Source: Eubacteriales bacterium (GTDB lineage Bacteria; Bacillota; Clostridia; Saccharofermentanales; UBA5734). From it: DNA of 48,995 nt. Both the position numbers and the translations under genes were made by a program. The notes under the pieces are model-generated. The model was not told the DNA's origin and ran no database searches. It was given only the letters and a program-made list of their open reading frames with translations. This document shows positions 1 through 48,995 of this stretch, in pieces. The stretch lies in NCBI GenBank assembly GCA_028695145.1, contig JAQVJP010000005.1, forward strand, positions 1 through 48,995, written 5' to 3'. Within the stretch, counting starts at the first letter, position 1; every line of letters starts with the position of its first letter.

Positions 1-91
1 CACAGTCGCCGCAATTTACCACTTCGCCATTACTAATATCTGCCAGCGCAACAGCGACATTATCTTTTTCATGAATTCGAATCAGTTTCAT
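1..91 (-). CDS. uxaA: Altronate dehydratase N-terminus (UxaA), runs off left edge
   Basis: Reverse complement from ATG at 91 reads MKLIRIHEKDNVAVALADISNGEVVNCGDC..., typical UxaA N-terminus; lies after uxaB. Confidence 0.75.
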   Translation of the reverse strand, partial: MKLIRIHEKDNVAVALADISNGEVVNCGDC

Positions 92-113
92 AGTTTTTCC
101 CTCACTAATACCA

Positions 114-1592
114 TCAAATCAAACTCTTCATCACCGCGTAAGATCCTTCGGCGCGAATCTGCTCAAGATAGCGGGCTGCCTGCTCGGCAAATCCCGGCAG
201 ATTAAGCAAACTATCATCCCACATGCGTTCATTGGCAACAACAGCAGACATCAAATCGCCAGAGTTTTTACCAATCTGCTCAGTGAAAAAATCAATTACC
301 CACTGATCATCTTTAATCTCGTATTTATCGTTATCCCGACTACCCTGGAAGCTGCCATCATCGATTTTGCGGCCACGGCTGTAAAACTCAATAAGCGCGG
401 CAAAAGAGAAAGTCAGCAGTTTAGGCAGTTCACCTTTTACCTTATGATAACCAAGCACAGACGGCATCACTCTCGCCTTCCACTTGGAAATCGAGTTCAG
501 TGAAATGGCCAGCAAAGAGTGATCGATATAAGGGTTACGGAATCTCTCAGCCACCGACGCCGCAAAATCACGCAGCTCAGCCTCCGGCAGTGACAAAGTA
601 GGAATAATCTCAGCAAAAATAGCCTGATTCATATAATCCGCGATCACTTCATCCTGCATGCACTCACGAACAATATTCTGTCCGGCAAGCCAGGCAGCAG
701 GCACCATTGAAGTATGAGCACCGTTTAGAATCCTGACTTTGCGCTGCTTATATGGCGAGTGATCATCAGTCACAATCACCGGCAGACCAGCGGCGGCAAA
801 CGGCATTTCTTCAGCAATATGCTGCGGCCCCTCAATTACCCAAAAAGCAAAAATCTCACAAGTATCAACTATATTGTCAATATAGCCATTCTGCTCATTT
901 ATCTGATTTACTTCAGCGCGTGGATAGCCGGTTACTATTCGATCAACCAGCGTCGAGCAAAAAACATTTTCACTGTTGTTCCAACTGGCAAAAGCCTCCG
1001 GCAACTGCCACAGCTTAATATACTGATCAACACAGCGTTTCAATTCAAGACCATTATTATCTATAAGTTCACATGACAATATGATAAAGCCGGGCAGGCC
1101 TTTTTGATATCGCTCATAGAGAAATCTTGTTAATTTCGCTGGGAAAGAGGATGGTGGTTCCTGGTCAAATTTCGAATCATCCTCAAACACTATGCCAGCT
1201 TCGGTCGTGTTGGAAACTATAAATCTCAGATCCGGATTGGCTGCACATGCAAGCAGAGCTTGATAATCTTCATAAGGATTTATGCAGCGTGATACGCTGG
1301 AAACAACTCTCCGGTCATTTACCTGTTCTCCATTTTGAACACCGCGTTGATAGAGTGTGAACAAACCATCTTGAGCATTGATCAGCTCAGCTGTACCCTG
1401 GGCGATTGGCTGAGTCAGTACGACCTTGCCATTGAAGCCGGCTTTCTCATTCATTATATCTATAAAATAGTCAACAAAAGCCCGCAGGAAATTGCCCTCG
1501 CCGAATTGCAGAACTTTTTCCGGTGCCTCTTTAAGATACCAGTCTTTCTGCTTAGCTTTATTCTCAAGATACTTGTAACTTAAAACTTCCAT
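114..1592 (-). CDS. uxaB: Tagaturonate reductase (mannitol dehydrogenase family)
   Basis: Protein with VLQFGEGNFLRAFVDYF N-term signature; ATG at 1592 preceded by AAAGGA; ORF extends to a TTG at 1613; neighbours uxaC and uxaA. Confidence 0.88.
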   Translation of the reverse strand: MEVLSYKYLENKAKQKDWYLKEAPEKVLQFGEGNFLRAFVDYFIDIMNEKAGFNGKVVLTQPIAQGTAELINAQDGLFTLYQRGVQNGEQVNDRRVVSSVSRCINPYEDYQALLACAANPDLRFIVSNTTEAGIVFEDDSKFDQEPPSSFPAKLTRFLYERYQKGLPGFIILSCELIDNNGLELKRCVDQYIKLWQLPEAFASWNNSENVFCSTLVDRIVTGYPRAEVNQINEQNGYIDNIVDTCEIFAFWVIEGPQHIAEEMPFAAAGLPVIVTDDHSPYKQRKVRILNGAHTSMVPAAWLAGQNIVRECMQDEVIADYMNQAIFAEIIPTLSLPEAELRDFAASVAERFRNPYIDHSLLAISLNSISKWKARVMPSVLGYHKVKGELPKLLTFSFAALIEFYSRGRKIDDGSFQGSRDNDKYEIKDDQWVIDFFTEQIGKNSGDLMSAVVANERMWDDSLLNLPGFAEQAARYLEQIRAEGSYAVMKSLI

Positions 1593-1609
1593 TTGTCGTC
1601 CATCCTTTC

Positions 1610-3022
1610 TCAAACTTCGAAGCCGAAAAATCTTACAGTATTGTTGTAGCAGATATCCTGCACAAGCTGTCCAAGGCCTTCAATATCATTGTGAAGCTCG
1701 CCATTTTCGACCCAGCCGCCAATCAAGTTGCAGAGAATACGGCGGAAATATTCGTGTCTTGTATATGACAAAAATGAGCGGCTGTCAGTCAGCATGCCAA
1801 TGAAGTTTCCAAGTGTTCCCAGATTAGCCAGATCGGTCAGCTGTTTGGTCATCCCTGTTTTGTGATCATTAAACCACCAGGCGGAACCGAGCTGAATCTT
1901 CGAAGGACATTCACCATCTGTCTGGAAACTTCCGGCAATCGTAGCGATAGTTTCATTGTCGTATTGATTAAGCGAATACAGAACCATTTTAGGCAAATTA
2001 CCCTGTACCTGCATGCTATTGAGAAGAGCTACAAGGTTTTTGGCTCCGCCGGCATCTGAAGCGCAATCAAATCCAGTATCCGGACCAAGTTTGTTGAACA
2101 TAATTTCTGAATTATTACGCAAACAGCCATAATGAATCTGCATGACCCAGCCGTATTCATGATACTTTTTGGCAACAGCCTGCAGGACAGCAGTTCTGAA
2201 TTTATCACCGTCCTCTACACTAACCGGTGCGGACATACCGTTTTGCAGAATTTTGTCCAGCTCCGTTTCTGAAGCCGGCGAGCAGACTGGATACTCAAGC
2301 GCATGGTCGGAAGCGCGACAACCGTGTTTAGCAAAATAATCTATACGACGGTTCAAGGCCTCAGTCAAATCAGCGAAATTTTCAATCTTCATACCGGCAG
2401 ACGCGGCCAGAGAAGCAATATAGTCAGGGAACCCCGGTTTATCAATGTTCATAGCTTTGTCAGGTCTGAAGGCCGGAAGAACCTTAACTTCACAACTCTT
2501 GTCTTCTGCTATCTTCTTATGCCAGTGCAGATCGTCGATCGGATCATCAGTAGTGCAAATCAATTTGACATCAGACTGTCTAATTAATCCGCGCACACTC
2601 ATATCGTCCTCAGCAAGACGCTTATTACAAACTTCATAGATCTCAGCCGAGTTTGCGGGCGTCAGAGCATCAGTTATAGCGAAGTATTTTTTCAGTTCAA
2701 GGTAGGTCCAGTGATAGAGCGGATTACCGATACATTTGGGCAGAGTTTCCGCCCAACGGGCAAAAGTTTTATAAGGATCGGTGTCTTTACTGCCGGTTAT
2801 GTCAGCTTCAGGTACGCCGTTGCAGCGCATAGCCCGCCATTTGTAATGATCACCGCCGAGCCAGACTTCTGTAATTGTTTGATAGCGCTTATCTACGGCA
2901 ATATCTTCAGGATTGATATGGCAGTGATAGTCGATAATTGGCATTTTTGCCGCGTAATCATGGTAGAGTTTCTGTGCTGTTTCTGTCTGGAGTAGAAAAT
3001 TTTCATCCATAAATTGTTTCAT
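1610..3022 (-). CDS. uxaC: Glucuronate isomerase
   Basis: 470 aa, PIIDYHCHINPEDIA and FIGMLTDSRSFLSYTRHEYFRRILCNLIG signatures. Confidence 0.93.
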   Translation of the reverse strand: MKQFMDENFLLQTETAQKLYHDYAAKMPIIDYHCHINPEDIAVDKRYQTITEVWLGGDHYKWRAMRCNGVPEADITGSKDTDPYKTFARWAETLPKCIGNPLYHWTYLELKKYFAITDALTPANSAEIYEVCNKRLAEDDMSVRGLIRQSDVKLICTTDDPIDDLHWHKKIAEDKSCEVKVLPAFRPDKAMNIDKPGFPDYIASLAASAGMKIENFADLTEALNRRIDYFAKHGCRASDHALEYPVCSPASETELDKILQNGMSAPVSVEDGDKFRTAVLQAVAKKYHEYGWVMQIHYGCLRNNSEIMFNKLGPDTGFDCASDAGGAKNLVALLNSMQVQGNLPKMVLYSLNQYDNETIATIAGSFQTDGECPSKIQLGSAWWFNDHKTGMTKQLTDLANLGTLGNFIGMLTDSRSFLSYTRHEYFRRILCNLIGGWVENGELHNDIEGLGQLVQDICYNNTVRFFGFEV

Positions 3023-3096
3023 TGGTTTTACCTCTTCTCTTCTCAGTTTTGCTCATGAATAGATATTTTGTTTTGCTAATGTTTAATATCTTTTGA

Positions 3097-4158
3097 CTAA
3101 TACATATGTAAACCGCTGCGAAAAATCACATTTGATTCGGTAAGGATTTTATCTTCCAGCGGTTTATCACCGCGCAGCAGAAAATCGGTCAGAGTTTTGG
3201 CGGCCAACCAGGCCTGTCTTGATGGATTTTTGTACATAATATTATGCATTACGCCCTGTTTCATGCTTTCAACATTTTCGGGGAATATGTCACTACCAAC
3301 AAATCTGATTTTACCTGCCATACCGGATTCTGCTAAAATATTGCTCATAAGAACACTAATACGCGAAGTTACGCTGAATACAGCTGTGATATCTGTACGA
3401 TTCCTAAGAAGCTCTCGAATCTTTCTGGCGGTATCTTCACTGTTGTTATAGCCGTAAACTTTTGCCAGTTTCCAAGACTGGTTGTTTTCCGCCAGATATT
3501 TTTCGAATCCTTCCGTCACAAGATAATGCGAAGGTATCAGCTGATCACCTGCCAGTATCATTATTGTGTCTCCTGCAGTCGTCTGCGAGGCAAGAAGTTC
3601 AGCGGCAATTCGGCCTGTGACTTCATAATCCGGCTGTACAACCGCCAGCCGTGCACTTGCGGAAATATCGTCGCAGGTCAGGACAACCGGGATATTCAGC
3701 TCATTGTAACGCTCAATCGATCTTCGCAGATTCTCATCATCTTCATTCATCCCAACAGTTATCAGACCAGATATTTCGTTATTATAGCGTTTGAGAACAT
3801 CGATGAGCTCGGAACTCTGACTATTAGGAGAGCCATTGTAAAACGGCAGCTCTATCAGATCGATATTAAGATCATTCATTTCGGCAAAATACTGGCGCAC
3901 GCCCTGCCAGACATACGTATAATAAAATCTGCCTTCAGCTGCCGCGCCCGGCAGGCACACAACAATGCGCAGCGGCTTACGTTTAAGTGAAGCGGCAACA
4001 GTATTGATTCTGAAATTATGTTCACGGGCAGCAGCGATAATTTTCTCACGCATAGCCGGACTCACACCCTTCTTGCCGTTGAGAGCGTTATGAACTGTTC
4101 CAGCCGAAACACCGCAATATTCCGCGATATCTTTTATCGTTGTTCTTCTGCCATCCAT
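3097..4158 (-). CDS. LacI family transcriptional regulator
   Basis: N-term HTH TTIKDIAEYCGVSAGTVHNALNGKKGVSPAMREKI plus periplasmic-binding-like domain. Confidence 0.92.
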   Translation of the reverse strand: MDGRRTTIKDIAEYCGVSAGTVHNALNGKKGVSPAMREKIIAAAREHNFRINTVAASLKRKPLRIVVCLPGAAAEGRFYYTYVWQGVRQYFAEMNDLNIDLIELPFYNGSPNSQSSELIDVLKRYNNEISGLITVGMNEDDENLRRSIERYNELNIPVVLTCDDISASARLAVVQPDYEVTGRIAAELLASQTTAGDTIMILAGDQLIPSHYLVTEGFEKYLAENNQSWKLAKVYGYNNSEDTARKIRELLRNRTDITAVFSVTSRISVLMSNILAESGMAGKIRFVGSDIFPENVESMKQGVMHNIMYKNPSRQAWLAAKTLTDFLLRGDKPLEDKILTESNVIFRSGLHMY

Positions 4159-4185
4159 CGAGGTGTAACCTCCTGCCTAAAAAAT

Positions 4186-4223
4186 AATCACAGATAGATA
4201 AAACGTTTTATCTATTTGTGATT
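4186..4223. promoter_or_regulatory. Candidate LacI-family operator, 38-bp palindrome with one mismatched pair
   Basis: AATCACAGATAGATAAAACGTTTTATCTATTTGTGATT; central 22 bp (4194-4215) is a perfect palindrome; 28 bp upstream of the lacI-type start. Confidence 0.75.
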
Positions 4224-4368
4224 CTAAATCCGGGACCATATCAAGTCAATACTCATCACAATTTTGCTGATATTTTTATGTATTTAGCATAACTTAGTTG
4301 TTCTTTTTTGTTCATGTACGCATTTTTACTATAACGTTTTATGCATGCAGTCACCACTCGATAATATA

Positions 4369-5412
4369 TCAACTCAAACCGGCACAAACCCGCAGAAATT
4401 CACGAATACTCTCATCACTCGTTTTACTATCTATGCCAACGCAGGATATCGATGCCGGACAAGATTCAGCTGCGCCCACAGCTTCGTACAGTCGGCAAAC
4501 CTCCTGCTCAATCTCAACCGCTGACGAGGTTTGCAATGCTACCGGGCTGAACCTGGCATTGATATGTACATTTGGGAACGCAGCTCGCACCTTGGCAACA
4601 TCAGAACCTGCGCCTGCTTCAAGAAAATCTACAGGCACCTGGCTGTAACCGGCAAGCACATGCTCCATGGTAGCCCCGCAGTGGTGTATACCGAAGCTGC
4701 CAAAAGCAGCCGCCAGCTTCAGGTCATATCGCAGAAGGAACTGTTCATATAATTCATTGGAAATCATTTCAACAGAACAATTCGATGTCAGATAGCAACC
4801 GGGAACAGTCTGCCGAACAATCGCGGTTACTCCACCGGAAATATCCGGCGACAGCCTGCGAAATACTTGACCGGTTTGCATTAATGTCGCGGTAATTTTC
4901 GCAAGAAGCTCATCTATAGACTCCGGCTCGATATAATAGCCGGTAAAGAGATTTTGCCCCATCAAGTCAAGAGCGATATTTTGCACGCCCATCAGATTAA
5001 CATAACATTCAACGCGTCCGTAATTATCTTGAAGCCATTCGATCTGCTTGAGAGTTTTCTGCCAGACCAAATTTGAATCAAGCTCCGGCAGTGAAACATC
5101 AGCAATATTGTCTTCATCAAAATCACGGCAGATAACCTGAGGCGAATCATTGGGAGCATAACGAATTTCACAACCCATAATTTCCGACTGCAAATACCCG
5201 GCAGCCAACAGATCACTGCCCAGCAGCGGTCGTGGCAGAGGTTTTTTCTCACCAAGACCATAATCGCCAAAATGGTCATAAAGACAACGTCGCATTTTAA
5301 CATCGGCTTCCATACGATACTTCGGCTCATCAAAAAAATCCTGTGTAAACTCAATGCCCGCGTTCTTGTGCCACCAGGAAGGGTGGAAAGTAATATCATA
5401 TTTCATCTTCAT
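4369..5412 (-). CDS. Uroporphyrinogen decarboxylase (URO-D/MtaA-fold) family protein
   Basis: 347 aa; GIHHCG motif (HxCG zinc-type signature) and URO-D-like overall organisation; overlaps upstream paralog by 4 bp. Confidence 0.75.
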   Translation of the reverse strand: MKMKYDITFHPSWWHKNAGIEFTQDFFDEPKYRMEADVKMRRCLYDHFGDYGLGEKKPLPRPLLGSDLLAAGYLQSEIMGCEIRYAPNDSPQVICRDFDEDNIADVSLPELDSNLVWQKTLKQIEWLQDNYGRVECYVNLMGVQNIALDLMGQNLFTGYYIEPESIDELLAKITATLMQTGQVFRRLSPDISGGVTAIVRQTVPGCYLTSNCSVEMISNELYEQFLLRYDLKLAAAFGSFGIHHCGATMEHVLAGYSQVPVDFLEAGAGSDVAKVRAAFPNVHINARFSPVALQTSSAVEIEQEVCRLYEAVGAAESCPASISCVGIDSKTSDESIREFLRVCAGLS

Positions 5413-6539
5413 TCACCTGCCATTTCATGAAGCATGTTGTATATCTGTGTCTGTTCCTGTACATCCCGCCCATATGTCACCGCGATCAGTTTAAGTCCGG
5501 GGCGCCAGATACGGCCGAACTGTTCCTGTACCTGCCGCAAATCACCTACACACCGTGCGTTTAGCACAATCTGGCTGCAGGCGAATTCGCGGCCAAATAT
5601 TTCAGGATCATTGGGGGACGGATCAGTCTGAGCGCCAAAAGCAGCGTCAACCGTTCTCAGTCCGGCAATAGCTTGTACCAAATCTATTTTATTCTCCCAA
5701 TTACCACACGAATGAAAAACCGCACCACCAAACTCAGCTCCCAGCAGCTCATCATACGGTTTGAAGATCTCACCGTAATCATCAGCAGATATCATGATGG
5801 CATTATCATCACTGAAGCCAATACCGGCAAAAGCCCGGCTCGAGGCGAACCCGTGCCCGGGAAGTGCCAGACAATCGCCGATCAAATCCTTCTGCTTGCG
5901 CACAAAATCAATCAGCAGATTCGTGCAAACGCCGGCAGCAGCCCGTACTTGTTCCGGATCATCATATATTTCCAAAAAAAGATTAGTAATCGGCAGCAAA
6001 TAACTGAGCATATTAAAAGGCGACTGAATATCTGTGTATGATATCGGCACTCTGCCCTTGGTTTTATCAAGAAAGTATTCGATCATCTCCAGCATATGCC
6101 GGCCAACGGATGTTTTCTCGATCGGCAGCGGTTCATGTTTGAGTATTTCAGCACAAGACTCAAATTGTGGATTTACAGCTGGAGCTTGTCCGGGATGCCA
6201 TGTATACTCAGAACCAAAACAGGCACTGATATAACCAATCCCGTACCAAGGTTCGAGAAAATTAGCAATATCGGCTGGATAATCCATACTGGCAGCAAGC
6301 GCGCTTAGCTGCAGCTCAAGAGACTGTTTTCTGTCAGCACATTTATCATAAAACACGCCATCAGCTCGAAACCGCCTGTACACCAGCAGACCCTCACTGG
6401 CTGAGGCAAAATTCCTGTTACGCTCAAGAAGCGCTGACTCATATTCAGCATATGCGGATAAATCAAACTGATCCGACGATAACGGTTTTACGTAAGTGCT
6501 CTGGGCATCACGAAGAGAAGTATCGAAACTTGCGGACAT
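5409..6539 (-). CDS. Uroporphyrinogen decarboxylase (URO-D/MtaA-fold) family protein, second copy
   Basis: 376 aa; VFHSCGNWENK (HxCG), URO-D-like. Confidence 0.72.
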   Translation of the reverse strand: MSASFDTSLRDAQSTYVKPLSSDQFDLSAYAEYESALLERNRNFASASEGLLVYRRFRADGVFYDKCADRKQSLELQLSALAASMDYPADIANFLEPWYGIGYISACFGSEYTWHPGQAPAVNPQFESCAEILKHEPLPIEKTSVGRHMLEMIEYFLDKTKGRVPISYTDIQSPFNMLSYLLPITNLFLEIYDDPEQVRAAAGVCTNLLIDFVRKQKDLIGDCLALPGHGFASSRAFAGIGFSDDNAIMISADDYGEIFKPYDELLGAEFGGAVFHSCGNWENKIDLVQAIAGLRTVDAAFGAQTDPSPNDPEIFGREFACSQIVLNARCVGDLRQVQEQFGRIWRPGLKLIAVTYGRDVQEQTQIYNMLHEMAGE

Positions 6540-6682
6540 CTCAGCCTCCTGTAATTTCAGTCTGTAAAATATTTCTGACTGATATTATAGATGTCCTGAA
6601 GCCGCCTGAAACTACAAGGAATTATATATTATGAAACAATCTTTGAACATATTGCCTCTGTCGTGTTAATCAATACTGAACA

Positions 6683-7882
6683 TTAGACAATGATGATCTC
6701 TCCGGGGCCGCCGGTTACACACTCTGTCGCATCAGCACCGATAACAAAAGTCTCTTCCACACCTGTCATACCAATTCCGGTAAGTCCGCTCTTAGGTTCA
6801 ACAGCGATCACCATACCCTCAGCCAGCGGATTTTTGAAACCTCGTGCCAGAACCGGAGGTTCATCAACCTGTAACCCAACACCGTGACCAAGAAAATTCA
6901 CCTTCCCGGAGCCATACCCCATAAAATTATCTTCAAGCTGAGGCGGCAGATCCGCGATGATCTTGTTATATATATCTTCAGGCAGCGCCCCCGGGCGCAT
7001 CAAATCGGCGGTTCTCCGGAGAACTTCCATACAGGCACGATGAACTGTCACCGCTTCTTCCGGTGGTTTGGCGCCAAAACAATATACTTGTGTTTTATCA
7101 CTGTGATAACCATCAATACCATAAGCTACATCTACAAAAACAAGGTCACCCTTTTTCAATAATCTTTCACGACTGCCAATACCGGGAACAGCAGGACTCA
7201 TACCACGCATACCGCCCGGACCGTCGAAACTGGTCGGATACAAGGAATTCTCGCCAAAACCAATCTGACCTGCTATCATATCCATCTGAAACATACCGAA
7301 ACGAGAAACACCGTGGTGCCCGCCTTTTACCATGGTCGCGAAAACATCGGCAAGAAGTTCAGCTTCCGACATGCCCTCGCGCAGCAGCCCCGGCACAAGC
7401 TCAGTCAACAGCTGATTATGCAGTCGACCAGATTCACGAATGAGATCAAGCTCCCGCTGACTCTTAAACATACGCAGCGACATGACATAAGGCTCCGCCG
7501 CACGGATATGTCCCAGCCTAAACACCCGCTTCAATCTATCCAGCATCGCCAGCGGGACTACAGACGTTTCAAGCAAAACATCGCCAAGATCTTCAGGCAG
7601 CCACTCAAGCATATCGCGATAACTGCGGATTTGGAAAATACTCGACAGCGGTGATTCCTCGAGCGCACGCTCGTAGCTGCGGCGCACAAAATAGCCGCGA
7701 AAACCATCTGTACGCAGAACAAGCAAACCATCCTGCATTGTGCCGGTAAAATAATACTGATTAACCTTATCAACTATCATAATTGTGTCACAAGGTCTGC
7801 CCCCGGCTCGAACAGCATCAAGCAGCGCATCTATTCTTCGCTGCACGGTTTCTTCATTTATAAACCCACGCATATCTATCAC
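6683..7882 (-). CDS. M24 family metallopeptidase (Xaa-Pro peptidase/creatinase-like)
   Basis: Metal ligand motifs VDVAYGIDGYHSDKT, FLGHGVGL, VEPKSG, GVEETF. Confidence 0.88.
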   Translation of the reverse strand: MIDMRGFINEETVQRRIDALLDAVRAGGRPCDTIMIVDKVNQYYFTGTMQDGLLVLRTDGFRGYFVRRSYERALEESPLSSIFQIRSYRDMLEWLPEDLGDVLLETSVVPLAMLDRLKRVFRLGHIRAAEPYVMSLRMFKSQRELDLIRESGRLHNQLLTELVPGLLREGMSEAELLADVFATMVKGGHHGVSRFGMFQMDMIAGQIGFGENSLYPTSFDGPGGMRGMSPAVPGIGSRERLLKKGDLVFVDVAYGIDGYHSDKTQVYCFGAKPPEEAVTVHRACMEVLRRTADLMRPGALPEDIYNKIIADLPPQLEDNFMGYGSGKVNFLGHGVGLQVDEPPVLARGFKNPLAEGMVIAVEPKSGLTGIGMTGVEETFVIGADATECVTGGPGEIIIV

Positions 7883-7898
7883 TATCCTTCCTCAAAAA

Positions 7899-8225
7899 TC
7901 AGGCGAACATCTGCAGCAGCACCATATAAAACAGCGTGCCGACACCAATACTGAGCAGCGCGTTGCGCTTCCAGCTGTGGATAACAGCAATTACAATAAT
8001 CGCTCCCGCCTCCGGAAAACCATGCGGCCAAGAGCTCAGACTTACATCTTTGAGACAGTATACTACCAGCATACCGATAATCGGATAAGGCAGTACACGA
8101 CCCAGATACTTCACAAACTCAGGTGTTTTCTTCCCGTCTGGAAATAATAGAAACGGTAGAAATCTGGTAAAAGCGGTCACCATCGACATGATGACAAAAA
8201 ATATCAATGTTTGCCAGAAAGTCAT
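7899..8225 (-). CDS. azlD: AzlD family branched-chain amino acid transport protein
   Basis: 108 aa hydrophobic, TRFLPFLLFP motif, 4-bp overlap with azlC-like gene. Confidence 0.8.
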   Translation of the reverse strand: MTFWQTLIFFVIMSMVTAFTRFLPFLLFPDGKKTPEFVKYLGRVLPYPIIGMLVVYCLKDVSLSSWPHGFPEAGAIIVIAVIHSWKRNALLSIGVGTLFYMVLLQMFA

Positions 8226-8932
8226 AACAACTCACCTGCTTTCCTATCAAGCAGTTTCCTACCGGCAGCAACAGATCCCAGAATAATAAGCAGTGTCGGA
8301 ATTATGAAATTAGACGGTCCGAAAACCCAAAGAGCCATCAACGATGCGAATATGCCCATCAAAGCAGGCAGACGATTGGCCACAATTCGCCACTGATCGA
8401 GAAAAATTACGGTAAATAATGCTGTCAATACAAATTCAAGCCCCTGTGTGCTTATCTCGAGAGCACCACCAAGCAGACTACCAATAACGCCGCCGCTGAC
8501 CCAATAGAAGTGATCGAGCAGGGTAACAGCCAGAACAAAACTGCGTTTATCTATACCTTCCGGAGCTTCATGCGCGCTAAGCACGGAAAAAGTCTCATCA
8601 GTCAGACCGAAGATTAAATATGCTTTTGCCCGGCCCATACCTTCAAATCGGCCCAGCATCGACAAGCCGTAAAAAATATGACGTGCGTTTACCATCAGTG
8701 TCATAACAGCAGTGTTAACCGGGTTAAACCCGGCGGCAAGCAGGCTGACGGCAACGAACTGCATCGAACCGGCATAAGTCGTCAAGCTGGCCAGAAATGT
8801 CCAGCCCAAACCATAACCTATACTATCCATTAAAACGCCATAAGCGGCGCCAAGCACCAGATAACCTGTCAAAACCGGTATTGTCAACGGCCAGGCAGCC
8901 TTGAGAGCACGCCCGAACATCACAGACCTCAT
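8222..8932 (-). CDS. azlC: AzlC family ABC-independent branched-chain amino acid permease
   Basis: 236 aa; [29 protein letters not shown] signatures. Confidence 0.88.
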
Positions 8933-9948
8933 GAGCGAAAAAACGGCGCGTACTTAGCCGCCAGTTTTATAGCCTCGACCATGCTTACGGCACTGGCAAT
9001 GCCTTTGCCGGCGAGATCAAACGCCGTCCCGTGATCAACGGACGTCCTCAGAAAAGGTAAACCGTTGGTTATAGCGATCGTACGATAGAAATCATAAGTT
9101 TTGGTCGCGATATGTCCCTGATCGTGATATAGGGACAAAACCGAGTGATACTTACCTTCCAGTGCCAGATTGAAAACAGAGTCGGCACCAATCGGCCCCT
9201 CAACAGGGTAACCCTCGTTTTGCAGCTGTAATACGGCTGGGATCACATGATCAACCTCTTCGCTGCCAAACAGCCCATGTTCACCACTATGAGGATTAAG
9301 ACCAGCAATAGCCATCCTGCCTTCTGAGATACCAAGACGCTTAAGCGCGGCAAAACAACGATGCGCAGTCGCGACAATCCGTTCTCTTGTAACAAGATCA
9401 CAAGCCTGACGCAGTGATACATGTCTCGACAGGAAGAAAACCCGCATACCCGCGACTTCAAACATAGTCAGCGGATCAGGTGTTCCGGTAAGCTCAGCGA
9501 AGATTTCTGTATGTCCAATATAAGGCACATGTCCTGCCTGCAGGCTCTCTTTGTTAATAGGAGTTGTGGCCACCGCGTCCACCAGACCTCCATTGGCAAG
9601 TTCAATAGATTTTTCAATATACTGATATGCGGCACGCCCGCAAACAGCCGACACCTCACCCACTTTATACTGGTCGAGTGAAATATTATCCATATCGATC
9701 AAATTAAGCTTATCCGGCTCATACTGACCCTGCTCCGGGCTGCTGATTACATTTATTGTAATATCAGCTTGTGTGATGGTAACAGCCCGCTGCATGACCT
9801 GAAGATCACCAATCACCACACATCTGGCAAGATTATCCAGCTCATGTCCGGCCAGAGATTTGACAGTTATTTCCGGACCTATACCGGCAGGATCGCCGGT
9901 CGGTATCGCTATAAGCGGTTTTGAATTGCATAATTTATCATCGTTCAT
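8929..9948 (-). CDS. pdxA: PdxA family dehydrogenase (4-hydroxythreonine-4-phosphate dehydrogenase or PdxA2-like)
   Basis: [54 protein letters not shown]. Confidence 0.88.
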
Positions 9949-10237
9949 ACAGAGAATTCCTCCGGTATATTGCCATTAAGTAAATCGTTTGAATCAGTTT
10001 CCATTCAGACTGGAAAACATAGTATAGCAATAAAAGCACACATTAATTATACATCATCTTCAAGCTTATGCGGCTAACATCATTTTATAACGCAGCCTTT
10101 TGATAATATGCTAAAATGATAATCATAAGACAGTTATCTTTTTGGTTATGCGTCATAAAGAGCTTGGAATCATTCAATGATTTACCGCTGCCGCAAGGCA
10201 ATCGCGGGAGCCTGCTATCAGGAAGGAAGTGGCCTGC

Positions 10238-11104
10238 ATGGGTATGAAAATCAACGAAGACCAGTACAAAATCGAAGAACTTCACGGCAAAGAAGTACCG
10301 GTTATCAAGAAAAAATACTACGAAAAAGAGCTGAAAAAGCTACAGATCGAATTAGTGAAATTGCAGGAATGGGTCAAGCACGAGAAGCTGAAAGTCGTTG
10401 TCATCTTCGAAGGTCGTGACGCTGCCGGCAAGGGCGGTGTCATCAAGCGCATCACAGAAGCTCTCAACCCAAGAGTTTGCCGCGTCGAAGCGCTGCCGGC
10501 GCCCACGCCAAAAGAAGAATCACAATGGTTTTTCCAAAGATACGTAGCTAAACTGCCGGCGGGCGGCGAGATTGTTCTGTTTGACCGCAGCTGGTATAAC
10601 CGAACAGGCGTCGAACGAGTTATGAATTTCTGCACGGAAGAAGAATACCGTGAGTTTTTACGTTCTTGTCCGGAATTCGAAAAGATGTTAATAAGATCGG
10701 GAATCATTCTCATAAAATACTGGTTCTCAGTCTCCGACGAAGAACAGGAGAAGAGATTCCAGGACCGCATGGATGATCCAACAAAACGCTGGAAGCTCAG
10801 CAAAATGGATCTGGAATCACGCAGTCGCTGGGTAGAATATTCCAAGGCCAAGGACGAAATGTTCGCGTACACCGATACCAAGCAGTCACCTTGGTTTGTT
10901 GTCAACGCTGACATCAAAAAACACGCCCGACTCAATTGTATCTCACATCTTCTTAGTCAGATACCGTACAAGGATCTGACACCGGAGCCGCTTACACTGC
11001 CACCCAGGCAGAAGGATCAGGGCTACATAAGGCCGCCGATCTCCGAACAGACTTTTGTCCCGGAAAAATACGGCGGCCAGGCAGCTTCTGAGGATGATGA
11101 TTAG
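10238..11104 (+). CDS. ppk2: Polyphosphate kinase 2 family protein
   Basis: FEGRDAAGKGGVIKRI Walker A and FDRSWYNRTGVERVMNFC; ORF extends to a GTG at 10229; ATG 10238 preceded by GGAAGGAAG. Confidence 0.93.
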   Translation: MGMKINEDQYKIEELHGKEVPVIKKKYYEKELKKLQIELVKLQEWVKHEKLKVVVIFEGRDAAGKGGVIKRITEALNPRVCRVEALPAPTPKEESQWFFQRYVAKLPAGGEIVLFDRSWYNRTGVERVMNFCTEEEYREFLRSCPEFEKMLIRSGIILIKYWFSVSDEEQEKRFQDRMDDPTKRWKLSKMDLESRSRWVEYSKAKDEMFAYTDTKQSPWFVVNADIKKHARLNCISHLLSQIPYKDLTPEPLTLPPRQKDQGYIRPPISEQTFVPEKYGGQAASEDDD

Positions 11105-11589
11105 AGATCGCCATCCCAGATCGAAACAGGATTAAGCTCGACCAGCATTTCTGTCTCAACCGGCATATTGAGCGGCAGAACATTAACACCTACCGCTGAG
11201 CGGGCCGGCAGATTCTCCATACCGAAGATATCCGCGAGCAGCTGACTGCCGCCATTTGCGACCAGGGGCTGTTCATAAAAATTATCAGCGCTGGCAACAA
11301 AAGTAGTAATTTTCACAATTGCTTTTACTTTGTTAAGATCGCCAATGGCCTGTTCGAGTACTGACAAGGCATTGATCATAGCACTTCTGGCCATTGCCTG
11401 CCCTTGCTCAACCGTCAATTCATTGCCAAGACGGCCGGCAATCAAGTTCTCATCACGGGTTGGAATACAACCTGAGAGGTAAACCAGATGCTCCTCAGAA
11501 AACAGTCTGGCCGGCGCGTACATACCAGCAGGTGCTGGAGCCTTCGGCAACTCGATACCAAGTTCAGATAGTCTTGCGTAAATATCCAT
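11101..11589 (-). CDS. RidA/YjgF family protein
   Basis: YLSGCIPTRDENLIAGRLGNELTVEQGQAMARSAMINALSVL; ARSAVGVNVLPLNMPVETEML. Confidence 0.88.
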   Translation of the reverse strand: MDIYARLSELGIELPKAPAPAGMYAPARLFSEEHLVYLSGCIPTRDENLIAGRLGNELTVEQGQAMARSAMINALSVLEQAIGDLNKVKAIVKITTFVASADNFYEQPLVANGGSQLLADIFGMENLPARSAVGVNVLPLNMPVETEMLVELNPVSIWDGDL

Positions 11590-11743
11590 AGTTTTGCTCC
11601 TTCAATTATATTAATTGCTATTTGCTGGTATAATTATAACAGATAAAGGCAGGCCAACGAGGGTTAACCTCAGTTTGACCTGTCTTTTTACGTTTTCGCC
11701 GGCATTTATGATCGTACAACGCGCACCGAGGGAGGACTGCCGC

Positions 11744-13671
11744 ATGATGAGTGGAAGAATCAGTACAGGACACCACGAATTGGATACAGTAATAGATTAC
11801 CTGCGCCCGGGAGACAATGTAGTGTGGCAGATCGATACAATTGAGCAATACAGGCAATACGCCAATCGTTTTGTTGATTACGCCGCAGAAAACGGCCACA
11901 CAGTTCACTATATCCGCTTCGGTTCACATAGTCCGGTCGCAGATACCGATCGCCATCCCAAACTGGTAGAAGTACATACACCTGACAGCGAGGCTGGCTT
12001 CGAGAGTTTCGCCAGCGAGCTGCATCAGATAATCAGTACAATCGGACGCGATGCCTGGTATGTTTTCGACTGTCTGTCAGACCTGCTTGAACGCTGGTCT
12101 TCTGACTTGATGCTGGGCAACTTCTTCCGAATTACCTGTCCTTATCTTTATGAACTTGATACTATAGCCTGGTTCAGTCTAATGCGCGGTCAACACTCAT
12201 ATGCCACTATCGCCAGAATACGCGAAACGACTCAATTGCTGCTTGACCTGTATAGAATTGAACAAACCGATTATATACACCCGCTAAAAGTCTGGCAGCG
12301 GTATTCACCTACGATGTTTCTGCCCCACAGACTCGACGGCGACAAATGCAGACCGATCAGCAGCAGCGCGGACGCAGCAGTACTCTTCTCCTCAGTACAA
12401 ACAAGACAGCAACAAGCAGAGCGACAGATTGACTTCTGGGACAGGCTTTTTCTAACAGCTGAGCAGGCTGCGGATTTGTGTCAGGACAAACCGGAAGAAG
12501 ATCCTTACTGCCACAGAATTTTCGTTAGACTATGTGGGCTTCTTATCGGAGACGAAGGACGTATAGGCGAGCTGGCACAACACTGGTTCAATCTCTCAGA
12601 CTTGATCGAAATCTCCAGACGCCAGATCGGCACGGGAAAAATTGGCGGCAAAGCCGTTGGCATGCTTCTGTCAAGAAAAATCACAGAGGAAGTATTTCTC
12701 AGTCAGAAAAGCATACAAGCCGAACCTCACGACTCTTTTTTCCTCGGTTCAGACCTCTTCTATACTTATATCGTCCATAACGGCTGGTGGAAATTGCGTA
12801 TGCAGCAGAAATCAACCAGCGGCTATTTCAATAGCGCCGAAAAACTGCGCGATCACCTTCGCAACGGCGAGTTCCCAGCTGCGATTCGCGAAAAATTTCA
12901 GCAAATGCTGGAATATTTCGGCCAATCTCCGATCATAGTTCGTTCATCAAGTTTGCTTGAAGACGAGTTCGGCAACGCCTTTGCCGGTAAATATTGAGTT
13001 TACAATCAATCCTGGTATGAACGGTGATTATCTGATCAGCCTGCTGCAGTGCAGGCCTCTGCAAACTAAACAATTCGGCTCCACAATCAACTTCCCGGAA
13101 AATACCCCGGCAGACAAAATCCTATTGCAGGCGGAAGGGGGATTCATGGGGGGGCAACTCCTGCATCACTGCAGATACGATCATTTATGTCGAACCGGCT
13201 GCTTATACCGTTCTGCCTGAACAAGACAGATATCAGACAGCACGCATAATCGGACTGCTTAATAATATCTTAGGCCAAAACAAGCAAGCTGGTAATATTA
13301 TGCTCATTGGTCCTGGACGCTGGGGCACAACAACACCCTCCCTCGGCATTCCCATAAAATTCTCCGAGATAAATCATATTAATATATTGGCCGAAGAAGC
13401 GTTTGAAACAGCAGGAATGATACCGGAGATCTCCTTCGGCAGTCACTTTTTCCTGGATCTTGTGGAAGCGGATATTTTCTATCTCGCTATCATGCCGCAC
13501 AAGAGAGGCGTCGTCTATCGGCCCGGTTTGTTGACCAGCCAGCCGAACCTGCTCGCTGATATTTTGCCCGCTCATTCAGATTACGCATCCGTGATCAAGG
13601 TTCTGCGTCCAGATCGGAATTTCACACTCTTCTCAGATATTTCCAGTCAGAAATTGCTTATATGCCAATGA
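11744..13671 (+). pseudogene. PEP/pyruvate-binding domain protein (PPDK N-terminal-like), disrupted
   Basis: Conserved segments occur in three frames: IIVRSSSLLEDEFGNAFAGKY* (11744-12997), PVNIEFTINPGMNGDYLISLLQCRPLQTK...GFMGG (frame of 12957), then MLIGPGRWGTTTPSLGIPIKFSEINHINIL... (13300-13671). Confidence 0.85.
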
Positions 13672-13682
13672 GCCGACAAGAC

Positions 13683-13728
13683 GAAACCGCCTCAACGATT
13701 TAAATCAATCGTTGAGACGGTTTCTTAT
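13683..13728. terminator. Bidirectional intrinsic terminator
   Basis: GAAACCGCCTCAACGATT-TAAATC-AATCGTTGAGACGGTTTC, 18-bp stem with one mismatch, then TTATTT. Confidence 0.85.
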
Positions 13729-13842
13729 TTATGCAGTAACAGAGACTTCATATGAGGGATATTGTTTATGCTCCGTTTCTGCTTCGGAAATAATCAGGCA
13801 GAGTATCGTTCTGCTGCTGCGAGGGGGGATAATTGCAGCACT

Positions 13843-15099
13843 CTACTTGACCATGAAATCCGCGTAAGCTTGAGTATTATGTTCATGTATATCAAGACCA
13901 ATAGTCTCTTCTTGTTCGGTTACACGTAGACCGATAGTTTTCTTGAGAATGCCGAAGAGAAGAAATGATGTTCCTATAGTCCAGGCCGCTACAGAGGCAG
14001 CACCAAGAGCCTGTACCCCCAGGAGCGATAAACCGCCACCATAGAGCAAGCCAGTTATTGCGCTCTCCGTACCCGGCATATAGTTCGCGAACAAGCCAAC
14101 CATCAGTGTACCCGCCACGCCGTTCAAACAGTGAACGCCAACCGCGCCAACCGGATCATCTACTTTTACTACTTTGTCTATAAATTCAATACCGAAGACA
14201 ATCAGGAAACCGGCAACAACACCAATCACAAGCGCGCCTTTGATGGTTACAACCTGACAACCAGCTGTTATAGCTACAAGACCGGCCAGCACACCATTGA
14301 GAGTCATACTGACATCAGGCTTACCATAACGGATCCAGGTGATCAACATGGTGGTAAACGCCGCCGCGCATGCTGCGAGGTTAGTTGTCATGGCGATATG
14401 TCCAAGCTCATCTGTAGCACCCAGAGTACTGCCGGCGTTAAAACCAAACCAACACATCCAGAGTATGAACACGCCGAGCGCGCCCAGAGTGATATTGTGG
14501 CCAGGCAGAGCGTTAACCTTACCTTTGACATATTTGCCAATTCTTGGACCAACCATGGCTGCGCCAACCAGAGCAGCCCAGCCGCCAACGGAGTGTACTA
14601 CTGTCGAACCGGCGAAATCTACAAAACCAATCTTACTAAGCCAGCCACCGCCCCAGATCCAATGACCAACTACAGGGTAGATCACCATACTGATAACGGC
14701 ACTGAAGATTAGATATGGCAAAAACTTGGTACGTTCCGCTACGGCGCCGGATACTATTGTAGCAGCTGTAGCGCAAAATACTGTCTGGAAGAAAATAAAC
14801 ACCGGAGGTGTCAGATCCGCAAATACACTCAGGCCAAGCTTCTCAGGACTGAGAAATCCACTGCCGCCGAAGATACCGCCGACGCTATCACCAAACATCA
14901 AACTGAAACCTATCAGATAGAATACTATCGAACCAATTGTGAAGTCCATGACATTCTTCATTATGATGTTGCTGGCATTCTTAGCCCTGGTGAAGCCGGT
15001 CTCCACCATGGCAAAACCTGCCTGCATGAAGAAGACCAGTACTGAACCGACCATAACCCATACAATGTTAAGCAATTGAGACAATTCCATATATTTCAC
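13843..15099 (-). CDS. amt: Ammonium transporter
   Basis: 418 aa; MQAGFAMVETGFTRAKNASNIIMKN, WIWGGGWL, GFNAGSTLGA. Confidence 0.96.
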   Translation of the reverse strand: MKYMELSQLLNIVWVMVGSVLVFFMQAGFAMVETGFTRAKNASNIIMKNVMDFTIGSIVFYLIGFSLMFGDSVGGIFGGSGFLSPEKLGLSVFADLTPPVFIFFQTVFCATAATIVSGAVAERTKFLPYLIFSAVISMVIYPVVGHWIWGGGWLSKIGFVDFAGSTVVHSVGGWAALVGAAMVGPRIGKYVKGKVNALPGHNITLGALGVFILWMCWFGFNAGSTLGATDELGHIAMTTNLAACAAAFTTMLITWIRYGKPDVSMTLNGVLAGLVAITAGCQVVTIKGALVIGVVAGFLIVFGIEFIDKVVKVDDPVGAVGVHCLNGVAGTLMVGLFANYMPGTESAITGLLYGGGLSLLGVQALGAASVAAWTIGTSFLLFGILKKTIGLRVTEQEETIGLDIHEHNTQAYADFMVK

Positions 15100-15226
15100 C
15101 TCTTTTTTGAATACAAAAAAAGGAGATGCGCTAAGTCATCACCTTCGATAACAATTCGGTTCTATTCCACCGAAATCAAATAATCATACTACTGTAAATA
15201 GAACAAATCTTAAACACGATAGATCG

Positions 15227-15565
15227 TCAGAGAGCACTGCCGCCCGACTCACCAGTACGGATTCTAATGGCGTCTTCAACAGCATAGACAAATATTTTAC
15301 CGTCACCAGGAGTTCCACTTGCAACTACCCCGCGAACATTTTCAACAATGCACGCCACTTTATCCGCCGATACAACAGTCTCTACTTTTATCTTCGGCAG
15401 AAGATTTACCTCAAATTCTGTTCCTCTGTACATTTGGGTGAAACCACGCTGATTGCCATAACCCATAACATTGGTAATCATCAGACCGGTAACGCCGCAT
15501 TGATGAAGAATTGACTTGACCTCTTCAAGCTTCTCGGGCCTGATAATAATCTCGAGCTTCTTCAT
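15227..15565 (-). CDS. glnK: P-II nitrogen regulatory protein
   Basis: 112 aa; MKKLEIIIRPEKLEEVKSIL, YRGTEFEVNLLPKIKVE, GTPGDGKIFVYAVEDAIRIRTGE; upstream of amt. Confidence 0.93.
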   Translation of the reverse strand: MKKLEIIIRPEKLEEVKSILHQCGVTGLMITNVMGYGNQRGFTQMYRGTEFEVNLLPKIKVETVVSADKVACIVENVRGVVASGTPGDGKIFVYAVEDAIRIRTGESGGSAL

Positions 15566-15942
15566 GCCACTACCTCCTTCACACTGTTTTGTTAAGCTTC
15601 TGATTCGTGCGCCTCATCTATTAGCTGTCCTCATTTTAGGTCATATTAAGTAGTTCGTCAATAGATATTTGCAAGTTATTATATATAATATTTCATTTTG
15701 TTTGTATCACTCTTTGTACACATCACACACAACTCACCTTGCGAAGCCTTCTATTAAGTCTTTTTGGACGTATTTCAATTTACGTTTTTTGCCAAACTGT
15801 TTTTATCTACAACATTTTAAGCAAGTCTCTTTACTATGTTCTTGCATTTTAGACTCATTCTTAGACTTTTGCCGGGAGAGAAATTATTTTATTACTCGGA
15901 AATACAACTATTGCAAAAAAGAGCAAACGGGCATAAAATAAA

Positions 15943-15956
15943 CGAACAATAGTTCG
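15943..15956. promoter_or_regulatory. LexA (SOS) box upstream of dinB
   Basis: CGAACAATAGTTCG, matches Gram-positive GAAC-N4-GTTC; 22 bp before the dinB ATG. Confidence 0.8.
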
Positions 15957-15978
15957 GTTTGTAAGGAGTAATTGTTTT

Positions 15979-17223
15979 ATGACGCAGGATAGAATAATTT
16001 TGCATTCAGATATGAATAATTTCTATGCCAGCGTCGAATGCCTGATGAACCCGGCCATTCGCGATCTGCCGGTAGCTGTTTGCGGAGATCCGCTGGCCAG
16101 GCACGGCATTGTGCTGGCAAAAAACCAGTTAGCTAAGCGGCTCGGGATAATCACCGGAGAAGCAATCTGGCAAGCCAAACAGAAATGTCCGGAGCTGCAC
16201 GTCGTCGCTCCTGACTATCCCAGATACCTCTTCTATGCCCGCAAAGCCCGGAAAATATACGAAGAATATACGCTTCAGGTCGAGCCATTTGGACTTGACG
16301 AATCATGGCTTGACGTCAGCGGCAGCACGCGTGGCAGCGGTACTGAAATAGCAGAGCAGATCAGACAGAGAATGAAGAACGAATTAGGACTCACCGTCTC
16401 CATAGGAGTTTCATTTAACAAGATTTTCGCCAAACTCGGAAGCGATATGAAGAAGCCTGACGCGATCACAGTAATAACCAGAGCTAATTATCGCAGCCTG
16501 GTCTGGCCTCTGCCGGCAAGTGAACTTCTCTATGTCGGCAGAGCCACGCGCGGCAAACTCACCCGCGTCAATATAAAAACAATTGGCGACATAGCCAGGT
16601 GTGACCCTGATTATCTGAAGAGTTATCTCGGCAAATGGGGAACTATGCTCTGGCAATTCGCTAATGGTCTTGATGATCAGCCCGTCCAGGAAACAGACTG
16701 CAGCGAGCAGATTAAATCGGTAGGAAACAGTACGACCACGCCAAGAGATCTGATAAATATGAAAGATATAAGTGTGACAGTACATATCCTCTCTGAGAGT
16801 GTGGCCGCAAGACTACGCGATCAGAAACTCAAATGTTCCACGGTACAAATCAGTGTTCGTGATAACGCCTTGTTTTCTTTTGAAAGGCAGCAGAAACTGC
16901 GGCAGCCAACCTATCTTTCAGGAGATATCGCCGAAGCGGCTCTGGCGCTATTTGTTCGAGAGTACAGTTGGGAAAGACCAGTCAGAAGCATCGGTGTTCG
17001 CGGCACAGATCTGATAAGTCAGGAGGACGAGAAACAGCTTCAATTCTGGTCAGATGACAATCACAGGCAGAAAATGGAACAGCTCGAGCGAACCATAGAT
17101 GATATAAGATCACGTTACGGTTGGTTCTCTGTTTGCCGGGCTATGATGCTGTCGGATCGCGAACTCTCAGATCTGAACCCCAAACACGACCATGTAATAT
17201 ATCCGGTCTCATATTTCGGCTGA
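15979..17223 (+). CDS. dinB: DNA polymerase IV (Y family)
   Basis: ILHSDMNNFYASVECLMNP; GLDESWLDVSGS; VSIGVSFNKIFAKLGSDMKKPDA. Confidence 0.95.
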   Translation: MTQDRIILHSDMNNFYASVECLMNPAIRDLPVAVCGDPLARHGIVLAKNQLAKRLGIITGEAIWQAKQKCPELHVVAPDYPRYLFYARKARKIYEEYTLQVEPFGLDESWLDVSGSTRGSGTEIAEQIRQRMKNELGLTVSIGVSFNKIFAKLGSDMKKPDAITVITRANYRSLVWPLPASELLYVGRATRGKLTRVNIKTIGDIARCDPDYLKSYLGKWGTMLWQFANGLDDQPVQETDCSEQIKSVGNSTTTPRDLINMKDISVTVHILSESVAARLRDQKLKCSTVQISVRDNALFSFERQQKLRQPTYLSGDIAEAALALFVREYSWERPVRSIGVRGTDLISQEDEKQLQFWSDDNHRQKMEQLERTIDDIRSRYGWFSVCRAMMLSDRELSDLNPKHDHVIYPVSYFG

Positions 17224-17378
17224 AATTAAACAAACATTATTAATGTGAATCTTTACACTATAATTACCGGAGCGGCCGGCACAGCATAATCTATCATGAT
17301 AATATTAACATGTATCAATCAACCAGAAGAAATTAACACAGGAGGAAAACAGGTCTGTGTCTTACGGATCTGGAAGGT

Positions 17379-17978
17379 ATGATGAAGAATATCGTTAAGA
17401 AAATGAACAGGGGGATTTTGCTCACTGTCGCGATTCTGATAGTTGTGTCAATCTATCTGGTCGCCACCTCGATCAGCCAGGCGGCAGAGAAGCCAGCTAT
17501 CGAGCAAATCTGCCGCGACTACACAGCAAGTGAGATTAGTTACTCGCTATTGCCGGAAAACTGGCGCGACAGCACTGAACCAATGCCCCAGGAAGAACTC
17601 GACAAATACCTCGCCAGTATGGAAACCGATATTGCGCCTTGGTATATTGACAACGAGAGAATTCGCAAGCTGGCTCTCGATAGAATAAAAAATGATCTGG
17701 AGTACCAGGCAGACAGCGCGGACAGAATTCTTGAGTATACGAAGGAAATAGTCAAGTTCGAGTCTCTCAGTTTCAGCGGCAACGAAGTTACTGTTGTTTT
17801 TCGCAGTCGATCAGCCGTTGAGCGCAGTATCAGCGAAAACACTTCAGACACAGACAGAACAGTTGAAGAAACCAGCGATACAATTATGCTCCAGAAAATC
17901 GACGGCGAGTGGAAACTGGTTTACGCGAATCTGTATCAACCTGTAAGATGGGACACTTCATATAAATCTTTTTATTAA
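17379..17978 (+). CDS. Hypothetical secreted/membrane-anchored protein
   Basis: N-terminal hydrophobic segment GILLTVAILIVVSIYLVATSI; directly upstream of ABC transporter genes. Confidence 0.6.
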   Translation: MMKNIVKKMNRGILLTVAILIVVSIYLVATSISQAAEKPAIEQICRDYTASEISYSLLPENWRDSTEPMPQEELDKYLASMETDIAPWYIDNERIRKLALDRIKNDLEYQADSADRILEYTKEIVKFESLSFSGNEVTVVFRSRSAVERSISENTSDTDRTVEETSDTIMLQKIDGEWKLVYANLYQPVRWDTSYKSFY

Positions 17979-17998
17979 ACCTGGCGAAAGGGGAAAAA

Positions 17999-18925
17999 AT
18001 GGAGTCAGTACTAAAAATTGAGCGACTGAGCAAATCGTTCGGACGCAAGAAAATCATTGATGATATCAGCTTCGAAGTACGAGCCGGAGAAGTTTTCGGT
18101 TTTCTCGGACCAAATGGCGCCGGCAAAACGACAACCCTGAAAATGGTTATGGGTTTTTTAAGTGTCGATAGCGGAACAATATCCATTGCAGGCAAGAGAA
18201 TTGATGAAGATTATGAGCTGGCCATGGAGCAGCTTGGCGGAATTGTTGAAAATCCGGAATTGTATCAGGATCTCACCGGCAAAACCAATCTTGAGATGTA
18301 CGCAAGACTGCATAAGGGTGTCGATAAAGCGCGAATACAGGAAGCAGCAGCACTTGTAGGCATGCAAGGCAGAATGAATGAGAAAGTAAAAAAATACTCT
18401 TTGGGTATGAAACAACGTATCGGACTGGCACAGGCGCTTCTGCACAAGCCGCGACTTCTGATACTGGACGAGCCGACAAACGGACTCGATCCGGCAGGAA
18501 TTCGTGAGCTGCGTGATATTTTGAAACGCCTCGCCCACGAAGAAAACACGGCCGTCGTAGTCTCAAGCCATCTGCTTAGCGAAATGCAATTAATGTGCGA
18601 CCGCGTAGCGATTATACATCAGGGCAGACTTCTCGATGTTAAACCTGTGAGCGAACTAACCGGGCTCAGCCAGCCGGCGGCCACTTATCGTTTCATCACA
18701 AGCCAAATCGACGAGGCCACAAAAATCCTCGAGCCCGTTTATGGTGAACAGATAAAAAATATCGCTCAGGATAATATCGAACTCTTACTGGAGACTGACA
18801 AGGTACCGGCTGTAATACGGCTTTTGGCCATGCAGGGTATAAATCTCTACGGAGTCAACAGACAAGATTCATCGCTGGAGGATGCTTTCCTGCAGGTCAC
18901 GGGCGGAGGATTGAACATTGAGTAA
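17999..18925 (+). CDS. ABC transporter ATP-binding protein
   Basis: GPNGAGKTTTLKM Walker A; YSLGMKQRIGLAQALLHKPRLLILDEPTNGLDP. Confidence 0.96.
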   Translation: MESVLKIERLSKSFGRKKIIDDISFEVRAGEVFGFLGPNGAGKTTTLKMVMGFLSVDSGTISIAGKRIDEDYELAMEQLGGIVENPELYQDLTGKTNLEMYARLHKGVDKARIQEAAALVGMQGRMNEKVKKYSLGMKQRIGLAQALLHKPRLLILDEPTNGLDPAGIRELRDILKRLAHEENTAVVVSSHLLSEMQLMCDRVAIIHQGRLLDVKPVSELTGLSQPAATYRFITSQIDEATKILEPVYGEQIKNIAQDNIELLLETDKVPAVIRLLAMQGINLYGVNRQDSSLEDAFLQVTGGGLNIE

Positions 18926-20459
18926 GATCAGAGCTTTGTACTTAAATGAAATGATAAAAATATCGAAGAAGATCAGCATTCTGGTAATGGCTGCGATAAT
19001 GGTAGTTGGCATGATAGGTCTGTCCGGTCTGATGAAGCTCCAGGAGAGGATGATGCAGCAGGATGGTTACTATCAAGATGACCAATCCTGGATGCTTGAA
19101 GAGATGGAGCAAATATCAGCCAATCTCAAGGCACAGGAGGAAGATCTGCAGAATCAGCTTGACGCGACAGATCAGGAAGATAACCCGGCAGAATATCAGC
19201 AATTAGCTTATCAGCTTAGTTCACTACAAAGAGAATACGAAATGTATCAGTTGGCTATAAAAGAAAATATTATGCTGATTGGTCCAGAAACTTATCTGAC
19301 CAGAACACTTTATAAGATTAGTGATTTAGAATCTGAACTTGCCGCTCTTCCGCCGGAAGCAGAACGCACAACCGAAGATCAGGCGTCAGCCGAAGATATA
19401 GAAGCAAAGTTAAGCACTTGTGAAGAAATTCTCAAGGCACGCAGCTTCGAAAAATACATAGAGCTCGAGTCAGACGCGATTGAAGCAGATCAGACAATGT
19501 CAAATGATCAAAAAGTCATAAGTACTGAGAAGCTCGAGCTCTGGTACAAACTGGATCCTACAGGCGGAATCGAGTCTTCAGGAAACGACTACATGATCCA
19601 GCAGACGCTAAGCGAATTTGAGAATATCAAAACTTCACTTGCCGAAGGCATTGACTATACCGGCAACGAAGGCGTCAAACCTCTGACACCGGACAAGTAC
19701 GGGGAGTTGGAAAATGATCTGGCTGTTTTACTCTACCGGGCGGAGAACGATATGCTGGCCAGTCAATATACTTCTGAAGGGCTTGGTCAGGCCGCGGTAT
19801 CAACGATGGTCGGCTTCGGCACATCGATGATAGTTCTAATGATATTGATTCTCGCCGGCGGAGCTGTGTCACAGGAAATAGCTACAGGATCAATCAAATC
19901 ACTGATTATAGCACCGGTAAAACGCTGGAAAATTTTTACAGCCAAGCTAATGTCTTTACTGACCGTAGGAATAGTTGGCATGATTGTCCACTATGTTCTT
20001 GTAATCATTCTGACAGGAATATTTTTCGGACTCGACACTTTGCAGCCTTATGTTTTTGCTGTAAGCGGCAAGGCAGGATCATTAAATCCTTTTGTTTATC
20101 TTCTTGCCGGACAAGGTGTTCGTTTGCTTGATGTCATAGTGTTTATGTCTTTTGCGCTGATGCTGTCAGTGTTGACACGCAACACAGCGGCTTCAGTAGG
20201 TATCAGCATGGCATCCTTCTTCGGTGTAAGCCTGGCAAGTGAGCTGCTATTCATACTGCCTGCAGCTGAATGGATTAAATTCCTACCTTTTAATCATCTT
20301 AGTCTGATCAGTAAATTTTTCCCCTTCGCTGAACAAAATTACTTCATGGAAAATCAGAACGAAACAACACTTGTTTTCTCTCTGATTTATATAACAATCG
20401 CAGTTGTATGTATGATATATACAGCACTTGATTCTTTCAATCGCAGAGATATTAAGTAA
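18918..20459 (+). CDS. ABC-2 type permease
   Basis: 513 aa; N-term TM, long coiled region, C-terminal TM bundle with GSIKSLIIAPVKRWKIFTAKL; overlaps ATPase gene. Confidence 0.85.
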   Translation: MSKIRALYLNEMIKISKKISILVMAAIMVVGMIGLSGLMKLQERMMQQDGYYQDDQSWMLEEMEQISANLKAQEEDLQNQLDATDQEDNPAEYQQLAYQLSSLQREYEMYQLAIKENIMLIGPETYLTRTLYKISDLESELAALPPEAERTTEDQASAEDIEAKLSTCEEILKARSFEKYIELESDAIEADQTMSNDQKVISTEKLELWYKLDPTGGIESSGNDYMIQQTLSEFENIKTSLAEGIDYTGNEGVKPLTPDKYGELENDLAVLLYRAENDMLASQYTSEGLGQAAVSTMVGFGTSMIVLMILILAGGAVSQEIATGSIKSLIIAPVKRWKIFTAKLMSLLTVGIVGMIVHYVLVIILTGIFFGLDTLQPYVFAVSGKAGSLNPFVYLLAGQGVRLLDVIVFMSFALMLSVLTRNTAASVGISMASFFGVSLASELLFILPAAEWIKFLPFNHLSLISKFFPFAEQNYFMENQNETTLVFSLIYITIAVVCMIYTALDSFNRRDIK

Positions 20460-20487
20460 ATTGTTATTATCTAATTGCTTTAAAAAT

Positions 20488-20521
20488 AAAGGAGCTGACC
20501 ACATATGTGGCCAGCTCCTTT
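20488..20521. terminator. Bidirectional intrinsic terminator
   Basis: AAAGGAGCTGACCACATATGTGGCCAGCTCCTTT near-perfect inverted repeat. Confidence 0.85.
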
Positions 20522-20558
20522 ATTTCTTGCTTTTACAAATCAATTTGCCCAACGATGT

Positions 20559-21224
20559 TCAAAGAGAAATTAGCGGATTTTCATCAGAAGCGGCATTAGG
20601 ATTATCACGCTCAATAAGAAGAGCTCGCATCGGCGCGGCTTCTGCTCCGGCTATTTTCAACGGTGCAGCTACAAGGAAGTAGTAGCCCTGATTAATTTCC
20701 TGCAGTCTTAAGCCCTCGATAATTACAATATCAGCGCCAAGAAGTGACTTGTGAGTACCATAATTCGCTTGCGATCTCTCTATACCCAAACCATCTATAC
20801 CCACACAATTAATACCAAGTTCTACCAGAAGCTTAGCTCCATCTTCCGCAAGATAAACGAAACCGGGGTCAAACTGGTTAACTGCTGAGTTTCTGGTTTT
20901 GAAAAGAATCGTTTCATCAGGCTGAATATTAAAAGGTACTAAATCATCAGCGTGAATAGCATCCTCGACATGGCTTAAGTCAAGAACACGGCAGCCTGTT
21001 ACAACTCTGGTCAAATCAAGCGTCTCTACTGTTTGTCCATCCGGAAGGAAGTGCAAAGGCATATCAAGATGCGTACCCGTATGCATATCCATGGCCAGCC
21101 TGCTCTCATGAGCAGGTGAATCTTTGAAATCTCTTGTAACCTTATACTCAGGCTTCTTCTCAGGATTGTTTTTATACACCTGCATGCCTTCGTGAATAGT
21201 CATGGTTACGTCATAAATAATCAT
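20559..21224 (-). CDS. Cyclase family protein (kynurenine formamidase-like)
   Basis: MDMHTGTHLDMPLHFLPDG signature; ATG at 21224 preceded by GGGAGG, 4-bp overlap with zwf stop (an in-frame GTG exists at 21230). Confidence 0.87.
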   Translation of the reverse strand: MIIYDVTMTIHEGMQVYKNNPEKKPEYKVTRDFKDSPAHESRLAMDMHTGTHLDMPLHFLPDGQTVETLDLTRVVTGCRVLDLSHVEDAIHADDLVPFNIQPDETILFKTRNSAVNQFDPGFVYLAEDGAKLLVELGINCVGIDGLGIERSQANYGTHKSLLGADIVIIEGLRLQEINQGYYFLVAAPLKIAGAEAAPMRALLIERDNPNAASDENPLISL

Positions 21225-22822
21225 TTGCACCTCCCGTCGCAGCAGCCACAGTCTTCACCGTGTGCGCTGTCCACGTCTTCTGTTGAATTTTCTTTTCTGT
21301 CTGTTTCCTGTTCAAGAGTTCTGCATGTATAAGCCTCGGGCGCACTGCCATCCTCTGCCAGATGCCACCATCTGCGTCCATCTCTTGCGAGCATTTCAAC
21401 CGCTGATTCCGGACCACACGTATTATCTTCATAAGTATCAAGATGAACCTCTGTACGACAATACGCCGCGATCTCATCAGTCAGCTTCCAGGATAATTCA
21501 AGTTCGTCCCAACGTGTAAATCTTGTAGAATCTCCCAACATTACATCAAGCAGGAGTTTCTCATAAGAATCAGGAGTGTTGAAATTGTACTGGCAACTCT
21601 GACAGTATTCCATCTCAGCTACATCCATCTCATCAATAACTGTAGGCTTTTTTGTATTTAATTTCAAGTGTATTCCTTCGCGGGGTTGTATGCCAATCTG
21701 CAGTAGATTGGCCTGCACATCCTTATGGTCAGCAGTTTCCGGTTTTTTGAACTCAATAGTTACAAGAGCGGCTTTTTCAGCCATTTTCTTGCCGGTAACA
21801 AGGTAAAATGGAACACCTGACCAACGCTTGTTATCCAGCACCAGCTTCAGCGCGACAAAAGTATCGGTTGACGAGCCAGGATCTACCTTTTCTTCCTGTC
21901 TGTAACTCTCATACTGTCCAAGCACGACAGGCATATTATTGCTGTTTATCAGACTGTGAAGTGAACTAAGCAATTTAACCTTCTCATCTCTGACATTTTC
22001 CGATTGATTGATCGAAGGCAGATCCATAGCCAGCACAGCAACAAGTTGCAGAAGATGGTTCTGGATCATATCTTTGAGCGCGCCAGTTTTATCATAGTAT
22101 CCGCCTCGCGAACCTACACCTTCATGTTCAAGTACACTTATCTGAATATTATCAATATAGTCATGATTCCAAAGAGGTTCGAAAATAGCGTTTTGACGAC
22201 GCAGCATGGTAATATTCTGAATCATTTCTTTTGCCAGATAATGATCTATTCTATAAATATTTCGTTCAGGAATAACATCAGTGATCACGCGATTCAACTC
22301 AGCGGCACTATTCAAATCTTTGCCAAAAGGTTTCTCAATGACAAGCCGTTGCCAAGGATTGTTTTTCCCATCCTCAGATAAGTCCGTGCTCTCGACATCA
22401 CAATGCACCAGACCGGCCTGTTTAAGACTATTTACAATCGTACCGAAATGATCCGGGGCAACAGCCAGATAAAACAGATCGTTTGACGCGTATTTTCCCT
22501 GCTCCCTGCCGCTGCTGATTTTTCGTGCGAGTTTCTCGTAAGCCTCTTCATTTTGGAAGTCCATCTGCAAATACTCTATGCGCCGCTCAAGCTCTGCCCA
22601 TACCTCTTCGCTGAATTTCCTGCTGGCGTACTTGGTAACAGCTTCTCTCATTTCCTGCCGGAAAATATCGGTACTCTTCTCTCTGCGGCCTATTGCCAGA
22701 ACCGCGAACTCAGACGGCAGGTAACCCTGCTGATGCAGTTGATAAAGCGCCGGAAGCAGCTTCCTGCGAGTTAAATCACCGGTAGCGCCAAATATAGTCA
22801 TCAGACTTGCTGGAATATACAT
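21221..22822 (-). CDS. zwf: Glucose-6-phosphate 1-dehydrogenase
   Basis: IFGATGDLTRRKLLPALYQL; RIDHYLAKEMIQN; 533 aa. Confidence 0.95.
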   Translation of the reverse strand: MYIPASLMTIFGATGDLTRRKLLPALYQLHQQGYLPSEFAVLAIGRREKSTDIFRQEMREAVTKYASRKFSEEVWAELERRIEYLQMDFQNEEAYEKLARKISSGREQGKYASNDLFYLAVAPDHFGTIVNSLKQAGLVHCDVESTDLSEDGKNNPWQRLVIEKPFGKDLNSAAELNRVITDVIPERNIYRIDHYLAKEMIQNITMLRRQNAIFEPLWNHDYIDNIQISVLEHEGVGSRGGYYDKTGALKDMIQNHLLQLVAVLAMDLPSINQSENVRDEKVKLLSSLHSLINSNNMPVVLGQYESYRQEEKVDPGSSTDTFVALKLVLDNKRWSGVPFYLVTGKKMAEKAALVTIEFKKPETADHKDVQANLLQIGIQPREGIHLKLNTKKPTVIDEMDVAEMEYCQSCQYNFNTPDSYEKLLLDVMLGDSTRFTRWDELELSWKLTDEIAAYCRTEVHLDTYEDNTCGPESAVEMLARDGRRWWHLAEDGSAPEAYTCRTLEQETDRKENSTEDVDSAHGEDCGCCDGRCK

Positions 22823-22978
22823 ACTTATTTCCTCCCATACTCAATCATTATATTAATCAAATTTTGTCAGAACAAGGCCATATGTAACACTTCCGCAATA
22901 TATTAACAGTCACAATTTAATTTGACGCCAAATTTCCATAATGATATAAGCTTATATATACAGCTCAGGGAGGTCACA

Positions 22979-24043
22979 ATGTCAAACTATTATGACAGTT
23001 TCAAAATTGCTCTGAAGCTCTTCGATAAAATCAAAGATTATGACTATCTGACAGGCCTGCCGGGCAGGTCTTCTTTGATGCGATTTTTAAATGATTTTCC
23101 TCAGACTAATAGAAATTCAATTGCTGTTATAATGGCAGACGCTAATGGTTTCAAGCAAATAAATGACTCTTTTGGCTATGAATTCGGCGATCAGCTTCTG
23201 CAATTATCTGCAGAAATCATCTGCTCGCAATGCCGCAGCGGTGAACTTGTATTCCGAGCAGGCGGCGATGAGTTTGTTATTATTATGCCTGAATCAGATA
23301 TCATAGAGGCAGAGAAGAGGGTTATGACTTTGCGTCAGATATTTTCTTCTGTTGAGCATAACTCGACAGGCTTATCCTACAGTTTTGGCAGTTCCGCAGG
23401 ATCAGTTTTAGAAATATCCGCAAGCAAACTATTCAGTCTGGCAGAAAATAACATGTATAAACAAAAAATGATCGAGAGTCCGGGCATACGCGGCCGACGA
23501 ATTCATACTATTGTCCAAACACTGAACGAAACGCATCCACGAGAAGAGCTTCACTCAAGAAGGGTCGGCTGGCTCTGTGCCAAACTTGGCGAGGCCGCGG
23601 GATTAAGTGACAGCGCGCTGCGGGAAATTAGAGTAGCAGGCATGATGCACGATATCGGCAAAATAGCTATCAGCGATACAGTTCTCGACAAGCGTGGTCC
23701 GCTGGACACAAATGAAAAGGCGCGCATGCGTAAACATCCGGAAATAGGTTTCAGAATTCTAAATACAGTCTACGGAGCAAATGATCTGGCAGAGAGCGTC
23801 TTATGCCACCACGAAAGGTGGGACGGTTCAGGTTATCCACGCAGACTCCACGGCGAGGAAATACCCCTCGGAGCCAGAATAGTAGCTATAGCCGACACCT
23901 TTGACGCTATCACAAGCGATCGTCCATATCGCAAAGCAGCCTCTGCGGTTTACGCCCGTCATGAAATTATAAAAAATGCCGGCAGCCAGTTTGATCCGAT
24001 GCTTGCGGATATTTTCGCAAGACAATCAAGCAGCTGGAGCTGA
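22979..24043 (+). CDS. GGDEF plus HD-GYP domain protein
   Basis: FRAGGDEFVIIMP; MMHDIGKIAI, CHHERWDGSGYPRRLHGEEIPLGARIVAIADTFDAITSDRPYR; ATG 22979 with GGGAGGT. Confidence 0.9.
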   Translation: MSNYYDSFKIALKLFDKIKDYDYLTGLPGRSSLMRFLNDFPQTNRNSIAVIMADANGFKQINDSFGYEFGDQLLQLSAEIICSQCRSGELVFRAGGDEFVIIMPESDIIEAEKRVMTLRQIFSSVEHNSTGLSYSFGSSAGSVLEISASKLFSLAENNMYKQKMIESPGIRGRRIHTIVQTLNETHPREELHSRRVGWLCAKLGEAAGLSDSALREIRVAGMMHDIGKIAISDTVLDKRGPLDTNEKARMRKHPEIGFRILNTVYGANDLAESVLCHHERWDGSGYPRRLHGEEIPLGARIVAIADTFDAITSDRPYRKAASAVYARHEIIKNAGSQFDPMLADIFARQSSSWS

Positions 24044-24088
24044 ACCTAATATGTTTATAACTTCATCTGAGCAGACCTGTTCAAGCTC

Positions 24089-24625
24089 TCAGTCATGAAT
24101 GCGGAAATGCACTCTGTAAGCGTCCAGACATTTTGAAACTACTTGCCTTGCCGTATCAGCACACTCAACTTCCTGCATACTGGTTTCTTTATGTTCAAGT
24201 GATTTGTATACCGAGAAAAAATGCTGTATTTCCGAAAAAACATGTGGAGGCAGATCCTGCATGTCGCGCCAATGGTTCATTTGCGGCTCCTCAAAAGGAA
24301 TCGCTATTATTTTCTCGTCAAGCTCATCATTATCAGTCATGGAGAAAACACCAATAGGATAACATTCAACAAGGCACATCGGCTGCAAATTCTCAGTACA
24401 GAGAACAAGTACATCAAGCGGGTCGCCGTCATCAGCAAGGGTCCTGGGAATAAAACCATAATTAGCAGGATAATGAGTTGAAGTATACAGAATTCTATCA
24501 AGCCTCAGCATGCCTGTAGCCTTATCAAGTTCATACTTCTGCTTGCCGCCTTTTGGGATTTCAATAACAGCCATGAATTTTTCCGGTTTAATACGTGAAT
24601 CAGATATGTCATGCCAAATATTCAT
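24089..24625 (-). CDS. ppa: Inorganic pyrophosphatase
   Basis: EIPKGGKQKYELDKATGMLRLDRILYTSTHYPANYGFIPRTLADDGDPLDVLVL. Confidence 0.93.
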   Translation of the reverse strand: MNIWHDISDSRIKPEKFMAVIEIPKGGKQKYELDKATGMLRLDRILYTSTHYPANYGFIPRTLADDGDPLDVLVLCTENLQPMCLVECYPIGVFSMTDNDELDEKIIAIPFEEPQMNHWRDMQDLPPHVFSEIQHFFSVYKSLEHKETSMQEVECADTARQVVSKCLDAYRVHFRIHD

Positions 24626-24710
24626 TTGTTCCTCCTTATTGCCGATCGAAATAACCGGCGTCACGATATACGCATATGTAAAACAGGCCTCATCTGAGCA
24701 TTTTTTAGTC

Positions 24711-25136
24711 TCAGGGCCAGAGTATTTTATCAGCCTTGATTTGTCGTTCCAACATTATCTCCTGAGTACTGATTTCCCCCACCAGCAAACTACCACTAAG
24801 TCCAAGATGCATCAGGCTCAAGTTGCAGGCCAGAAGTTCACACCCTTCCTTCTCAAACTTACTTAGCAATTTTATTGCTTCAGAATGTTCTGTTAGTAGG
24901 CGTACGCCGGTATTGTAAAACAATAAAGCCCTGGGTTTTTCCGATAAGCGCAGCAGAGCTTCAAGATAAGGTACAAGCAGTTTCCGGCCAAGCTCACCGT
25001 CATCACCTTCAAGCCGATCATTGCGAAATACCACAACTAATCGATTCGAATTGATATCTTTATCAATGAGCAGCGATTGTGGCATAACAGCGCCATTTTC
25101 CACAACAGCAGCAACCTTCCTTCTTGACATGATCAC
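24711..25136 (-). CDS. DsrE-like protein resembling YedF C-terminal domain
   Basis: DDGELGRKLLVPYLEALLRL...ALLFYNTGVRLLTEHSEAIKLLSKFEKEGCELLACNLSL...VGEISTQEIM; alternative ATG at 25130. Confidence 0.6.
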   Translation of the reverse strand: MIMSRRKVAAVVENGAVMPQSLLIDKDINSNRLVVVFRNDRLEGDDGELGRKLLVPYLEALLRLSEKPRALLFYNTGVRLLTEHSEAIKLLSKFEKEGCELLACNLSLMHLGLSGSLLVGEISTQEIMLERQIKADKILWP

Positions 25137-25158
25137 TCAGCACCCTCCTATTTTTCAA

Positions 25159-25929
25159 TTATTCAAGATCACGGCAGCCTGTCAAACGCTGAATAGCACG
25201 TGGCAGAGCGTCCTTACTATTTTTCCAATCCGCCTTGGCATTACGGTAATCAAACTTCAAAGTAAACCATTCGACATCTTCACGCAGCTTATTCATTGTG
25301 CCATTTTGCTGAGCTGTCAACACCGCAAGAAGCTGAGCTGCTTCATCTTGATCAAGACGTTTTGCTGCACCGCGTAGCAGATCCGCCAGATGAGGCAGAC
25401 AATAACCGTTTTTCGCCGCGAAATGTTGTCTAAACTCCGGTTCATGAAAAAACTGATAGAAAATCACCTCTATATATCTATCCATAGTATAAGCTATGCG
25501 ATCACAAATCAGGCAGCTGCCCGCACGTGCTTCAACCGCCTCCGCAGCCTTCTCAATACGTTGTCGATAGCTTTTATCTTTTCCGTTAAACATTCCTTTG
25601 CGCTTATCAGGAACGCTCTTATCAAGAATAGTGCCAAGATTTTTACACAAGTCATCTATATGGGTATGAAGAACGAGCCCAAGCCCGAGCCTATTTTCCT
25701 CACTTAGATATAAACGCTTCCAATGATCCCGGCAGAAGCCCTTATCATTAGTGGTAACACGTATATCTGGTTCCATCATCGCAGGGCCAAGATAATACTC
25801 GAGCAGATTCTTCTCAGCTGCCTTTTCAAGTTCGCAAAGAGGACAGGCAGCATCTGACAGGTAAGCATCATGTACGGGAATAGTATATATTTTATCTTTC
25901 ACATAAACCTCCAGGTTTGCGGCCGCCAA
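25159..25929 (-). CDS. DUF6062-like Cys-rich protein
   Basis: CPLCELEKAAEKNLLEYYLGPAMMEPDIRVTTNDKGFCRDHWKRL; SCLICDRI. Confidence 0.65.
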   Translation of the reverse strand: MAAANLEVYVKDKIYTIPVHDAYLSDAACPLCELEKAAEKNLLEYYLGPAMMEPDIRVTTNDKGFCRDHWKRLYLSEENRLGLGLVLHTHIDDLCKNLGTILDKSVPDKRKGMFNGKDKSYRQRIEKAAEAVEARAGSCLICDRIAYTMDRYIEVIFYQFFHEPEFRQHFAAKNGYCLPHLADLLRGAAKRLDQDEAAQLLAVLTAQQNGTMNKLREDVEWFTLKFDYRNAKADWKNSKDALPRAIQRLTGCRDLE

Positions 25930-25961
25930 AATTACAAATTACATTACATAGCTGTAATATG

Positions 25962-26990
25962 TCAGCTGCTGTGTACTACTCTGATAGCCTTGACATTGAC
26001 GGCCATAACGTTTACTGATGTATATTCCTCCACAAGCTGGCTGACCTTGCGCTGAACGTCTCCAAGAACAACTTGTGCGTTGAACCCATAGTATATCGCC
26101 AACTCGAGAGAGAATACAACTCCATAAACTTCTGTTGAAGTTTTGAACCCAACCAGTCCTGCTACCCCTTTTATCCGTGTCAAAATCAATTCAATCATCA
26201 TGCGCATGGCCTCATCAGAAATTGAATAACTGCCTAAACTGGAAAAAGTCGGACGCACAACAGTTCGTTCAGAATCGGGAACAACCGGGGCTATTCCGCG
26301 TTCACGGTCAAGACGCCTTCTTAATTTGGAAATAGGGTCGGCGAAATATCCAGAAAACTCATGTTTAATTTCCATGCTTGGTACAGGAATTGTATGTTTA
26401 CCCTCAGACATTCTGGTATGCTTGGCCTGTCTCATTTCCTCTTCAGTAGAGATATCCTCAATCCTGATCAACATGGAAGGCTGCGACAGCCAGAGATTAT
26501 TACAAATTTTTGTCAGCATACCATCTGATGTGCCTAAAATCATCAGCGCCGCCGGTTTATGCTCAGCCAGGGCACGCCTCATAACCGCAGCTCTCGTTTC
26601 ATCAGCAAATAAGGCTTGTCTTACAGATTCAAGCTTGGATGATGCTTTTTTAGCAGATGAGCCGGCGACAATCCGGCTGCCATTGATCAGCAGACCATCG
26701 TCGATCAACCAGTGAATTTGATGTTTACGGGCAACAGCAACAGCACGGGTACTTTTGCCGGTGCCGCTTGGTCCAACAAAAGCAATAACAGCAATCTCAG
26801 AAAGCATCTCACGCAGATTATCACGCTGCTTCTCTTCAATTACAGCTGTTCTTTCTGCTACAGTTCTGTTAACAGCTTCCGAAATCCTGCCAAGCCCACG
26901 CAGCGGCCCGGTCTGTTCAGAGACTTCCTGAGCCGACTGCGTGGAATTTTTCTGCAGATTTTTCTTCTTTTTATCAAACAGCGGCGTCAC
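25962..26990 (-). CDS. P-loop NTPase with C-terminal Asp23/Gls24-like domain
   Basis: FVGPSGTGKSTRAV Walker A; C-terminal GVAGLVGFKTSTEVYGVVFSLELAIYYGFNAQVVLGDVQRKVSQLVEEYTSVNVMAVNVKAIRVV resembles Asp23. Confidence 0.65.
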   Translation of the reverse strand: MTPLFDKKKKNLQKNSTQSAQEVSEQTGPLRGLGRISEAVNRTVAERTAVIEEKQRDNLREMLSEIAVIAFVGPSGTGKSTRAVAVARKHQIHWLIDDGLLINGSRIVAGSSAKKASSKLESVRQALFADETRAAVMRRALAEHKPAALMILGTSDGMLTKICNNLWLSQPSMLIRIEDISTEEEMRQAKHTRMSEGKHTIPVPSMEIKHEFSGYFADPISKLRRRLDRERGIAPVVPDSERTVVRPTFSSLGSYSISDEAMRMMIELILTRIKGVAGLVGFKTSTEVYGVVFSLELAIYYGFNAQVVLGDVQRKVSQLVEEYTSVNVMAVNVKAIRVVHSS

Positions 26991-27013
26991 TGCTCTGCGC
27001 CTCCTGGACCATC

Positions 27014-27748
27014 TTAGTCCTGTTCCCAGTTATGAAATACTTCCTGGACATCATCAAGCTCTTCCATGCGATCAATCATTTTTTCCATTTTATCAATTAG
27101 CTCTTCATCTTCGAGCTTGGCCCAAACTGTAGGAACCGGGCCAAGTGAAACATCGGCAAAAGTATAGTTCTGTGTTTCCAGCTGATCACGAACAGTTGAA
27201 TAGTCCTCCGGAGATGTAGTTATTTCAAAGGAATCCTCATCGGCAGCGAAATCTTCAGCTCCTGCTTCAAGCGCGTCCATCATAACCGATTCCTCGTCAA
27301 GCTCAGGATAATCTTCTCGAGAAATAATCAAAGAGCCCTTTTCTTCAAACTGAAAAGAAACGCATCCATTTGTTCCCATATTGCCACCAAATTTATCAAA
27401 CAAATGTCTGATATCTCCGGCAGTTCTATTGCGATTGTCGGTAAGTGTTTTGACCATAACCGCTATACCACCCGGTCCGTAGCCTTCATAAATTATCTCT
27501 TCAAAATTATCCGTATCATTGGCGCCAGACGCTTTTTTTATACTTCTTTGAATATTGTCATTGGGCATATTGTTGGCCTTGGCCTTAGCTATGACATCTT
27601 TCAGTCGGCTGTTGTTATCGGGATCCGGTCCGCCCTGCTTCACCGCGACCTGGATCTCACGACCTATTTTTGTAAATACAGCGCCGCGTTGTGCGTCGGC
27701 AGCACCTTTTTTTCTTTTAATATTATTCCATTTTGAATGACCTGACAT
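27014..27748 (-). CDS. yebC: YebC/PmpR family DNA-binding protein
   Basis: MSGHSKWNNIKRKKGAADAQRGAVFTKIGREI. Confidence 0.96.
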   Translation of the reverse strand: MSGHSKWNNIKRKKGAADAQRGAVFTKIGREIQVAVKQGGPDPDNNSRLKDVIAKAKANNMPNDNIQRSIKKASGANDTDNFEEIIYEGYGPGGIAVMVKTLTDNRNRTAGDIRHLFDKFGGNMGTNGCVSFQFEEKGSLIISREDYPELDEESVMMDALEAGAEDFAADEDSFEITTSPEDYSTVRDQLETQNYTFADVSLGPVPTVWAKLEDEELIDKMEKMIDRMEELDDVQEVFHNWEQD

Positions 27749-27798
27749 TATATAACCTCCAAAATTTCTTCCTTAATTGTAATTATACAGATAACAGC

Positions 27799-28458
27799 TT
27801 AATTTGTGCTATCAGGTGGAGGGTCAGGCGGTGGCAGCGGGACAAAAGCTCGATCCGCCTCTTCAATGAGCGCCGAACCTGCTGTCTGGTCAGTGCATAT
27901 CTCAAGCATGCGATCAACATGTTCCGGCTTCGCACCGACAACAAACTCAACATCAAGACCATACTCGGTACTGCCGATCCAGAAGCCTTCATTTTCAAGC
28001 TGAAACTTCAATTTATCAATATAGGTGTACGGAACAACGATTCTGTAACGGCAGGATAACTGCATTGTGATTGGCAAAGCAGCCTCAAGAGCCATAGAAG
28101 CTGCTTTGCCGTAGGCACGTACAAGACCTCCACCACCAAGCAAAACACCGCCAAAATAGCGTACTACAACAATTCCGGCATTCTCAATACCGGACTTACG
28201 CAATACATCAAGCACCGGAATACCTGCTGTACCTTGTGGTTCGCCATCATCTGAATATTTCTGCAATTGTCTGTCACCGCCAAGCAACCAGGCATACACA
28301 TGATGAGTGGCATCCGGGAACTCAGCTCGGATGCCACTGACAAAAGCAATTGCTTCATCTTCGTCAGCGAGAGGCTGACAGAAACCAATAAATGTCGAAC
28401 GTCTCTCTTCAATTTCTATACGGGCATTACGGCTGACCGTAAGATAAGAGGTGCGCAT
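27799..28458 (-). CDS. YigZ/IMPACT family protein
   Basis: HHVYAWLLG...YSDDGEPQGTAGIPVLDVLRKSGIENAGIVVVRYFGGVLLGGGGLVRAYG. Confidence 0.93.
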   Translation of the reverse strand: MRTSYLTVSRNARIEIEERRSTFIGFCQPLADEDEAIAFVSGIRAEFPDATHHVYAWLLGGDRQLQKYSDDGEPQGTAGIPVLDVLRKSGIENAGIVVVRYFGGVLLGGGGLVRAYGKAASMALEAALPITMQLSCRYRIVVPYTYIDKLKFQLENEGFWIGSTEYGLDVEFVVGAKPEHVDRMLEICTDQTAGSALIEEADRAFVPLPPPDPPPDSTN

Positions 28459-28464
28459 TAATAA

Positions 28465-28905
28465 TCAGACAAGCTCCTTATATTTCTGATAGGACAGCAT
28501 CAACAAAGACCTGTCCTGACTATATGTAACCTTCTCAATAGCTTCTTCAACAGAGAAAAAGCCACCATCAGCAAAATTCTGAGCTACATTAGGGGTTACC
28601 TTATCTTCTTCAGTAGTCATAATATACCAGATGATTTTATTTGCAACAGGACGTTGTCTGGAAATAGAGTAGAACTCATAATTTGTTCTACCTGCAGCTG
28701 ATATGATTCTGGCCTTGACTCCTGCTTCGACAAGAACTCTCTTGACAGCAACCTCATCAGGAAAATCGCCCGTACGCATTACACCTTTCGGGAACACCCA
28801 TTCATGCTTCTCATTCATCAGAAGAAGCACTTTATCCTTGTTGAAAACAACACCACCTGCACAATTCCGTACCAGCATAGTCATTACCCCTTTCATACTC
28901 AGCAT
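28465..28905 (-). CDS. NUDIX hydrolase family protein
   Basis: AGGVVFNKDKVLLLMNEKHEWVFPKGVMRTGDFPDEVAVKRVLVEAGV, divergent NUDIX box; start may be at internal Met. Confidence 0.7.
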   Translation of the reverse strand: MLSMKGVMTMLVRNCAGGVVFNKDKVLLLMNEKHEWVFPKGVMRTGDFPDEVAVKRVLVEAGVKARIISAAGRTNYEFYSISRQRPVANKIIWYIMTTEEDKVTPNVAQNFADGGFFSVEEAIEKVTYSQDRSLLMLSYQKYKELV

Positions 28906-28957
28906 CAGTCAACTTCATTCTGCAGCAGTTGATTGATTTACATTATTTTAACACAAA

Positions 28958-28980
28958 AACCGTACAGTTACTGTACGGTT
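28958..28980 (-). terminator. Intrinsic terminator downstream of serS
   Basis: AACCGTACAG-TTA-CTGTACGGTT perfect 10-bp stem, followed on minus strand by a T tract. Confidence 0.85.
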
Positions 28981-28991
28981 CTGTTTTAAGA

Positions 28992-30278
28992 TTATTTGAC
29001 TTCTATTTTTTCTCTTCCACCCATCCAAGGACGCAGAACCTCAGGAATAATCACACTGCCATCCGCCTGCTGATAATGTTCGACAAGCGCCGGCAGAATT
29101 CTACTTGTAGCCAAACCGGATGCATTGAGAGTATGCATTAATTCTGTTTTTCCGGTAGACTGGCGACGGAACTTCATATTACCTCTTCTGGACTGATAAT
29201 CGCCGGCATTTGAAGCTGAACTTACTTCTTTATAATCATCCATACTCGGAATCCACACTTCTATATCATATGTTTTTGTCATTGAAGCGCTGCAATCACC
29301 AGCCGCCAATTTACTGATACGGAAATGCAGCCCAAGACCCTCAACGAGCTCAGCAGCTTTTGCCACGAGTTCTTCAAGCGCGGCATCTGACTGTTCCGGT
29401 GTTGTATACTGGAACATCTCAATTTTGTTAAATTGATGTCCACGTATCATCCCGCGTTCCTCAGCGCGATAACTTCCGGCCTCCTTGCGATAACATGGCG
29501 TATAAGCAAAATATTTAAGAGGTAATTCTTCTTCACTCAAAATTTCATCGCGATGCAGATTAACGAGCGCGGTTTCAGCCGTCGGCAGTATGAAGTGGGT
29601 GAAATCTTCACCATCATCTCTGCGCAGCTGGAAAACATCATCCTTGAATTTCGGGAACTGCCCGGCTGTATAGCCACACTGATAAGTCAAAATATGTGGT
29701 GGAAACATCATTTCGTAGCCATCCCGCAGATGGCAGGACATGAAATAATTGAGTAGAGCCCACTCAAGTAAAGCGCCATCCTTGCGATAAACCCAGAAGC
29801 CGCTGCCACCAAGCTTGGCACCACGGGTATAATCAATGATACCCAATTTTTCAACTATATCAACATGATGGCGCGCAGCAAAAGCAAATTCTGGTTTAGT
29901 ACCGACTACTTTTATAACTTCATTATTTTCTTTGCCGCCCGCGACGACATCATCAGCCGGCAGATTAGGCAGGGCTTCAAGAAAACTCTGCTGTCTGGCG
30001 TTAAGTTCAGCAAGCTGTTCATCAATTTCCCTTGTCTGATCAGAAACTTGTTTCATCCGGGCCATGACTTCTGTTGTATCAAGACCCTCCTTCTTAAGTT
30101 TCGGGATCTCGGCTGAAGTTTTATTTTTTTCTGCTTTTAGCCTCTCAGTTTCTCCTATCAGTTGACGACGGTTGGCGTCAAGCTCCAGGAACTCGGCAAA
30201 ATTAACTTCATAGCCTTTCCTGGCCAATTTTTCACGAACCATATCAGGGTTGCTTCTGATCAAATTAATATCCAGCAT
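28992..30278 (-). CDS. serS: Seryl-tRNA synthetase
   Basis: MLDINLIRSNPDMVREKLARKG; FNKIEMFQYTTPEQSD; 428 aa. Confidence 0.96.
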   Translation of the reverse strand: MLDINLIRSNPDMVREKLARKGYEVNFAEFLELDANRRQLIGETERLKAEKNKTSAEIPKLKKEGLDTTEVMARMKQVSDQTREIDEQLAELNARQQSFLEALPNLPADDVVAGGKENNEVIKVVGTKPEFAFAARHHVDIVEKLGIIDYTRGAKLGGSGFWVYRKDGALLEWALLNYFMSCHLRDGYEMMFPPHILTYQCGYTAGQFPKFKDDVFQLRRDDGEDFTHFILPTAETALVNLHRDEILSEEELPLKYFAYTPCYRKEAGSYRAEERGMIRGHQFNKIEMFQYTTPEQSDAALEELVAKAAELVEGLGLHFRISKLAAGDCSASMTKTYDIEVWIPSMDDYKEVSSASNAGDYQSRRGNMKFRRQSTGKTELMHTLNASGLATSRILPALVEHYQQADGSVIIPEVLRPWMGGREKIEVK

Positions 30279-30359
30279 TGTATGCCTCCTCGTTTATCGG
30301 TCATTCACAAATATTATAAGAATACGCTTATATGGTCAAGTGCACCTGAGCACAAGGAT

Positions 30360-31496
30360 TTAAGCGAGTAAATTCTCAGGGTTAAGGGCTTGCAGATCTT
30401 GTGGAACAAACAGACCATCTCTGCGAATAAGCTGACCATCAAACCAGATTTCACCACCACCGTATTCCGGACGTTGAATCTGAATCAGATCCCAATGAAG
30501 TGATGAGCGATTTCCGTTATCAGCTTTTGCGTAGGCTCTACCAGGTGTGAAATGAATCGATCCGGTAATTTTCTCATCAAACAGAGTATTGCCCACAGGT
30601 TCGCGAAGCAATGGATTAACACCAAAAGAAAACTCACCTATGTAGGAGGCTCCCTCGTCAGAGGCAAAAATCTCTCTGAGTTTTGCAGTATCACCTTTAC
30701 AATCAGCAGAAACAATTTTACCATGCTCAAACTCAAGAACTATGTTCTCATATGTCTGCCCCCAGTGATTTGAGGGCACATTGTAAGCAACGTGTCCATT
30801 AACACTATTTAGCACAGGTGCGGTATAGACCTCACCATCCGGGACATTTCGTCTGCCATAGCAGCTTACAGCAGGAAGACCGGCGATGGAAAAATCAAGC
30901 TCGGTTCCCGGAGCGCTTATTCTTACCTTGTCAGCAGCCTCCATCCTCGCAGCCAGAAGTTGTTCAGCCTGATACAATTTCTCATAATCAATCAAACTTA
31001 CAGCAAGCACATGATCAAGCCAGCGTTCGTAACTGCTGCCGGCCTTTTGTGCCTGTGCCGGAGTCGGCCAGTAAAACAACGCCCATTGCCGATGATTTAT
31101 TATACAGTCAGAAGCCTGTTCGGCAGCGCGTGCGCTCATTTCGATTCTTCTGGTCTCAACCTCACGCAGCTCTTGATCATTACTTTGTGCTCTTATAGTT
31201 AAATATCCCTGAATGTTCTGACACTTTTGCAATTCCCACTCACCAGTCAAACGTAAAAAACTCAAGGTTTCTTCCCTGTCGGGGTCAAGCAGCTCATAGT
31301 TCATTCGACTGATTTCCTCATCCTGCCATTGAACAAGTAAATATAAGCCAAGTTCAGCAGCACGTCTGTAGAGAGCTTTTACCAGTGGCATAGCTTCAAT
31401 AGAGGCGCGAATTTGCACTATATCACCACGCTCCAGCCTCAGAGAGTGTCCAAGCAGCATGGCAGCTAATTGTTCTAATCTTATATCTCTCATCAA
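30360..31496 (-). CDS. M29 family aminopeptidase
   Basis: AMEAADKVRISAPGTELDFSIAG; DEGASYIGEFSFGVNPLLREPVGNTLFDEKITGSIHF. Confidence 0.88.
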   Translation of the reverse strand: MMRDIRLEQLAAMLLGHSLRLERGDIVQIRASIEAMPLVKALYRRAAELGLYLLVQWQDEEISRMNYELLDPDREETLSFLRLTGEWELQKCQNIQGYLTIRAQSNDQELREVETRRIEMSARAAEQASDCIINHRQWALFYWPTPAQAQKAGSSYERWLDHVLAVSLIDYEKLYQAEQLLAARMEAADKVRISAPGTELDFSIAGLPAVSCYGRRNVPDGEVYTAPVLNSVNGHVAYNVPSNHWGQTYENIVLEFEHGKIVSADCKGDTAKLREIFASDEGASYIGEFSFGVNPLLREPVGNTLFDEKITGSIHFTPGRAYAKADNGNRSSLHWDLIQIQRPEYGGGEIWFDGQLIRRDGLFVPQDLQALNPENLLA

Positions 31497-31497
31497 A

Positions 31498-31746
31498 TCA
31501 AATTCTCACAAGCTTGGCGTCAATACCTTCAAGAGCGTCAAGTTCCTTAGCGAAATTGTCAAGATCATCCTGACCTTCAACAAGCTGTAAAACAATCAAA
31601 CCATCGTTGGCACAGGCATCACCAGCCTCATGCAAGCCCAATCTCGTCTTGATGCTGCAGCCGTACTGTGATAAGACCTTCTGCAGGGACTCAGCCTGAT
31701 GAATTCTGTGGTTTACTTTTACAATCATAATATTATGAGTTGTCAT
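31498..31746 (-). CDS. Small ACT-like protein (resembles iron-only hydrogenase system regulator TM1266 family)
   Basis: 82 aa MTTHNIMIVKVNHRIHQAESLQKVLSQYGCSIKTRLGLHEA...LIVLQLVEGQDDLDNFAKELDALEGIDAKLVRI; GGAGG before 31746 start. Confidence 0.55.
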   Translation of the reverse strand: MTTHNIMIVKVNHRIHQAESLQKVLSQYGCSIKTRLGLHEAGDACANDGLIVLQLVEGQDDLDNFAKELDALEGIDAKLVRI

Positions 31747-31851
31747 AGTGGTTTCCTCCTGCAATATATTATATGTGCAAATCAATTTGTTCTCACTCTA
31801 TTTTAGTCCTCACACCAGTCTTAAATCAACCGGCAAACAAGCAATCGCACT

Positions 31852-32541
31852 TCAAATCATAAGTTTCAGCGCCTCGACATCCTTAACCACAAAAGAAGAA
31901 CGATAAAAATCAATAACTCCCTCATCCTTCATGCGTCCAAGCTCCCTGGACATCGAAGGCCTGGAAACATTTAGATAGTCAGCCAAAGCCTCTCGGTTCA
32001 TCTGCAGATCGAAGGTGGATCTACCGCTATTAGCAATCTGCTGCAACAAGAATGACGCTATTTTTTCTCGCATCCCGCGTAATTTCAAATAATTGATTCT
32101 TGAGTTCATATGCAGCGCTTTGCCGGCTACTATCCGCAGCATATTCTCGACAAGCAGCTGATGAGCCTTGCAGACACGACAGCAGGGTTTGCTGATCCGT
32201 TCAGTTTTGATGAATATCACTACACTATCAGCACCGGCAAGAACAGTATTTGCCCACTTATTAATATTGGCAAAAGCAGAAACCTCACCAAACATATCTC
32301 CTGCTGTCAGAACATTAACCAAAAAACGACGACCTGCGAAATCTTCTTTTTGAATATGGATCTCACCTTGAACAACAATACCTATAGAACTCTGAGCTTC
32401 ACCCGCTTGAAAAAGGATATCTCCTTTTGCCATTGTTTTTTCAACCGCCATAAAACAGGGCATCAGTCCCAGAATTTCTTCGTCTTCTAAACCATTAAAC
32501 AAGCCAGTAAGTTTATATTGGTTGATCCATTGTTCTATCAT
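31852..32541 (-). CDS. Crp/Fnr family transcriptional regulator
   Basis: cNMP-like domain plus HTH MNREALADYLNVSRPSMSRELGRMKDEGVIDF. Confidence 0.92.
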   Translation of the reverse strand: MIEQWINQYKLTGLFNGLEDEEILGLMPCFMAVEKTMAKGDILFQAGEAQSSIGIVVQGEIHIQKEDFAGRRFLVNVLTAGDMFGEVSAFANINKWANTVLAGADSVVIFIKTERISKPCCRVCKAHQLLVENMLRIVAGKALHMNSRINYLKLRGMREKIASFLLQQIANSGRSTFDLQMNREALADYLNVSRPSMSRELGRMKDEGVIDFYRSSFVVKDVEALKLMI

Positions 32542-32559
32542 CAGATTACCTCGTTTAAC

Positions 32560-32581
32560 TTACGTAGCCATGGCTACGTAA
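32560..32581. promoter_or_regulatory. Perfect 22-bp palindrome, candidate Crp/Fnr-family operator
   Basis: TTACGTAGCCATGGCTACGTAA in the divergent intergenic region between the regulator and the ferredoxin-hcp genes. Confidence 0.7.
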
Positions 32582-32657
32582 TATTCAAGATGATTATAGT
32601 ATACTTGGCAACGTTGAACAAGCAAGTTTATCAAGCACGAAACAAGGAGACTATGAA

Positions 32658-33428
32658 ATGGCTGTACTTGAAAGAGATATTATTCATATTGATGAGGAAA
32701 AATGCGACGGTTGCGGATTATGTATCAGCGGTTGCCATGAAGGAGCTCTCGCTCTGGTAAACGGTAAGGCCAAACTTGTATCTGAAGCCTACTGCGACGG
32801 ACTTGGCGCTTGTCTGCCAGCCTGTCCAACCGGAGCGATAACAGTTGAGAAGCGCAGAGCTGAAGAGTTTACTATGCCTGCACCTGGTTCTCCGGCAGAT
32901 CTGGAAATGAAACAAGAGTCTGCCCAGAAGAGTTTCAGTCAGGCTACGGCTCCGGTTTTTTCCGGTTGTCCCGGCAGCCAGGCACGCAGTTTGAAACGCG
33001 AGGAAACCCCTGTGCAACCAACACAATCTGCAAATATAGCGCAACCGGCAGAAAACACTGTTTCTGAATTGCGACAATGGCCATGTCAACTCAAGCTGTT
33101 ACCGGTTCAGGCGCCTTATTATCATAATGCCAGACTGCTGATCGCAGCAGATTGCGCGGCTTTTGCCAGAGCCAATTTCCACCAGGAGTTTATCAAGGGA
33201 CATATTACTGCCATCGGTTGTCCGAAGCTTGATTCAGGAAATTACGCAGAGAAACTTGCACAGATATTGAGTCTTAACGAAATCAAGAGTGTTTCAATTG
33301 TGCGTATGGAAGTGCCCTGCTGCGGCGGGCTGGAGATGGCTGTCAAACAGGCTCTGCAGGCAAGTGGCAAAATGATTCCCTGGCAGGTCGTAACCATCAG
33401 CACAGACGGAACCATTTTAGAAGATTAA
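32658..33428 (+). CDS. 4Fe-4S dicluster-type ferredoxin associated with hcp
   Basis: CDGCGLCISGCHEGAL and CDGLGACLPACPTGAI; C-terminal VPCCGGLEMAVKQAL. Confidence 0.88.
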   Translation: MAVLERDIIHIDEEKCDGCGLCISGCHEGALALVNGKAKLVSEAYCDGLGACLPACPTGAITVEKRRAEEFTMPAPGSPADLEMKQESAQKSFSQATAPVFSGCPGSQARSLKREETPVQPTQSANIAQPAENTVSELRQWPCQLKLLPVQAPYYHNARLLIAADCAAFARANFHQEFIKGHITAIGCPKLDSGNYAEKLAQILSLNEIKSVSIVRMEVPCCGGLEMAVKQALQASGKMIPWQVVTISTDGTILED

Positions 33429-33514
33429 CATAGTTATATGTGTCTATATGACCTCAACATATAAGTTGAACAGTACAAAATGAACAAAACAAATCACAGG
33501 AGGATTTAGAATTT

Positions 33515-35119
33515 ATGTCAGACATGCTTTGTTTCCAATGCGAACAAACAGTACCTAACAAGGGTTGCACAACCATAGGTGTGTGCGGCAAAGAACCTTC
33601 AACTTCAGCCCTGCAGGACGAGCTCACTTATGCTCTGATCCGCTATGCCATGGTCATGGAAGATCAGGATATAACTGATTTTGATGCCAGACTGATGATG
33701 GAAGGCTTGTTTACAACCGTTACTAATGTCAGTTTCGACGATGAGAGTCTGCAGAAGATGATAAATCTCGTTGAGTTCACAATTGAGAATCACAGTCCTG
33801 TAAACGAAGGCTGCGGTTCATGCTGTTCCTGTATGCCTCAGCCTGATATCGCCAGTGCCGATGAATTATTCACAGGAGATCCTGACCAGGTATCTCTACG
33901 TTCATTGTTGCTTCTTGGTCTGAGAGGTATGGGTGCTTACGCTTATCACGCTTATGTTCTTGGCCGTACTGACAAGGAAGTCAACGAAGCACTCTTCATA
34001 AATATGCGTGCTGTTGGTCTCAATCACAGTGTTGAAAACTGGCTGGAGCTGCTCATGCAATTTGGCATGGATAATTTCCGCTGCATGGAGCTGCTTGACG
34101 CAGCGAACACAGGAGCCTATGGCAATCCTGTGCCAACAGAAGTAACAACTATTATCGAGAAGGGTCCTTTTATCGTTGTATCCGGTCATGATCTGCATGA
34201 CCTTAAGCAGCTGCTTGATCAGACAGCAGGTAAGGGTATCAATATCTACACACATGGCGAAATGCTGCCGGCTCACGGTTATCCAGAGCTGAAGAAATAT
34301 GAGCATCTCAAGGGTAATTTCGGTACTGCCTGGCAGAATCAGCAGAAGGAGTTTGATGGAGTTCCGGGGGCTTTCCTCTTTACTACCAACTGCCTTATGC
34401 CGCCAAAAGATTCATACAAAGATCGCGTGTTCACAACAGCTGTTGTTGAATATCCCGGCCTGGTGCATATCAATGATTCAGAAGATGGCAAGGATTTCTC
34501 ACAGGTTATCACCAAAGCACTTGAACTCGGCGGTTATAGCGAAGATAAGGTCATGACAGGTATCAACGGTGGTACAGTTTTGACAACCGGCTTCGGTCAT
34601 CACACAGTACTCAGTGTCGCAGATCAGGTGATCGGTGCGGTAAAGGGCGGCGATCTCAAGCATATTATGCTTGTTGGCGGCTGTGACGGAGCCAAGCCGG
34701 GACGTAACTATTATACTGATATTGTCGCGAAATCACCTGCAGACACACTTATCTTGACATTGGCCTGCGGTAAGTATCGTTTCAATGATCTCGATATCGG
34801 CAAGATCGGATCTTTCCCCCGTATTATGGATATGGGACAGTGTAACGACTCATATTCAGCGATCAAAGTAGCGGTTGCTCTGGCCGAAGCTTTTGAGACA
34901 GACATCAACAGCCTGCCGTTGACACTCGTACTCTCCTGGTATGAGCAGAAGGCCGTTTGTGTACTATTGACATTGCTGGCCCTCGGCGTCAAAAACATCT
35001 ACCTCGGCCCAACACTGCCTTACTTCGTATCACCAAATGTACTCAATGTTCTGGTGGAGCAGTTCGGTATCAGACCGACAACCACAGCAGAAGAGGATCT
35101 CAAGGCTATTATTGGCTGA
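33515..35119 (+). CDS. hcp: Hydroxylamine reductase / hybrid cluster protein
   Basis: MLCFQCEQTVPNKGCTTIGVCGK (CX2CX8CX5C); VGGCDGAKPGRNYYTDIV; LSWYEQKAVCVLLTLLALGVKNIYLGPTLP. Confidence 0.96.
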   Translation: MSDMLCFQCEQTVPNKGCTTIGVCGKEPSTSALQDELTYALIRYAMVMEDQDITDFDARLMMEGLFTTVTNVSFDDESLQKMINLVEFTIENHSPVNEGCGSCCSCMPQPDIASADELFTGDPDQVSLRSLLLLGLRGMGAYAYHAYVLGRTDKEVNEALFINMRAVGLNHSVENWLELLMQFGMDNFRCMELLDAANTGAYGNPVPTEVTTIIEKGPFIVVSGHDLHDLKQLLDQTAGKGINIYTHGEMLPAHGYPELKKYEHLKGNFGTAWQNQQKEFDGVPGAFLFTTNCLMPPKDSYKDRVFTTAVVEYPGLVHINDSEDGKDFSQVITKALELGGYSEDKVMTGINGGTVLTTGFGHHTVLSVADQVIGAVKGGDLKHIMLVGGCDGAKPGRNYYTDIVAKSPADTLILTLACGKYRFNDLDIGKIGSFPRIMDMGQCNDSYSAIKVAVALAEAFETDINSLPLTLVLSWYEQKAVCVLLTLLALGVKNIYLGPTLPYFVSPNVLNVLVEQFGIRPTTTAEEDLKAIIG

Positions 35120-35158
35120 TTAACTTACAAATAGTATAATCTAAAAAACTACACACAG

Positions 35159-35212
35159 CACCTGCTTCTAAGGATGTTGTCTGCCGGACTTGGCAGCACA
35201 TGGAAGCAGGTG
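35159..35212 (+). terminator. Two-tier hairpin downstream of hcp, probable terminator
   Basis: CACCTGCTTC...GAAGCAGGTG outer stem enclosing TGTTGTCTGCC-GGACTT-GGCAGCACA; only a weak T tract follows. Confidence 0.6.
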
Positions 35213-35341
35213 TTTCTGGTTACAAATACCTCTTAAGAAACTTCCGTATGTAACGCTGTCACTTGTGCCGGCAGATGAGATGAATTAGTATATATTACAT
35301 GAGAAAATTTAGTCTTGTAATTGACATAGGGAGGAATACAA

Positions 35342-36241
35342 ATGCATGATCTAATCATAATCGGCAAAGGACCCGCCGGCCTGTCTGCAGCGGTTTACGC
35401 AGTTAGAGCAGGTTTAAGCGTACTGGTTATCGGACGTGATTCCGGAGCACTGGAAAAAGCCGAGAAGATCGAGAATTATCTCGGATTTACAGACCCCATC
35501 AGCGGACCCGATCTGCTTAAGAACAGTCTTGATCAAGCGGTCAGACTTGGAGTTGAGGTGGTTACTGATGAAGTTACCGGGGTCAGCTGGATGGAAAATT
35601 TTACAGTACACACTACTAAGGAAGCCTTCGAAGCTAAGTCTGTTGTCCTGTCCACGGGCATACCAAGGCGCAAGGCCTCGGTAAAAGGACTCTCGGATTA
35701 TGAAGGCAAGGGTGTAAGCTATTGTGCCACTTGCGATGGTTTCTTCTATCGCGGCAAAACAGTTGCGGTTATAGGCAGTGGTGAGTACGCACTCAAAGAA
35801 GCCAGCGAGCTCAAGGCTTTTGCTGGTAGAATTGTACTGTTAACTAACGGAAGAGAGTTTGAAGGCAGCTTCTCTGATGATAAGATCGAACTTGATAAAC
35901 GTAAAATTGTTTCCGTTTATGGTCGTGACGAGAAAGTCGGCGGTGTTGAACTTGATGACGGCAGCAAGCTCGATTTTGATGGCATTTTTGTTGCCGAAGG
36001 AACAGCTTCCGCTCTTGATCTGGCACTCAAACTTGGCCTTGATAATGATGGCAAGGTTATCCTTACAAGTAATGATCAGGCAACCAATCTGCCGGGTGTT
36101 TATGCGGCCGGCGATTGTACAGGTGGTCTGCTGCAAGTAGCCGTAGCTGTAGGAGAAGGCGCCAAGGCAGGCATGTCAGCTGCTGCTTATGTAAAAGAGA
36201 GCCGCGGTGAAAAAGCACCGAAGCTCCAATGGGGTGAATGA
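35342..36241 (+). CDS. trxB: Thioredoxin reductase-like FAD-dependent oxidoreductase
   Basis: IIGKGPAGLSAAVYAVRAG; SYCATCDGFFYRGKTVAVIGSGEYA; GVYAAGDCTGGLLQVAVAVGEGAKAG. Confidence 0.9.
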   Translation: MHDLIIIGKGPAGLSAAVYAVRAGLSVLVIGRDSGALEKAEKIENYLGFTDPISGPDLLKNSLDQAVRLGVEVVTDEVTGVSWMENFTVHTTKEAFEAKSVVLSTGIPRRKASVKGLSDYEGKGVSYCATCDGFFYRGKTVAVIGSGEYALKEASELKAFAGRIVLLTNGREFEGSFSDDKIELDKRKIVSVYGRDEKVGGVELDDGSKLDFDGIFVAEGTASALDLALKLGLDNDGKVILTSNDQATNLPGVYAAGDCTGGLLQVAVAVGEGAKAGMSAAAYVKESRGEKAPKLQWGE

Positions 36242-36268
36242 ATAAGATAATCTTATTTTGTTGTTTTT

Positions 36269-36302
36269 AAGGCTGTTGCGCGTTATTTGCGCAGCAGCCT
36301 TA
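36269..36302. terminator. Bidirectional terminator hairpin overlapping the 3' end of the P-type ATPase gene
   Basis: TTTTTAAGGCTGTTGCGCGTTATTTGCGCAGCAGCCTTAAT; stop codon of the minus-strand ATPase is at 36283-36285. Confidence 0.8.
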
Positions 36303-38253
36303 ATGAATTTAGTACAGCTAACAAGGAAACGCCAACATCGGCAAATACGGCCTGCCAGATACCACTCAAACCAACAACTGCCAGCATCATTATGAGAACC
36401 TTAAGTCCCAAAGTCAGAACGACATTCTGCTTGACTATAGCAGCGGTTCTTCGCCCCAGCTTGATAGATTCCGTTAACTTCCCAATGTCATTACCCATAA
36501 TAACGAGATCGGCACTCTCAACGGCTGCGTCAGCAGCAGAGCCGAAGGCAACACCAAGATCTGCTCGGGCTAATACAGGGGCGTCATTTATGCCATCTCC
36601 GACAAACATAGTAATGTTCTTCGAATTTTCTTGAGGCCTGCTCATTATTTGTTCAAGATACTCGACCTTCTGCCCTGGCAGCAAACCGGCATAATACTCA
36701 TCAATCAACAGTTCTTCGACTACTGCCCCTGCAGCTGCCGGCCTGTCCCCTGTAAGCATGGCAATACGAGACACACCTAATTTTTTGAGATTGAATAGAG
36801 TTTCTCCAGCTTCCGGTCTGATATTATCTGATATTCTAATTGCTCCTATAAGTCTTGAATCCTGAACCAGCCATATATACTGTCCATCAGCGTCAAGTCC
36901 GTCTAACTCGCTGGGTACCACAACATTATTTTCACTTAGCATCCTGTCATTTCCTAGTTTATAACTATGTTGATCAATTTCTGCCTGGACTCCGTACCCT
37001 GGTCTGTTTAAATAATTTCTTTGATCGTTACATATTAGACTTCTACTTACATCTTGAACAGCAGCCTTCTGCTTGATTGAAACAGCAATCGGATGGTCAG
37101 AAGGACCTTCGAGCAGTGCTGCCAAAGCCAGTATTTGCTCACTGCTCCAGTCTGATACAGCATGAATCTCACTAACATTAAAATCACCTTGCGTCAATGT
37201 TCCCGTTTTATCAAACACAATTTGATTTACTTCAGCGAGGCGATCCAGAAATTGTCCTCCTTTTACCAGTATCCCTTTTGCAGATGCTGCTCCAATGCCG
37301 GCAAAATAGCTCAAAGGAACTGATAGCACCAATGCGCACGGGCACGAAATAACCAGTAGAATCATTGCTCGATAAATCCAATCTGCAAAAGGCTGATTCA
37401 GTATTAGTGGCGGCACAACCGCCAGTATAAGCGCGATCACTGTCATTATCGGCGTATACCAGGCAGCAAACCTGGTAATAAAAAGCTCAGCTTTTGATTT
37501 ACGTGCTGATGCCTGTTCGACCATTTCCATAATCCGGGCAATAGCTGATTGAGCATATGGCTTATCGACGCGAATCTTCAGTAGACCTCCGCCATTTATG
37601 CTTCCGGCGAGCACTTCCTCTTCAACGCCTATTGGCTGAGGCAGACTTTCACCGGTTAGTGCTGATGTATCAATTTCAGAACTACCTTCAATGACAATGC
37701 CATCAAGTGGAATTCTTTCGCCGGGTCTTATCAGCAGCAGGTCGCCGGGCACTGCCTGTTCAGGTGCTATTTTGTCATATTCATTTCCATCAGCATTATG
37801 CAGTCGGTTCGCATAATCAGGCCGCAAATTGGTTAGAGCGCGAATCGATGAACGAGAATGATTAACTGCCATATCCTGGAAGATCTCACCAATCTGATAG
37901 AAGAGCATAACAGCAACAGCTTCAGGATACTCACCTATTATCAGCGCACCGATAGTCGCGACGGTCATAAGAAAATTCTCGTCAAAAAGCTGACCAGAAA
38001 ACAACTTGCGCAGAGCTTGGTAAATAACATCTATCCCTAGAATCAGCCAAGCGGCTACATACAAGATCAAAGCCGTCAGCGGCTGAGCAGATTCTATTAT
38101 CAGAGCAGCCACAAAGGGAATTATCCCGATTAAAAATCTTAGAGCCTTGATCCTGGGAAAAGCTTGCCGCCATGATGATTTGCTGTGTTCATGTCCGGCA
38201 GCACAGTTAGCGCAGCCAAGATTATCTATATTTAAGCTAATTTTATTCTCCAT
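36283..38253 (-). CDS. Heavy-metal translocating P-type ATPase (CadA/ZntA-like)
   Basis: SCPCALVLSVP, FDKTGTLTQG, MLTGDRPAAAG, VGDGINDAPVLARADLGVAFG; CadC-like regulator adjacent. Confidence 0.94.
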   Translation of the reverse strand: MENKISLNIDNLGCANCAAGHEHSKSSWRQAFPRIKALRFLIGIIPFVAALIIESAQPLTALILYVAAWLILGIDVIYQALRKLFSGQLFDENFLMTVATIGALIIGEYPEAVAVMLFYQIGEIFQDMAVNHSRSSIRALTNLRPDYANRLHNADGNEYDKIAPEQAVPGDLLLIRPGERIPLDGIVIEGSSEIDTSALTGESLPQPIGVEEEVLAGSINGGGLLKIRVDKPYAQSAIARIMEMVEQASARKSKAELFITRFAAWYTPIMTVIALILAVVPPLILNQPFADWIYRAMILLVISCPCALVLSVPLSYFAGIGAASAKGILVKGGQFLDRLAEVNQIVFDKTGTLTQGDFNVSEIHAVSDWSSEQILALAALLEGPSDHPIAVSIKQKAAVQDVSRSLICNDQRNYLNRPGYGVQAEIDQHSYKLGNDRMLSENNVVVPSELDGLDADGQYIWLVQDSRLIGAIRISDNIRPEAGETLFNLKKLGVSRIAMLTGDRPAAAGAVVEELLIDEYYAGLLPGQKVEYLEQIMSRPQENSKNITMFVGDGINDAPVLARADLGVAFGSAADAAVESADLVIMGNDIGKLTESIKLGRRTAAIVKQNVVLTLGLKVLIMMLAVVGLSGIWQAVFADVGVSLLAVLNSLRLLRK

Positions 38254-38286
38254 ACTTACATTACACTCCTAACAACATTTATTATT

Positions 38287-38640
38287 TCAGGCTTCCTGAA
38301 CATGATCTCTCGCAAATCGGATAATAGTCTCTACATGCTCATCGTCAAGCATGTAGAAGGTATTCCTGCCATCCTTGCGATACTTGACTAAGCGAGCCTG
38401 GCGCAATATTCTCAACTGATGCGAAACGGCCGATTGGCTGGCTTCAACAATCTCTGCCAGATCACATACACAGAGCTCACACTCGGACAAAGCACTTATT
38501 ATACGCATGCGGGTTTCATCCGCCATTACTTTTAGCAGATCAGTCATATCTCTAATTAATTCAGTATCCGGCATATTCGACTTGGCCTGGCAGATCTTAT
38601 CCGGATGAACAATATTTGCTGTACAACAATCTTCAACCAT
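38287..38640 (-). CDS. ArsR/SmtB family metalloregulator (CadC-like)
   Basis: MVEDCCTANIVHPDKI...LKVMADETRMRIISALSECELCVCDLAEIVEASQSAVSHQLRILRQARLVKYRKDGR; ORF extends to 38667. Confidence 0.9.
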   Translation of the reverse strand: MVEDCCTANIVHPDKICQAKSNMPDTELIRDMTDLLKVMADETRMRIISALSECELCVCDLAEIVEASQSAVSHQLRILRQARLVKYRKDGRNTFYMLDDEHVETIIRFARDHVQEA

Positions 38641-38660
38641 TTCAGCACCCTCCATTTCTA

Positions 38661-38690
38661 TGAACACATGAACACTTATTCATATGTTCA
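38661..38690. promoter_or_regulatory. ArsR/CadC-type operator
   Basis: TGAACACATGAACACTTATTCATATGTTCA imperfect inverted repeat just upstream of the ArsR start. Confidence 0.7.
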
Positions 38691-38763
38691 CTTCAATTCT
38701 ATATTCCCTGCTAAATCGTGAAGGTTTCAAAAGTTACAAAAACAACCTTATCTTCGAATTTAT

Positions 38764-40047
38764 TTAATTGAGAGTTTGGCCCAGAACTACAGTTATTGTG
38801 AGAGTTTCTGTGGTTTCCGAACGAAACACACGAACATCTACCCATTGGCCGGCATAAAATCGCTGTAGTTGATTAGCAAAATCAGATGTATTGAGGACTG
38901 AATCGTCATCGAAACCGATAATAATGTCCCCAGACCGCAGGCCAGCTTGTTCAGCAGGACTGTCAGTTTGAACTTCATGAATATATACACCATTATCCGG
39001 CCAACCAAATTGAACAGACATCTCGGCATATTCAAGATCAGAGAGCAACGAAACACCAAGCCATGGCTGACCGGGATTAATCGGACGCTTCTTCAGTTCC
39101 TCCGCGATTTCTACAGCCGTATTGGCAGGGATCGCGAAATTTATGCCTTCAAACTGACTCTTAACTAAGCCGGAGTTATTAATCCCTATAACCTGGCCAT
39201 GTTCATTGATCAAAGCACCTCCGGAATTGCCGGTGTTTACCGCGGCGTCAGTTTGAATGAGCGCCATCGTTGATCCGTTCTCAAGCTGAACCTGCCGGTC
39301 AAGTCCGCTGATGATTCCGGAAGTAACCGAACCCATGAGCTGAAGACCTGATGGACTACCTATAGCTACAGCTAATTCTCCGGTTTTGAGATCATCAGAG
39401 TTGCCAAAACTTACAGACGGCAGATTAGCAGCAGTTATTTTCAAAAGCGCAAGATCTGTAGATGCGTCACGCCCGACAACTACAGCATCGTAAGGAGAAC
39501 TTTCACCATATAAAAAAACCGATATCACAGCCTGCTCAATAAGCTCTCCTCTGCTGTATGCCGAAGCAACAACATGGTTATTGGTAAGTATATAGCCGTC
39601 ATGTGAATATATAACTCCGGAGCCTTCACTGACGGCAGCAATATCAGTTCCTGGCAAAAACGACTCGACACGAACCCCGGCAATTGATGGCAGAAGTTTT
39701 TCCGCGATCGCCTCTATTCGTCCATCCCCCGGCAGTGAAAGATCTATCAAAGTAGTTTCTTTCGTTTCAGATTCGCTTGTCGATTCTTCAGTAGAGTTTT
39801 GCGAACCACTCGCTTCAGCATCAGTTTTACTTGTTACTTCTTCAGATGTTGATCCATCAGTCGATGAGGTATTAGTCGTTGTTTCAGTTTGGTAATCGGC
39901 AGAATTTCCAGTTTGAGTATCAAGTCTCGGAATAAGTGTAAGGAAAACAATCAACCAGGTTAGAAGGGCACCGGCAACGGCTCCGCTAATAATCAATACA
40001 AGAGCTGATAACTTTTCCTTATTCTTAACTGGTCTTATGTTCAGCAT
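38764..40047 (-). CDS. HtrA/DegP-like trypsin-like serine protease with PDZ domain
   Basis: N-terminal TM, Ser/Thr/Glu-rich linker, ILTNNHVV, DASTDLALLKI, NTGNSGGALIN, PDZ AEQAGLRSGDIIIGFDD. Confidence 0.94.
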   Translation of the reverse strand: MLNIRPVKNKEKLSALVLIISGAVAGALLTWLIVFLTLIPRLDTQTGNSADYQTETTTNTSSTDGSTSEEVTSKTDAEASGSQNSTEESTSESETKETTLIDLSLPGDGRIEAIAEKLLPSIAGVRVESFLPGTDIAAVSEGSGVIYSHDGYILTNNHVVASAYSRGELIEQAVISVFLYGESSPYDAVVVGRDASTDLALLKITAANLPSVSFGNSDDLKTGELAVAIGSPSGLQLMGSVTSGIISGLDRQVQLENGSTMALIQTDAAVNTGNSGGALINEHGQVIGINNSGLVKSQFEGINFAIPANTAVEIAEELKKRPINPGQPWLGVSLLSDLEYAEMSVQFGWPDNGVYIHEVQTDSPAEQAGLRSGDIIIGFDDDSVLNTSDFANQLQRFYAGQWVDVRVFRSETTETLTITVVLGQTLN

Positions 40048-40413
40048 GCTAAATACCTCTTGCTAAATAACAGTAAATATACACTTCAAACGAAACACGA
40101 TTGTATCATTATATATGTTGTTTGCTTTCATTTTATTATATGTCAGGTCGCATTCATTGACCAGAGCACAAAAAAGCTTCATTCTCGTAACCGTTTACGA
40201 TTATTTTCATATTTATTAAACAACTATATTTTCGTCACCATAGGAGGATGAATCGTATTCGTAAACGTTTGTCGACGTGATATTGCACAGACATTCTGTT
40301 TTACTTCTGTTTACACTTATGATCATTGCTTAATCTAATGGCATTTTTGTTCATTTGTGTTATATTATTGTTTGGATTGAGCTGAATTCCATCAGCGACA
40401 GGAGGTATAACGG

Positions 40414-41760
40414 GTGTTAAAATTTTCTACTTTTTCCGGCGGGGTCCATCCCAAAGGCAACAAAAACACTCATTTCTATCCCACAGTCAGACTTGATCAG
40501 TTTACGAAACTGAGGATACCAATGAGCATGCATATCGGTCCGCCCTGTGAATGTATCGTAAAACCAGGCGATTATGTACAGGTCGGACAGATAATCGGCA
40601 ATCCTACTGCAGCTATGGCTGTACCTATACATTCAAGTGTTTCAGGCACAGTCAAGCAGGTACGCAGAGAAGTTGCCAGCAACGGCAGATCTATAGAAGT
40701 AGTCGAAATCGAATCAGATCTCAAGTATACCTGGCATGATTCAATCAAACCCCCAACAATAACGGATCAAGCTAGCTTCATACAAGCAATTCGCGATTCC
40801 GGTCTGGTAGGGCTTGGCGGGGCAGGCTTCCCAACTTATATGAAACTTCAGCCTCCCCCGGGCAAAGAACCAGACGTACTGCTGATAAACGCTGCGGAGT
40901 GTGAGCCATACATCACAGCTGACTTCCGGCAATGTGCTGAGCATCCGGATGAGATAATCGACGGTACTATGCAGGTTATGAAATATATGCAGATTTCAAA
41001 AGCTATCATCGGCGTTGAGGATAATAAGCCTCTGGCTGCTGAAGTTTTACGAAATGAAATCACCAAGTATTTTCTGGCAATGAATATCAAGCCGAAAATA
41101 AAAGTTGTCAGCCTCAAAACCATTTATCCGCAAGGGGCTGAAAAAATGCTGATATATTCGCTGACCAAGAGAGCTGTTCCATCCGGCGCTCTGCCTCATG
41201 ATGTCGGCGTATTAATGTTAAATGTAAGTACAGTCAGATTCATCTCAAAATATATTAAGACCGGCATGCCGCTGGTGCGTAAACGTGTCACGCTTGATGG
41301 TTCAGGTTTGAACCTGCCAAGTAATGTTAACGTACCCATCGGAGCCCTTATTCCTGACGTAATCGAAGCCGCTGGCGGTCTTGCCGAAGAAGCCGGCAAG
41401 ATTATTATGGGCGGATCCATGATGGGTGTTGCTGTTGACAGACTGGACGTTTCAATTATTAAACATAATAACGCGATACTTGTATTCGGGAAAAAAGAAG
41501 CGTCAATACCAGATGAAACACAGTGTATTCGCTGCGGACGGTGTATCACAGCCTGTCCAATGCATCTTATGCCGACTAATCTTGATATTATGGCCCGCAA
41601 CAAAGATTTCGAAGGGCTTAAACAATATCACGTTATGGACTGTATCGAATGTGGATGCTGCACTTATGTCTGTCCGGCTAAGCGCTACCTCGTCCAGAGC
41701 ATTCGCAATGGCAAAGCTTACGTACGTCAGCAGCCAGCAGAGGAGGTCAGTAAAAAATGA
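40414..41760 (+). CDS. rnfC: Electron transport complex subunit RnfC (GTG start)
   Basis: FSGGVHPKGNKN; GLGGAGFPTYMKL; INAAECEPYITADFR; two 4Fe-4S motifs; GGAGG upstream. Confidence 0.95.
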   Translation: MLKFSTFSGGVHPKGNKNTHFYPTVRLDQFTKLRIPMSMHIGPPCECIVKPGDYVQVGQIIGNPTAAMAVPIHSSVSGTVKQVRREVASNGRSIEVVEIESDLKYTWHDSIKPPTITDQASFIQAIRDSGLVGLGGAGFPTYMKLQPPPGKEPDVLLINAAECEPYITADFRQCAEHPDEIIDGTMQVMKYMQISKAIIGVEDNKPLAAEVLRNEITKYFLAMNIKPKIKVVSLKTIYPQGAEKMLIYSLTKRAVPSGALPHDVGVLMLNVSTVRFISKYIKTGMPLVRKRVTLDGSGLNLPSNVNVPIGALIPDVIEAAGGLAEEAGKIIMGGSMMGVAVDRLDVSIIKHNNAILVFGKKEASIPDETQCIRCGRCITACPMHLMPTNLDIMARNKDFEGLKQYHVMDCIECGCCTYVCPAKRYLVQSIRNGKAYVRQQPAEEVSKK

Positions 41761-42740
41761 TGTTGCAAGTTTCATCCTCACCACATATCAGAGACAACGC
41801 TACATCTCAGAGATTAATGCTTGATGTAATTATCGCTTTGATCCCTGCTGTAATAGCATCGGTCTGGATTTTTGGAGCAGCGGCCGCAATAGTTATCGCG
41901 GTAACAACCGGAACAGCTGTTATCTTCGAGTATATATCCAGAAAAGTCATGAAAAGATACAACTCTATTGCAGATTTGAGCGCTGTAGTGACCGGTCTAT
42001 TGCTGGCACTGAATCTTCCACCGACAATTCCACTCTGGATGGCAGTAACGGGCTCATTTATTGCTATAGTCGTTGTCAAACAGATGTTTGGTGGTATTGG
42101 TCACAATTTTGTCAACCCAGCCATGGCCGCTCGTGTTATTATGACTATTTCTTATCCGGCAGCCATGACTCGTTGGGCGGTGCTTGAACGCCGTATCGCT
42201 GACAGCGCGTTATTAGAAAACTCAGAATCGATACACGCTGTTGCGACCGATCTGGTTTCCACAGCCACGCCTCTATATCTTCTACAGAACAACAGTGATA
42301 TGCCATCTTACCTGGATCTGTTCCTTGGAATTAAAGGCGGTTGTCTTGGTGAAATCTCAATCGCGGCTCTGACTATAGGTATAATCTATCTCGTAATCCG
42401 CAAGGTCATAACGCTCTGGCTGCCACTGACATATATTGGCACGGTAGCACTGATTACTTTTGCCGGTGGACAGGATCCACTTTATCATGTATTATCCGGC
42501 GGACTATTTCTCGGTGCGTTTTTTATGGCTACCGATTATGTTACTTCGCCAATGACACGCAAGGGCAAAATAATTTTTGGTCTGGGCTGTGGATTAATCA
42601 CTGCTATCATCAGATTGTTTGGCGGCATGACAGAAGGCGTGTCATTTTCAATCCTCTTCATGAACACACTTACACCGCATATTGACCGTTGGACAATCCC
42701 GGTGCCCTTCGGAGGAGGTGTTAAACATGCGAAAGGATAA
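41757..42740 (+). CDS. rnfD: RnfD
   Basis: SSPHIRDNATSQRLMLDVIIALIPA; STATPLYLL flavinylation-type site; FMATDYVTSPMT. Confidence 0.95.
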   Translation: MMLQVSSSPHIRDNATSQRLMLDVIIALIPAVIASVWIFGAAAAIVIAVTTGTAVIFEYISRKVMKRYNSIADLSAVVTGLLLALNLPPTIPLWMAVTGSFIAIVVVKQMFGGIGHNFVNPAMAARVIMTISYPAAMTRWAVLERRIADSALLENSESIHAVATDLVSTATPLYLLQNNSDMPSYLDLFLGIKGGCLGEISIAALTIGIIYLVIRKVITLWLPLTYIGTVALITFAGGQDPLYHVLSGGLFLGAFFMATDYVTSPMTRKGKIIFGLGCGLITAIIRLFGGMTEGVSFSILFMNTLTPHIDRWTIPVPFGGGVKHAKG

Positions 42741-43308
42741 TGGTGTTTTACCTGCTCTAATTCTCACATTAATATGTCTAATCGCAACCGCGCTATTGGC
42801 AATCACAAATCAGGCAACACTTCCGGCACGTCAGCAACAAGCTCTGGCAGCCGAAAATGAAAACAAGTTTGCGCTGTTTCCTGACGCGGCTGAATTCGTT
42901 GAGCTTGACATTTCTACACATACAACAAGTTTCCCGGCATTAACCAACGCCTATCAGGCCGTTGGTCAAGATGGCTCAGAACTGGGAATTCTGCTTGCCG
43001 CCGCTTCACGTGGATACGGTGGCGAAGTACCGATCATGGTCGCGGTAGATACAGCAGATAAAATCAGTGGTATCAGAGTACTGTCCAATGATGAGACTCC
43101 GGGGCTCGGTAAAAAGATCGAGGATAATGAGTTTTTAAGTCAATTTTCAGACAAGCCCATTGATATTCGTTACACAACGAAAATCGGCGAAACCGGCCGC
43201 GAAGTTATCGATTCAGTATCAGGCGCGACTATTTCTTCGAGAGCAGTCACAGAATCGCTTAATGCCGCACTTGAAGTGTACACAAAAATCAGCGGAGGTG
43301 ATTCATAA
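42727..43308 (+). CDS. rnfG: RnfG
   Basis: ETPGLGKKIEDNEFLSQF; DSVSGATISSRAVTESLNAAL flavinylation motif. Confidence 0.93.
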   Translation: MRKDNGVLPALILTLICLIATALLAITNQATLPARQQQALAAENENKFALFPDAAEFVELDISTHTTSFPALTNAYQAVGQDGSELGILLAAASRGYGGEVPIMVAVDTADKISGIRVLSNDETPGLGKKIEDNEFLSQFSDKPIDIRYTTKIGETGREVIDSVSGATISSRAVTESLNAALEVYTKISGGDS

Positions 43309-44090
43309 TGCCAACCCCAAAAATCTCTTTGAAAAACGAGTTTAGCAAAGGACTGGTCAGAGAAAACCCGGTTCTGCGTCTTATGCTTGGCGTATGCCCG
43401 ACACTGGCGGTTACCACTACAGCCAAAAACGGCATAGGCATGGGATTAGCCGCGACCTTCGTTCTTGTCAGCTCTAATATTGTTATCTCCTTGTTAAGAC
43501 CAGTAATACCGGAAAAAGTCCGTATACCTGCTTTTATAACAGTTATTGCCAGTTTTGTTACTATCGTTCAGATGTTAATGCAGGCTTTTTTGCCAGATCT
43601 GAACGACTCGCTTGGGATTTTTATTCCTTTAATAACCGTTAACTGTATCATTCTGGCCAGAGCTGAGATGTTTGCCAGCAAACATTCCATACTGCCATCA
43701 ATCGCTGACGGACTGGGAATGGGCGCAGGCTACACAGCGACATTATTCTTGATGGGAACCATCAGAGAAGTCATGGGCAATGGTTCATTTATGGATATTA
43801 AACTGCCCTTCATCGGTACCGGAACAATTGAGCCAATGCTTATTATGATTTTGCCCCCCGGAGGATTTTTCGCCTACGGCATGCTGATCGCTCTATCACA
43901 GAAACTTGCAGAATGGCTGGAAAAACGCAATCCTGATATCAAGGGAGACGACTCTTGCGCAGGAGCTATCAATGATCAGACAGCTTGTCTTCTATGCGGA
44001 GCCTGCAGTTTGCATAAGGGCATGGATGAAGCAGCGGCCGAAATGCGGGACAAGGCTGACAATCAAAAGAAGGACGGTGATATTAAATGA
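43308..44090 (+). CDS. rnfE: RnfE
   Basis: EFSKGLVRENPVLRLMLGVCPTLAVTTTAKNGIGMGLAATFVL. Confidence 0.94.
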   Translation: MPTPKISLKNEFSKGLVRENPVLRLMLGVCPTLAVTTTAKNGIGMGLAATFVLVSSNIVISLLRPVIPEKVRIPAFITVIASFVTIVQMLMQAFLPDLNDSLGIFIPLITVNCIILARAEMFASKHSILPSIADGLGMGAGYTATLFLMGTIREVMGNGSFMDIKLPFIGTGTIEPMLIMILPPGGFFAYGMLIALSQKLAEWLEKRNPDIKGDDSCAGAINDQTACLLCGACSLHKGMDEAAAEMRDKADNQKKDGDIK

Positions 44091-44677
44091 AAGAAATGCT
44101 GATTATACTTTTCAGTGCTATTCTTGTTGATAACTTCGTATTGTCACGTTTTCTTGGCATCTGTCCTTTTCTTGGCGTTTCCAAAAATCTGAAAACGGCT
44201 ATGGGCATGAGTTTCGCGGTTTTAGCTGTAATGGTTATGGCAAGCGCTATAACCTGGCCGGTATTCAACTTGCTGCTGGCACCAAACGGTTTGTCATATC
44301 TGCAGACAGTTATCTTCATTCTGGTAATAGCTTCACTTGTTCAAATTATAGAAACTGTGCTCAAAAAAGCTATACCTTCACTGTATCAATCTCTTGGTAT
44401 TTATTTGCCGCTCATCACAACGAACTGCGCGATTCTTGGCGCGGCTATCCTAAACATTGATAATGAGTATACTTTTTTACAGTCCATAGCTAATAGTTTG
44501 GGAGCAGGTCTTGGTTTTATGCTGGCTTTATTCATATTTGCCGGGGTTCGCAGCAAGGTAGATCACGCTGATGTCCCAAAATTCATGAAAGGCCTGCCAA
44601 TAACGCTGGTTTCCGCTGCCCTTGTTTCGATTTCTTTTTTCGGTTTCAAGGGACTAATTGAGAAACTGTTTGGATGA
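44087..44677 (+). CDS. rnfA: RnfA
   Basis: ILVDNFVLSRFLGICPFLGVSKNLKTAMGM; LPLITTNCAILG. Confidence 0.95.
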   Translation: MKEMLIILFSAILVDNFVLSRFLGICPFLGVSKNLKTAMGMSFAVLAVMVMASAITWPVFNLLLAPNGLSYLQTVIFILVIASLVQIIETVLKKAIPSLYQSLGIYLPLITTNCAILGAAILNIDNEYTFLQSIANSLGAGLGFMLALFIFAGVRSKVDHADVPKFMKGLPITLVSAALVSISFFGFKGLIEKLFG

Positions 44678-44686
44678 TAGGAGGCC

Positions 44687-45619
44687 ATGATGATTATTAA
44701 TAGGATTGTTCTTGACAGCCTGCCGCAATACCGGCAAGTCTTACAGGCGATTGTTCTATCTAACGAAGTAAGTTCTGTCTGGCTGCCTGTAGCAGTCGGC
44801 AGCGGTATAGCTCTTGTACTCGGTTTGATTATTTTGCTGACAGCAAAATTCTTTGCGGTACCAGTGGATGACAAATTAGAGAAAATCAAGGGGATTCTGC
44901 CGGGAGCCAACTGTGGAGCTTGTGGGTTTACAGGTTGTGAAGGTTATGCCAGATCACTTGCCGAGGGAGACAGTGACACCGCTAAGTGCCCTGTAGGCGG
45001 CGTAGCGACCGCTCAAGAGTTATCAAGCTTCCTTGGTCTGGCAGCTCCTGACTTCACACCTAAGGTTGCTTACATGTACTGTAACGGTACGACAGAACAT
45101 ACCAGCAAGAGGTTCGAGTATTCCGGAACCAAAAGCTGCGCTGCTGCTCACAGCCTCTTCTCCGGACCAAACTCCTGCTCATATGGCTGCCTCGGCTTCG
45201 GTGATTGTTTAGAAGTATGTAATTTTGACGCTATTTACTATGAAAAAGGCATTATACGAATTAACGCTGACAACTGTACAGCATGTGGTCTATGTGTAAA
45301 AGCCTGTCCCAAAAACCTGATAAGTATAATACCAAAACATAAGAATACATACGCTGTACAATGCCGCAACAAATGGCCAGGTGCGCAAACTCGAAAAAAC
45401 TGCTCAGTCGGTTGTATCGGCTGCCGCAAATGCTTCAAAGCCTGCGAATATGGTGCTATCACCATGGATGGACCACTCGCTGTAATTGATCACGAGAAGT
45501 GTACTCATTGTGGCGCCTGTATTTCTGAATGCCCGACAGGCGCCATCCATAATGGACTACCTTCGTTTGCGGGTAGCTGGCCATCAACCGGAAAACCTGA
45601 AGAAGCTGTCTCATCATGA
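44687..45619 (+). CDS. rnfB: RnfB
   Basis: LPGANCGACGFTGCEGYARSLAEG; multiple CxxCxxCxxxC motifs. Confidence 0.95.
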   Translation: MMIINRIVLDSLPQYRQVLQAIVLSNEVSSVWLPVAVGSGIALVLGLIILLTAKFFAVPVDDKLEKIKGILPGANCGACGFTGCEGYARSLAEGDSDTAKCPVGGVATAQELSSFLGLAAPDFTPKVAYMYCNGTTEHTSKRFEYSGTKSCAAAHSLFSGPNSCSYGCLGFGDCLEVCNFDAIYYEKGIIRINADNCTACGLCVKACPKNLISIIPKHKNTYAVQCRNKWPGAQTRKNCSVGCIGCRKCFKACEYGAITMDGPLAVIDHEKCTHCGACISECPTGAIHNGLPSFAGSWPSTGKPEEAVSS

Positions 45620-45695
45620 AAAGCTTGCTTTTATTGATGTACTGTGATATTATTCCTTGTGCACGTTTTAGCACAAAACGTAAGGAGGTGTTCAA

Positions 45696-45893
45696 ATGGC
45701 TAAGTGTGAGATTTGTCAGAAAGACTTGCTTTCCGGCAGGAAAATCAGCATAACCCGTTCACAGGTTTCTCGCCGTGCTCTGACTAAGCAGAAACCCAAT
45801 ATTCGTACAGTTAAGGTTGTTGTTGATGGTACTCCCACAACGATGCATGTTTGCACCAGGTGCCTCCGTTCCAACGCGGTTAAGAGGTCCTGA
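45696..45893 (+). CDS. rpmB: 50S ribosomal protein L28
   Basis: MAKCEICQKDLLSGRKISITRSQVSRRALTKQKPNIRTVKV; CxxC pair zinc-ribbon type. Confidence 0.93.
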   Translation: MAKCEICQKDLLSGRKISITRSQVSRRALTKQKPNIRTVKVVVDGTPTTMHVCTRCLRSNAVKRS

Positions 45894-45946
45894 AGCTGCG
45901 TTGACGACAAGTTTTGTCGCTTGACGGGTTTGATGCAAAATGCTTG

Positions 45947-45996
45947 AAGACTGTCCCTTATATAGCTTACACAAGCTGTATCGGGACAGTCTTTTT
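45947..45996. terminator. Strong intrinsic terminator after rpmB
   Basis: AAGACTGTCCC...GGGACAGTCTTTTT with paired inner segment ATATAGCTT/AAGCTGTAT. Confidence 0.88.
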
Positions 45997-46020
45997 CATT
46001 CATTTACATTTCGATAGTCA

Positions 46021-47259
46021 TCAAGAGGAGGTTGGAATATCATCCACTTCTTGATACTCAGCTGAACTTCGCTCAGAATAGAGTCTCCTTACGGCGATTA
46101 TTCTTTCTGTCCAATCAGGTATCTGAGCAGGATCCACCAGCCTGATCGCGGTAGAACCAGGCTTCTCCATCAGGAATTGTCCGTTTTCCATGACTATTGC
46201 CATAGATACAGCTTCGCCAGGATTCGCCGCGTCATCTACAAAAACAAGGTCGGCCGGTTGTAGTATAGACAAATCAAATTGCGCTGTTTTCGGAGGTCCT
46301 TCCGCAGTTTCTTCATCACTTGCGGCCTCTGTGGACTCATTATCATCTTTTTGATCAGAGTCATCAGATTCAGGTTCTAAATATCTAAGCTCAATTGCTT
46401 CTCCACTTAAAACCTGTTCGCTTAAATCACGAGGTAAATTTATACCATTAACAATTCCTGCTATTCTGGCTATACCTTCACATGATACGCCAGTTCGTGA
46501 TTGTCCGAAATCAAGCACCGTCACATTGTGAAATGTCATCGCGCTGCTGCAGTAATAGCGAGCGCCATCGGGTGTCATTGTTATTTCCTCATCGGCTCCG
46601 ATTACAATGACACCATCCTCACCTATCCAACCATATTCGCCATCAGGCAGACGCACACGTAAAATACCATCACCACGATAATCCGCAAACAGCCTTGTGC
46701 CCATCATTACCTCAGTAAGCATGGTTCCACTGCGTGCGTGACTCATAATTCGTTTTGCGGATGAAGCTACGACAGCCTGATAGACATATAAATCAGGTTC
46801 AATACTCTCACGTGACGAAGAAACATTTTCTATAAGCATAAAACCCGATGTCCCATCAAGCAATTCTATCTCTACGAAACCCCAGGCAGGTGAATCATCA
46901 ATAATCCGGACAGGCTCATTGTACAAGGCTTGAGCTTTTCTTGCCGATTTAAGATCTGGAGCAGCAAAAACATCTGCAACCGGTGCGCTAACCGCTCGGT
47001 ATGAAGAATCGTACAAATATTCAACCTGGTTTTGGTTTGAGTTATCTTGATCCAGGTTGATCTGCAGTCTTGAGAGAACCAAAGGAGCCGCCCAGAATAT
47101 TACAGCTATAATCAACAGGAAGGCCAAAAGCGGCAAAAACCACGGTGGCAATCTGCGATCCGGCTTCTCAATGTAAATATCCTTTTTGTATAAATTCCAG
47201 TATTCCTCAATTTTCCGGGGCGGTCTGAAGCCCCTTCTATCATTTTTCCTATTACTCAA
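46021..47259 (-). CDS. Membrane protein with SH3-like repeats and degenerate NlpC/P60-like domain
   Basis: TM segment WFLPLLAFLLIIAVIFWAAPLVL; SH3-like region; SCEGIARIAGIVNGINLPRDLSEQVLSGEAIEL ... LQPADLVFVDD ... WTERIIAVRRLY. Confidence 0.6.
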   Translation of the reverse strand: MSNRKNDRRGFRPPRKIEEYWNLYKKDIYIEKPDRRLPPWFLPLLAFLLIIAVIFWAAPLVLSRLQINLDQDNSNQNQVEYLYDSSYRAVSAPVADVFAAPDLKSARKAQALYNEPVRIIDDSPAWGFVEIELLDGTSGFMLIENVSSSRESIEPDLYVYQAVVASSAKRIMSHARSGTMLTEVMMGTRLFADYRGDGILRVRLPDGEYGWIGEDGVIVIGADEEITMTPDGARYYCSSAMTFHNVTVLDFGQSRTGVSCEGIARIAGIVNGINLPRDLSEQVLSGEAIELRYLEPESDDSDQKDDNESTEAASDEETAEGPPKTAQFDLSILQPADLVFVDDAANPGEAVSMAIVMENGQFLMEKPGSTAIRLVDPAQIPDWTERIIAVRRLYSERSSAEYQEVDDIPTSS

Positions 47260-47644
47260 CGGTTGTCTCCCACAGTATCACACACATGGCTTGAGCCAGA
47301 TCTTTTTCATGACTCAAACTCACTGAAATTGATTTGCCACCATTATCTTCAAATATTTTTTTGGCAGCACTATGTAATTCAATTACAGGCTGCCCTGATT
47401 TAATTCTTCTTACTTCAAAATCATGCCAGCTGACGCCTGACACACCAATCCCGGTGCCCAATGCTTTTGACGCAGCTTCTTTGGCTGCGAATCTTGCGGT
47501 CAAGGAAGCAAAGCGACCTGCGCCGACGCAATCATTCTGTTCAGCGACAGTCCAAATGCGATCGAGAAACGGCTGTCCAAGTCGTTCAATGGCACGTTCG
47601 ATCCTATTTATGTGAATAATATCAGTACCACAGCCGATTTGCAT
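47252..47644 (-). CDS. acpS: Holo-[acyl-carrier-protein] synthase
   Basis: GCGTDIIHINRIERAIERLG; RFAAKEAASKALGTGI; VSLSHEKDLAQA. Confidence 0.94.
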   Translation of the reverse strand: MQIGCGTDIIHINRIERAIERLGQPFLDRIWTVAEQNDCVGAGRFASLTARFAAKEAASKALGTGIGVSGVSWHDFEVRRIKSGQPVIELHSAAKKIFEDNGGKSISVSLSHEKDLAQAMCVILWETTVE

Positions 47645-47742
47645 CTAAGTATCCTCCACTCAACTGCCATTATGCTTGAAAACAAGTCTTCAGACTGTTT
47701 TAATTATAGCATGACGCAATTAAAATAGAAGAAGGTGACATT

Positions 47743-48771
47743 ATGCTTTATCCGATGATATTCAATGATGTATATAAAGCTTACATCTGGGGCGGAAGAT
47801 CGCTATCAGGTTTTGGTAAAAATTTACCGAACGAAGGTATTGTAGCCGAGAGTTGGGAAATATCCGCTCATCCAAACGGACCATCTATAATTACCAATGG
47901 GGCATTGTCCGGCAACAGTCTTGAGGAAATTCTCAAACAATACCCGGAAGAATTGCTCGGTGATTTTAACTATAGACCGTATTCGGAAAAATTTCCTTTG
48001 TTAATTAAGCTCATTGATGCCTGCGAAGACTTATCTGTACAGGTTCATCCCAATGACAGGCAAGCCTATGAACTTGAAAACGGCGAGCTCGGGAAAAATG
48101 AGATGTGGTATATCGTTGCGGCTGAACCTGGCAGTAAACTTGTCATAGGAACAGCTGACGGTATTGATAAAGATACTTTTGCCAGTGCTGTTTTAAATGG
48201 AGAAACCTCATCATGCCTGCGTGAAATTGAAGTTCAGGCTGGAGATGTGGTAGATATTCCAGCAGGACTGCTTCATGCTATCGGCAAGGGAAATGTTATC
48301 TGCGAGATACAACAGAACTCAGATACTACTTATCGCGTTTATGACTATGACCGCAGAGATGCCGCAGGCAATTCCAGACCTCTGCATATTGAGAAAGCAC
48401 TTGAAGTCATTAATTTTGATCTGGGTGACGATGTTATTAAGAAGCCTATTACTATATTTGCAAGAGAAGATAACGAGCATACAGATAAAATCGAACTGCT
48501 TGTGCTTAATGATTATTTTAAAACTGAACATTGGCTGATAGAAAATGAGATATCCTCAGAAGACAATATCAGCAGATTCAGCGCAATCACCGTGCTGAAC
48601 GGTTCGGGCAAATTACATTATGCTGACGAAAATGAAATTGAACAAATAATGGAATTATCTGCAGGACGTTCGGTGCTGATTCCTGCTGTTACAAACAAAT
48701 GGCGCATCAGCGGGAAATTGGGTTTACTGCGGGCGACACTGCCCCATCCCGTTGATCACAGTTTGCTTTGA
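47743..48771 (+). CDS. manA: Mannose-6-phosphate isomerase, type I
   Basis: IWGGRSLSGFGKNLP; SVQVHPNDRQAYELE; GKNEMWYIV; IPAGLLHAIGKG. Confidence 0.93.
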   Translation: MLYPMIFNDVYKAYIWGGRSLSGFGKNLPNEGIVAESWEISAHPNGPSIITNGALSGNSLEEILKQYPEELLGDFNYRPYSEKFPLLIKLIDACEDLSVQVHPNDRQAYELENGELGKNEMWYIVAAEPGSKLVIGTADGIDKDTFASAVLNGETSSCLREIEVQAGDVVDIPAGLLHAIGKGNVICEIQQNSDTTYRVYDYDRRDAAGNSRPLHIEKALEVINFDLGDDVIKKPITIFAREDNEHTDKIELLVLNDYFKTEHWLIENEISSEDNISRFSAITVLNGSGKLHYADENEIEQIMELSAGRSVLIPAVTNKWRISGKLGLLRATLPHPVDHSLL

Positions 48772-48995
48772 TTACGACGACGCCTGCTTATTTCGAGCCG
48801 GACATCTTCTCCATAGAAACGATAAATCGCGTAATTTCCCATGAGACGGCTTAGAAGGCGCTCATCGTAGGTTTGCTTAAGCGATGACGCGTCAGCGTTG
48901 CTCGATATCACAGTATGGAGACCAGGTTCAAGACGACGGTCAATCAGAGTAAGCAGTTCACTATAACGATTGGCCGCTCTTGTTTCTGTGCCAAG
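48756..48995 (-). CDS. DnaC/DnaI-like ATP-binding helicase loader, C-terminal part; runs off right edge
   Basis: Reverse complement reads LGTETRAANRYSELLTLIDRRLEPGLHTVISSNADASSLKQTYDERLLSRLMGNYAIYRFYGEDVRLEISRRRRNQSKL*, with DnaC-like TE..YSELLTLIDRRL and Y.ERLLSRLMG. Confidence 0.75.
   Translation of the reverse strand, partial: LGTETRAANRYSELLTLIDRRLEPGLHTVISSNADASSLKQTYDERLLSRLMGNYAIYRFYGEDVRLEISRRRRNQSKL

Follow-up and report, generated by a model that had tools for sequence, protein, structure and literature searches.

A conserved pair of MtaA-like proteins beside hexuronate genes: a candidate two-subunit O-demethylase of methylated sugar acids

Our analysis of the window, that is, the whole 48,995-nucleotide stretch of Eubacteriales DNA, centres on two adjacent genes, uroA and uroB, which encode divergent proteins of the URO-D superfamily next to genes of hexuronate catabolism. 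The reading we prefer, to which we give a little under an even chance, is that UroAB, as a pair of subunits, acts as a corrinoid-dependent O-demethylase on methylated uronates or sugars and uses corrinoid proteins encoded elsewhere. The fold class, the zinc-ligand pattern of UroB, the probably old pairing, the sugar-acid neighbourhoods and the co-occurrence with corrinoid proteins and activase are observations; from them we infer the heterodimer, the demethylation, the substrate and the partnership with those corrinoid proteins. Somewhat more tentatively, the pair could represent a family of such two-subunit O-demethylases for methyl-ether sugars and uronates in anaerobic gut and environmental bacteria, with divergent URO-D-fold subunits encoded in sugar-acid operons and corrinoid proteins, encoded elsewhere, that they share.

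In the proposed mechanism, UroA and UroB would form a heterodimeric URO-D-superfamily methyltransferase that O-demethylates a methylated uronate or a similar plant sugar (e.g., 4-O-methylglucuronate), and the demethylated sugar acid would enter the UxaC-UxaB-UxaA pathway. UroB would hold the catalytic zinc (His243, Cys245, Cys324) and UroA would assist it, either by shaping the site or by binding the substrate. The carrier taking up the methyl group would be a corrinoid protein encoded on another contig of the same genome (G000, contig C173), kept active by a RACo-type activase (contig C63). Given that the pair stays beside plant-sugar-acid genes in related bacteria, and that these encode a corrinoid (vitamin B12) methyl carrier elsewhere, it may serve to demethylate plant sugars in the absence of oxygen.

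Methyl-ether sugars are common in plants, as 4-O-methylglucuronate in xylan and arabinogalactan and as 2-O-methyl-fucose and 2-O-methyl-xylose in RG-II, and their methyl-ether groups can be removed by oxygen-dependent enzymes. In the open-access literature we found no description of an anaerobic sugar O-demethylase, and no papers on sugar substrates for URO-D-superfamily methyltransferases. If the proposal is true, fibre breakdown would be joined to one-carbon metabolism in the gut, and a function would be available for part of the large 'uroporphyrinogen decarboxylase family' set, which is probably misnamed. A candidate pair with defined neighbours makes anaerobic sugar O-demethylation directly testable.

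The uroA-uroB pair and its predicted zinc site

The genes and the codons of the motifs discussed below are the following:
5409..6539, minus strand: uroA, URO-D superfamily protein of 376 aa with an HSCG motif and without an invariant third zinc ligand
4369..5412, minus strand: uroB, URO-D superfamily protein of 347 aa with a complete MtaA-type zinc triad
5706..5714, minus strand: codons of UroA His276-Ser-Cys278, invariant in 19 orthologues
4684..4686, minus strand: codon of UroB His243, predicted zinc ligand 1, aligned with the His of MtaA HICG and invariant in 12 orthologues
4678..4680, minus strand: codon of UroB Cys245, predicted zinc ligand 2, aligned with the Cys of MtaA HICG and invariant
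4441..4443, minus strand: codon of UroB Cys324, predicted zinc ligand 3, aligned with the Cys of MtaA APGCGI and invariant

Both open reading frames have the lengths, positions and strand given in the preliminary description and, judging by their conservation, they are no chance ORF pair, since they represent two separate protein families that are ~60% identical across genera. The 4-bp overlap (ATGA) reported between them exists only if UroB begins at its first ATG, and the UroB orthologues begin with MKYD..., which corresponds to the second ATG (5406) and would give a protein of 345 aa and a gap of 2 bp in place of the overlap. Because the orthologue starts match this second ATG, the junction in the window genome may be a 2-bp gap, although the overlap is unambiguous in several relatives (e.g., L056, L057, L060, L066).

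UroA and UroB score above the gathering cutoff of the Pfam URO-D family (PF01208; 38.8 and 43.2 bits, cutoff 23.9). Among NCBIfam models, weak matches far under the cutoffs were found solely to methylcobamide:CoM methyltransferase types (MtaA, MtbA, MtaA/CmuA), with 29.3 and 19.7 bits for the pair against TIGR01463 (MtaA/CmuA; cutoff 235.4). Sequence searches of the PDB, profiles included, found no relative of either protein, and relatives were found there by fold comparison alone. Confident AlphaFold models of the single proteins (mean pLDDT of 92.7 for UroA and 89.6 for UroB) had MtaA and UROD as top Foldseek matches with a probability of 1.00, the closest solved fold for both being the methylcobamide:CoM methyltransferase MtaA of M. 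mazei (4AY8/4AY7; TM-score ~0.6-0.7, at an identity of only 17-18%), followed by UROD structures. These results support the view that the pair is MtaA-like rather than HemE-like, and agree with the earlier suggestion of a corrinoid:thiol methyltransferase style. Identification of the proteins as heme-pathway uroporphyrinogen decarboxylases, for which the Pfam domain name is the only argument, was rejected and we regard it as having a negligible probability: HemE shares the superfamily fold, but no HemE model of NCBIfam matches UroA or UroB at E<=0.1, none of the five URO-D matches of the genome is recognised as HemE, the HemE reference lacks the H-x-C motif borne by UroA and UroB, and HemE, which occurs in a different context, has no H-x-C...C zinc site.

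A zinc site of the HxCG type had been described for both proteins. The motifs are present and invariant in both (HHCG in 12 UroB orthologues, HSCG in 19 UroA orthologues), but the full triad is found in UroB only. In the alignment of UroB with MtaA all three zinc-site positions are kept (HICG as HHCG, GCG as SCVG), and the three residues H243-x-C245...C324 are invariant in 12/12 orthologues. This reading takes as its basis the His and Cys of HICG and the Cys of GCG in MtaA, which are the established zinc ligands of that enzyme. The stretch of UroA that matches the region of the third Cys reads LIAVTY, with no invariant Cys at that position. Since the third ligand is kept in UroB and is not invariant in UroA, the two proteins differ in kind, with UroB as the likely metal-bearing subunit.

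Distribution and gene neighbourhoods

UroA orthologues occur in few genomes and within narrow taxonomic limits: with mechanical ORF calls on sampled genomes, and with independence at the genus level uncontrolled, they were found at 56-63% identity in 15/397 Lachnospiraceae (56-62% in this family), in Butyricicoccus and in two Clostridia MAGs. The class of the window itself (391 sampled genomes) has relatives of only 24-32% identity, which makes it probable that the pair was acquired or is seldom retained there. No viral carriers and no plasmid copies of the pair were found. The genes are in tandem at 12/19 UroA loci, and UroB was found in 16/19 UroA-positive genomes, four of which carry it away from uroA (e.g., near a GH43 gene in L103 and beside a response-regulator gene in L100 and L102); it was not detected in 3 UroA-positive genomes. 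UroA and UroB fall into separate clades of the tree. A distant tandem pair (L088), found in a second genome of the class to which the window belongs, has one member on the UroB side (support of 1.00) and the other on the UroA side (0.94), so that the pairing is probably old. The evidence does not include two proteins first read by eye as URO-D, L102:360-1493, which has no Pfam match, and its relative L089_7.

Downstream of uroAB, on the same strand, the window carries lacI, uxaC, uxaB and the first codons of uxaA:
4197..4212, no strand assigned: perfect palindrome GATAAAACGTTTTATC in the uroB-lacI gap, a candidate operator for a LacI-family regulator
3097..4158, minus strand: lacI-family regulator, whose relatives recur beside uroAB in L056, L060, L061 and L069
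1610..3022, minus strand: uxaC, glucuronate/galacturonate isomerase (NCBIfam PRK02925 equivalog, above cutoff)
114..1613, minus strand: uxaB, tagaturonate reductase (NCBIfam PRK03643, above cutoff)
1..91, minus strand: first part of the altronate dehydratase gene uxaA, which runs off the contig

The position upstream of a lacI-uxaCBA block, as first described, is thus borne out, with uxaA truncated by the contig end; the reverse complement of 1-113 reads MKLIRIHEKDNVAVAL... and resembles UxaA of relatives. A second, weaker copy of the palindrome lies at 4328-4343, and a version with one mismatch is found in L061 (at 11977), likewise in the gap between uroB and lacI. As this gap, of 210 bp in the window, contains the palindrome and separates the two genes, uroAB may be transcribed apart from lacI-uxaCBA. 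Elsewhere in the window, a PdxA-family dehydrogenase (PRK03743) and an AzlC-like membrane protein are encoded with a 4-bp overlap near uroA (8222-9948, minus strand), and two adjacent ORFs of 460 and 123 aa (11615-13671, plus strand) may be fragments of a single disrupted gene.

Hexuronate genes accompany 6/12 tandem pairs (the window, L057, L061, L064, L069 and L070). Their order takes at least three forms, and the LacI-family regulators fall into two groups; L061, L064 and L069 also contain a TRAP transporter and a hydrolase resembling pectin acetylesterase or acetylxylan esterase. Sugar ABC transporters and GH31, GH3, GH120, apiosidase or alpha-L-fucosidase genes are found at other UroA loci, many of these family names resting on sequence reading and part of them being checked with Pfam or NCBIfam, and four UroA loci (L053, L055, L063, L066) lie amid core genes. 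The link between uroAB and sugar genes is therefore strong but not universal, and the recurrence of sugar-acid genes beside the pair runs counter to the view that it has no conserved neighbourhood, which the preliminary description had named as grounds for abandoning its idea. It would be rather improbable, in our judgement, that uroAB is functionally unlinked to hexuronates, as an accessory pair that landed by chance beside uxa genes. The unrelated surroundings of the four core-gene loci are what one would expect in that case; six uxa-linked pairs in twelve, however, have a binomial probability of 8e-11 to 5e-8 at 0.7-2% per locus (an estimate that overstates the case, as the tree shows that the uroAB loci are not fully independent), the gene orders differ, most other loci have sugar transporters or glycoside hydrolases, and plasmid copies are lacking.

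Two distant URO-D/TRAP operons have a pyruvate-type aldolase in place of uxa genes: L088 reads IclR, DapA-like aldolase, TRAP transporter, URO-D, URO-D, and L099 is similar, with an HpcH aldolase (IclR-HpcH-TRAP-URO-D-URO-D) and both URO-Ds on the UroB side. They bring in the main rival to our proposal, which we consider unlikely although by no means negligible, namely that UroAB is a zinc-dependent TIM-barrel enzyme of non-methyl sugar-acid chemistry that uses no corrinoid. Such an enzyme would catalyse decarboxylation, isomerisation, dehydration or C-C cleavage and pass its product to the Uxa pathway or, among the relatives, to a pyruvate aldolase. Both operons look self-contained without a corrinoid gene, and the third Cys is lacking in many URO-D proteins of sugar clusters; yet the H-x-C...C triad of UroB is typical of methyltransferases and not of known decarboxylases, and the closest fold is that of MtaA. 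For an O-demethylase, these aldolase-bearing operons count as evidence against, as they fit other sugar-acid chemistry equally well, and so does the scarcity of GH67: an alpha-glucuronidase of this family was found in only 3/19 UroA-positive genomes and is absent from the window genome, and we rejected GH67 as the supplier of 4-O-methylglucuronate.

Corrinoid proteins and the methyl acceptor

The window has no gene for a corrinoid protein or an activase, as was first noted, but the genome encodes both, on the contigs named above. A stand-alone corrinoid protein, defined as an open frame under 400 aa, is present in 18/19 UroA-positive genomes, G392 having only a MetH-length corrinoid match. Within Lachnospiraceae it was found in 15/15 UroA-positive genomes versus 15/88 UroA-negative ones (Fisher 4e-10, relatedness ignored), and a RACo activase in 15/15 versus 217/382 (p=2.6e-4); the activase is also present in the 4/4 further UroA-positive genomes (19/19 overall). 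These co-occurrence statistics are corrected neither for phylogeny nor for the many other URO-D proteins of the genomes. The corrinoid class that is usually beside a PocR-AraC regulator, assigned by reading identity to two reference proteins, is present in 9/15 versus 7/88 genomes (p=1.5e-5). The co-occurrence lifts the methyl-transfer link above the speculation as which it had been offered, with methyl transfer and its substrate both still proposals.

No corrinoid gene was found within ~10 kb of any of the 19 UroA loci. This weighs against an O-demethylase, because characterised systems are usually clustered (PMC10418091), and it favours non-methyl chemistry. Against that rival, the co-occurrence with corrinoid proteins would have to be incidental. 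One corrinoid gene (L089) was not used as support, since it lies ~7.8 kb from a UroA-like protein and is convergent with its neighbour.

Several clusters link corrinoid genes to sugars. In the UroA-positive genome G649 (L115), GH2, a glucuronoyl-esterase-like gene and GH95 lie divergently to a corrinoid gene. L116:3-6852, from the UroA-positive genome G732, contains sugar ABC genes, a sugar-binding protein, an L-rhamnose mutarotase and a URO-D, with a corrinoid protein across a LacI-like gene, and is a possible methyl-rhamnose demethylation cluster. In G398 (L125:2393-14499) sugar ABC permeases, a corrinoid protein, a RACo activase, a URO-D, an FGGY kinase and a GH3 are encoded on one strand, with a PocR regulator on the opposite one, so that this may be a full operon for corrinoid-based sugar demethylation, of a type other than UroAB. 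In G462 (L126) a corrinoid gene adjoins a URO-D and sugar ABC permeases. These clusters back the general idea of a URO-D plus corrinoid protein in sugar catabolism and the window pair only indirectly, since their URO-Ds are distinct from UroA and UroB, and since UroA is absent from two of the four genomes.

The acceptor side is the weak point of the O-demethylase model. In family searches of the window genome FolP was the only pterin-binding protein, and neither a MetH activation domain nor a folate-corrinoid methyltransferase (MT II) was found; the standard folate acceptor step is accordingly either missing or in an assembly gap (the genome is 98.7% complete). MtvA-like genes are present in some UroA-positive relatives (e.g., L095, L097). 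The lack of a folate acceptor enzyme counts against O-demethylation, as do the MetH-length match of G392 and the three genomes without UroB, and the lack of a detected MT II speaks for non-methyl chemistry. It would also suit a pair that transfers methyl groups from a methyl-corrinoid to a thiol such as homocysteine in the manner of MtaA, or that methylates a thiol directly with a methyl-sugar, and is not the first-step O-demethylase. The complete triad of UroB is as in MtaA, where zinc binds the thiol, and a homocysteine-methyltransferase-like gene (named by sequence reading) runs divergently from the corrinoid gene of Butyricicoccus (G391). Nevertheless, the window genome has a much closer MtaA relative, a URO-D-thioredoxin fusion (220 bits), and a housekeeping second-step enzyme would leave the sugar-acid neighbourhoods unexplained; we think a role in thiol transfer improbable.

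Relation to known systems and other URO-D proteins of the genome

The URO-D superfamily includes the corrinoid O-demethylases OdmB, VdmB, MtvB and MtoB (PMC13222342, PMC10418091); its known members comprise aromatic O-demethylases and haloalkane enzymes, and clades whose substrates are unknown have been noted (PMC13222342). UroAB resembles these enzymes and the haloalkane enzyme CdmB in its superfamily, in its occurrence in anaerobic Bacillota and in having a genome-encoded corrinoid protein and activase and, if our proposal holds, it would share methyl ether substrates with OdmB, VdmB, MtvB and MtoB. It differs in that the substrates described for those enzymes are aromatic ethers or haloalkanes, that CdmB is a homodimer (PMC13222342) and that the corrinoid gene of those systems is normally clustered. 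Our tree, in which URO-Ds from corrinoid clusters stood in for the characterised enzymes, has weak deep nodes and does not establish one clade with UroA and UroB. From MtaA, with which UroB shares equivalent zinc ligands, UroAB is set apart by being a conserved two-gene pair, by the missing third ligand of UroA and by a sugar-acid neighbourhood with no coenzyme M context. The MtaA-like mlp clusters, proposed for methyl-sulfur or methyl-selenium compounds (PMC10418091), are similar in having several MtaA-like proteins, a corrinoid protein and an activase, often without a folate methyltransferase; unlike UroAB, the Mlp proteins are nearer to MtaA (~30% identity), are clustered with corrinoid genes and have been proposed for substrates other than sugars. 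UroAB thus belongs to the URO-D superfamily, yet it scores below the MtaA/CmuA cutoff and lacks the clustering with a corrinoid gene seen in O-demethylases.

Other URO-D proteins of the window genome are also found next to sugar genes. On contig C192 a single frame of 1307 aa (L073:8992-12915, minus strand) joins a URO-D (residues ~92-332) to a GH78-type alpha-L-rhamnosidase (884-1230). Its neighbours are a sugar ABC transporter and a further URO-D of 351 aa with an HSCG motif; the fusion is a direct physical link between a URO-D and a glycosidase, and its URO-D lacks the H-x-C motif. The URO-D-thioredoxin fusion (494 aa) is encoded on contig C197 (L072:1503-7136, minus strand), directly downstream of lacI, xylose isomerase and an FGGY kinase-like gene, and its homologue in G393, 61% identical, adjoins a corrinoid/activase operon.
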